Source: a bacterium (GTDB lineage: Bacteria > Lindowbacteria > 2-12-FULL-62-27). Taken from it: a stretch of 35,675 nucleotides of DNA. Under the pieces are notes generated by a model that was not told where the DNA came from, searched no databases, and was given only the letters and a program-made list of their open reading frames with translations. The stretch is from contig JACQOF010000022.1 of NCBI GenBank assembly GCA_016202645.1, positions 1-35,675 of the forward strand, written 5' to 3'. Positions within the stretch are counted from its first letter, which is position 1. Every line of letters starts with the position of its first letter. The position numbers were made by a program, and so were the translations under genes. Below, in pieces: positions 1 to 35,675 of this stretch.

Positions 1-151
1 GCCATTCACAAGCCGTGCAGTGGGCGCGGCACACGGTCATTCCCTTAGTTTGTTAGTTTCGTCCAAAATGACAGATTGACGGAATGACCCCTGACCTATC
101 AGAACTGTTATAAAAGTATTGACTAATTTAACAAACACGTTACAATTGGCT
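1..151. other. Window start, no gene recognised
   Basis: No complete gene is visible here. An AT-richer stretch at about 60-150 precedes the first gene. It contains TTGACG at 76-81 and TATAAA at 109-114, but 27 bases separate them, so I do not call a promoter. Confidence 0.4.
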
Positions 152-1282
152 ATGGAAATAAAACGGCTCGTTGAGGATCGGATCCGGCGGGATTTGGACA
201 AGAAATACGTGTTTTTATCCGGGCCGCGGCAGGTCGGCAAGTCGACCGTGGCGAAACATCTGGCGCGCCGGTTCAAATCGTCCCAAGTGTTCAACTGGGA
301 TGACCTGCGACAGCAGCGAATGATCGCCCGCGCGGAATGGGGTCGTGAGGCGGATCTGGTCGTGCTGGACGAGGTGCATAAATACCGGAAGTGGCGGCAG
401 CTGCTCAAGGGGATTTATGACACGGAGGGCGCAAGGCCCAGGATTCTGGTGACGGGTAGCGCGCGGCTGGATGTGTTCCGGCACGGCGGCGATTCCATGG
501 CCGGCCGGTATTTTCCCATGACGCTGATGCCGTTTACGCTGCGGGAACTGGCCCCGAAAAATCCCGGCGAGACTTTGCGGCAACTCCTCCGGTTTGGCGG
601 ATTCCCGGAGCCGTTCTTGAGCCAGTCGGACCGCGCCGCCGCCCGGTGGCGCCTGTCCTATTTCGAGCGGGTTCTCCGGGAGGACGTCCGGGATCTGTCG
701 AGGATGACGGACATTTCGGGGTTGAATCTTCTGATCGAGTCTCTTAGGGAAACGGTCGGCTCAACTGTGAATTACTCGAATCTCGCGGCAGACCTTCACA
801 CGAACGCCATGCAGGTCAAAAGATGGGTCGAGATGCTCGAATCTCTCTATGTCATCTTTCTCGTCCGCCCCTGGCATCAGAATGTCCGAAACGCCATTCG
901 AAAACAGCCGAAAGCGTATTTTTACGATACCGGCTCTGTGGAGGGAAAGGATCCCGAGGCCGCCCGGCTTGAGAATCTCACAGCACTGTCGCTCTGGACG
1001 CGCGTTCAGTATAGCCGGACGATGGAGGGCGAAGACGACGGGCTTCATTATCTGCGGGACAAGCAGGGACACGAGGTCGATTTTTTGCTGACGGATCGAA
1101 GGAAACCGAAACTCCTGATCGAAGTCAAATCCACTCGGACAAAAATCGGCCGCGGCCTCAACTATTTCCGCGAAAGGCTGTCCGTCCCGGCCGTCCAGAC
1201 CGTCCTGAATCTAACCCAGCCGCAGTCCGTCCGGGGCATCCGCATCCTCCCAGCCGCAACCTTTCTGGCACAAATCCCATAA
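152..1282 (+). CDS. AAA-type ATPase with DUF4143 domain
   Basis: P-loop ATPase of the AAA_14/DUF4143 family, about 376 aa. The sequence shows a Walker A motif (GPRQVGKST) near residue 25-33, a Walker B-like LVVLDEVHKY segment near residue 70 and a VTGSAR sensor-like segment near residue 100. The C-terminal third has a VDFLL...LIEVKST pattern, typical of the DUF4143/PD-(D/E)XK-like tail of these proteins. The family is common and mostly uncharacterised; some members sit near toxin or mobile genes, but no such neighbour is visible here. I chose the ATG at 152; a TTG at 119 would add 11 residues, and neither has a clear Shine-Dalgarno. It stands alone, 208 bases before the next gene. The family call is secure and the cellular role unknown. 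Confidence 0.88.
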   Translation: MEIKRLVEDRIRRDLDKKYVFLSGPRQVGKSTVAKHLARRFKSSQVFNWDDLRQQRMIARAEWGREADLVVLDEVHKYRKWRQLLKGIYDTEGARPRILVTGSARLDVFRHGGDSMAGRYFPMTLMPFTLRELAPKNPGETLRQLLRFGGFPEPFLSQSDRAAARWRLSYFERVLREDVRDLSRMTDISGLNLLIESLRETVGSTVNYSNLAADLHTNAMQVKRWVEMLESLYVIFLVRPWHQNVRNAIRKQPKAYFYDTGSVEGKDPEAARLENLTALSLWTRVQYSRTMEGEDDGLHYLRDKQGHEVDFLLTDRRKPKLLIEVKSTRTKIGRGLNYFRERLSVPAVQTVLNLTQPQSVRGIRILPAATFLAQIP

Positions 1283-1490
1283 CCCGGCGGAACTGATCGC
1301 CGACGGGGATGGTTTAGTCAGCACGCAGCCGACCCTTAAAGGGCGGCTACGGGGTTGCCGTTGCGCTCGGAGACAATCCCGAGCAGATCGGCCAGCAGAC
1401 GTGGAGCGAGCGTCCGAAACCAGGGGATGCGAGATGGGTCGACGGCGGCATGGGTCAGTTGTATACTGTTCAATCAAAGGAGAAACACGC
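1283..1490. other. Intergenic region before the pirin gene
   Basis: This 208-base spacer shows no convincing gene. It holds the candidate promoter for the pirin-led gene set near its right end and a Shine-Dalgarno (AAAGGAGA) at about 1476-1483. Confidence 0.5.
1439..1467 (+). promoter_or_regulatory. Candidate sigma70-type promoter for the pirin gene
   Basis: TCGACG at 1439-1444 (4/6 to TTGACA) is followed by a 17-base spacer and TATACT at 1462-1467 (5/6 to TATAAT). A start near 1474 would give a short leader carrying the AAAGGAGA Shine-Dalgarno. The -35 match is weak, so this is a candidate from sequence only. Confidence 0.35.
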
Positions 1491-2189
1491 ATGATACGAA
1501 TCAGGCCGGGCAAAGACCGGGGCCAAACGAAGATCGGGTGGCTGGACGCGCGCCACACATTTTCGTTCGGCCGCTACTACGACGAGGATCACATGGGGTT
1601 TCGAAATCTTCGAGTGATCAACCAGGACCGGGTTTCGGGCGGCGGGGGATTTCCGATGCATGGACATTCCGACATGGAAATCATCACCTATGTTTTGGAG
1701 GGGGAACTTGCGCACAAGGACAGCCTCGGGCACGAGTCTGTTTTGAAACCGGGCGGAGTCCAGGTCATCACGGCGGGAACGGGTGTGACCCATAGCGAAT
1801 TCAACCCCTCCGCCGCCGGCACACTGCATCTTCTCCAGATGTGGGTCGAGCCGGATGCATCCGGCCTCCCGCCGGCGTATGCGGAAAAAACATTCCACGT
1901 CGACCGGGAACGCGGGCGGTGGCATCTCATCGCTTCGAGGGATGGCCGCGCCGGCTCGCTTCTCATCCATCAGGATGTTTCACTATCCGCTGCGAAAATG
2001 GATCCGGGCCAGTCTGTCGATTACAGTCTCGATCCGGATCGACACGTCTGGATTCATCTCGCGTCAGGCGAAGCGACGCTGAACGGCCGGAACCTGTCGG
2101 CCGGCGACGGCGTCGCGGTCAGTCAGGAATCCGTATTGCGTATCGAGGCCGAATCGACGGTCGATCTGGTCCTTTTTGATCTGGGCTGA
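1491..2189 (+). CDS. Pirin family protein (cupin)
   Basis: A bicupin of the pirin/YhhW family, 232 aa, close to the usual 230-290. The N-terminal cupin has the metal-site pattern FPMHGHSDMEIITYVLEGEL (two His, one Glu) near residues 54-73, with a further His in GTGVTHSEFN near residue 105. Family members bind iron or another divalent metal; some are quercetin dioxygenases and others are transcriptional co-regulators, so the substrate cannot be stated. The start is the ATG at 1491, preceded by AAAGGAGA; the reading frame is open further upstream without homology. It heads a run of small + strand genes with gaps of 9-51 bases that may be co-transcribed and look like oxidative-stress or redox housekeeping functions. 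Confidence 0.9.
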   Translation: MIRIRPGKDRGQTKIGWLDARHTFSFGRYYDEDHMGFRNLRVINQDRVSGGGGFPMHGHSDMEIITYVLEGELAHKDSLGHESVLKPGGVQVITAGTGVTHSEFNPSAAGTLHLLQMWVEPDASGLPPAYAEKTFHVDRERGRWHLIASRDGRAGSLLIHQDVSLSAAKMDPGQSVDYSLDPDRHVWIHLASGEATLNGRNLSAGDGVAVSQESVLRIEAESTVDLVLFDLG

Positions 2190-2240
2190 TGTTCGCCCGG
2201 GTGTGTCGAGATAGTCGAAATTAAAGGAGGGATTACCCCA

Positions 2241-2639
2241 ATGAGCGTGGCAATACCATCGGAGTTTCTGGATTTGTTCGGCAAGAAAGCGTTCGCGCAA
2301 CTGGCCACAATCATGCCGGACGGCCAGCCGCAGGTCACGCCGGTCTGGTGCGATTTTGACGGCACGCACATTCGGATCGGTTCGGCGCGAGGACGCGTCA
2401 AGGATCAGAACATGCGGCGGGACCCGCGCGTGACGGTGACGCTGCAAGACCCGGACAACCCGTACCGGTATCTCGAAGTGCGCGGAAAAGTCGTCGAGAT
2501 TCAGGAGAAGGGCGCCGGTGATCACATCGATCTTCTCACGAAGAAGTATCTCGGCCTCGACAAATTCCCGTACAACCGCCCGGGCGAGGTCCGGGTGATG
2601 TACAAAATCCAGCCCGTGCACTGTTCCGGGATCAAGTGA
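2241..2639 (+). CDS. PPOX-class (F420/FMN-dependent) oxidoreductase
   Basis: Small split-barrel flavoprotein of the pyridoxamine-5'-phosphate-oxidase-like superfamily, 132 aa, the usual length for the TIGR03618-type group. Visible hallmarks are AQLATIMPDGQPQVTPVWCDFDG in the first barrel strands (residues about 18-40), the basic GSARGRVKDQNMRRDPRVTVT cofactor-binding stretch and the terminal EVRVMYKIQP strand. These enzymes bind FMN, F420 or heme-like ligands and reduce small molecules; which cofactor applies here is not readable. A very good Shine-Dalgarno (AAAGGAGGG, 2223-2231) precedes the ATG. It lies 51 bases after the pirin gene and 23 before DoxX, consistent with one transcript. Confidence 0.9.
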   Translation: MSVAIPSEFLDLFGKKAFAQLATIMPDGQPQVTPVWCDFDGTHIRIGSARGRVKDQNMRRDPRVTVTLQDPDNPYRYLEVRGKVVEIQEKGAGDHIDLLTKKYLGLDKFPYNRPGEVRVMYKIQPVHCSGIK

Positions 2640-2662
2640 GCGGCTGAAAGGACGGCATTGTC

Positions 2663-3070
2663 ATGAACATGAATCGGGCAAGGGAAATCGCGTTTTTTCT
2701 GCTGCGGGTCGTATCGGGCCTTCTGTTTCTTCAGGCCGGGGGCATGAAGATATTCGATTGGTTCGGCGGCGTTCCGGCCCAGTTCGGCGGCCACCCAACG
2801 TTCCTGTCGCAGATATGGATTGGAGGCGTGCTTGAGTTCTATGGCGGCGCGGCGATCCTGCTGGGGCTCTGGACCATGCCGGTCGCCTTCATTCTCTCGG
2901 GCGAGATGGCGGTCGCCTACTTCCAGTTCCACCAGCCGCAGGGATTCTGGCCAATCCAGAACCACGGCGAGTCAGCCGTATTTCTTTGCTTCATCTTCCT
3001 GTTTTTCGCGGCCCACGGAGCCGGCGAGTGGAGTGTTGATGCCGTGCTTCGGAGAAAACGCGGGAAATGA
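2663..3070 (+). CDS. DoxX family membrane protein
   Basis: A 135-aa integral membrane protein of the DoxX/DoxD family with four predicted hydrophobic segments. Diagnostic features are the LLRVVSGLLFLQAGGMKIFDWF opening and a GGVLEFYGGAAILLGL second segment followed by a membrane segment and AYFQFH. DoxX proteins sit in the cytoplasmic membrane and are linked to thiosulfate:quinone reduction in archaea and to redox and thiol homeostasis in bacteria; the substrate here is unknown. The start ATG at 2663 is followed by a second Met two codons on. It is spaced 23 bases from the PPOX gene and 9 bases from the SRPBCC gene. Confidence 0.88.
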   Translation: MNMNRAREIAFFLLRVVSGLLFLQAGGMKIFDWFGGVPAQFGGHPTFLSQIWIGGVLEFYGGAAILLGLWTMPVAFILSGEMAVAYFQFHQPQGFWPIQNHGESAVFLCFIFLFFAAHGAGEWSVDAVLRRKRGK

Positions 3071-3079
3071 GGCAATTCC

Positions 3080-3478
3080 ATGGGCGATGTTCAACACGTC
3101 AGTATCTACATCGATCGTCGACCGGATGACGTTTACGAGTTTGCCGCTGATCTCCGGAACCTGCCGCGGTGGGCGGCGGGGCTGGCGCGGTCGGAACTCC
3201 GAAAGGAAGGCGACGAGTGGGTCGCCGATGCCCCCTTTGGAAAAGTCTGGATCAGATTCGCCGAAAAGAATCGGTTTGGGGTGCTGGACCATGACGTCAG
3301 GCTCGAGTCGGGCGTGACGATCCACAATCCCATGCGAGTGGCGCCCAACGGTGAGGGCAGCGAGTTCATCTTCACGTTGATTCGCCAGCCCGGCATGTCC
3401 GATGAGAAATTCGCCGAGGATCGAGCGGCGGTTGAGAAGGACTTGAGAATGTTGAAAATCCTTCTGGAACGAAAGTAG
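3080..3478 (+). CDS. SRPBCC (polyketide cyclase/START-like) protein
   Basis: A 132-aa helix-grip-fold protein. It has the characteristic start of the superfamily, V(S)IYIDRRPDDVYEFAADLRNLPRWA, where a strand, a short helix and a Trp line the ligand pocket. A long C-terminal helix follows (DEKFAEDRAAVEKDLRMLKILL). The family binds hydrophobic ligands or acts as cyclases or co-chaperones; no specific ligand can be inferred. It starts 9 bases after the DoxX stop and is probably co-transcribed with the pirin, PPOX and DoxX genes. A 62-base gap follows, so the set may end here. Confidence 0.8.
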   Translation: MGDVQHVSIYIDRRPDDVYEFAADLRNLPRWAAGLARSELRKEGDEWVADAPFGKVWIRFAEKNRFGVLDHDVRLESGVTIHNPMRVAPNGEGSEFIFTLIRQPGMSDEKFAEDRAAVEKDLRMLKILLERK

Positions 3479-3540
3479 TCTTGTATTTGCTATAAGAAAA
3501 CAATCAGGCGGGAAATGACAGCCAATTGATGGGAGCGCAC

Positions 3541-4692
3541 ATGAAGCGTGTGAAACACAATTCCGCATTCCGCGTCCGGCTCTGGGTCGGGACGCGCAAG
3601 GGGCTCTGGACGTTGACGTCCGACTTGGCGAGAAAAAAATGGACGATCGCCGGGCCGGAATTTCTTGGGCAGACCATCTATCATGCCTTCCCCGATCCGC
3701 GCCGGCCGAATATAGTTGTAGCCGCGGCTAAAACGGGACATCTCGGCCCGACCGTGTTTCGCTCGGTCGATGGCGGAAAGACCTGGAAAGAGGCGAAGGC
3801 ACCGCCGAAGTTTACGCCCCATCCCAAAACCGGCGAACGCGCGCTGGAGCATGTCTTCTGGCTCACGGCGGGACACGCGTCGGAACCCGGGGTGTGGTAC
3901 GCCGGGACTGCACCGCACGGAATATTCCGGTCCGAGGACAACGGCGATACGTGGGCGTCCGTCACCGGATTCAACGACAATCCGATGTGGCCGAGATGGA
4001 GCCACCAGGGAGCGGGCGCTAATCCTCCGGACTTGCCGAACACCCATTCCATCCGCATCGATCCGCGCGATCCGAACCATGTGTATGCCGCATTCTCCGC
4101 GGGCGGCGTTCATGAATCATTGGACCGCGGCAAATCTTGGCGGCCGCTTAATCAGGGCGTCGCCACTGTCTTTCCGGCCGAGAAGGATCCGGAGTTTTTT
4201 GGCAATGATCCGCACTGTTTCGTCGTCCATCCCGCCAATCCCGACCGGCTCTACCAGCAGAACCACTGCGGCATCTATCGTCTCGACCGGCCCGGCGAGA
4301 AGTGGACGCGGATCGGCAACAACATGCCAAAATCGATAGGCGATATAGGATTTCCGATCGTCGTTCATCCTCGCGATCCCGACACCGCCTGGGTCTTCCC
4401 GATGGACGGCACGGAGGTTTGGCCGAGGACGAGTCCCGGCGGAAAGCCCGCCGTCTACGGGACGCGCGACGCCGGCGAATCCTGGAAACGTCTCGACTCC
4501 GGATTTCCCCGCTCGCAAAGTTTTCTCACGGTGAAACGCCAGTCGATGGGCGCGGACAATGCCGATCCGGTTGGCGTGTATCTTGGCACGACGTCGGGCG
4601 ACATCTGGGCGAGCCGCGATGAAGGGGCGCGATGGCAGAGAATCGCGCAGTCTTTGCCGTCGATCACATCTGTCGTCGCGTTCCGCGCTTGA
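3541..4692 (+). CDS. BNR/Asp-box beta-propeller protein (sialidase-fold)
   Basis: A 383-aa beta-propeller protein with five Asp-box motifs (S-x-D-x-G-x-x-W): SVDGGKTW, SEDNGDTW, SLDRGKSW, TRDAGESW and SRDEGARW, spaced along the chain as expected for propeller blades. Between them are repeated IDPRDPNHVYAA or VHPRDPDTAWVF blade strands. Such proteins are annotated as exo-alpha-sialidase-like or YVTN/BNR repeat proteins, but no sialidase arginine triad can be asserted. No signal peptide is visible, so it appears cytoplasmic. I chose the ATG at 3541 (MKRVKHNS), which has GGGAG six bases upstream; an ATG at 3526 or 3529 is possible. It overlaps the start of the MoaD-like gene, a coupling that suggests a shared function. 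Confidence 0.85.
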   Translation: MKRVKHNSAFRVRLWVGTRKGLWTLTSDLARKKWTIAGPEFLGQTIYHAFPDPRRPNIVVAAAKTGHLGPTVFRSVDGGKTWKEAKAPPKFTPHPKTGERALEHVFWLTAGHASEPGVWYAGTAPHGIFRSEDNGDTWASVTGFNDNPMWPRWSHQGAGANPPDLPNTHSIRIDPRDPNHVYAAFSAGGVHESLDRGKSWRPLNQGVATVFPAEKDPEFFGNDPHCFVVHPANPDRLYQQNHCGIYRLDRPGEKWTRIGNNMPKSIGDIGFPIVVHPRDPDTAWVFPMDGTEVWPRTSPGGKPAVYGTRDAGESWKRLDSGFPRSQSFLTVKRQSMGADNADPVGVYLGTTSGDIWASRDEGARWQRIAQSLPSITSVVAFRA

Positions 4693-4952
4693 AAGTCCGC
4701 ATCCCGAGCGTTCTCTATTCGTACACGAAGGGCATAAGCGAAGTCGAAGGACGCGGCGAGACGGTCGATGATGTCCTTCGCGACCTCGACAGGCGCTATC
4801 CGGGCCTGCGCTTTCGGATCATCGACGAGACGGACAACATCCGCCGGCACATCATGATTTTTATCGATGCCCGCCGTGTCGCATCCCTCGCGGAACGCGT
4901 CGAACCGCCCGCCGAAGTGGTCATCGTCCCCTCCATTTCGGGAGGGAAGTAA
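4689..4952 (+). CDS. MoaD/ThiS-family ubiquitin-like protein
   Basis: A small beta-grasp protein, 87 aa if it starts at the TTG at 4689, which overlaps the preceding stop as TTGA. The pattern of strand KVRIPSVLYSYT, helix GETVDDVLRDLDRRYPGL, strand HIMIFIDARR and a terminal EVVIVPSISGGK matches MoaD/ThiS sulfur carriers. Those normally end in Gly-Gly; here one Lys follows, as in many MoaD-like relatives of unknown role. An ATG at 4632 with AAGGGG upstream would give 106 aa, but the extra 19 residues lie before the first family strand. No molybdopterin or thiamine genes are nearby, so a role in those pathways is unsupported; the partner is probably the BNR protein. Confidence 0.8.
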   Translation: MKVRIPSVLYSYTKGISEVEGRGETVDDVLRDLDRRYPGLRFRIIDETDNIRRHIMIFIDARRVASLAERVEPPAEVVIVPSISGGK

Positions 4953-5059
4953 CTTACACAGAACTGTAACCTTCAGCTCGGCCCATTGACAGGGTTGCCA
5001 GGCGAAAGGCAGGCTCGGAGGGTTTCCACAATCACATTCTCAAAGGAGGAAGTACCGGT

Positions 5060-5842
5060 ATGAATATTCGATCCGTTTTGATGGGAGTCAGCTTGGCGGG
5101 GCTTCTGGCGGCCGGCATTGGGTGCGGCGGCGGGGCTTCGGAGGATGAGGATATGATGCGGACTGCGGCGCCGGCGGCCGCGAAGAAGGCGATTGACGCG
5201 GCGACGGCCGGGAGCGTTTCCGGCAAGATCATGTTCAGCGGGACCGCGCCGAAGATGGGCAAGATCGACATGGCGGCCGAGGCGACGTGCGCGGCCAAGC
5301 ACGCGGCCGCGATCCGGGACGAGTCCGTGCTCGTGAACGACAACGGCACCCTGAGAAACGTCGTGGTGCGGGTGAAGTCGGGTCTTGAGGAATACGCCTA
5401 TCCGGCGATGTCCGGCGAGCCGATGCTGGACCAGAGCGGCTGTGTGTACGAGCCGCACGTCCTGATCATGACCCCGGGCAATCTCAAGATCAAAAGTAGT
5501 GACAATGTCCTTCACAACGTTCATTCCGAATCCAAGATCAACAAGTCCTTCAACCGGGCCCAGCCGACGCCCTCGACGATCGAGGCGAGCCTGACCAAGC
5601 CCGAGATGGTGTCCTTCAAGTGCGACGTCCACCCCTGGATGCGCGCCTACGCGGTGGTGGTCGAAAACGGCGCCGCCGCCGTCACCGGGACCGACGGAGC
5701 CTTCAACATCGGAAGTCTTCCGCCCGGGACCTACGTGATCGAGGCCTGGCATGAGAAGTACGGTTCCAAGGAAATGACCGTGACCGTCGAGTCCGGCAAA
5801 GCCGCGGAGGCGAACTTCACCTTCAGCCCCGCCGGCGCGTAA
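5060..5842 (+). CDS. Lipoprotein with cupredoxin-like and regulatory-like domains
   Basis: A 260-aa exported protein. The N-terminus is a lipoprotein-type signal ending at Cys22 (LLAAGIGC; the -3 position is Gly, slightly atypical), then a flexible Ala-rich linker. Residues about 50-200 look like a cupredoxin-type beta-sandwich with candidate copper ligands His152/His155, Cys188, His191 and Met194 (CDVHPWM). Residues 203-256 resemble a carboxypeptidase-regulatory-like or CNA-B beta-sandwich (GTDGAFNIGSLPPGTYVIEAWH). It has only one Cys in the metal motif, so it is not a CuA domain; a periplasmic electron carrier or copper-binding protein is my inference. AGGAGG lies at 5044-5049. It overlaps the next gene (TAATG) and leads the oxidase-assembly block. 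Confidence 0.8.
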   Translation: MNIRSVLMGVSLAGLLAAGIGCGGGASEDEDMMRTAAPAAAKKAIDAATAGSVSGKIMFSGTAPKMGKIDMAAEATCAAKHAAAIRDESVLVNDNGTLRNVVVRVKSGLEEYAYPAMSGEPMLDQSGCVYEPHVLIMTPGNLKIKSSDNVLHNVHSESKINKSFNRAQPTPSTIEASLTKPEMVSFKCDVHPWMRAYAVVVENGAAAVTGTDGAFNIGSLPPGTYVIEAWHEKYGSKEMTVTVESGKAAEANFTFSPAGA

Positions 5843-6021
5843 TGCGGGACCCGCACGGATTTTTTCTGACGATCGCCGCCGGTCTGTTCGTCCTTACCTT
5901 CGCGTTCGTGGTGTTTCGCCAGTGGTCCGGCCGACGGCCGACCCGGCCGGAGCTGGTCTGGACGGCGGTGCCGCCGATTCTTCTGGCGGGTCTCGCGGCC
6001 GGATATCGATTTTGGTTTTGA
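5842..6021 (+). CDS. 59-aa two-TM protein resembling COX subunit II hairpin
   Basis: A 59-aa membrane protein with two hydrophobic segments (about residues 6-24 and 37-55) joined by a basic loop RQWSGRRPTR. The second half, RPELVWTAVPPILLAG, matches the conserved E-x-VWT-x-[IV]P start of the second membrane helix of cytochrome c oxidase subunit II. No copper domain follows: the frame stops after the second helix. It overlaps the lipoprotein stop by one base (TAATG), and its own TGA overlaps the TTG of ctaA. It could be a reduced subunit-II-like component, a small oxidase accessory subunit or an assembly factor; the resemblance is by eye. Confidence 0.65.
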   Translation: MRDPHGFFLTIAAGLFVLTFAFVVFRQWSGRRPTRPELVWTAVPPILLAGLAAGYRFWF

Positions 6022-6905
6022 ATCCGCAGCGCTCCGCCGTCTGCACGGCGGGCCTGACGTATTTTTTGCTTCTGGCCGGAGGACTCGTCCACTCGACCGA
6101 TTCCGGTCTGGCCTGTCCGGACTGGCCTCTCTGCTACGGCCAGTTTTTTCCTCCGATGGTCGGCAAAATCCGTTTTGAACATGGCCACCGCCTGATCGCC
6201 GCCATGGTCGGCGTCATGACTCTTCTGACGGCGCGCCTGATCTGGACAGGAGCCAAGCCCGGCCTTCGGTTTCTGGCAGTTGTCGCCGTAGCGACCGTCT
6301 GTTTCCAGAGCATTCTTGGCGGCCTGACGGTGATTTATCGTCTTCCGGATCTGGTTTCGACCGCGCACCTGGCCGTTGGCACCGCTTTTTTTTGCATGCT
6401 GGTTGTTCTGTCGGTGCGGACGGCGGCGGCTGGCTGCGCGATCGAGATTGATGGCAGAATCCGCGCCGCGCTCTTTTCGGCGGCGCTGGTTGTATACCTG
6501 CAGATGATCCTGGGCGCCTTCGTGCGGCACAGCGGCTCGGGACTGGCTTGTCCTGAAGTGCCCCACTGCCTTGCGGCGGACTGGATTCCGCCGCTCTTGA
6601 CCCCGGGCGGGATTCACATGCTCCACCGGTTCGGTTCTATCCTCGCCCTCCTGGCCACGGGCTGGGTCTACTCGCTCTGCCAGAATCATCTCCCGCTTTG
6701 GAAATGGTCGACGGCGGCTTTCGGCCTGACGATCGCGCAGATGTTCATCGGATTTTTCAGCGTGTGGACGAATCTTTCTCTGTGGTCCGTCATGGCGCAC
6801 CTCGGCGTGGCCCAGCTCATTTTGATGTGTCTGGTGATTCTCCTGGCCAAAACGTCGTCGCGGTCCCGCGCCACGGCAGGGGTTCCGTCGATGGTGGAGG
6901 CGTAG
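6018..6905 (+). CDS. ctaA: Heme A synthase (CtaA/COX15)
   Basis: Integral membrane heme A synthase, about 295 aa, which oxidises the heme O methyl group to give heme A for aa3-type oxidases. Eight hydrophobic segments form two halves. Each half has an extracytoplasmic Cys pair (CPDWPLC at 33-39 and CPEVPHC at 178-184) and conserved heme-ligand His residues (EHGHR at 54-58, TAHL near 117, HMLHR at 200-204 and AHLG near the C-terminus). The start is the TTG at 6018, overlapping the preceding TGA as TTGA, which gives the family's length; an upstream in-frame extension has no homology. ctaB begins two bases after the stop. Confidence 0.95.
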   Translation: MNPQRSAVCTAGLTYFLLLAGGLVHSTDSGLACPDWPLCYGQFFPPMVGKIRFEHGHRLIAAMVGVMTLLTARLIWTGAKPGLRFLAVVAVATVCFQSILGGLTVIYRLPDLVSTAHLAVGTAFFCMLVVLSVRTAAAGCAIEIDGRIRAALFSAALVVYLQMILGAFVRHSGSGLACPEVPHCLAADWIPPLLTPGGIHMLHRFGSILALLATGWVYSLCQNHLPLWKWSTAAFGLTIAQMFIGFFSVWTNLSLWSVMAHLGVAQLILMCLVILLAKTSSRSRATAGVPSMVEA

Positions 6906-6907
6906 GG

Positions 6908-7798
6908 ATGCGCGCGGAAACGGCGTATTCGGGATTCTGGAGCTTTCAGCGAATCCGGGATTTTGTTTCCTTGACCAAACCCCGGATCATGCTCCTCGTC
7001 ATTCTGACGGTCCTCGGGTCCATGTCCGTGGCGTCCGGCGCCGAACGTTTGGCGGCCGCCGCGGTCATCTGGACTTTATCGGGAGTGGCTCTGGCGGTCG
7101 GCGCGGGCGGCGCGCTGAACCATTTCATCGAGCGCGACGCCGACCGGAAAATGGCGCGGACTGCGGACCGGCCTGTGGCGAGCGGGCGGATCCGTCCGCC
7201 GGAGGCGCTGGTCTTCGGGACGGCGCTTTGGATCGCTTCCTATTTTGTTCTCTACTTCCACGCCAATCCCCCGACCGCGTTTCTGACGATGCTGGCTTTC
7301 GGCAGTTACGTGGGCCTCTATACGCCCCTCAAGCGCAGAAGTTCCATATGCACGCTGATCGGCGCCGTGCCGGGAGCGCTTCCGGCGCTGATCGGCTGGA
7401 CGGCGGTGCGGGGCCATGTGGAGATGACGGGCCTGGTGTTGTTTCTCCTGATGTTTTTCTGGCAGATCCCACACTTTTTGTCCCTGGCGCTTCTAACTCG
7501 GAAAGATTACGCCGCCGCCGGCATGCCGATGCTTCCGGTCGAAGCGGGCGTGCCTGCGACTCTGGGACAGATCCTCCTCTACACAGCGGCGCTGATTCCG
7601 GTGTCGCTCCTGCCCTACACGCTCTTCGGGTCCGGCCGCGTGTATTTGTACACGGCGGTCTGCGCCGGCGCCGTCTTTTTTTATCTGGCGGTTTTGCTCG
7701 ACCGGAAAGACGCCGCGCCCAAGTGGTGCGGCCGGTTTTTCGCCTATTCGATCGTCTATATCACCGTCTTGTTCGGCGTCCTGGTTTTCGATTCGTAG
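6908..7798 (+). CDS. ctaB: Protoheme IX farnesyltransferase (heme O synthase)
   Basis: UbiA-superfamily membrane prenyltransferase, 296 aa, that attaches farnesyl to heme B to make heme O, the substrate of CtaA. The diagnostic diphosphate-binding motif is N71-H-F-I-E-R-D-A-D followed by RKMARTADRP, and the second aspartate-containing loop is near LLTRKDYAAAGMPMLP (about 197-212). Roughly nine hydrophobic segments are present, including the conserved FFWQIPHFLSLAL. The ATG at 6908 is preceded by a GTAGGG sequence and lies two bases after the ctaA stop. It is co-transcribed with ctaA and DUF420. Finding both heme A genes but no catalytic subunit implies the oxidase itself is encoded elsewhere. 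Confidence 0.96.
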   Translation: MRAETAYSGFWSFQRIRDFVSLTKPRIMLLVILTVLGSMSVASGAERLAAAAVIWTLSGVALAVGAGGALNHFIERDADRKMARTADRPVASGRIRPPEALVFGTALWIASYFVLYFHANPPTAFLTMLAFGSYVGLYTPLKRRSSICTLIGAVPGALPALIGWTAVRGHVEMTGLVLFLLMFFWQIPHFLSLALLTRKDYAAAGMPMLPVEAGVPATLGQILLYTAALIPVSLLPYTLFGSGRVYLYTAVCAGAVFFYLAVLLDRKDAAPKWCGRFFAYSIVYITVLFGVLVFDS

Positions 7799-7804
7799 CC
7801 GCCC

Positions 7805-8236
7805 ATGACTTTCGCGGAAATCCTCCCGCACTTTAACGCTTCGATGAACGCCACGAGCGCCGTGTGTGTCTTGATTGGGGTGTATTTCGTCCGCAGGAAG
7901 AATCTGGAAGCCCACAAGCGCATGATGCTGGCGGCAGTGGCCGCGTCAACGCTGTTTTTGATCGGCTATCTCACCCGTCACGCCCTGACCGGGACCACCC
8001 ACTACGCAGGCCGCCCGGAACTGGAAATCGTCTATCTGTCGATCCTCTACTCCCACATGGCCCTGGCGGCGGTGACGGCGCCGCTGGTGATCCGTGTTCT
8101 GTTTCTCGCCACGCGCGAGCGGATCGAGGAGCACAAGCGACTTGCGCGCTGGACCGTTCCGATCTGGCTGTACGTCTCGATTACCGGCATAGTCGTGTAC
8201 CGGTTTTTGTACCCTCTGCCATTTTTTAGCCATTAG
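7805..8236 (+). CDS. DUF420 membrane protein (CtaM-like)
   Basis: A 143-aa DUF420 protein with four hydrophobic segments. Family landmarks are the early LPHFNASMNATSAVCVLIG segment, HKRMMLAAVAASTLFLIGYLTRH, YLSILYSHMALA and a final helix after HKRLARWTVPIWLYVSITG. DUF420 proteins sit beside cytochrome oxidase genes, and the Staphylococcus/Bacillus homologue CtaM is needed for maturation of heme A-containing oxidases, so a role in aa3 oxidase assembly is likely. It begins six bases after ctaB and is the last gene of the block. A small palindrome starts at its stop codon. Confidence 0.92.
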   Translation: MTFAEILPHFNASMNATSAVCVLIGVYFVRRKNLEAHKRMMLAAVAASTLFLIGYLTRHALTGTTHYAGRPELEIVYLSILYSHMALAAVTAPLVIRVLFLATRERIEEHKRLARWTVPIWLYVSITGIVVYRFLYPLPFFSH

Positions 8237-8273
8237 CTATTAGCTAATAGCCAACAGCAAATTGTTGATTTTT
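8236..8273 (+). terminator. Candidate terminator after the oxidase-assembly block
   Basis: A perfect 16-base palindrome (GCTATTAGCTAATAGC, 8236-8251) overlaps the DUF420 stop codon. It is followed by a CAACA/TGTTG hairpin (8252-8256 with 8263-8267) and a T-run at 8269-8273. Both stems are A+T-rich and short, so intrinsic termination is only possible, not clear. Confidence 0.3.
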
Positions 8274-8466
8274 GCTACAAATAGGTAGAGTCGTGTCACC
8301 CATTGGCTACATTCAACCCATCGTAACCCACAGACCGTCAACGGCAAAACTATTTTAATTGATTCATATTTAGTTTGTTATGGAAAATACCGATAGGAAC
8401 AAGAACCGGGTATCGGTTTTGCTTGGTAAGGGGTAGAAGTGAAATTCAGTAAGCAGGAGGTTCGAA
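8237..8466. other. AT-richer intergenic region
   Basis: This 230-base spacer is noticeably richer in A+T than its surroundings. It holds a perfect 16-base palindrome (8236-8251), a weak terminator-like hairpin (8252-8273), a 7-bp stem (8389-8395 with 8411-8417, loop of 15) followed by TTTT, and the AGGAGG Shine-Dalgarno of the 31-codon gene. No other gene is visible. Confidence 0.5.
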
Positions 8467-8562
8467 ATGACATTGTTAACGGAAGAGAAGTTTTTTGTGG
8501 TGTATTTGGGATTTCTGGCGGTTTTGATGGTTGTCTCCATTTTCTTTGTCGGCGGGGTCTAG
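8467..8562 (+). CDS. 31-aa membrane microprotein
   Basis: A 31-residue open frame, ATG to TAG, with a perfect AGGAGG Shine-Dalgarno (8455-8460) six bases upstream. The peptide has a short polar N-terminus (MTLLTEEKF) and then one continuous hydrophobic segment (about residues 9-31), as expected for a single-pass membrane microprotein. It lies just downstream of the oxidase-assembly block, and small single-helix subunits are common in respiratory complexes, but no homology is recognised. The ribosome site and hydrophobic composition make it more likely real than a chance ORF. Confidence 0.6.
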   Translation: MTLLTEEKFFVVYLGFLAVLMVVSIFFVGGV

Positions 8563-8713
8563 AAGTTGATCTGAGGCTCTTGCCTGCCTGAAGGTTAATC
8601 CCCCACAATATACAAGGTCGAGAAGTACCCTTTGACAGAGAGGGTGTCTTCACGCACATCCAACGTGTGAGGCCGTCACCCAGGGAGCCTTGACCTGTTT
8701 CCGGGCGGTTGTT
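8563..8713. other. Leader region before trpF
   Basis: This 151-base spacer contains a perfect TTGACA at 8632-8637 but no good -10 at standard spacing, and a small ACCCT/AGGGT stem around it. I see no tandem Trp codons, leader peptide or T-box, so there is no sign of classical attenuation. Confidence 0.35.
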
Positions 8714-9388
8714 ATGTTTGGTTGGATGTCTAAAGGTGGGCATTTTCCGAAAGTCAAAATCTGCGGCATCGCGGATCCGGGGAGTCTCCAGGAGATCGTC
8801 AAGCTTGGGATCGACGCGGTGGGGTTTGTCTTTTACAGCGCCTCCCCACGCGCGGTGACCGGGGCGCAGGTGAAGGGTCTGGTCGAGTTCGTCCCGCCGT
8901 TTGTTCATACGGTCGGGGTTTTTGTGGACGAAAAGCCGGCCCACGTGAAGAAAGTCTGCGAGTCGTGCAGTCTTTCCTACATCCAGCTGCACGGCGCCGA
9001 GACTCCGGAGTATTGCGAGGCTTTTCCGAAGAACCGCCTGATCAAGGCGTTTCGGGTGAAGCCTGGGTTTGATCCCGAGACAGTCCGGAAGTATCTCCCG
9101 CGGGTGGCCGCGATTCTCATCGATTCCGCCGAATCGGGCATTGAATTTGACTGGGACGTCGCGCGCCGGGTCCGGCAAATCGCGGCGGATGTCCCGCTCA
9201 TTCTGGCGGGCGGTCTCACGGCCGACAACGTCGAGGAGGCGGTCCGCGCGGTCCAGCCCTACGCGATTGACGTTTCCTCCGGGGTCGAGACGGCCCCGGG
9301 CGTCAAGAACGCCGCCAAGGTCCAGGAACTTCTCCAGCGTCTTTCATCCCTCTTCGGACCATCGGCCCTCAGCCAGATTTCAGCTTGA
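8714..9388 (+). CDS. trpF: Phosphoribosylanthranilate isomerase
   Basis: TIM-barrel enzyme that converts N-(5'-phosphoribosyl)anthranilate to CdRP in tryptophan synthesis; 224 aa from the ATG at 8714. Catalytic Cys17 sits in VKICGI and the general acid Asp137 in ILIDSAESG. The phosphate loops SGIEFDW and [10 protein letters not shown]...DVSSGVE are all in place. The exact start is uncertain: ATG 8714, ATG 8726 and an upstream TTG at 8690 are in frame, and the conserved part begins about 12 residues after the first. Its TGA overlaps the TTG of trpB. trpE, trpG, trpD and trpC are not in the window. Confidence 0.95.
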
Positions 9389-10557
9389 AATCCCTTCCTG
9401 ACGCCCGCGGTTATTTCGGGCCGTTCGGCGGCAAGTTTGTCCCGGAGACTTTGATGGCACAGCTGGGGGACCTCGAGGCCGGGTACCGCCGAGTCCGTCG
9501 AGACCGAGGATTCACCCGGGAGCTGGCGGTCCTTCAGCGGGAATACGCCGGCCGTCCAACCCCGCTTTATTTTGCGGAGCGTCTTTCGGCAGAGAGCGGC
9601 GCGCGGGTGTATCTGAAGCGGGAAGATCTGTGCCACACCGGCGCGCACAAAATCAACAACTGTCTCGGACAGGCGCTTCTGGCGCGGCGGCTTGGCAAGC
9701 GCCGGATCATTGCGGAGACCGGCGCGGGCCAGCACGGCGTGGCGACGGCGACGGTGGCGGCCAAGTTCGGGTTGGACTGCGTCATTTACATGGGGTCGAA
9801 GGACGTCGAGCGTCAGGCGCAGAATGTTTTTCGGATGAAGCTTCTGGGCGCGGAGGTCCGGGAGGTCAAGTCCGGAACGCAGACCCTGAAGGACGCGATG
9901 AACGAGGCCCTCCGGGACTGGGTGACGAACGTCGAGACGACGTATTACCTCATCGGTTCAGTCGCCGGTCCCCATCCCTATCCGATGATCGTCCGGGATT
10001 TTCAGTCAGTGATCGGGTTTGAGGCGCGGCGGCAGGTCAAGCCGGTTGCCGCGAAAGGCCCGCGGGCCATCTACGCGTGCGTCGGCGGCGGGTCGAACGC
10101 GATGGGAATTTTTTATGCCTTCATCCCCACCCGCGCGGAACTCATCGGCGTCGAAGCCGGCGGCACGGGATCGAGGCCGGGGCGGCACTCGGCAAGTCTC
10201 ACGCGCGGCCGCGCGGGCATCCTGCACGGATCTCTCACGAAACTTCTGTCCGCGCCGGACGGCAACGTCTCGCCGGTGCATTCCATCGCCGCGGGCCTGG
10301 ATTATCCGGGCGTCGGGCCGGAACACGCGTATCTTCAGAGATCAGGCCGCGCCCGGTATATATCGGTGACCGATCGCGAGGCCCTCGCGGCGTTTCACCG
10401 GCTGACGAAACTGGAGGGGATCCCGCCCGCTTTTGAAAGCGCGCACGCGGTCGCCGGTTTTCTGAAGGAGCGCCGCCGCTACCGCAAATCCGACGTGGTC
10501 CTCATCAATGTGTCCGGGCGCGGGGACAAGGACATCCCGCGGCTTTTCGAAAAATGA
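9385..10557 (+). CDS. trpB: Tryptophan synthase beta chain
   Basis: PLP enzyme joining indole and serine to form tryptophan, 390 aa, typical TrpB1 length. Lys89 in HTGAHKINN is the PLP Schiff-base lysine. [30 protein letters not shown] (phosphate-binding loop) and the C-terminal [16 protein letters not shown] are canonical. The start is the TTG at 9385, overlapping trpF's stop as TTGA; the next Met is 23 residues on, past conserved residues. It is followed by trpA with an ATGA overlap, so the two subunits of the complex are translationally coupled. Confidence 0.97.
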
Positions 10558-11294
10558 AAAAAAATCTGGTGGTGTATCTCACGGCCGGGTATCCGTCCGC
10601 GGGGATGTTCCTGAAGGCCGCCGAGGTCGCGTGGGACGAAGGCGTGGATCTTCTGGAAGTCGGCCTGCCGTTTTCGGATCCGATCGCGGATGGCCCGGTG
10701 ATCCAGGCGGCGTCCCAGAGGGCGATCCGGTCCGGCGTCGATTTCGACCGGACGATGAGCCTGGCCCGGCGGCTTCCGCCGCATCTGGCGCGCGTTCTCA
10801 TGACCTACTCCAATCCGCTGTTTGTGCGGGGCTGGCCGCTGGCGTTTTCAGAAATCTCCCGCGCCGGATTTTCCGGGTGTGTTTTGCCGGACGTGCCGGT
10901 TGAGGAGCTGCTGCCGCTGATTTCATTTTTGCCGGAGAATTTTTATCTCACCCCGTTCGCCGCGCCAACCACGACCGGCGACCGCCTCAACCTGTACGCA
11001 ACCGCCGCCCGAGGCGGCGCGTTTATTTATCTGGTCAGCCTCCGGGGCATCACGGGCGCGGCTCTTGGCGGGGCCGCGCAGTCGGCGGAACTCGAACGGC
11101 TCATCTCGGGACTTCGACGCGTGACCCACGCGCCGATTTACGTCGGATTCGGCGTTCAGACCGGCCGCGACGCCGCGCGTCTGGCGGCCCACGCCGACGG
11201 CGTGATTGTCGGCACCGCCGCGCTGAGGGCGCTGGCGCTGGGGATAAAGCCGTTCGCGCGGCTCCTTCGGGAACTGCGGACGGCGTTGTTTTAA
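10554..11294 (+). CDS. trpA: Tryptophan synthase alpha chain
   Basis: TIM-barrel subunit that cleaves indole-3-glycerol phosphate and channels indole to TrpB. It has 246 aa, somewhat short against about 265, because the N-terminus is trimmed. The catalytic pair is Glu35 and Asp46 in [33 protein letters not shown] and [13 protein letters not shown] are the conserved later loops. The ATG overlaps the trpB stop (ATGA). A large perfect hairpin begins 13 bases after its stop. In many Desulfobacterota-like genomes accD follows trpA directly; here a hydrolase gene intervenes. Confidence 0.97.
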
Positions 11295-11306
11295 AGACAT
11301 GATAAA

Positions 11307-11375
11307 AGAAAAGGGGACGGTTCTAATTTATCAGGTTGATGTTCAATCAGATAAATTAGAACCGTCCCCTTTTCT
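11307..11375. repeat. REP/MITE-like palindrome, 26-bp perfect arms
   Basis: A perfect 26-base inverted repeat (11307-11332 with 11350-11375) surrounds a 17-base loop that can itself pair (TTGA/TCAA). The arm contains AAAAGGGGACGGTTCTAATT, a sequence I recognise from palindromes that accompany REP-associated tyrosine transposases (RAYT, IS200-like) in many genomes. No transposase is present here. It lies between trpA and the hydrolase gene; as RNA it would form a very stable stem ending in CCCCTTTTC and could attenuate or terminate transcription. Confidence 0.85.
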
Positions 11376-11376
11376 C

Positions 11377-12657
11377 ATGGATATCGGTCTCAGGTTGATC
11401 TTGGGCATGGTTTGGGTGCTGGCGGCGTGGGGTTCTGGTTACGCGGAGCGAATTACCTTCAAGAGCGGCGAAGAAATTCTTTCGGCCGAGTTGTTCCTGC
11501 CCACCGGAGAAAAATATGTACAACCGTATCCGGGCCTGATCGCTATCCATGAGTGGTGGGGATTGAACGATCAGGTTCGCGGCGAGGCACGGCGGCTTGC
11601 GGATGAAGGATTCGCGGTCCTGGCGGTCGATCTCTACCGCGGCCGGGTTGCGACCGAATCCGAGGAAGCCCATGAACTCATGCGGGGCCTGCCGGAAGAT
11701 CGCGCGCTCGGCGATCTAAAAGCCGCCTTTAAATATCTGGCCGGCCGGCCCGATGTCTGGTCCGACCGGATCGGATCGATCGGCTGGTGCATGGGCGGCG
11801 GGTATTCGCTGGCGCTGGCCGCCGAGGAGCCGGACCTGCGCGCGAGTGTGATCTATTATGGGCGGCTCATCACGGATGGAGCGCGGCTGGCGAACATCAA
11901 GGCCAACGTTTATGGATTTTTCGGAGAAGTCGACCGGGGCATTCCGCCGGAATCGGTCCGGGAGTTCGAGCGGAACCTGACGGCTGCGCGTGGAGCCGGG
12001 CCATCGGTCAAAATTGAATTGTATCCCGGCGCCGGACATGCTTTCGCCAACAAAAGCCGGCCCTCCTATAACGCCGAGGCGGCGGCCGACGCTTGGACAA
12101 AAACGGTGCGGTACTTGAAGGAGGATCTGGACGACGTCGTCATGCGGGTTCGCAAGGACCATCAATACGGACGCTTGACCGACACTGATCTTCGCGACAT
12201 GCCCGGCCGTCTTCTGGTGTACACCCTCTGGGCCGAAAACGACGGCAACTGCGCGCCGGATTCCGTCGAGATCATCGATTATCTGGACACCGGCGTCGCT
12301 GCCGAATTTCAGCCGTCCGGAACCTACGGCGATTTGTTCACCGACAGCCGAATGCCGGATTGGGGCGCGACGTTTGATGTCGGCGTTGAATACTCGACGC
12401 GGGATGATTCGACGGTTTTCCTTCCGGTGACGCGCTCGACCCCCGAAGCAGACATCGGGGCGCTCCGGTGGCAGTTTCACTTCACCGGCGGCGACACGTC
12501 GGGCCTGGGCCACTGCGGAAATTCCAATCCCTTCCTGGCGCCCGACAACCGCAACGACGACCGCCGCGTTCTGGACGGGTTCGACACGTCATTTGGCGCG
12601 CCCGCTGACGCGGACGCCGCCTACGTGCGGTTTGCCGTGCGAGTGAGATTGGACTAA
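11377..12657 (+). CDS. Exported dienelactone hydrolase-like protein, extended
   Basis: Alpha/beta hydrolase of the dienelactone hydrolase family, 426 aa from the ATG at 11377. Residues about 1-26 form a signal peptide (LRLILGMVWVLAAWGSG). Residues 30-250 carry the DLH fold with the Cys-Asp-His triad: Cys in SIGWCMGGG, Asp in FFGEVDRG and His in PGAGHAFAN; HEWWGL near the front is also typical. Residues from about 270 to the end are an extra 150-aa beta-rich domain (LLVYTLWAENDGNCAPDSVEIIDYL) resembling exported DUF11-type repeats. An ATG at 11299 is in frame through the hairpin, but the signal peptide favours 11377. It interrupts the usual trpA-accD linkage. Confidence 0.85.
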   Translation: MDIGLRLILGMVWVLAAWGSGYAERITFKSGEEILSAELFLPTGEKYVQPYPGLIAIHEWWGLNDQVRGEARRLADEGFAVLAVDLYRGRVATESEEAHELMRGLPEDRALGDLKAAFKYLAGRPDVWSDRIGSIGWCMGGGYSLALAAEEPDLRASVIYYGRLITDGARLANIKANVYGFFGEVDRGIPPESVREFERNLTAARGAGPSVKIELYPGAGHAFANKSRPSYNAEAAADAWTKTVRYLKEDLDDVVMRVRKDHQYGRLTDTDLRDMPGRLLVYTLWAENDGNCAPDSVEIIDYLDTGVAAEFQPSGTYGDLFTDSRMPDWGATFDVGVEYSTRDDSTVFLPVTRSTPEADIGALRWQFHFTGGDTSGLGHCGNSNPFLAPDNRNDDRRVLDGFDTSFGAPADADAAYVRFAVRVRLD

Positions 12658-12664
12658 ACATCTC

Positions 12665-13498
12665 ATGGCCTGGTTTAAGAAACACCAGTACACCGTCATC
12701 AAGAACGTGGCGGGAGCGCCGGAGGTCAAGAAAGGCGAGGAAGCTCTCTGGGAGGCGTGTCCGAACTGCAAGGAACTGGCGTTGACGGAAATTCTGGTGA
12801 AAGCTTTTCGCGTGTGTCCGCACTGTTCGTATCACATGCGTCTCTCGGCTGATGAGCGGGTCCAGATGCTGGCGGACCCGGGAACCTTCGAGCCCTTTTT
12901 CATGGACGTCCGTCCGTCCAATCCTCTGAATTTTCCGGCGTATGACGAAAAGATATCGGGGGACAGCGCCAAAAAGGAGGCGATTTTGACCGGGATGTGC
13001 AGTCTCGACGGCGAGCCGATCGCCGTCGGCGCGATGGATTTCGGGTTTATGGGAGGCAGTATGGGCGCCGTCGTGGGCGAGCGCATCGCGCGGCTGTTCG
13101 AACTGGCCGCGGCACGGCAGATCCCGGTTCTCATCGCCACGTCATCCGGCGGCGCGCGGATGCAGGAGGGGATTTTGTCCTTGATGCAGATGGCGAAAAC
13201 CGCCTCGGCTGTCGGCGCATTCCGCCGCGCCTGCCGACGGCCCTATGTGTCCCTCCTGTGCGATCCGACCACCGGCGGCACGACCGCGTCGTTCGCGATG
13301 CTGGGGGACATTCTCATCGGCGAGACCGGCGCACTGATCGGATTCGCGGGCCCGAGGGTCATCGAGCAGACCATCCGTCAGAAACTTCCGGCGGGATTTC
13401 AACGTTCAGAATTTCTGCTGGAACACGGATTCCTCGACATGGTCATCTCCCGAAAGGATCTCCGGCCGACCCTCGCCAAAATTTTCAAATGGGTTTGA
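12665..13498 (+). CDS. accD: Acetyl-CoA carboxylase carboxyltransferase subunit beta
   Basis: Beta subunit of the carboxyltransferase half of acetyl-CoA carboxylase, 277 aa, which with AccA transfers CO2 from biotin to acetyl-CoA for fatty acid synthesis. The N-terminal four-Cys zinc finger (CPNC...CPHC, residues about 38-58) and the crotonase-like core are clear: FMGGSMGAVVGERI, ATSSGGARMQEGILSLMQMAK and PTTGGTTASFAMLGDI. It begins seven bases after the hydrolase stop and overlaps the folC start. Its order ahead of folC is a widespread conserved pair. Confidence 0.97.
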   Translation: MAWFKKHQYTVIKNVAGAPEVKKGEEALWEACPNCKELALTEILVKAFRVCPHCSYHMRLSADERVQMLADPGTFEPFFMDVRPSNPLNFPAYDEKISGDSAKKEAILTGMCSLDGEPIAVGAMDFGFMGGSMGAVVGERIARLFELAAARQIPVLIATSSGGARMQEGILSLMQMAKTASAVGAFRRACRRPYVSLLCDPTTGGTTASFAMLGDILIGETGALIGFAGPRVIEQTIRQKLPAGFQRSEFLLEHGFLDMVISRKDLRPTLAKIFKWV

Positions 13499-14700
13499 AT
13501 CCAGCGGAGAGATATCTCTCCGGCCTCGCCAAGTCCGGCATCCGGCCGTCTCTGGAACGGATTGCCTCGGCGCTGGAGGCGTTCGGCCGCCCGGACCGCG
13601 CCTGTCCGGTGGCTCTGGTGGCCGGGACGAACGGCAAGGGCACCTGCGCCAAGGCTCTTGCCGAGATTCTTCGCGCCCACGGCCTGCGTACGGGTCTTTA
13701 TCTTTCTCCGCACCTCATGTCCTATCCCGAACGATACGAAATCTCCGGCCGCCGGCTCAGTCCGCGGGCATTCGAATCGGCGGTCTTCCGGCAGAGGCGG
13801 CTTCTTACCGATCTGCGGATTACGCTCACCGAATTCGAATTTCTGACGCTGATGGCCTGGCGCCTCTTCGCCGCCGCCCGCGTCGATTTTGCCGTGGCGG
13901 AAGTCGGCATGGGCGGCCGGTGGGACGCGACGAACGCGGCGGAGCCTTCCTGGTCCATTCTCACCGGCGTCGGGATCGATCATGTGGAATTTCTTGGAAC
14001 GACGGACCGGGCCATCGCCGCGGACAAGGCCTGCATCGCGCGCAAGGATCGTCCTCTCCTGGTCGGACCGGTCAGGCCCGCGGTCCGCGCGGTCATCGCG
14101 CGTGTCGCGGATCGGATCGGCGCGCGCGCGGTGTTTCCGCCGCACGAACGCCGCGGATGGATACTGCCTCTGCCGAAAGATATCTTCGGCGCGGACTACG
14201 ATCTTGCGGTCGCGGCCTCCCGGATGATTCTGTCCCGCGCGTTTCGGTCTGACCGGGCGCAGGCAGGCCTTCAGCGGTCGGCCCTTCCCGGCCGGTTTCA
14301 GCAGAAGCATCTTCGAAACCGCCGGATCCTTCTGGACGTTGCCCATAACGGCCAGGCCCTCGACTCCCTGTTCTCCGCCGTCCGGCGCCGCCTGCGGCCC
14401 CGCCGGCTTCAGATTCTGCTGGGCATGCAGAGACAGAAACGGGGCGAGGAAAAAATTCTGCCCTACCTTCGGCCCGAGGACCGGATCCGGCTGGTGAAGC
14501 TCGATACGGAAAGGTCAAAACCTCCATCGATCTGGAAACCTTTCATCGCCACCGCCCGAGCGCGTCGCTTGCCGATTGACCCGCCGAATCGGATGCGGAA
14601 CGTTTTATCCGAAGCTCTGGAAACATCCGGGCCGGAGGATTTGGTGGTTGTGACCGGATCATTTTACACCGTCCGCGAGGCGGTTCGGCTGTGCGGCTGA
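13489..14700 (+). CDS. folC: Folylpolyglutamate/dihydrofolate synthase
   Basis: Mur-ligase-family enzyme that adds glutamate to dihydropteroate or folate, 403 aa. The P-loop GTNGKGT is at residues 46-52, with LSPHLMSYPERYEI, VAEVGMGGRWDATN and TGVGIDHVEFLG downstream. The C-terminal domain has DVAHNGQAL (the usual motif is DGAHNP) and VVTGSFYTVREA. The middle stretch after residue 220 is short and lacks the usual G-x-H-Q-x-x-N, reading FGADYDLAVAA instead, so the enzyme is divergent. The start is the ATG at 13489 (10-base overlap with accD); a TTG at 13495 would give the TTGA overlap seen elsewhere in this window. Confidence 0.93.
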   Translation: MGLNPAERYLSGLAKSGIRPSLERIASALEAFGRPDRACPVALVAGTNGKGTCAKALAEILRAHGLRTGLYLSPHLMSYPERYEISGRRLSPRAFESAVFRQRRLLTDLRITLTEFEFLTLMAWRLFAAARVDFAVAEVGMGGRWDATNAAEPSWSILTGVGIDHVEFLGTTDRAIAADKACIARKDRPLLVGPVRPAVRAVIARVADRIGARAVFPPHERRGWILPLPKDIFGADYDLAVAASRMILSRAFRSDRAQAGLQRSALPGRFQQKHLRNRRILLDVAHNGQALDSLFSAVRRRLRPRRLQILLGMQRQKRGEEKILPYLRPEDRIRLVKLDTERSKPPSIWKPFIATARARRLPIDPPNRMRNVLSEALETSGPEDLVVVTGSFYTVREAVRLCG

Positions 14701-16028
14701 CGTCGGTTGCGGCGGTCGCTTTTTTTCTGCTGTCGGCGCCGGGGTCATCCGCAGCCCCGCCGGAAACAGTTTTCCCTCTGATCGAAGCCGGGAAATACGA
14801 CAAGGCTGAGGCGATTTTGCGGGAGCGAATTGGAGAGTCGCGTGCAGCGGAATTTTTTCCCGATCTTCTGGCCCTGGGATTTGTTCTCATGAAGCAGGCC
14901 CGTCCCGCCGAGGCCCGGGAAGTGATCCGCTCGCTCGAGGAAGACGAAGTCTGGTCCAAAGAAGCGGCCTTTCTTGTTCAGACTTTTTTCTCCTCAGCCG
15001 CGCTCGCCGCGCCGCCGCCCGCTCCTGTCGCGATGACCGTCCCGCCCCAACCGGGGCCGTTCGTCCGGATATGGATCGGCAGTGGGACTCAGTTGCGAAT
15101 CGGCCGGGACAAGTTCAGGCTGTCGGGCCGGGGGATTCTCAAAAACGGCCGGGCGGTCTCATCGCCCTTCGAATTGCCGCCCGGCACGCCCTACCTGGGC
15201 CGCACGTACCGCGGGAAACTGGAGGTGACCGTTTCGCGCGGCCGGCTGGTCATCGTCAATACGCTGACGTTGGAAGATTATCTCTACGGCGTGGTCCGCA
15301 ACGAGATCGCTCCGAACTGGAACGTTGAAGCCCTTAAAGCCCAGGCGATCGCGTCCCGGACGTACGCGCTTCGACGGATGGGTCTTTCCGAAAATGGCGC
15401 GCCGCTCTCGGCGGACGTATCGATCCAGGTTTACCGGGGGATCGAATCGGAGGATTCGCGGGTCACGGCGGCGATCGACGAGACGCGCGGGCTGGTGCTG
15501 GTGAACGACGATGAACTGATCGAAGCCGTCTTTCACGCGGAATCGGGCGGCCGGACCGAATCGTCGGGAGATCTCTGGGGCCGAACTCGTTCTTATCTCG
15601 TCTCGAAATCCGATCCCTACGCCGGAGAATCTCCGAGAGCGGTCTGGGCCGCGGAATTTTCAGAGGAGGAAATCCTGCGGGCCCTGTCGAAGAAGGACAG
15701 GGCCGGGATCGGCCGGATCAAGGACGTGCGGATAACCGAGAAGACCGCCGGCGATCGCGTCAAGACATTACGGATATCCGGCACGAGCGGAGGTGTTGAC
15801 CTGCCCGCCGGAAAATTCCGCCTGCAGATCGGCCCGGACCGGCTCAGGTCCCTGCTCTGGACCCGGATGGACTATGGCGGCCGGAAACTTCGCATCGAAG
15901 GCCGCGGCTGGGGGCACGGAGTGGGACTGCCGCAGTGGAGCGCCCGATACGCGGCGGAGCAGGGACTGACGGCGGCGGAAATACTGGCCTACTACTATGC
16001 GGGAACCCGAATTGTCCGAAAATACTGA
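14691..16028 (+). CDS. SpoIID/LytB domain protein
   Basis: A 445-aa exported protein with a signal peptide at about 1-21 (VAAVAFFLLSAPGSSA) starting from GTG at 14691. A TPR-like helical stretch spans residues 25-95. Residues about 120-200 form a beta-rich linker, and the SpoIID domain follows: YLYGVVRNEIAPNWNVEALKAQAIASRTYAL, FHAESGGRTESSGDLWG and terminal GRGWGHGVGLPQWSARYAAEQG. SpoIID homologues are lytic transglycosylases acting on denuded peptidoglycan; in non-sporulating Gram-negatives the role is cell-wall remodelling. The gene overlaps folC by ten bases and the next gene by 32. Confidence 0.93.
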   Translation: MRLTSVAAVAFFLLSAPGSSAAPPETVFPLIEAGKYDKAEAILRERIGESRAAEFFPDLLALGFVLMKQARPAEAREVIRSLEEDEVWSKEAAFLVQTFFSSAALAAPPPAPVAMTVPPQPGPFVRIWIGSGTQLRIGRDKFRLSGRGILKNGRAVSSPFELPPGTPYLGRTYRGKLEVTVSRGRLVIVNTLTLEDYLYGVVRNEIAPNWNVEALKAQAIASRTYALRRMGLSENGAPLSADVSIQVYRGIESEDSRVTAAIDETRGLVLVNDDELIEAVFHAESGGRTESSGDLWGRTRSYLVSKSDPYAGESPRAVWAAEFSEEEILRALSKKDRAGIGRIKDVRITEKTAGDRVKTLRISGTSGGVDLPAGKFRLQIGPDRLRSLLWTRMDYGGRKLRIEGRGWGHGVGLPQWSARYAAEQGLTAAEILAYYYAGTRIVRKY

Positions 16029-16989
16029 CGGCCGGGCCAAGTCCCGATTTGGATGGAGGTTTTGGGTCGGCTTCAGTTTTACCGCGTCCGTGATCGCGGC
16101 CCTTGGATTGTTTGCGCTGTTTGTTTATCTAAATCTTGATAAAACCCACGTCTTCCTGGACGTCGCCGGAGAACTCGGAGAGGTCAAATCCGAGACCGTC
16201 AGATCGGACGACACGTCCGTTGTCCAGGCGCTGAAATTTCACAACCGCGCCGGAGCATTCGTGGCCGACGGCCTCTACCGCCGGCCAAACTATCTGTCGG
16301 ACCGATACCGGGTGATGGTGCTGTACACAGGTGTAAAAACGAAAGCCGCCATCATGGACTTGATCCCGGACCAGCCGGATGTCGTCCTCCTGGCGGTCCA
16401 GTATCCCTACGAAAGACCGCGCGCCTGGAAGGAGTACCTGCGCTGGCCCTGGACCGTCCGCCAGGCCGGCTACCGGGTCGTCGCCGGCGGGATGCTTGCG
16501 GTAACTTTCCTGATCGAGCGGGAGAAACTCGACCCGAGGCGATTCACCGTGGTGGGCGCCAGCCTTGGATCGTTTTTCGGCGGCATTCACGGTTCGATCG
16601 ACACCCGGATTCGCCGGGTGCTGATTGTGCACGGCGGCGGGAATTTTCCGGATATCGCGCGGTATTACCACCGCGAGCGCAAACGGCCATGGCCGGCGGC
16701 GCTCGGCGCGTTTCTCTTCGACAGCGTCCTTGGCGCGTTCGACCCGGTCCGGTACGTCGACCGGATTTCTCCAAGGGAACTGACCATCCTGGCTGCAAAA
16801 AATGACCGCTATTTCCCGCCGGAATCCGCGCAAAGCCTGTACGACCGGGCCAAACCCCCGAAGGGCCTCATCTGGATGGAATCGCCGCACGTCCGGTCAA
16901 AGAAATCCGAAACCGTCGACGCGATTTTGCATTCCCTGAAAAACTACTTTTTTTCTCCCGGTCTCAACATGCCCTCCCCGGACCGTTAG
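15997..16989 (+). CDS. Membrane-anchored alpha/beta hydrolase
   Basis: A 330-aa protein with one N-terminal membrane segment (about residues 22-46) and an alpha/beta hydrolase domain outside or at the membrane. The nucleophile elbow is GASLGS (Ser near residue 190), followed by a candidate Asp in LAAKNDRYFPPE and His in MESPHVRSKK. The family is dienelactone/prolyl-oligopeptidase-like; the substrate is unknown. The ATG at 15997 overlaps the SpoIID gene by 32 bases; an in-frame TTG at 16012 would shorten the overlap. It is the last gene before a repeat-bearing gap. Confidence 0.8.
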   Translation: MREPELSENTDGRAKSRFGWRFWVGFSFTASVIAALGLFALFVYLNLDKTHVFLDVAGELGEVKSETVRSDDTSVVQALKFHNRAGAFVADGLYRRPNYLSDRYRVMVLYTGVKTKAAIMDLIPDQPDVVLLAVQYPYERPRAWKEYLRWPWTVRQAGYRVVAGGMLAVTFLIEREKLDPRRFTVVGASLGSFFGGIHGSIDTRIRRVLIVHGGGNFPDIARYYHRERKRPWPAALGAFLFDSVLGAFDPVRYVDRISPRELTILAAKNDRYFPPESAQSLYDRAKPPKGLIWMESPHVRSKKSETVDAILHSLKNYFFSPGLNMPSPDR

Positions 16990-17040
16990 GATTTGGGATT
17001 TAGGATTTCGTTAGAGATTCGGATTTAGGATTTAGGATTT
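16989..17040. repeat. GGATTTA heptamer array
   Basis: Three GGATTTN heptamers (16989-17009), an 11-base interruption (17010-17020), then GGATTTA twice and a partial third copy (17021-17040). The first copy overlaps the stop codon of the hydrolase gene. It is a simple tandem repeat; no dyad symmetry or CRISPR-like spacing is seen. Confidence 0.85.
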
Positions 17041-17058
17041 GCTCAGGCCGTCGCGCTC

Positions 17059-17087
17059 TTGACGCTTTGACCTTCCTCACTTATTTT
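17059..17087 (+). promoter_or_regulatory. Candidate promoter of the glycan operon
   Basis: TTGACG (17059-17064, 5/6), a 17-base spacer and TATTTT (17082-17087, 4/6) lie directly upstream of the GT9 gene. A start about seven bases past the -10 would fall at 17094-17095, just before the ATG at 17096, so the message would be leaderless or the real start would be the ATG at 17129. Confidence 0.45.
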
Positions 17088-17095
17088 TACCCTCG

Positions 17096-18253
17096 ATGAG
17101 AGGGGAAACTCTTCCAGTACCGGACTGGATGGACTATCTGTGGAGCCGGGTCCGGCGTGCCGGTCGATGGGCCGGCCGGGCCTGGAAGAACCGGTTGGAT
17201 TTTGCGCTCGCCGCGGGTGTTGCGAAGAGAACGACTCCGCCGCCTCCGGGTCAGCGCATCCTGGTGGTGGAGACGCGGCATCTGGGTGATGTTCTGTTTG
17301 CCACGCCGGCGTTGAAATCCCTCAAAACAGCATTCCCGACCGCCCATCTGGCGATCCTGATCCGGCCTGGTCTTGAGGAAGTTCTCCGGTCGAATCCACA
17401 TGTGGATGAAATCCTTTTTTACGAGGATGACCAGTATGTCGAGACGGTTGCTAATCTGGCCGGCCGTGGCTTTGGCCTTGCGTGTCTCCTGGATAGGGAC
17501 GAGTGTCTTGCGCGCCTCGTTTTTCAAGCCGGCATTCCCCGCCGCATCGGCTATGACCGGCCCGCAGCGCGCCCGTTTTTGACCGACGCCGTGCCGAGGA
17601 CGGAGGGGGGGCGCAGTGAAATTTTCTGGAGTCTGCGTCTGGCGCTGGCGGCGGGCGGCGCCGCAGTCGAAGAGCGTACAGAACTTTTCGCGGCCGATCC
17701 CGCCTCCGAGAACCTGGTCGAATGGAATTTGATTTCGAACGCATACGTTCTTATCCATCCCGGATCGGACGCCGGCGTTCCGTACAAGCGATGGCCCGTA
17801 GACAGGTACGCGGCGGTGACGCGCGCTCTGGCGTCATCCGGTCATGTCGTGGCAGTCACGGGCGTCGCGTCGGAACGCCCGCTGGTGCCCGCTTTTCTGG
17901 AAATTCCCGGCTGTCGGGTCCTCATCGGCCGGACGTCACTCGCCGACCTCATCGATTTGGTCGCTGGATCAAGTCTCGTCATCACCAATGACACCGGCCC
18001 GTCTCACATCGCCGCGGCGCTCGGCCGGCCCTGCATCTCAATCACGGGATTTGCGGATCCGAAGATCTATCATCCTTATCCCGAACCCCACCGCGCGCTC
18101 CATCATCCAATTTCCTGCGGGCCGTGTTTTGGCGGTGGATTCGATCCGCAAGATTGTCCATACCGGTCGTGCCTGAATCTGGTGACGGTTGAGGAAGTTC
18201 TCGTGAATGCCGCCGAAATGATTCCGGAACCGCGCCGGGCGGCGGTCGCATGA
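17096..18253 (+). CDS. Glycosyltransferase family 9 (heptosyltransferase-like)
   Basis: A 385-aa GT-B enzyme of family GT9, the ADP-heptose:LPS heptosyltransferase family. Residues about 55-75 (ILVVETRHLGDVLFATPALKSL) form the acceptor-side first motif. The donor side has VLIHPGSDAGVPYKRWPVDRYAAV near residue 220 and ITNDTGPSHIAAALGRPCISITG near residue 300. About 50 extra residues at the N-terminus are basic and amphipathic, possibly for membrane contact. The ATG at 17096 is used here; ATG 17129 is an alternative. It is the first gene of the glycan operon, and its stop overlaps DUF115 (ATGA). The sugar specificity cannot be read. Confidence 0.9.
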   Translation: MRGETLPVPDWMDYLWSRVRRAGRWAGRAWKNRLDFALAAGVAKRTTPPPPGQRILVVETRHLGDVLFATPALKSLKTAFPTAHLAILIRPGLEEVLRSNPHVDEILFYEDDQYVETVANLAGRGFGLACLLDRDECLARLVFQAGIPRRIGYDRPAARPFLTDAVPRTEGGRSEIFWSLRLALAAGGAAVEERTELFAADPASENLVEWNLISNAYVLIHPGSDAGVPYKRWPVDRYAAVTRALASSGHVVAVTGVASERPLVPAFLEIPGCRVLIGRTSLADLIDLVAGSSLVITNDTGPSHIAAALGRPCISITGFADPKIYHPYPEPHRALHHPISCGPCFGGGFDPQDCPYRSCLNLVTVEEVLVNAAEMIPEPRRAAVA

Positions 18254-19065
18254 TTTTTCTTCCGCCGCTGGACCGCTCGAGACTCGTCACGTGTGGGGAC
18301 GCGGCGTCGCTCTGGAACTCCGCGGCGGGATCCCGTATCGTCGTCGCGGCCGCGGGGCCGTCTCTCCAAAAGGATATGGATATCCTGCATCGTGCGGATC
18401 TGGTGGTGGCGGCGCTCCGGGCCGCGCCGCTGGTTCAGGCCCTGGGGCGGACCCCGGACCTCGTGGTGGCGGCGGGTTTTCGGGGATACTTCGTTCCTCA
18501 ACGTCTTCCCCGCGCGCCCTATCTCGTGGACCTCCGGACTCATCCCGATGTCTTTGACGCGGTGCCGGGCCGCCGGTTCCTCGCGATCACCGACTGGGAT
18601 CAGCCGCTGGGTCTGGACGGACCGGCTGTGTGCGGCGCGTCCAGCGCGCTGGCGGCTCTCGACGTGGCCGCGCATCTGGGCGCGGCCCGGATTTTCCTGG
18701 CCGGGTGGGATGTTTTGGGAAGCAGGCCGGGCACTCCCGGCAGATCGCCGCACGTACGCGGTCTGAACCGTTTCCTGAAAGCCCATCCGCATCTGCGATT
18801 GAGCCGCTGGATTCTCGACAGGGACGTCCGATATGAACGCCGGATTCGATCGGCGGTGCGCGCCGCCCGCCGCCCGGCCCCGTGGCTGTCGAAACTGCGG
18901 CACTTGGATAAGCGCCGCCGAAATTGGGGGCCGTTCTGGGGTCCGGATTATTCCCGGCTGAATATTTCGAGTGAGCGCATGCTGGAGCTTCTGAAACGCC
19001 AGCGCATTGAGGAGTCCCGGACAGCATCCACGCTCCGCCTGCTCGACGAGTCGCCGGTCCGATGA
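18250..19065 (+). CDS. DUF115 family protein (MAF/MptE-like)
   Basis: A 271-aa protein with a Rossmann-like DUF115 core: IVVAAAGPSLQKDMDIL near residue 30 is the family's glycine-containing GPSL motif, and VVAALRAAPLVQALGRTPDLVVA and SSALAALDVAAHLGAARIFLAGWD follow. DUF115 includes motility accessory factors that act in flagellin glycosylation and archaeal 6-hydroxymethylpterin pyrophosphokinase MptE. Within a glycosyltransferase operon a sugar-handling role is more likely. The ATG overlaps the GT9 stop (ATGA). Its own TGA stop lies inside the left arm of a palindromic element, so the last residues may have been altered by insertion. Confidence 0.75.
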   Translation: MIFLPPLDRSRLVTCGDAASLWNSAAGSRIVVAAAGPSLQKDMDILHRADLVVAALRAAPLVQALGRTPDLVVAAGFRGYFVPQRLPRAPYLVDLRTHPDVFDAVPGRRFLAITDWDQPLGLDGPAVCGASSALAALDVAAHLGAARIFLAGWDVLGSRPGTPGRSPHVRGLNRFLKAHPHLRLSRWILDRDVRYERRIRSAVRAARRPAPWLSKLRHLDKRRRNWGPFWGPDYSRLNISSERMLELLKRQRIEESRTASTLRLLDESPVR

Positions 19066-19136
19066 GTCGAAGTCATTTCAAAACCTCAAAACCTCTGACC
19101 CGGGGGTCCTGTCGGCGGTAATGACTTCGACTCATC
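19061..19136. repeat. Palindrome-bounded element at gene junction
   Basis: A 76-base segment bounded by a perfect 17-base inverted repeat (19061-19077 with 19120-19136; arm GATGAGTCGAAGTCATT). The interior carries CTCTGACCCGGGGGTC, itself a partial palindrome. Similar arms are, to my memory, part of REP-like elements in other genomes. The left arm contains the TGA of DUF115 and the right arm contains the ATG of the following glycosyltransferase. Confidence 0.8.
19062..19121 (+). CDS. 19-codon relay ORF inside the palindromic element
   Basis: A short open frame encoding MSRSHFKTSKPLTRGSCRR. Its ATG overlaps the DUF115 stop as ATGA, and its TAA overlaps the next ATG as TAATG. It could let ribosomes pass from DUF115 to the glycosyltransferase by termination-reinitiation despite the insertion. 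The peptide itself shows no domain; translation is inferred from the overlaps only. Confidence 0.3.
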   Translation: MSRSHFKTSKPLTRGSCRR

Positions 19137-20185
19137 TGATCCGCGGAGACGGCGCGGGCGGCGCCGAAGAAGTGGCCGCGCTTCTGGCTTCCGTGTCCGG
19201 CCGGCTGGTCACGCTCGGTCCCGCGCATCCGGTCTTGCGCCGCCGGTTTCCAAGTATCCGGTCGCTGGCGATACCGGACAATGATTTGGTGGCGCCGGGC
19301 GACCGTCTCGATGCGCTCCGTCGCCGGGTTGAAAAACTTCGTCGATGCCGAACCGCCGCAATTGTGGCACACGACGATTTGTCTCATGAAGCGGCCGTCC
19401 TTTCCGCCGCGGCCGGCGGGCCGCCGGTGGCCCGCATGGTTCATACGTCGAAAACTTGGACCCCGGAGGACCACCGCCGCGCGTTTCATCTGTTCGCGCC
19501 GCTGACATCCCTCTATTTTTGCGTGGAGGAGAAAACCTTTCAGTACGCGCGGAGTTTGGGCCTTCCGGCTCGCCGGATTCCTCAACCGATTGATCTTTCC
19601 CGTCTCCTGCCATCTTCGTCGGTCGGAACGGCCGAAGGACACGCCGATCTGACCATTCTGTTCGCCGGAAGGCTGGAATGGGCCAAGGGCGTGGACATCC
19701 TCATTGATGCTGTGGCCCGGCTCCCGGCGCGGATTTCCGCCCGTCTCTGGATTGCCGGAGACGGTCCGGAACGGCAGAACCTTGAAGAGTCCACACGTCG
19801 CCTCGGGATTCCTGACCGCGTCCGGTTTCTGGGACACCGCTGCGACATCGGAATTTTATATCGGCTCGCCGACGTCTCCGTGTTGCCGTCTCGGTCCGAA
19901 GGCTTGCCGCTTGCGGCACTTGAATCCCTCGCCTCCGGTACGCCCGTTCTGGCCAGCGCCGTGGGAGGCCTTCCGGAACTGCTGAAACAGTATGATCTGG
20001 GTGAATGTTTAATACGCCGCCCCAGCGCTTCCAAATTCGCGGAGGCCCTGAAACGCATGGATGTGAACCGGGCCCGGTTGAGGGCGAAAGTCCGGCGTAT
20101 TTCTCCGGCACTGGCGCGCTATCACGACGCTCGGCGTGTGGCGGCTGAGGCGGCGCGTTCTGTGTTGCGTGCGGTGTCCCGATGA
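19121..20185 (+). CDS. Glycosyltransferase family 4
   Basis: A 354-aa GT-B glycosyltransferase. The N-terminal STHLIRGDGAGGAEEVAALLA is the acceptor-domain glycine loop of GT4. The donor domain has ILFAGRLEWAKGVDILIDAVARL near residue 190, LWIAGDGPERQNLEE, VRFLGHR and the E-x7-E motif region SRSEGLPLAALESLASGTPVLASAVGGLPEL. It is a retaining enzyme using a nucleotide sugar. The chosen ATG (19121) lies in the right arm of the palindrome; the frame is open further upstream (to 19007) without family similarity. Its stop overlaps the next gene (ATGA). Confidence 0.9.
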   Translation: MTSTHLIRGDGAGGAEEVAALLASVSGRLVTLGPAHPVLRRRFPSIRSLAIPDNDLVAPGDRLDALRRRVEKLRRCRTAAIVAHDDLSHEAAVLSAAAGGPPVARMVHTSKTWTPEDHRRAFHLFAPLTSLYFCVEEKTFQYARSLGLPARRIPQPIDLSRLLPSSSVGTAEGHADLTILFAGRLEWAKGVDILIDAVARLPARISARLWIAGDGPERQNLEESTRRLGIPDRVRFLGHRCDIGILYRLADVSVLPSRSEGLPLAALESLASGTPVLASAVGGLPELLKQYDLGECLIRRPSASKFAEALKRMDVNRARLRAKVRRISPALARYHDARRVAAEAARSVLRAVSR

Positions 20186-21129
20186 ATTCGTTTAAACTCT
20201 GCGTGCCATTCCGGTATAAACCGGAGGGCGGCGTTTATTCGTTCATCCGAAACCTGATTTCCTATCTCGACCGCCACGGCCTGCCGTACACCCACGACGT
20301 TGATGATGATTACAGCGTGTTGCTGGCCTTTTCGTTCAAACATTCCTACGAGCGGATCCTGGAAATCAAAATGGCCCGGCCAACGGTCCGGGTCGTCCAG
20401 CGGATCGACGGCGCCGCGCGGGATTATGGCCGGACGGATGACGCGGACCGGATCCAGTCCGAGGTCAACCGCCTGGCTGACCTCACGATCTTTCAGAGCT
20501 GTTACGCGCGCTACGCGACCCGCGAAAAATATCCCCTGATCGGTCAGGATGGACCCGTGATCTATAATGCGGTCGACACAGAACAGTTTACGCCTGAAGG
20601 CGGAAAAATTGTCTTCCCGTTTTCCCGAGCCATCGCCTGCGTCTCCTTCAGCACGAATCCCCGGAAAGGCGCGTCGGACGTCTACGAAGCGGCGCGGCTT
20701 TGCCCGGAGACCGGCTTTGTGCTCTGCGGCCGGTTTATCGATCCGCCTGATTTGCCCAATATTCGGATCCTCGGGCATCTGGATCATGCGGCGCTCGCGG
20801 AAGTCTATCGGTCCTGTGCCGCTGTTTTTTTTCCGTCAGAAAATGAGGCCTGTCCGAACGTGGTGCTGGAATCTCTCGCGGCCGGGACGCCCGTCCTGTA
20901 CAAGGACAGCGGCGCGACGCCGGAACTCGTCGGGGACTGCGGCGCGGCGGTTACGGTCTCCAATTTTCGAGATCGTCTGGAATGGGCGATGTCCCGCCGG
21001 CCTGGACTTTCAGCGGCGGCCAGATCCCGTGCGCTTCTCCAGTTTTCTCCCGACGTCATCTTCCCGCAATACTTCGAGGCCATGTCCCGCACGCGTAGGC
21101 GGCCGGTCCTGGCGGCGGCCCGCGCATGA
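20182..21129 (+). CDS. Glycosyltransferase family 4 (second copy)
   Basis: A 315-aa GT4-type enzyme. LCVPFRYKPEGGVYSFIRNLISYL is the acceptor-side glycine loop, VIYNAVDTEQFTPEGG marks the inter-domain linker, and FFPSENEACPNVVLESLAAGTPVLYKDSGATPELVGDCG holds the donor-binding E-x7-E. It is rather short; the domain after the linker begins with a compact VSFSTNPRKGASDVYEAA. Nearest relatives by pattern are capsule or O-chain transferases. ATGA overlaps at both ends place it firmly inside the operon. Confidence 0.88.
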   Translation: MNSFKLCVPFRYKPEGGVYSFIRNLISYLDRHGLPYTHDVDDDYSVLLAFSFKHSYERILEIKMARPTVRVVQRIDGAARDYGRTDDADRIQSEVNRLADLTIFQSCYARYATREKYPLIGQDGPVIYNAVDTEQFTPEGGKIVFPFSRAIACVSFSTNPRKGASDVYEAARLCPETGFVLCGRFIDPPDLPNIRILGHLDHAALAEVYRSCAAVFFPSENEACPNVVLESLAAGTPVLYKDSGATPELVGDCGAAVTVSNFRDRLEWAMSRRPGLSAAARSRALLQFSPDVIFPQYFEAMSRTRRRPVLAAARA

Positions 21130-22913
21130 CCGCGCCGCTTCGCGTCACGTGGTTTATTCCCGGCGACCACCGGAACTACAACGCCATGCCGGCATCGGTG
21201 TGGATCCGCTGTCTGCAGATCATCCCGTACCTCGAACCGCTGGGCGTCAATTCGACCATCAACGATCCCGCGGCGCCCGCGGACGTCTGCGTGTTTGTCC
21301 GGCGCCAGGACGACGCCGCTTTCGATCTGGCACGCCGGATGAAGGACCGGAAGATTCCCGTGGTGTTTGACCTCTGCGCCAACTATTTCGACGAAACGGG
21401 GCTGCTCGAAGGCGTTTACGGTTCGACGCGGGAACGTGTCCGGGAGGCGTCCCGGATGGCCGGTCTTGCCGACGCAATCACCTGTGCGTCCACCTACATT
21501 GCCGAACGCGCAAGCAGGCTTCATGGCGTCGTCCGGGTTTTTCCGGATACCGTAAATTTCGGACACTTCAACCTCCGCAAAAATCCGGCGGATTTCGTAC
21601 GGCCCGGCCTGCGTGCCGTCTGGTCCGGGGTTTCGGTAAAAGCCTCCGACCTCCGGCCGATTCTCCCGATTTTAAGGAAAAACAAGATTTCACTGACAAT
21701 AATTTCCGACCGCCGCCCGGACTTGGACGACCCGTTTGAATTTCTGCCGTGGCGATATGAAACTTTTCCTCGGGACATTCTTCGAGGGGAGCTGTGTCTG
21801 GCCCCCCGAAAAACCGACAATCCCTACGACCTCGGCCACAGCCATTTTAAAATCGGCGTCTTCCTGGCCCAGGGAGTGCCGGCGATCGCGTCACCGGTGC
21901 CGTCCTACAGGGATGTGCTGGGCGCCCCGCCATGCGGACAACTTTGTGAGGACGCGGAATCCTGGAATCGGACGATTGCGGCGGTAACCGCCGAAAGGGG
22001 CATGATGGCGGAGTGGTCCCGGGCGGCGCTCGAAAAAATGAAAAGCCATTCGACGGAACGGATCGCGCTGGAATATCGGAAATTTTTTGAGACGATCGGG
22101 GGGACGGAGGGAATGGAGGCAAGAAGAAACCTCCGAAGGACCGAAGGCAGGCGGCTGGTTTACTACAGTTCCGCCCCCACCGCCGATTTTTGGGATACGC
22201 ACTGGCAGTCGGCCCCGCTGGAGTCCTATTACAGCCTGGCTGAAGCCGGCAATCTCGGCCTTCTGGAGGAACCGTTCGTCCGCCATCTTCCCAGGGCCGG
22301 CAGGATCGTCGAAGCCGGGTGCGGAACTGGCCAGTACGTTCTGGCGCTCAGGAACCGGGGCTACGACGCGGAGGGAATCGAATGGTCGGCCGGAACGGTT
22401 GAACGGATCCGCGCCCGATATCCGGACCTGCCGGTACGCGCCGGCGACGTGACCCGCCTCGATGTTCCGGACAATTCCTATGACGCCTACGTGTCCCTCG
22501 GCGTGGTCGAACACCGGCAGGCCGGCCCGGAACCGTTTCTGCGGGAGGCTTTGCGAATCCTGCGTCCGGGCGGAGTCGCGCTGATCTCCGTGCCGTACCT
22601 GCATCCTCTTCGCACGGTCAAATCGCGACTTCGGTTTTATGCGGGCGACCCGGCCGGACTCGAGTTTTATCAATTCGCTTTTTCTCTCCCGGAGTTCAGA
22701 CATCTGGTCCAAGCCGCGGGGTTCACGGTTGTCGACACGTTTTATTACGATGCAGTGAAGGGCTTGAAAGACGAAATTCCGCTTTTGAACCGGATGCTCT
22801 ATTCCTCCAGATGGGGAAGCCTGACCTCCCGGATGCTTCGCGGGGCCCTGAGACGGTCCGGCATCCTCCGCCGGTGCAGTCACATGGTCATGCTGGTGGG
22901 CCGGAAAACATGA
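21126..22913 (+). CDS. Glycosyltransferase-methyltransferase fusion
   Basis: A 595-aa two-domain protein. Residues about 1-320 resemble a GT-B glycosyltransferase (opening RVTWFIPGD...MPASVWIRCLQIIPYLEPLGV, then HSHFKIGVFLAQGVPAIASPVPSYRDVL in the donor part). Residues about 335-595 form a class I SAM-dependent methyltransferase with motif I VEAGCGTGQYVLAL near 395-408, an acidic loop GIEW and LRPGGVALISVPY. The methyltransferase begins as free-standing relatives do (RRLVYYSSAPTADFWDTHW), which supports a gene fusion. A likely job is transferring a sugar and O-methylating it, or capping the chain. ATGA overlaps on both sides. Confidence 0.85.
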   Translation: MTAPLRVTWFIPGDHRNYNAMPASVWIRCLQIIPYLEPLGVNSTINDPAAPADVCVFVRRQDDAAFDLARRMKDRKIPVVFDLCANYFDETGLLEGVYGSTRERVREASRMAGLADAITCASTYIAERASRLHGVVRVFPDTVNFGHFNLRKNPADFVRPGLRAVWSGVSVKASDLRPILPILRKNKISLTIISDRRPDLDDPFEFLPWRYETFPRDILRGELCLAPRKTDNPYDLGHSHFKIGVFLAQGVPAIASPVPSYRDVLGAPPCGQLCEDAESWNRTIAAVTAERGMMAEWSRAALEKMKSHSTERIALEYRKFFETIGGTEGMEARRNLRRTEGRRLVYYSSAPTADFWDTHWQSAPLESYYSLAEAGNLGLLEEPFVRHLPRAGRIVEAGCGTGQYVLALRNRGYDAEGIEWSAGTVERIRARYPDLPVRAGDVTRLDVPDNSYDAYVSLGVVEHRQAGPEPFLREALRILRPGGVALISVPYLHPLRTVKSRLRFYAGDPAGLEFYQFAFSLPEFRHLVQAAGFTVVDTFYYDAVKGLKDEIPLLNRMLYSSRWGSLTSRMLRGALRRSGILRRCSHMVMLVGRKT

Positions 22914-24424
22914 AGACGCTGAAAACGAAAACGGCGGCGCTGATCTACCTGATTGATCTTTACGACCGAATTTTTTTAAAGCACGTCAGGTCGATTGAAG
23001 TAGTTGAGAACCATCTTTCACGGCTGGGACGCGATCTGGGCATGCCGAAGATCTTTCTCCACAACATCGAGAATGTTCTTCCGACAAGCCTGGAAACTCG
23101 CGGCCGGGACGGCGGATTTGAAATCCGGACGTTTCAGGAAAATCGCGCCGTTGCCTGTGCGGACGCGTGCGAGGCGGCCGGCTGCGCCGGCGCGGTGATC
23201 GTGCCGGCGGCGTTCCCGTTCATCGAGGCGGAGATGGTGGGCCGATTTGCCCGGGCTTTTGTTGAGGATGGTTGCGAGGCCGTCACGGCGCCGAAAATCC
23301 CGATTGGCTTGGCGCCCTTTCTGCTTTCCACACGGCTTCTTCGCGGCCTGGACGATGCCGCGCTGGCGGACCCGCGGAATATCCTTTCCTCCTCCCCCCT
23401 TGAGGGGGAGGTTGGGAGGGGGGTAACCCCCCATCCGGCTTCCCCCTCAAGGGGGGAGGAGGTTACTTTGGCCGTCCAGGAGCTTGGCGTTGAACCGACA
23501 CTTCTTGGCGACCAGGGGATGTTCGATGCGATTGTGAATATTCTACTGGAAGGCAAAGACGTCCGGGAAGAATTTGGAAAATGGAAGGTGGGACATGAGG
23601 CGCCCGCGCCGCGGCCGAACCGGGATGGATTTTATTTTTCGGCGGACGATCAGCTCACCCGGCAGGAGGCCAAACGCAGCCGGTTTTATCTTCGGCTCTC
23701 GACCTACGACGTCGACAAGAAATCCTGGCCGTTTTCGTTCTCGCATGAAAACCGGACGATCCGGTATCAGTTTGTTCCGGCAAAAAATACGGCCGGCTGT
23801 TCTCTCATCGTGAGATTCCACGGCCACGGCCCGAATTCCGCTTCGGCCAGAAGCGACGCTCTGGACGAATACCATCAGCTGATGCCCTGGGACTTTTTCG
23901 GATACCGCCGCCAAGGCTCGTGGTTCTGGGGCGAGAAGGGCGACAATTTTGTGGAACGACTGATCCGAACCCTGGTGCTGGATGTATGCCGCAAGCACGG
24001 CATCGAGGAGGTCTATGCCTACGGCGAATCGATGGGTGGCTTCGCGGCGATCTACCACGCCCTCCGGTACGGCTACGCCGGCGTCTATGCAGGCATGCCG
24101 CAGATCGATCTTCTGCGGCTCATGCAAAAGGACAACTTCCATACGGACAACCCTTACGCCTACTTGAAAGGCCCGGGCGGGAAGGATTACCCGGATCTGC
24201 TGGATCTGGCGCGGCAAACACCGAATCTTCCGCCGCTCTTTATCGATCAGCACTTGAGGGACGCCGTAAACCCCTTCGACCAGCATGCGTTGAAATTGAT
24301 AGAAATATATAACGAACAGTCCGCGTGGTACGGCCTTTCCGTTGAGCCTGCATCCGGACATTTTATGAAGGGGACCTTTGCCGATGCGGTCAGATTTTTT
24401 GACAGGATACGATCGCTCCCATGA
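22910..24424 (+). CDS. Two-domain protein with alpha/beta hydrolase
   Basis: A 504-aa protein. Residues about 1-240 vaguely resemble a nucleotidyltransferase/GT-A fold (AVIVPAAFPFIEAEMVGRFARAFVEDG, as in CMP-sugar synthetase-like proteins), but catalytic residues are not evident. Residues about 245-504 form an alpha/beta hydrolase with the elbow GESMGG (Ser374) and a candidate His484 in SGHFMKG. Residues about 160-185 come from a palindromic repeat inserted in frame (23388-23462) between the two halves of the N-terminal domain. The true start is the ATG at 22910, an ATGA overlap. A role in removing or adding acyl groups on the glycan is inference. Confidence 0.7.
   Translation: MKTLKTKTAALIYLIDLYDRIFLKHVRSIEVVENHLSRLGRDLGMPKIFLHNIENVLPTSLETRGRDGGFEIRTFQENRAVACADACEAAGCAGAVIVPAAFPFIEAEMVGRFARAFVEDGCEAVTAPKIPIGLAPFLLSTRLLRGLDDAALADPRNILSSSPLEGEVGRGVTPHPASPSRGEEVTLAVQELGVEPTLLGDQGMFDAIVNILLEGKDVREEFGKWKVGHEAPAPRPNRDGFYFSADDQLTRQEAKRSRFYLRLSTYDVDKKSWPFSFSHENRTIRYQFVPAKNTAGCSLIVRFHGHGPNSASARSDALDEYHQLMPWDFFGYRRQGSWFWGEKGDNFVERLIRTLVLDVCRKHGIEEVYAYGESMGGFAAIYHALRYGYAGVYAGMPQIDLLRLMQKDNFHTDNPYAYLKGPGGKDYPDLLDLARQTPNLPPLFIDQHLRDAVNPFDQHALKLIEIYNEQSAWYGLSVEPASGHFMKGTFADAVRFFDRIRSLP
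23388..23462. repeat. Palindromic repeat inserted in frame inside a CDS
   Basis: A perfect 22-base inverted repeat (23388-23409 with 23441-23462) around a 31-base G/C-run core that also pairs (GGGGGG, TAA, CCCCCC). The whole span is 75 bases, exactly 25 codons, and is read through without a stop. Its translation contains SPLEGEVGRGVTPHPASPSR, a peptide I recognise as a common misannotation product of dispersed palindromes in many genomes. Confidence 0.88.
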
Positions 24425-26049
24425 AAATCCTGGGCGTCGGCGGGCTCATGCACGACTACAACTGCGCGCTGGTGGACTTGGACGCGAAGTCCGTCGCCAT
24501 GTGCGAAGCCGAGCGGCTTTCGCGCCGCAAGCATCACATTCTGCGGGAAGATCCCCGGGAGATCCTGGCGCCGGTCCGGTACTGTTGTGAGCGTCTCGGG
24601 TGCTCGATGAATGACATCGACGTGATCGCGTTCGCGCACACGGATTTTTTCCAGAGCAAGGACTGGTTCAAGCCTTTTTTTCCGGCCGCCAAATTCGTCG
24701 ACGTCGACCATCATCTCTCGCATTGCGCCGCGGGTTTTTACGCGTCGGAATTTGCCGACGCCCTCATTCTTTCGATGGACGCGTTCGGCGACGGCACGAG
24801 CACCCTTCTGGCGGAGGGCCGGGGAAACCGGATCAATCAGATCTCGCGGAGCCGGGACATCGACTCGATCGGGCTTGAGTATCTCCGGTGCACGCATCAT
24901 CTGGGTCTGGGAACGTACGGAGCCGAAGGGAAAACCCAGGGATTGGCGCCCTATGGAAAGCCGCGATTTTTGGAAGCCTACAGGAACGAGATCCGCATCT
25001 CGAACGACGGCGTGGTTGAAATCAGTCCGCGTCTCAGGGGCGAGTCCAACGAGTTTGCGATGGCCGGCAATTACGCCGAAGCGGTGTTTTTAAACAACGA
25101 TTTTCTGAACGGTCTCTGCCCGCGCCGCGTGCCCGGCGAGGAACTCCTGCAGATCCACAAGGATGTCGCGGCAAGCGCGCAAAAAATGCTCGAAGAGGCG
25201 GCCTTGGAACTCTGCCGCGCGGGCCTGCGCCGCACCCGGTCCCGGCGCCTGGTCCTGACCGGCGGCGTGGCCCTGAATTCCTCGATGAACGGGTTTCTGG
25301 CCCGGCAAAACCTCTTTGCGGAAATTTTTGCTCTGCCGATGGCTTCGGACCGCGGCACGGCCCTGGGCGCGGCGCTGTATTACGCGCATGACGTCCTTGG
25401 CGAGCCCCGTTTTTTCCGGCTGGATCACGTCTACTACGGGAACGAATATTCGGATGCCCAGATCGAATCAGCGATCCGCCAATCCAATCTTTCGGCACGA
25501 AAATGCGATGACATTTTTTCCGAGACGGCCCGGCTGATAGATCTGGGCGGTGTCATCGGCTGGTTTCAGGGCGCGTCAGAAGTCGGCGCGCGGGCGCTGG
25601 GCCACCGCAGCATCGTGGCCGATCCGCGGCGGGCTTCGATGAAGTCCAGAGTCAACGACCGGGTCAAACACCGGGAATGGTTTCGCCCATTCGCGCCTTC
25701 TGTTCTGGAATCCCACGCCGATGACTACTTCACAACCTTTCCGGGCGTCGACCTTTCGGCGATGACCGTCACGGTGCGGGCCCTGCCGGAACCGGCGCAA
25801 CGGGTTCCGGCTGTCGTCCATGTCGACGAAACCGCCAGGATCCAAGTCGTACGGGCCTCCCAGAACGGACGGTGGAACCCTCTCCTGCAAAGTTTTCACG
25901 CCCTGACAGGAATTCCCATGCTGCTCAACACGAGCTTTAACGACAATGACGAGCCTATTGTCGAATCGCCGGTGGACGCCATCCGGACCTTCGTCAACAC
26001 GGACATGGACACGGTTGTGCTGGGAGACTACCTGCTCGAAAAAAAGTAG
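24421..26049 (+). CDS. NodU/CmcH-family carbamoyltransferase
   Basis: A 542-aa carbamoyltransferase of the NodU/TobZ/CmcH family, which uses carbamoyl phosphate and ATP to carbamoylate a sugar hydroxyl. The N-terminal Kae1-like domain (about 1-350) has VGGLMHDYNCALVD, metal-binding His in VDHHLSHCAAGFYASEF, LSMDAFGDG and LTGGVALNSSMNG. The C-terminal YrdC-like domain (about 370-542) has GASEVGARALGHRSIVADPR, REWFRPFAPSVL and LNTSFNDNDEPIVESPVDAIRTF. Length and motifs are complete. It is the last gene of the glycan operon and overlaps the previous stop (ATGA). It converges on the kinase gene with a 12-base gap. Confidence 0.95.
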   Translation: MKILGVGGLMHDYNCALVDLDAKSVAMCEAERLSRRKHHILREDPREILAPVRYCCERLGCSMNDIDVIAFAHTDFFQSKDWFKPFFPAAKFVDVDHHLSHCAAGFYASEFADALILSMDAFGDGTSTLLAEGRGNRINQISRSRDIDSIGLEYLRCTHHLGLGTYGAEGKTQGLAPYGKPRFLEAYRNEIRISNDGVVEISPRLRGESNEFAMAGNYAEAVFLNNDFLNGLCPRRVPGEELLQIHKDVAASAQKMLEEAALELCRAGLRRTRSRRLVLTGGVALNSSMNGFLARQNLFAEIFALPMASDRGTALGAALYYAHDVLGEPRFFRLDHVYYGNEYSDAQIESAIRQSNLSARKCDDIFSETARLIDLGGVIGWFQGASEVGARALGHRSIVADPRRASMKSRVNDRVKHREWFRPFAPSVLESHADDYFTTFPGVDLSAMTVTVRALPEPAQRVPAVVHVDETARIQVVRASQNGRWNPLLQSFHALTGIPMLLNTSFNDNDEPIVESPVDAIRTFVNTDMDTVVLGDYLLEKK

Positions 26050-26061
26050 CTGGAACCGGAC

Positions 26062-27339
26062 CTAGAAGGTGCCGGGTTCGACGAATCCCGCTTCTGTGCC
26101 GTCGGTGTTGTATCGGACGGAGCCGATGACGATGCCCCGGATGGAGGAGTGATCCGGGACCGGGGTGAAGAGGCGGATTTTGCGGTGTTCGAAATCGAGG
26201 ACGTCGAGGATGCCCATGCCGAGGCAGTGCTGTTTGTCGCCGAGGAGACCCACGAGGACGCCCTTTTCCAGCCCCGATGGAATCACGCGCAGGGCCGGCC
26301 CGAATTTTTCGGAAAGCTGGGCCCGGTCTTTCGGCGTGAGCGGGCGTTTCACCACCAGAAGCGTTCCTTCGTAGGCCGGCAACCGCTCGGCCCAGAGGAC
26401 GGCCGGATGGTTGATGACGATGGGCTGGCCGCTGAAGAGGAAAGCGCGGTAGAAGATGACAGGGTCCATCGGAATTTCCCGCAGAGACGCGTCTACGAAA
26501 TATTTTTTGCTGAGATTTTCCCGGAGGGCCTTCCGGACGTCCGGCGAGGTCGGCGCGGCCTTTTTGGAAATCTTGATCCGAACGATCCGGTGGTCCGGAC
26601 GGCCCCGGACGAGATGCTCGAGTTCGCGCTCGCGCTGAAGCAGGACCACGATGTCCGGGAGGAGAATGTCGAGCTTGGCGCCCTTGAGCAGGCGTCCCCC
26701 GTCTCCGACGACCCATCCGGTGGTGTCGACGATGATGGTGTCGGCGTGTTTCAGGGCGTGCCATGTGAGCTGGCGGACGCCGATCAGGGCGTGGACAAGA
26801 TGGAGACCCGGGGAATGGGAGCCGAGAAAATAGAGGGCGTCGACGGGCGCGTCATGAAGAAACAGGAGCGGCTCGCGAAGGTAGCTGAGGCCGAATGTGC
26901 ACGGCGGACCGACGTCGCTCTGGCCGGCGTCGCAGTCGAGCACGGCGGCTTTCCGGCGCAGGGCCAGGAGACGGTTGGCCAGATACGTGGAAAAAAATGT
27001 TTTGCCGCTGTCCATTTCGCCGAGCACCACAACGACACGGGACTGGTCATGGAAAATCCGGTGGACCAAATCGTCCCAGCTCTGGGGGATGGTCCGCTCC
27101 GGAAGTCGTTCGGCCGGTTCGGCGAGGTCGCTTTCGATCCGGACGCTCGACCGTTCCTCGAACTCAAACGGGATCTTTTTGTTTTCGGGTATGTAGACGG
27201 AATCTTTTTCGACGATGGGTTTCCCCACGGCGTCGGCCGCGCCCTTCTGCATCGTCACGCGGCTCGGGCCGCTGATGAGATAGACACTCCCGGCCGGGGC
27301 TTCAAGCGGGATGACGGATTTAAACGTCTGCGGCCGCAT
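26062..27339 (-). CDS. Grc3/Clp1-type polynucleotide 5'-kinase-like protein
   Basis: A 425-aa P-loop protein. Walker A is GEMDSGKT (residues 107-114), followed by AAVLDCDAGQSDVGPPCTFGL, where D-x-D-x-G-Q (135-140) and the following Pro match the CLP1_P/Grc3 polynucleotide kinase signature. DTIIVDTTGWVVGDGG (about 200-215) is the family's later strand and loop, and the C-terminal GILDVLDFEHRKIRLFTPVP resembles the Clp1/Grc3 tail domain. Family enzymes phosphorylate 5'-OH ends of RNA or DNA with NTP. They are best known in eukaryotes and archaea and patchy in bacteria. The ATG overlaps the preceding stop (TGATG). It is the last gene of the salvage cluster; substrate unknown. Confidence 0.8.
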   Translation of the reverse strand: MRPQTFKSVIPLEAPAGSVYLISGPSRVTMQKGAADAVGKPIVEKDSVYIPENKKIPFEFEERSSVRIESDLAEPAERLPERTIPQSWDDLVHRIFHDQSRVVVVLGEMDSGKTFFSTYLANRLLALRRKAAVLDCDAGQSDVGPPCTFGLSYLREPLLFLHDAPVDALYFLGSHSPGLHLVHALIGVRQLTWHALKHADTIIVDTTGWVVGDGGRLLKGAKLDILLPDIVVLLQRERELEHLVRGRPDHRIVRIKISKKAAPTSPDVRKALRENLSKKYFVDASLREIPMDPVIFYRAFLFSGQPIVINHPAVLWAERLPAYEGTLLVVKRPLTPKDRAQLSEKFGPALRVIPSGLEKGVLVGLLGDKQHCLGMGILDVLDFEHRKIRLFTPVPDHSSIRGIVIGSVRYNTDGTEAGFVEPGTF

Positions 27340-27776
27340 CAGCGTTTCGCCTTGGCGGGCGCGGGCTTCCGGTCGAACACCAGGGTCGGCCAGAAAGCCT
27401 CAAGAGTGTCCGTCCGGAAAATTTCCACGGACTGGATCTGCTTGCGGGTCAGGCGCGACCGGCGCAGTTTGCCGAACGCGTCCCGGATTTCAACCTGCGC
27501 GGCGGCCGGGGTCCACGAAATCACTCGCCCGCACGCCGCGCCGCCGCCCCGGAGTCGAACCACCACGAACGCGCCCTTGGCGGGGATGTCTTTCGGGCCG
27601 CATTTCTGGAAGGCCTTGCCCATGCACATCGCCACGAGTCCGGGATAGAGCGGGATGGCGCGATAAATTCTCGTCAGTTCCTGAATGAACATCGAAACAA
27701 CCTCGGGCGGGTAGGACCTGGCGATGCCGTCGATCTGGCCGAGCAGATTCGGAAACTCGGATTCGCGGAAGGTCAT
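27339..27776 (-). CDS. Unrecognised 145-aa protein
   Basis: No family is recognised. The N-terminal 55 residues look helical (LLGQIDGIARSYPPEVVSMFIQELTRIYRAI); residues about 65-120 look like a small beta-barrel (GAFVVVRLRGGGAACGRVISW, AAAQVEIRDAFGKLRRSRLTRKQI); the tail is basic and Ala/Lys-rich (KPAPAKAKR). The basic surface and barrel-like pattern would suit nucleic-acid binding, but that is inference. Its ATG overlaps the cytidine deaminase stop (ATGA) and its TGA overlaps the kinase ATG, so it is probably made in step with both. Confidence 0.7.
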   Translation of the reverse strand: MTFRESEFPNLLGQIDGIARSYPPEVVSMFIQELTRIYRAIPLYPGLVAMCMGKAFQKCGPKDIPAKGAFVVVRLRGGGAACGRVISWTPAAAQVEIRDAFGKLRRSRLTRKQIQSVEIFRTDTLEAFWPTLVFDRKPAPAKAKR

Positions 27777-28177
27777 CGAAGATCCTCCGGGCCGAAGGAA
27801 CCCGGGAGGATGTCCTCGATCTCGCGGAGGTCGTAGCCGCCGCGGAGGTTCGCCAGGACAACCGGGACATTTTTCCCAAATTCACGAATGACCTGCCGGC
27901 AGGCCCCGCAGGGCGCGCCGCGGCGGGTATGGTGAAAGAGCACGGCAAGCCCCCGGATTTTCTTTTCGCCAGCGGCCACCGCGTTGAAGATCGCAGTGCG
28001 CTCGGCGCAGATGGTAAGTCCGTAGGAGGCGTTCTCGACGTTGCATCCGCCGTATATTTTTCCGGACCCGCCCAGCGCCGCGGCGCCGACGAGAAATTTC
28101 GAGTAGGGCGCATAGGCGCGCTTGCGGGATTTCGCGGCTTCCCGGATCAGTTTTCGAATGACCTGCGTCTTCAACAT
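27773..28177 (-). CDS. cdd: Cytidine deaminase
   Basis: Zinc enzyme that deaminates cytidine and deoxycytidine to uridine and deoxyuridine, 134 aa, the tetrameric short form. The active site is complete: Cys57-Ala-Glu59 in GLTICAERTAIFNA and Cys90/Cys93 in PCGACRQVI; YAPYSKFLVGAA is the conserved opening. The start is the ATG at 28177, directly abutting the adenosine deaminase stop. It would feed uridine to the nucleoside phosphorylase upstream in the same operon. Confidence 0.96.
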   Translation of the reverse strand: MLKTQVIRKLIREAAKSRKRAYAPYSKFLVGAAALGGSGKIYGGCNVENASYGLTICAERTAIFNAVAAGEKKIRGLAVLFHHTRRGAPCGACRQVIREFGKNVPVVLANLRGGYDLREIEDILPGSFGPEDLR

Positions 28178-29191
28178 TCAGATTCCCTTCCAAGCCCGTT
28201 CGATTTTTTCCCGGAGCCGGCGACGGGCGGGGTCATCGCAGAACGCCGCGTCAACGGCGCGGCGCGCGGCGGCCGCCATCTGCGCGCATGTCAGGCCGCA
28301 CCGCCGGACCGCCGCCTCGTATTCGTGGCTGAGCGTGATGCCCGACACGCCCGGATCGTCGGAATTGACCGTGACACCGATACCTGTATTTGCGAGGTCC
28401 TTCAAGGGATGAAGCTCCAAAGTTTTGGCGAGGCAGGTCTGGACATTGGAGGTGGGGCATATCTCCAGCGGGATGCGGCGGCTCCGCAGAAGATCCAGCA
28501 CCGCGCCGTCCTCGAGGCTCCGGATGCCGTGCCCGATCCGGACCGCGCCAAGACGCTCGACGGCTTCCCGGACATTTTCCGCGCCGCCGGCTTCGCCCGC
28601 GTGGACGGTCACGGGGATGCGGTACTTGCGGGCAAGATCAAACGCGCGATAATGCGGTTCGGCTGGATACCGGCTTTCGTCTCCGGCCAGGTCCACGCCG
28701 ACCACGCCGGACCGGCGGTACCGTTTTGCAAGCTCGACGGTTTCGATCGAGCTGGCGGGCGATTCCGAGCGGTAACAGCAGAGGATGATCCGCGCGTCGA
28801 TCCCGAATTTTTTCCGGCCGCGCTGGATCCCCCGGATGGCGGCTTCGACGACCTGCTTCATCGTAAACCCGGCCCGGGCCTGCAGGGCCGGCGCGAAGCG
28901 CGCTTCGAGATACACCACGTTGTCCTTCGCGGCGTCCTCGCAGATTTCACAGGCGATGCGCTCGACGGCCTCCGGGCTTTTGAGAAATTCGTAGAAGAAA
29001 AAAAACTTTTCGAGAAAATCCCCGAGGCTCCGGCAGTCCGGGCCGACCTGGCAGTAGGCCTTGAGTTTTCGGAGGTCCCGGGTGGGCAGGCGAAATCCGC
29101 CGGAGACGGCCAGGTCCCGGAGGGTCGATACGCGCACGGACCCGTCCAGATGCCGGTGAAGATCAACCTTGGGAAGAGACCTGAAATTCAA
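28178..29191 (-). CDS. add: Adenosine deaminase (or adenine/aminofutalosine deaminase-like)
   Basis: Metal-dependent amidohydrolase that hydrolyses (deoxy)adenosine to (deoxy)inosine, 337 aa. The zinc ligands and catalytic residues are present: His12/His14 in DLHRHLDGS, His197 and Glu200 in HAGE, His221 in GHGI and Asp278/Asp279 in SDDP. I read the start as TTG at 29191 because the conserved strand begins at residue 6; no clear Shine-Dalgarno precedes it, and a palindromic element lies just upstream. Adenine or aminofutalosine deaminase cannot be excluded from the family alone, but the salvage context supports adenosine. Confidence 0.92.
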   Translation of the reverse strand: MNFRSLPKVDLHRHLDGSVRVSTLRDLAVSGGFRLPTRDLRKLKAYCQVGPDCRSLGDFLEKFFFFYEFLKSPEAVERIACEICEDAAKDNVVYLEARFAPALQARAGFTMKQVVEAAIRGIQRGRKKFGIDARIILCCYRSESPASSIETVELAKRYRRSGVVGVDLAGDESRYPAEPHYRAFDLARKYRIPVTVHAGEAGGAENVREAVERLGAVRIGHGIRSLEDGAVLDLLRSRRIPLEICPTSNVQTCLAKTLELHPLKDLANTGIGVTVNSDDPGVSGITLSHEYEAAVRRCGLTCAQMAAAARRAVDAAFCDDPARRRLREKIERAWKGI

Positions 29192-29195
29192 CGTT

Positions 29196-29294
29196 ACTAT
29201 TCAGCCCTCTCCGTCATTCCCGCGAAAGCGGGAATCCAGTCTGCTTGGCGATGGTCTGGATGCCCGCCTTCGCGGGAATGACGACCTGAATAGT
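29196..29294. repeat. CATTCCCGCGAAAGCGGG palindromic repeat, copy 1
   Basis: Nested inverted repeats: an outer 9-base pair of arms (29196-29204 with 29286-29294, ACTATTCAG) and an inner 28-base pair (29212-29239 with 29256-29283) with two mismatches. The core CATTCCCGCGAAAGCGGG is a widespread REP-like palindrome. It fills most of the 109-base gap between the MTA phosphorylase and adenosine deaminase genes. Confidence 0.9.
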
Positions 29295-29300
29295 TGCATT

Positions 29301-30209
29301 TCACCGGGACTTTTTTTTTCCCTTGGCGGGCGCCTTCGGCGGAAAATATTTGTCGATCAAAAAGGAAAGCCGGGCCCGGGTCTTGCCGGGGAAAAGGTCA
29401 GGCTGTGTGACGATGGCATTCGACAGGGCCGAATGGCAGGCGCAGGTTTCGTTCATCCGCTTCGCCAGCCGCGACACGGCGGTTTTGACGATGCGTTTGG
29501 CGTTTTCCGCGTTTTTCAACAGAGTCCGCACCACCATGTCGGCGGTGACGGAGTCGTGGCCCTCGTACCAGCAGTCGTAGTCGGTCGGGAGAGCGCAGAT
29601 CGCATAGCAGATCTCGGCTTCCCGCGCGAGTTTCGCTTCGGGAAGCGCCGTCATCCCGATGATGGACGCGCCCCAAGAGCGGTAGAGATGGGACTCGGCT
29701 TTGGTCGAAAACAGCGGGCCTTCCATGCAGACGTACGTGCCCTTCGGGTGGACGTTCAGCTTCAGGGACTGGACCGACTCGCGCAGGACGCCGGAGACGG
29801 AAGGGCAGAACGGTTCCGCGAACGCGACGTGGGCGACGATGCCGTCGCCGAAAAAGGAGTTGACCCGGCTTTTGGTCCGGTCGATGATCTGGTCGGGAAT
29901 CACCATGTCCTTGCCGGGAACGATCTCCTCGCGGAGGGACCCGACGGCGGACATCGAGAGGATCCACCGGACGCCGACTGATTTCAACGCGTAGATGTTC
30001 GCGCGGGAATTGACTTCCGTCGGCAGGATCCGGTGCCCCCGTCCGTGCCGGGGCAAAAACGCGACCCGCGCGCCCGCCAGTTTCCCGACGACGATCTTGT
30101 CGGACGGCTCGCCAAACGGCGTGTCGACGGAAATTTCCTGCAAACCTTCGACTCCCTCCATATCATAAATTCCGCTTCCCCCAATTACGCCTATCGTCGG
30201 TTCAGTCAT
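29301..30209 (-). CDS. mtnP: S-methyl-5'-thioadenosine phosphorylase
   Basis: Phosphorylase of the PNP/MTAP family II, 302 aa, which splits methylthioadenosine (or related purine nucleosides) with phosphate to free adenine and methylthioribose-1-phosphate. The sequence shows IGVIGGSGIYDMEG (phosphate loop), FLPRHGRGHRILPTEVNSRANI, CMEGPLFSTKAES, GMTALPEAKLAREAEICYA and TDYDCWYEGH, the usual MTAP order. The start is the ATG at 30209 with a GTGAGGAC Shine-Dalgarno; an in-frame ATG 10 codons upstream lies inside the neighbour's end. The C-terminal KAPAKGKKKSR is a basic tail. Four bases separate it from DUF3006. Confidence 0.95.
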   Translation of the reverse strand: MTEPTIGVIGGSGIYDMEGVEGLQEISVDTPFGEPSDKIVVGKLAGARVAFLPRHGRGHRILPTEVNSRANIYALKSVGVRWILSMSAVGSLREEIVPGKDMVIPDQIIDRTKSRVNSFFGDGIVAHVAFAEPFCPSVSGVLRESVQSLKLNVHPKGTYVCMEGPLFSTKAESHLYRSWGASIIGMTALPEAKLAREAEICYAICALPTDYDCWYEGHDSVTADMVVRTLLKNAENAKRIVKTAVSRLAKRMNETCACHSALSNAIVTQPDLFPGKTRARLSFLIDKYFPPKAPAKGKKKSR

Positions 30210-30213
30210 GTCC

Positions 30214-30447
30214 TCACCGGGTTCCTTTCTTTTTTCCATCTTTCAAGTGCTTTCCAGCCAGAAGGTCCGCCTGGAGTTTTGCGATATCAGACTTGCGCTT
30301 GGCCGTTTCCTTTTCGTCTCCCCGGATATCGATTGTCAGACCCTCCCGGGCGCCGGCGATGTATTTCGCGGGGATTTCGATCTGCCCGCCGTCGTCGAAC
30401 TCGATCACGGCGATGCCTTCCTCGATGCGGTCAATGACGCCTTTCAT
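30214..30447 (-). CDS. DUF3006 family protein
   Basis: A 77-aa protein. The first 45 residues match the small beta-barrel DUF3006 pattern (KGVIDRIEEGIAVIEFDDGGQIEIPAKYI) and the rest is a charged helix with a lysine-rich end. DUF3006 proteins are uncharacterised and are found beside nucleases, ComEC-like proteins and others in Gram-positives. The ATG overlaps the recJ stop (ATGA), pointing to coupling with the nuclease. The start at 30447 is fixed by that overlap. Confidence 0.82.
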   Translation of the reverse strand: MKGVIDRIEEGIAVIEFDDGGQIEIPAKYIAGAREGLTIDIRGDEKETAKRKSDIAKLQADLLAGKHLKDGKKKGTR

Positions 30448-32741
30448 GAGACGGTGGCCCCTTTCGATAGTCGGATGTCCTCCAAGACCAGCTGGAGGTC
30501 GGTTCGGCCGCGCCATTCGTTTTTGGAAAGTTCGAACACGGCGTCGATCCGGCCGCGCAGGTCGTCCGCGCGGGCGCCCATGCTCCATCCGACAGCGGTC
30601 ACGCCCCGGCGGGCGTCCTTGCCGATCTTCAGGCGCAGGTGCTGCTGCGCGTCGCCCATGCGGCGGACTTCGGCGAGAGGCGCGTCGAACAGGCCGAATT
30701 TCGGAAAGGGATTGCCCTTGCCGAAGGGTTCGAGGATCGCTATGTCTTCGAGGGTCTCGATGGTGAGAGATTCGGCCGACAGCTCGGCCTCGATGTCGAT
30801 CGAAGGCTGAGGCATGACGTGGAGCCGGGCGGCGGTTTCTTTTTTTAGACGTTCGAAAAACGCCGGGATGTTGTCGGGATGGACCGTGACGCCGACGGCC
30901 TGGTGGTGCCCGCCGTACTTGACCAGAAGGTCCGCGCAGGGATCGACGACTTCGAGGAGATTGAGGGATTCGACCGACCGGCCTGTGCCGACGCCCATGC
31001 CGTCTTCGACGAGGATGATCATGATGGGCCGGCCGTAGGCGTTCTTGATCCGGGAGGCGATGATGCCCGTCACGCCGTGCGGGACGCCCTCGACGGAAAG
31101 ACAGAGGATGCGGTCGCGCGCGAGGTCGTTTTGCAGGGGGACGAGGTCGTTCAGCCGGCCGAAATTATTTTTGACGAGTGCTTTGCGCTCCTCGTTCATC
31201 CGGACCAGGTCTTCGGCGAGTTTCTCCGCGGCTTTGGAATCCGACACGGTCAGGAGGTTCAGAGCGGGCCGCGCGTCGCCAAGCCTGCCGGGCGCGTTGA
31301 GGAGCGGTCCGAGGAGAAACGCGAGGTCCTTGCCGTTCGGCGCTGGAAGCTCCAGGCGTTCGAGTAGTTTTTTAAGTCCGAGCGGCGGGGAGTCCTTGAG
31401 AAGGCGCAGACCCTCGGCGACGATGGCCCGGTTTTCGCCCGTGAGGGGCATCATGTCGGCGACGGCGGCGAGGGCCGCAAGCGGGATGAAACGGTCATAG
31501 AACAGATTCTGTTCGACGTCCTGCCGGTCGAGGAGATGATAAAAAATATCGGCGGCGGCCTGCGCGTCCGGCAGGGCGCGGTGGGCATCCGTGAGTTCAA
31601 TCTCCAGTTCCGCCGCGACGCCGCCGAGGGTGCGGCTCGAAAGGCCGGGCAGGGACGTCAACGCGAGGGTCATGACGTCTTCGACCGGATGTTCGAGTTT
31701 GACGTTGAGATTGCGCGCCAGTTCCGCCGCGAGAAATCCGCGGTCGAACCCGACATTGTATCCGACCAGGATCGTCCCGGGCTCGGCGATGAACTCCTGG
31801 AAATTCCGCAGGGTCTCGCGGCGGTCGAGGCCCTGTTCCCCGAGAAGCTCGTTTGTGATCCCGGTGATCCTGCGGATTTCGTCCGGGATCGGCCCGGACG
31901 GTTTCAGGAGACGGGAAAATTCGGCGGTCTTGACGCCGTTGCGGTATTTCACCGCGCCGATCTCGATGACTTCGTGGACGTCCTTCGAAAGACCCGTCGT
32001 CTCGACGTCCAGAAACACCAGGGGACGGTCGGCGTATGGGGACTTCGACGCGAACAGCGCCATCGCAAGCTTGAACGCGACGCCGGCGCCGGACAGATGC
32101 TTGAACGGATACGGCTCGCCGGGAATGCCCGGATGCAGGATCGCGCAGGCGGCCGGAATGGTTTCCTTGTGCTGGTGATGGTCGGCGATGATGACGTCCA
32201 TCCCGCCGGCGTTGGCTTCGGCCACACGGTCGATTTCGCAGATGCCGGTGTCGACCGTGATTCCCAGCGTATACCCGTCGGCGAGCGCGCGCCCCATCAC
32301 GTCCGGATGCACGCCGTATCCTTCGCCGCCCAGCGGGATGTGGCTGTCGACGGATGCGCCGAATGCCTGGAGAGCAATGCGGAGGATGGCGGTGCCGGAA
32401 ACCCCGTCGACGTCGCGGTCGCCGAAGATGAATATTTTTTCTTTGGCGTCGATCGCGCGGCGGATCCGCGCGACGGCCTTCTCCATCTGGCTGAAAAGAT
32501 GCGGCCGGAAAAGCTGGGAACGGGAGGGATTGAGAAACGGGCTCACGTCTTCCGGCGACCGGACTCCGCGGTTGACGAGCATTCGGGCGATGAGGGGGCT
32601 CATTTCGAATTCATCCATCAGACGCCGTTCGGCCGCGGGATCGCCCGGCGCCACGCGCCAGACGGCTTCCGGAGGAGAAGCGGTCAGGCCGTTCGCATCG
32701 GTTTGACCGTCGATGCCGGGTTCTACTTCAAGATTTGCCAT
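30444..32741 (-). CDS. recJ: RecJ exonuclease with inserted DnaQ-type exonuclease domain
   Basis: A 765-aa protein. RecJ motifs frame it: GDRDVDG (107-113, normally DYDADG), TVDTG (162-166), DHH (187-189), ADMMPLTGENR (429-438), LGPLLNAPGRLGDA (477-490) and GGHHQAVG (610-617). Between the DHH half and the ADMMPL segment sits a complete DEDDh 3'-5' exonuclease domain, residues about 238-405, with D245 and E247 in LDVETTG, D333 in GYNVGFDRGF, H387 and D392 in HRALPDAQ. RecJ degrades single-stranded DNA 5'-3' in recombination and repair; the insert should give 3'-5' activity. The ATG has AAGGA upstream and overlaps deoA by 19 bases. Confidence 0.92.
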   Translation of the reverse strand: MANLEVEPGIDGQTDANGLTASPPEAVWRVAPGDPAAERRLMDEFEMSPLIARMLVNRGVRSPEDVSPFLNPSRSQLFRPHLFSQMEKAVARIRRAIDAKEKIFIFGDRDVDGVSGTAILRIALQAFGASVDSHIPLGGEGYGVHPDVMGRALADGYTLGITVDTGICEIDRVAEANAGGMDVIIADHHQHKETIPAACAILHPGIPGEPYPFKHLSGAGVAFKLAMALFASKSPYADRPLVFLDVETTGLSKDVHEVIEIGAVKYRNGVKTAEFSRLLKPSGPIPDEIRRITGITNELLGEQGLDRRETLRNFQEFIAEPGTILVGYNVGFDRGFLAAELARNLNVKLEHPVEDVMTLALTSLPGLSSRTLGGVAAELEIELTDAHRALPDAQAAADIFYHLLDRQDVEQNLFYDRFIPLAALAAVADMMPLTGENRAIVAEGLRLLKDSPPLGLKKLLERLELPAPNGKDLAFLLGPLLNAPGRLGDARPALNLLTVSDSKAAEKLAEDLVRMNEERKALVKNNFGRLNDLVPLQNDLARDRILCLSVEGVPHGVTGIIASRIKNAYGRPIMIILVEDGMGVGTGRSVESLNLLEVVDPCADLLVKYGGHHQAVGVTVHPDNIPAFFERLKKETAARLHVMPQPSIDIEAELSAESLTIETLEDIAILEPFGKGNPFPKFGLFDAPLAEVRRMGDAQQHLRLKIGKDARRGVTAVGWSMGARADDLRGRIDAVFELSKNEWRGRTDLQLVLEDIRLSKGATVS

Positions 32742-34030
32742 ATCAATTTCCTTTTTTTCGGCTGGCCCGCGCCGATTTTCAGGGCGCCGAGATATCGCTC
32801 GCGAGCGGGGGGGAGGCGGGAGGCGTCATTGGCGTAGAGATACGCGAGGGTCTCTCCCTTTTTGACCCGGTCTCCGACTTTTTTGGCGAGCAGAATTCCG
32901 GCTGCCGGATCGATGACGTCTTCGGAACGCGTCCGGCCGGCGCCCAGCATCAGCGACGCGACGCCAACGTCCCGGGCGGCCAGTTTCTGGATGGTTCCCG
33001 TGCGGGGTGACTTGACGGCCTCAACATATTTGGACGCCGGCAAACCGCCGGACTGGCCGATCACGCGGGCGTCCCCGCCCTGCGCCTCGACCATCTCGGC
33101 GAATTTCCGTTTCGCACGGCCGTCCGACAGCGCCGCCGCGATGGCCTTCCGGCCGTCCGCCGCGGATTTGGTTTTGCCGGCGAGCCGGAGCATTTCGCCG
33201 CCGAAGACCACCACGAGTTCGCGCAAATCAGCCGGGCCGGCGCCGGACAGGCAGTCAATCGTCTCGCGGATTTCCAGGGCGTTCCCGACCGCCAAGCCCA
33301 GAGGCTGGTCCATGTCGGTGATGAACGCCACCGCCTCGCGCCCCGCCTCCCTGCAGATGCCCAGCATCTCCACGGCCAGGCGCTTCGAGTCGGCCATCTC
33401 GCGCATGAAGGCGCCGTCGCCGGTCTTGACGTCGAGCACGAGCGATTCCGGGCCGGCCGCCAGTTTTTTCGAAAGGATGCTGGCGGCGATCAGCGGGATG
33501 CAGTCGACGGTGGCGGTCACGTCCCTGAGGGAATACATTTTTTTGTCGGCGGGCGCGATTCGGTCGGTCTGGCCGATGATCGCGCAGCCGACCCGGTCGA
33601 GCACGCCGAGAAATTCCTCCTTCGTGAGCCGAGTCCGGAACCCGGGAATCGACTCGAGCTTATCGAGGGTCCCGCCGGTGTGGCCGAGGCCCCGGCCGGA
33701 CATCATCGGCACCGGTACCCCGAAGGCGGCCACGGCGGGCGCGAGCGGAAGGGACACTTTGTCGCCGACGCCGCCGGTGGAGTGCTTGTCGGCGGTGCGG
33801 ACTTTGAAGCGGCCGCGCAGGTCGAGGGACTCGCCGGAGTCCATCATCGATTGGGTGAGGGCGGCGGTCTCGGTTTTGTCCATTCCGCGAAAGTAGACCG
33901 CCATGAGGAAGGCCGACATCTGGTAGTCCGGGAGGCCGCCGCGGGTGTAGCTGTCGACGAGAAAGCGGATCTCGTCCGGCGTGAGGCGGCCGCCGTTGCG
34001 TTTTTTGAAAATCAGTTCGTACGGAATCAA
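32723..34030 (-). CDS. deoA: Pyrimidine-nucleoside/thymidine phosphorylase
   Basis: Phosphorylase of the thymidine/pyrimidine family, 435 aa, which releases thymine or uracil and (deoxy)ribose-1-phosphate. Conserved segments are KKRNGGRLTPDEI, DKHSTGGVGDKVSLPLAP, the signature SGRGLGHTGGTLDKLESIPG, and SLRDVTATVDCIPLIAASILSKK and DVKTGDGAF. The start is a TTG at 34030 overlapping the PNP stop as TTGA, which matches the family's usual first residues; the frame is open further upstream inside the PNP gene. Whether it prefers thymidine or also uridine cannot be told, so deoA versus pdp is open. Confidence 0.94.
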   Translation of the reverse strand: MIPYELIFKKRNGGRLTPDEIRFLVDSYTRGGLPDYQMSAFLMAVYFRGMDKTETAALTQSMMDSGESLDLRGRFKVRTADKHSTGGVGDKVSLPLAPAVAAFGVPVPMMSGRGLGHTGGTLDKLESIPGFRTRLTKEEFLGVLDRVGCAIIGQTDRIAPADKKMYSLRDVTATVDCIPLIAASILSKKLAAGPESLVLDVKTGDGAFMREMADSKRLAVEMLGICREAGREAVAFITDMDQPLGLAVGNALEIRETIDCLSGAGPADLRELVVVFGGEMLRLAGKTKSAADGRKAIAAALSDGRAKRKFAEMVEAQGGDARVIGQSGGLPASKYVEAVKSPRTGTIQKLAARDVGVASLMLGAGRTRSEDVIDPAAGILLAKKVGDRVKKGETLAYLYANDASRLPPARERYLGALKIGAGQPKKRKLIWQILK

Positions 34031-34881
34031 ACGGGTTTCGGTACGTCGGACCAGAGGGATTTTTTGCGGAAGATTTCCAGCAGGATTTCCTTGACGAGGC
34101 CTTGGAAAACCTTTCCCACGCGCGCGGCGGTCTCGATGACTTCCTTGTGGGACAGCGCCTCCTTCGAAACGCCGGCGGCGAGGTTCGACACGCAGGAAAT
34201 CCCGAGGCACCGCATGCCCATGTGGCGGCCGGCCTGAATTTCCGGGACGGTCGACATCCCGACCGTGTCCGCGCCGAGGGTCCGGAGCATCCGGATTTCG
34301 GCGGGGGTCTCGTAGCTCGGGCCGGGACAGGCGGCGTAGACTCCTTCGTGAAGATGGATCTTGAGTTTTTTGCCGGCCGAGTGCGCGAGCGCCAGAAGAT
34401 CCGGATCGTAGGCGCGGCTCATGTCGTAGAACCGCGGGCCGAGCCTGTCCGGGTTTTGCCCGCGGAGGGGATGGTCGCCGAGAAAATTGAGGTGGTCCCG
34501 GATGAGGACGAGATCGCCGGGCTTGTAGGATTTGTTGATGCCGCCGACGGCGTTCGACGTGATGAGGACGTTCGCTCCGAGAAGTTTCATGAGCTGGATG
34601 CCGAAGACGACTTTCGACATCGGATGGCCTTCGTAATAGTGCACCCGGCCCTGCATGGCCACCAGCGGAAGGCCGGAAAGATTTCCGAAAACGAGATTGC
34701 CGGCGTGGCCGGCGACCCGCGCATGCGGGAAATCGGGAATGTCGCGGTAGGGGACCGCGCGGCGTTGATCGAAGGAATCGGCGAGATCGCCGAGACCCGA
34801 CCCGAGGACCAGCGCGACTTTGGGCTCGAAAGATTTCACAACCCGCCGGAGAAACTTGAGGGCGGTCAGGTGCTCAATCAT
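34027..34881 (-). CDS. Purine nucleoside phosphorylase
   Basis: Trimeric-type purine nucleoside phosphorylase (PNP-I, punA/deoD-like), 284 aa, which splits inosine or guanosine with phosphate. Phosphate loop GSGLG (27-31), GRVHYYEGHPM, LITSNAVGGIN and the signature GVYAACPGPSYETPAEIRMLRTLGADTVGMSTVPE are all intact. It is the first gene of the salvage cluster and overlaps deoA by four bases. The 114 bases upstream carry the second copy of the palindromic repeat. Confidence 0.95.
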   Translation of the reverse strand: MIEHLTALKFLRRVVKSFEPKVALVLGSGLGDLADSFDQRRAVPYRDIPDFPHARVAGHAGNLVFGNLSGLPLVAMQGRVHYYEGHPMSKVVFGIQLMKLLGANVLITSNAVGGINKSYKPGDLVLIRDHLNFLGDHPLRGQNPDRLGPRFYDMSRAYDPDLLALAHSAGKKLKIHLHEGVYAACPGPSYETPAEIRMLRTLGADTVGMSTVPEIQAGRHMGMRCLGISCVSNLAAGVSKEALSHKEVIETAARVGKVFQGLVKEILLEIFRKKSLWSDVPKPV

Positions 34882-34892
34882 TTGGCACCGCC

Positions 34893-34949
34893 GTCATTCC
34901 CGCGAAAGCGGGAATCCAGACACTGGATCCCCGCTTTCGCGGGGATGAC
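34893..34949. repeat. CATTCCCGCGAAAGCGGG palindromic repeat, copy 2
   Basis: A 27-base inverted repeat (34893-34919 with 34923-34949) with two mismatches and a three-base loop. Its left arm matches copy 1 at 29212-29239. The right-hand flank (about 34950-34970) has a further partial CGCGGGGATGA copy. It lies between uvrA and the purine nucleoside phosphorylase. Confidence 0.9.
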
Positions 34950-34995
34950 AAACGTCGCGGGGATGAAAACGCAAAGGTGATTCTGGCGCGCCTCA

Positions 34996-35675
34996 TCACG
35001 AGGCCAGCGCCATGACGGAGGTGTCGGGGGGTCGGGCGGTCAAACCGGAGAACCAGCGGGCAAGAAACATTCCGGTGTGCGAGTGGGGGTGGCGGGCGAG
35101 GTCGCGGGCAGGGCCCGCGAAAACCAGTTCGCCGCCGCGGTCGCCGCCTTCCGGGCCGAGATCGATGACCCAGTCGGCGTTGCCGATGACGTCGAGATTG
35201 TGCTCGATGACGACGACGGTGTTGCCGGCCGAAACCAGCCGCCGCAGGACTTTCACGAGCTGTTCCACGTCCGCGAAGTGCAGGCCGGTGGTCGGCTCGT
35301 CCAGAAGATACATCGTGCTCTGGGTCTCGGGCCGGCCCAGCTCCGCGGCAAGCTTCACGCGCTGGGCTTCGCCGCCCGAAAGGGTCGTCGCGCTCTGGCC
35401 GAGCCGGAGATACCCGAGGCCGACGTCCTTGAGTAGCTTGAGCCGCCGCATGATCTGCGGGTGGCGGGCGAAAAACCGGTAGGCTTCGTCGATCGGCATG
35501 TCCAGAACGTCGGCGATGTTTTTGTCATGATATTTGATGTCGAGGGTGGCCGAATTGTACCGGCGGCCCTGACAGGCGTCGCACCGGACGTAGAGGTCGG
35601 CGAGAAACTGCATTTCGATCCGGATCATTCCGTCGCCCTCGCACCGCTCACAGCGGCCGCCGGAAACATTGAAGC
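34996..35675 (-). CDS. uvrA: UvrA excinuclease ATPase, C-terminal part (partial)
   Basis: The C-terminal 226 residues of UvrA; the gene runs off the right edge, so the start is not visible. The UvrA zinc finger ([14 protein letters not shown] then CDACQGRRY) is followed by the ABC signature [17 protein letters not shown], Walker [17 protein letters not shown], the H-loop [24 protein letters not shown] and the usual last stretch. UvrA loads UvrB at damaged DNA in nucleotide excision repair. The end is slightly longer than the standard GGE...G ending, with [13 protein letters not shown]. It is 114 bases upstream of the salvage cluster, on the same strand. Confidence 0.96.

Follow-up and report, generated by a model that had tools for sequence, protein, structure and literature searches.

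The window, that is, the whole 35,675-nucleotide stretch of DNA analysed here, is the entire contig C139 of a 2.9-Mb metagenome-assembled genome of Candidatus Lindowbacteria. Nine minus-strand genes lie in it as one tight block, at the positions given in the original prediction and with family names that agree with our scans (Table 1). The block really starts at uvrA rather than at the gene for purine nucleoside phosphorylase (PNP). Two start codons were corrected: deoA most likely begins at the TTG at 34030, overlapping the PNP stop by 4 bp, and the DUF3006 gene most likely at the ATG at 30447, with a 4-bp overlap with the recJ stop. Junctions in the window measure 0 bp or are overlaps of 1-26 bp, save mtnP-add (109 bp) and uvrA-PNP (114 bp). 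A shared palindromic repeat, GTCATTCCCGCGAAAGCGGGAATCCAG, sits in each of these longer spacers; in two related genera the mtnP-add junction is 2-5 bp and the uvrA-PNP junction 5-37 bp long. Promoter and terminator scans gave signals no higher than in shuffled sequence.

Table 1. Features of the conserved block in the window, listed from the uvrA end.
Feature	Position	Strand	Basis and remarks
uvrA, 3' part	34996..35673	-	partial NCBIfam UvrA match; runs past window edge; opens conserved block
spacer uvrA-PNP, REP-like repeat shared with mtnP-add spacer	34882..34995	.	absent in relatives
purine nucleoside phosphorylase (PNP)	34027..34881	-	TIGR01700 and NF006054, over cut-off
pyrimidine-nucleoside/thymidine phosphorylase (deoA-like)	32723..34030	-	TIGR02644 over cut-off; start codons
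RecJ with inserted DnaQ 3'-5' exonuclease domain	30444..32741	-	TIGR00644 aa 48-756; RNase_T aa 242-400
DUF3006 small protein	30214..30447	-	PF11213, E 8e-14
MTAP-like purine nucleoside phosphorylase (mtnP)	29301..30239	-	TIGR01694 over cut-off
spacer mtnP-add with palindromic REP-like repeat	29192..29300	.	repeat absent in relatives
adenosine deaminase (add)	28178..29191	-	TIGR01430 over cut-off
cytidine deaminase (cdd), tetrameric type	27773..28177	-	TIGR01354 and NF004064, over cut-off
u145, unnamed 145-aa protein	27339..27776	-	no Pfam/NCBIfam match; AF2 model; fold search
predicted long-form Clp1/Grc3-like polynucleotide 5'-kinase	26062..27339	-	PF16575; PDB profile; AF2 model; clade

The ten genes uvrA-PNP-deoA-RecJ/DnaQ-DUF3006-mtnP-add-cdd-u145-kinase occur in the same order and on the same strand in two other Candidatus Lindowbacteria genera, at protein identities of about 46-86% (u145 47-52%, RecJ-DnaQ 62-63%, the remainder about 67-86%). 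One of these genera has a single added gene, coding for a small P-loop kinase that we call C4, between cdd and u145. Those flanking genes of the window that were used as queries found no match at either of the other two loci, which delimits the conserved unit as running from uvrA to the kinase, and with the ten genes kept in one order across three genera, adjacency by chance is very improbable. Matches in a scan of genome contigs for peptide patterns outside the P-loop were restricted to the two known Lindowbacteria genomes. The neighbourhood is not peculiar to this contig, the case in which the original prediction was to be given up: its order is fixed in the three genera and its parts recur in unrelated families.

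The RecJ protein scores 475 bits against the TIGR00644 equivalog cut-off of 397 and contains the DHH, DHHA1 and RecJ OB domains (PF01368, PF02272, PF17768), the DnaQ/RNase_T domain being placed between DHH and DHHA1. As a whole-genome search found no other full-length RecJ, housekeeping repair may in part explain why recJ stands together with uvrA, and part of the linkage of these two repair genes to the block may be historical. Given that uvrA heads the block in all three genera and that RecJ-DnaQ by family covers both exonuclease polarities, one could also picture a DNA-repair unit, in which UvrA and RecJ-DnaQ excise or resect, the kinase heals DNA ends that carry a 5'-OH, and the released deoxynucleosides are recycled. 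EndoIV-like TIM barrels (weak nfo matches), which accompany the gene set in other families, would fit this picture. We nonetheless consider it distinctly unlikely, because outside Lindowbacteria no gene next to the module matched as a uvrA orthologue and because the bacterial Clp1 tested so far prefers RNA (PMC6777427).

The last protein of the block matches CLP1_P (PF16575) with an E-value of 5.6e-34 (118 bits, cut-off 26.6). Its Walker A (GEMDSGKT), Walker B (DCDAGQ) and clasp (TTGW) motifs are intact and the lid arginines R269 and R273 are invariant in 15 homologues, the motif residues being named according to general knowledge and to a survey published in 2019 (PMC6777427). Of the complete bacterial genomes in that survey, 0.9% were reported to have a Clp1; in our set of 386 diverse genomes, used also for the genome-wide profile searches below, CLP1_P was over the cut-off in 54, spread across many bacterial families, and the gene neighbourhoods of 44 CLP1_P loci were compared. 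Those kinases whose alignment with the window protein spans the full length fall into a single clade (18 sequences, support 96/89), here termed the long form.

The AF2 model of the kinase (pLDDT 92) superposes with residues 8-411 on residues 11-422 of human CLP1 (Z 33.9 over 344 aa) and also matches C. elegans CLP1 along almost its entire length, while a PDB profile search aligned residues 17-274 to CLP1 53-327 (E 6e-20), N-terminal domain included. The chain is thereby predicted to have the three-domain architecture of the eukaryotic CLP1 proteins, human and C. elegans, with an N-terminal beta domain, a kinase domain and a C-terminal domain. The likeness has its bounds, in that identity to eukaryotic CLP1 is about 20% and the present kinase is encoded in a bacterial operon, without a TSEN or Pcf11 partner. 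According to the 2019 survey, prokaryotic Clp1 proteins are devoid of the N-terminal domain and their N-termini fall into a short and a long group (PMC6777427); the three-domain model is at odds with this view. The Thermus scotoductus protein Ts-Clp1, a 5'-OH kinase in vitro on RNA and less so on DNA, likewise has the bacterial CLP1_P kinase domain (PMC6777427). However, this nearest tested bacterial Clp1 is of the short form and falls outside the long-form clade: it is without the N- and C-terminal domains, whereas the present clade has both, together with a fixed partner gene. Small kinases (PfkB, C4) do occur in the salvage context described below, and it could be argued that the substrate of the Clp1-like protein is a small molecule, a nucleoside or pentose phosphate, instead of polynucleotide ends. 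This we find scarcely credible, since in the model the entire chain, beyond the P-loop, matches CLP1 structures including the RNA-bound 4ohy and 4oi0, and since the clasp and lid motifs are conserved. We know of no role assigned to bacterial Clp1 kinases so far, in the open-access papers searched or otherwise.

The u145 gene adjoins the kinase gene in 16 of the 18 clade members, the two exceptions belonging to one genus (family f185). A profile search found u145 in 16 of the 386 genomes, each time beside a long-form kinase; a 17th match in G206 (E 1.5e-5, 48 aa within a 475-aa frame) was judged spurious. By this constant adjacency u145 is the dedicated partner gene of the long-form clade, and it hints, indirectly, at a putative stable complex of the two proteins. 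The protein has no Pfam or NCBIfam family match and no usable PDB sequence match, and no u145 turned up in the viral contigs scanned. Its AF2 model (pLDDT 82) shows a helical N-terminal segment followed by a five-stranded Sm/SH3-like barrel. Among its top structural matches are Hfq/Sm proteins, which align to residues 60-121 over 53-67 aa (Z 8-9); as a cytochrome domain, RimP and other SH3-like barrels score equally well and many unrelated folds reach a similar Z, RNA binding is suggested by the model at most. We also considered u145 as a HEPN nuclease (R-x4-H) and rejected this, as 15 sequences share no conserved R or H and the predicted fold is a barrel.

In several families the gene directly upstream of u145 encodes a phosphoesterase with DHH and DHHA1 domains, some 460 aa long and with invariant active-site motifs, which we call C2. 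This subfamily is present in 16 of the 386 genomes, 14 of which also have u145 (Fisher 1e-21 by genome, 2e-14 by family). Although the profiles for u145, C2 and C4 were built from genomes in which the linkage had originally been noticed, they were run against all 386 and could reveal unlinked copies, which did turn up for C2 and C4. Indeed, five of the 14 genomes (G000, G001, G020, G167 and G214) encode C2 at a locus separate from that of the u145-kinase pair, so that linkage alone cannot account for the association; the copy in the genome of the window, at G000:C140:13727-15088, is itself unlinked to the operon. The strict set of C4, comprising the matches above a clear score gap (E 4e-47 versus 9e-31), is present in 11 genomes, each of them with u145 and/or C2; C4 has no close known family, its adenylate-kinase-like matches being weak. 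Altogether, the u145-kinase-C2-C4 gene set is met again in some ten unrelated bacterial families and appears undescribed. As the long-form kinases have a common origin and could have travelled as one block, the lineages may fall short of wholly independent events. Searches across the phyla of G069 and G209 yielded only 2 and 6 genomes, respectively.

As a separate observation, the constant partners of the kinase, u145 and the separately encoded DHH phosphoesterase, joined in many genomes by the small P-loop kinase, had been overlooked in the original prediction.

Salvage genes accompany the long-form kinase or its partner genes in other families as well, in different arrangements. Family f68 (locus L074) has PNP-deoA-RecJ/DnaQ-C2-u145-kinase, and f185 has PNP-mtnP-kinase-HAD-PLD. 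The f94 cluster reads C2-mtnP-TIM barrel-C4-u145-kinase and adjoins genes that, from reading their sequences, we take to be microcompartment and acetate-kinase genes; a second C4 copy elsewhere in the f94 genomes stands in add-PNP-deoA-TIM-DnaQ-C4-DUF3006, where DUF3006 was seen at one of two loci examined. Family f72 has TIM-C4-C2-mtnP-PfkB-TIM-C4-add, with DUF3006-PLD coming next in two genomes, and in a third genome u145-kinase-dGTPase-DUF3006-PLD. Salvage genes lie no more than 9 kb from the kinase in four of ten long-form families versus none of 23 short-form families (p 0.005), contig ends curtailing some loci in both groups alike, and this constitutes a modest family-level association of the long-form kinase with salvage genes.

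PNP, deoA, add, cdd, recJ and uvrA are each common on their own. Together with the size of the Lindowbacteria sample, three genomes with one per genus, this could speak for ordinary housekeeping genes that drifted into one operon and share no pathway beyond general nucleotide metabolism. Such drift is highly improbable in our view: the same gene set is found recombined in other families, salvage linkage is absent from the short-form families, and u145, the DHH subfamily and C4 co-occur even where they are unlinked.

In the other six long-form families, some of them on contigs that break off early, no salvage gene lies inside 9 kb of the kinase, which counts against the turnover and salvage reading set out below. 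In several families the u145-kinase-DHH set is found without salvage neighbours, which speaks for an RNA processing or repair module that provides 5'-phosphate ends for maturation or ligation and is co-transcribed with the salvage genes by chance. The predicted folds are compatible with such a module, as those nearest to the kinase model are CLP1, which belongs to the tRNA-splicing and mRNA 3'-end machinery, and Grc3, and as the modelled u145 barrel resembles Sm/Hfq. Yet ligase, 3'-phosphatase and cyclic phosphodiesterase families were unmatched among the neighbours scanned, and the linkage to phosphorylases, deaminases, dGTPase and nucleases is recurrent; we thus regard an RNA module as unlikely. 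The bacterial RNA repair enzyme with polynucleotide 5'-kinase activity, Clostridium thermocellum Pnkp (PMC6777427), differs from the present protein in being a separate kinase type that is fused to a phosphatase and a ligase, none of which match in the present block.

That the operon is fixed in three genera and its components are shuffled in unrelated families supports a functional link by comparative genomics. The connection between nucleases, end kinase and nucleoside breakdown drawn in the original prediction is hence supported on comparative grounds, while the import of fragments that it entertained is not, the nine genes including no transporter or secreted nuclease by family match. Taking the gene identities, the intact active-site motifs, the conserved operon and the gene co-occurrence together with the predicted folds, we hold it probable that the operon genes form one programme of nucleic-acid turnover and salvage. 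With deo-type and other nucleoside salvage operons the block shares PNP, pyrimidine phosphorylase, cdd and add; unlike these, it adds nucleases and a polynucleotide kinase. The family scan of the nine genes gave no match to deoC or deoB, and the block is also without a regulator. In agreement with the original prediction, an operon of exactly this content appears undescribed as far as the open-access papers searched go and to our knowledge, its parts being known families; these papers also yielded no work joining Clp1 with RecJ in bacteria and no gene-level study of nucleoside salvage in Lindowbacteria.

Within this programme, RecJ-DnaQ and the separately encoded DHH phosphoesterase would trim pieces of DNA or RNA to nucleotides, and PNP, the MTAP-like enzyme and the pyrimidine phosphorylase would, with add and cdd, convert nucleosides to bases and pentose-1-phosphates. 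With the putative Sm-barrel protein u145 holding or directing it, the Clp1-type kinase would place a 5'-phosphate on 5'-OH fragments, which without this step would resist 5'-phosphate-dependent exonucleases. Phosphorylation of 5'-OH RNA is the established activity of Clp1-family enzymes. Among DHH enzymes there are 5'-3' exonucleases as well as enzymes that act on very short oligonucleotides (PMC9757072, PMC11229311). We consider it slightly short of an even chance that the kinase and u145 ready 5'-OH fragments for DHH/RecJ digestion, the products passing on to the phosphorylases and deaminases. Here we infer what the substrate is, in which order the steps run, that the partners physically associate and that these particular nucleases depend on a 5'-phosphate, as well as any step by a 5'-nucleotidase; the Lindowbacteria operon itself is without a 5'-nucleotidase and without an RNase making 5'-OH ends.

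In the eukaryotic system, Rat1 digestion after Grc3 requires the newly made 5'-phosphate. The logic of the present kinase may by analogy be that of Grc3, whose phosphorylation of the cleaved pre-rRNA opens it to digestion by Rat1. Grc3 acts with the nuclease Las1 in pre-rRNA processing (PMC10942766). In both cases a Clp1-superfamily 5'-kinase stands alongside nucleases, and here too it would make 5'-phosphate ends for a 5'-3' exonuclease. In contrast to Las1-Grc3 (LAS1L-NOL9) and Rat1, the present set is without a HEPN endonuclease, u145 being predicted to adopt a barrel fold, its exonuclease is of the DHH/RecJ type, and it would be coupled to nucleoside salvage rather than to rRNA maturation. 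We tentatively propose, as a possibility that falls short of being probable, a nuclease-kinase system of three-domain Clp1, the putative Sm-barrel protein u145, DHH phosphoesterase and often the small P-loop kinase, which would act on 5'-OH ends, feed salvage and be a counterpart of Grc3-Las1-Rat1.

If this reading is true, the eukaryotic-type Clp1 architecture would also exist in Bacteria, and a three-domain bacterial Clp1 bears on the origin of the eukaryotic RNA-processing kinase. One bacterial Clp1 clade is now tied to fixed partner genes and a pathway, and its candidate substrates are thereby directly testable. The proposed mechanism, if correct, would explain the final breakdown of 5'-OH nucleic-acid fragments in some uncultured bacteria.

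A RecJ whose DHH and DHHA1 domains are separated by an inserted DnaQ exonuclease domain is encoded both in the Lindowbacteria operon and in a genome of bacterial family f68; the two proteins share 35% identity and the operons are similar. The mtnP-add and uvrA-PNP spacers are the only wide junctions within the window's operon, and both are filled by one palindromic repeat, GTCATTCCCGCGAAAGCGGGAATCCAG. As the equivalent junctions in the related genera span just 2-37 bp, this comparison of sequences suggests a recent insertion. A separate stretch, SSSPLEGEVGRGVTPHPASPSRGEEVTL, within a window ORF resembles a dispersed repeat that landed inside a gene and is translated with it; a similar stretch, SSPHPASPTRGEGE, stands at the beginning of an ORF at locus L120.

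Genome G002 carries a second, truncated kinase copy at a contig end, with 70% identity to the window kinase, which could represent a paralogue, strain variation or contamination.

Locations of the features described
Feature	Locus	Position
RecJ-DnaQ	window	30444-32741
RecJ-DnaQ, f68	L074	4319-6631
mtnP-add spacer	window	29192-29300
uvrA-PNP spacer	window	34882-34995
ORF with SSSPLEGEVGRGVTPHPASPSRGEEVTL	window	22811-24424
ORF with SSPHPASPTRGEGE	L120	4925-7057
Truncated kinase	L018 (G002:C275)	5154-5552
TIM1/TIM2-C4 pairing	L123, L124, L125, L060, L138-L142	

In families f19, f68, f72 and f94, the small P-loop kinase C4 is partnered by two paralogous EndoIV/CbiR-like TIM barrels, TIM1 and TIM2, which may belong to the same system. 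In f94 (L058, L060, L062), the kinase module adjoins, as read from sequence, apparent bacterial-microcompartment genes, as well as genes for an aldehyde dehydrogenase, a PduL-like enzyme, acetate kinase and triosephosphate isomerase. This adjacency hints that nucleoside-derived pentose phosphates may be fermented inside a compartment in f94.

Follow-up and report, generated by a model that had tools for sequence, protein, structure and literature searches.

The window analysed here is the whole 35,675-nt stretch, a contig of a metagenome-assembled genome (MAG) from the Lindowbacteria. Towards its right-hand end lies a row of genes in the order punA-deoA-recJ-DUF3006-mtnP-add, all on the minus strand. 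The recJ gene, here called recJ-exo, carries a second nuclease domain. The features are as follows:

28178..29191, minus strand: add, adenosine deaminase
29301..30239, minus strand: mtnP-like S-methyl-5'-thioadenosine phosphorylase
30214..30450, minus strand: small DUF3006 gene flanked by recJ, whose stop it overlaps, and mtnP
30444..32741, minus strand: recJ-exo gene, 765 aa (ORF, Pfam, TIGR00644)
30477..30794, minus strand: RecJ_OB domain, residues 650–755 (Pfam)
30837..31109, minus strand: DHHA1 domain with GGHHQAVG, residues 545–635 (Pfam, motif alignment)
31446..31463, minus strand: RecJ motif IV VADMMP, residues 427–432 (motif alignment)
31512..32048, minus strand: insert with linkers, residues ~232–410 (RecJ alignment breakpoints, predicted structure)
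31542..32018, minus strand: DEDDh exonuclease (RNase_T), residues 242–400 (Pfam)
31566..31583, minus strand: Exo III, H387 to D392 (alignment)
31743..31745, minus strand: Exo II, D333 (alignment)
32001..32009, minus strand: Exo I, D245 and E247 (DVE; alignment)
32061..32438, minus strand: DHH domain, N-terminal part, residues 102–227 (Pfam PF01368)
32175..32183, minus strand: RecJ motif III DHH, residues 187–189 (motif alignment)
32403..32420, minus strand: RecJ motif I DRDVDG, residues 108–113; clade signature D[RKS]DxDG (motif alignment)
32723..34036, minus strand: deoA, pyrimidine-nucleoside phosphorylase, with a 19-nt overlap with the recJ start; the deoA start codon is provisional
34027..34881, minus strand: punA, purine-nucleoside phosphorylase

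A C-terminal fragment of uvrA (34996–35628) lies at the contig end upstream of punA, and uvrA is likewise placed in two relatives (L036, L037).

The recJ-exo gene translates from an ATG start into 765 aa without interruption of the frame. The DHH, RNase_T, DHHA1 and RecJ_OB domains of the protein each exceed their Pfam cut-offs, and the NCBIfam recJ equivalog model TIGR00644 assigns it to RecJ with 475.4 bits (cut-off 396.9). The catalytic RecJ motifs (GDRDVDG, TVDTGI, DHH, VADMMP and GGHHQAVG) are complete, and the claim of an earlier note on this DNA, that the RecJ motifs are undamaged on either side of the insert, is borne out by the presence of DRDVDG, DHH, VADMMP and GGHHQAVG. In motif I an arginine replaces the usual tyrosine of DYDxDG, with the aspartates kept. 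The inserted domain matches RNase_T (PF00929) at residues 242–400 with 97.4 bits (gathering cut-off 24); a chance match is implausible given the E-value of 1.8e-27 and a common insertion site across many lineages. Searches with phmmer against solved RecJs gave two aligned blocks, 24–233 and 416–760, the gap being the insert, and residues 232–407 matched the PolC exonuclease 2p1j as well as DnaQ and DinG exonucleases. The insertion point follows the GAGVAFKLA helix, which itself comes after the DHH motif, and precedes the helix of motif IV (VADMMP); canonical RecJs carry 6–20 residues at this place. The same note had placed the insert between the DHH motif III and ADMMPL (motif IV), and RecJ alignments break exactly there. 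The five catalytic residues it named (D245, E247, D333, H387 and D392) are as claimed and are invariant across the five homologues first aligned; about 10 families, with identities as low as ~33%, conserve all five. Within Lindowbacteria the insert evolves a little faster than the RecJ part of the protein (55% versus 65% identity). The window ORF is confirmed as a full-length RecJ bearing a complete DEDDh exonuclease.

An AlphaFold2 model built on a 26-sequence alignment had a mean pLDDT of 91.6 and a pTM of 0.90, with pLDDT values of about 84–97 in the insert. The closest counterparts of its parts were S. aureus RecJ 8y30 for the whole model (Z 42.5, 552 residues, 1.9 Å), the S. aureus DinG exonuclease for residues 238–410 (Z 24.6, 1.4 Å) and S. 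thermophilus DnaQ (8h18) for the insert (Z 24.4). The insert superposes on DinG and DnaQ exonucleases at 1.4–1.9 Å over ~169 residues. Structure prediction had been suggested as a check on whether the insert folds separately, and the model predicts just this, a separately folded DnaQ-type domain within the RecJ fold.

The same gene, at 61–63% identity and with shared synteny, was found in two other Lindowbacteria MAGs. A RecJ with a DEDDh insert is also present in Brevinematales, and 16 of the 198 genomes in a Spirochaetota sample carry the architecture; in one of the 16 the DHH site is dead. A domain-wide sample of 386 genomes adds G406, G266 and the families f118 (G410, G270, G538) and f152 (G565, G439, G304). 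Families are designated here by the codes of the genome search (f1, f18 and so on); the contig scan used two RecJ-flank patterns and is not a census. The architecture recurs in Lindowbacteria, Brevinematales, Spirochaetota and further lineages, and recJ-exo is therefore an old, distributed protein family and not a peculiarity of one MAG. The f179 proteins (540 aa, with a central RNase_T domain) were left out of the clade, as a RecJ origin was without support in profile comparison. Two of them (L216:900-2519 and L220:1389-3017) have a central DEDDh domain with unassigned flanks and are possibly further decayed RecJ-exo proteins. Candidates G498, G015 and G360 (N-terminal exonuclease, DinG-like), G079 and G083 are other fusions, in which no RecJ part was found. 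Other proteins with a DnaQ-type domain were seen at L202:31-2244, L203:2320-4506, L215, L218 and L219; they combine, with partners judged by eye, an N-terminal exonuclease with a CBS-like part, a sensor-kinase-like part with a C-terminal exonuclease, or a DinG-like part with an N-terminal one.

In a RecJ tree calculated with the insert columns removed, proteins with an intact or eroded insert separated from canonical RecJs, except for the long-branch row L206, and removal of long-branch and redundant rows gave a clean split (SH-aLRT 95.6). Motif I reads D[R/K/S]DxDG throughout this insert-bearing and eroded-insert clade. Canonical RecJs have DYDxDG in 71/71 cases from genome contigs; among about 30 from genome samples the lone exception is the long-branch second RecJ of G020 (DPDVDG). 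The oddity pointed out earlier, DRDVDG where DYDADG would be expected, is thus real and is a marker of the clade that leaves the metal-binding aspartates unchanged. A tree of the exonuclease domain (188 columns, some rows incomplete) gave weak support on single versus multiple origin; a single origin of the insert would be favoured by the RecJ tree, by the insertion site that the members share and by their motif I signature.

Members of the clade occur in three active-site states. Both sites are intact in Lindowbacteria, f18, f80, f87, f91, f79, f70, f232, f114 and f118, and likewise in the more divergent f152. The insert-bearing copy is the only RecJ found in these genomes except in f152, where a canonical RecJ accompanies a strongly diverged insert-bearing copy. 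In the second state, seen in many Spirochaetota, the RecJ site is kept while the insert has shrunk to 111–187 residues and lost the DEDDh residues. Homology of eroded inserts was detected by profile comparison (hhalign) for f64/89/98/99 (probability 85) and f67 (probability 90); hhalign detected none for the shortest (f61/81, f65/76 and f59), which are termed eroded on the basis of position and clade. In the third state, represented by G092 (f82) and G020/G363 (f19), DEDDh is intact and the DHH motifs are lost, with flanks that profile comparison still finds to be RecJ-derived (probability 94–99); a second RecJ, of canonical type, is present in G020 and G092. RecJ-derived proteins with dead DHH and intact DEDDh, adjoining punA or deoA, were observed at L034:424-2202, L217:559-2316 and L204:1856-4012. 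Judged by motif content, each active site persists in some lineages, and in others it is separable from its partner.

The neighbours of recJ also distinguish the clade. Of ~45 clade genomes, 24 (14 family codes) have punA and/or deoA as direct same-strand neighbours of recJ, versus 0/104 loci with a canonical recJ, of which 100 had at least 1 kb of sequence on one side and 60 at least 900 bases on both. Both dead-DHH families (f19 and f82) are among the genomes with this adjacency; it was not seen in clade families f18, f80, f87, f91, f67, f81, f65, f76 and f59. Because the clade may have inherited the linkage from its ancestor, the counts are not independent events. Since the linkage persists across lineages, including copies that retain only DEDDh, it would argue, as circumstantial evidence, for a function shared with punA and deoA.

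We propose, with a probability of about 0.5, that the recJ-exo protein is a two-polarity single-strand exonuclease that works with nucleoside salvage and, as the only RecJ of the cell, also serves repair. The RecJ part is catalytically complete and is a predicted 5'-3' single-strand exonuclease, and the DnaQ/DinG-type DEDDh domain in the loop that joins DHH motifs III and IV is predicted to act 3'-5'; this dual polarity is a prediction from family membership. One polypeptide, its two sites presumably cooperating, would then degrade single strands starting at either end and release 5'-mononucleotides. The main selected role in Lindowbacteria is probably the conversion of single-stranded nucleic acid to nucleotides for salvage, because recJ sits in an operon-like, presumably co-transcribed row with nucleoside phosphorylases. 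That the products of strand digestion would feed these phosphorylases is, we infer, the most economical reading of the neighbourhood. A profile search of the window genome returned no second recJ above the cut-off (the genome is 82% complete, so a second copy could be missing), and as the only RecJ found, recJ-exo probably also does ordinary RecJ repair work. Against a need for the exonuclease in the salvage setting, many spirochaetes with a dead insert site keep recJ beside deoA, so the exonuclease is dispensable in that context. ExoVII is a two-polarity single-strand nuclease and is also present alongside recJ-exo, so two-polarity digestion is not unique to the recJ-exo protein. A role for recJ-exo as a substitute for ExoVII was ruled out, as xseA is present in 40/42 genomes tested and absent only in f67.

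The protein could instead serve mainly in DNA repair, as an all-in-one excision nuclease able to act from either side of a nick in mismatch repair or end processing, an explanation that we regard as unlikely yet deserving serious attention. RecJ is a mismatch-repair and recombination nuclease, most genomes with an insert-bearing copy yielded no other RecJ, and a uvrA fragment lies at the window end. The phenotype of a Borrelia recJ mutant is in keeping with such a role, as it includes non-templated changes that the authors of the study relate to mismatch repair (PMC2779866). However, ExoVII could supply both polarities in 40/42 genomes, leaving no obvious gap, and the punA/deoA linkage, retained by DHH-dead copies, points elsewhere, towards the salvage role preferred here.

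It is improbable that the insert is a non-catalytic module for substrate binding or structure, in which the conserved residues reflect history. Several spirochaete groups, with inserts of 111–187 aa, did lose the DEDDh residues and keep the RecJ site, but about 10 deeply diverged families conserve all five residues, among them lineages whose DHH site is dead.

Of similarly low probability is a function of the insert, in some lineages, as a Pol III proofreading exonuclease housed in RecJ. Its support comes from Spirochaetota. In 12/13 genomes of f18, f80, f87, f91 and f70 no RNase_T domain was found outside the insert, the exception being G148, in which a standalone RNase_T is also present. In f18, f80, f87 and f91, recJ is followed by holB (Pol III delta'), within about 13 nt of the insert-bearing recJ except in f18, where one gene intervenes. 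Positions of holB were noted at L251:1592-2800, L252:4649-5803, L253:3726-4958, L255:4855-6018, L256:2-1024 and L040:7900-9081, and a gene for an aspartate/ornithine carbamoyltransferase precedes recJ in f18, f80 and f87. The PHP metal site of DnaE is degenerate in the two f91 genomes (G132 and G125; dnaE at L238 and L239), judged against the corresponding site of E. coli DnaE, and an RNase_T profile search found no standalone DnaQ in the f91 genomes. Across Spirochaetota, a standalone RNase_T is present in 3/16 genomes with an intact insert versus 114/181 others (Fisher p 0.0009, hand-counted and ignoring phylogeny). This complementarity of insert and standalone DnaQ is suggestive only, and some Spirochaetota families lack both. 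According to a 2026 survey, some bacteria that have an inactive PHP site and lack a canonical DnaQ may rely on non-canonical proofreaders (PMC12926913), and in f91, perhaps also in f18, f80 and f87, the DEDDh domain within RecJ might conceivably be the replicative proofreader, a non-canonical epsilon in a repair nuclease. On the other side, the PHP site is intact in most other insert-bearing spirochaetes examined, and proofreading by the insert is unlikely in the window genome because the PHP motifs are intact there and a separate DnaQ-like protein is present.

Although the window is a MAG contig, an assembly or frame artefact fusing two genes can be dismissed with near certainty, as recJ-exo recurs in other MAGs and many genomes, once within a single contig (G073), and has an open frame without interruption and a high-confidence fold.

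Full-text searches of open-licence literature turned up no account of a DnaQ-type exonuclease embedded in RecJ; the architecture may already be on record in domain databases. In the passages searched, a RecJ phylogenomics study (PMC3307487), a survey of the RNase H-like superfamily (PMC3985635) and the Borrelia recJ report (PMC2779866) do not mention an embedded exonuclease. The parts are already known and analogous embeddings exist (PolC, exonuclease-DinG and Cas2-DEDDh), and within the literature searched it is the combination in RecJ that is new. RecJ-exo defines a RecJ subfamily that spans several lineages and unites in a single chain two complete nuclease sites with predicted opposite polarities, and natural variants that lack one of these sites tell the two functions apart. 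The linkage to nucleoside phosphorylases connects a known repair nuclease with nucleic-acid salvage, and some spirochaete RecJ-exo proteins are concrete candidates for the non-canonical proofreaders proposed in PMC12926913.

Compared with bacterial RecJ (Thermus 2zxr, Deinococcus 5f55 and S. aureus 8y30), recJ-exo shares the DHH, DHHA1 and OB domains, all motifs and the fold, but has an extra DEDDh domain of ~180 residues between motifs III and IV, R/K/S in place of Y in motif I, and punA/deoA neighbours. DnaQ-like exonucleases (Pol III epsilon, the PolC exonuclease 2p1j and S. thermophilus DnaQ 8h18) have the fold (Z 22–24) and the five catalytic residues in common with the insert; theirs is free or part of a polymerase, whereas that of recJ-exo is embedded in RecJ. 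S. aureus DinG (8zef, 9ii8; PMC12345164), which gave the best rmsd to the insert (1.4 Å), is also a DnaQ-type exonuclease fused to a DNA-processing enzyme, but its exonuclease is N-terminal to a helicase, while that of recJ-exo is an insertion into a second nuclease domain. In PolC the DEDDh exonuclease is likewise inserted inside another domain, PHP (PMC3919608), the host protein there being a polymerase. The Cas2-DEDDh trimmer-integrase (8fy9) similarly joins DEDDh to an unrelated nucleic-acid enzyme, but does so as a tandem fusion and in CRISPR adaptation.
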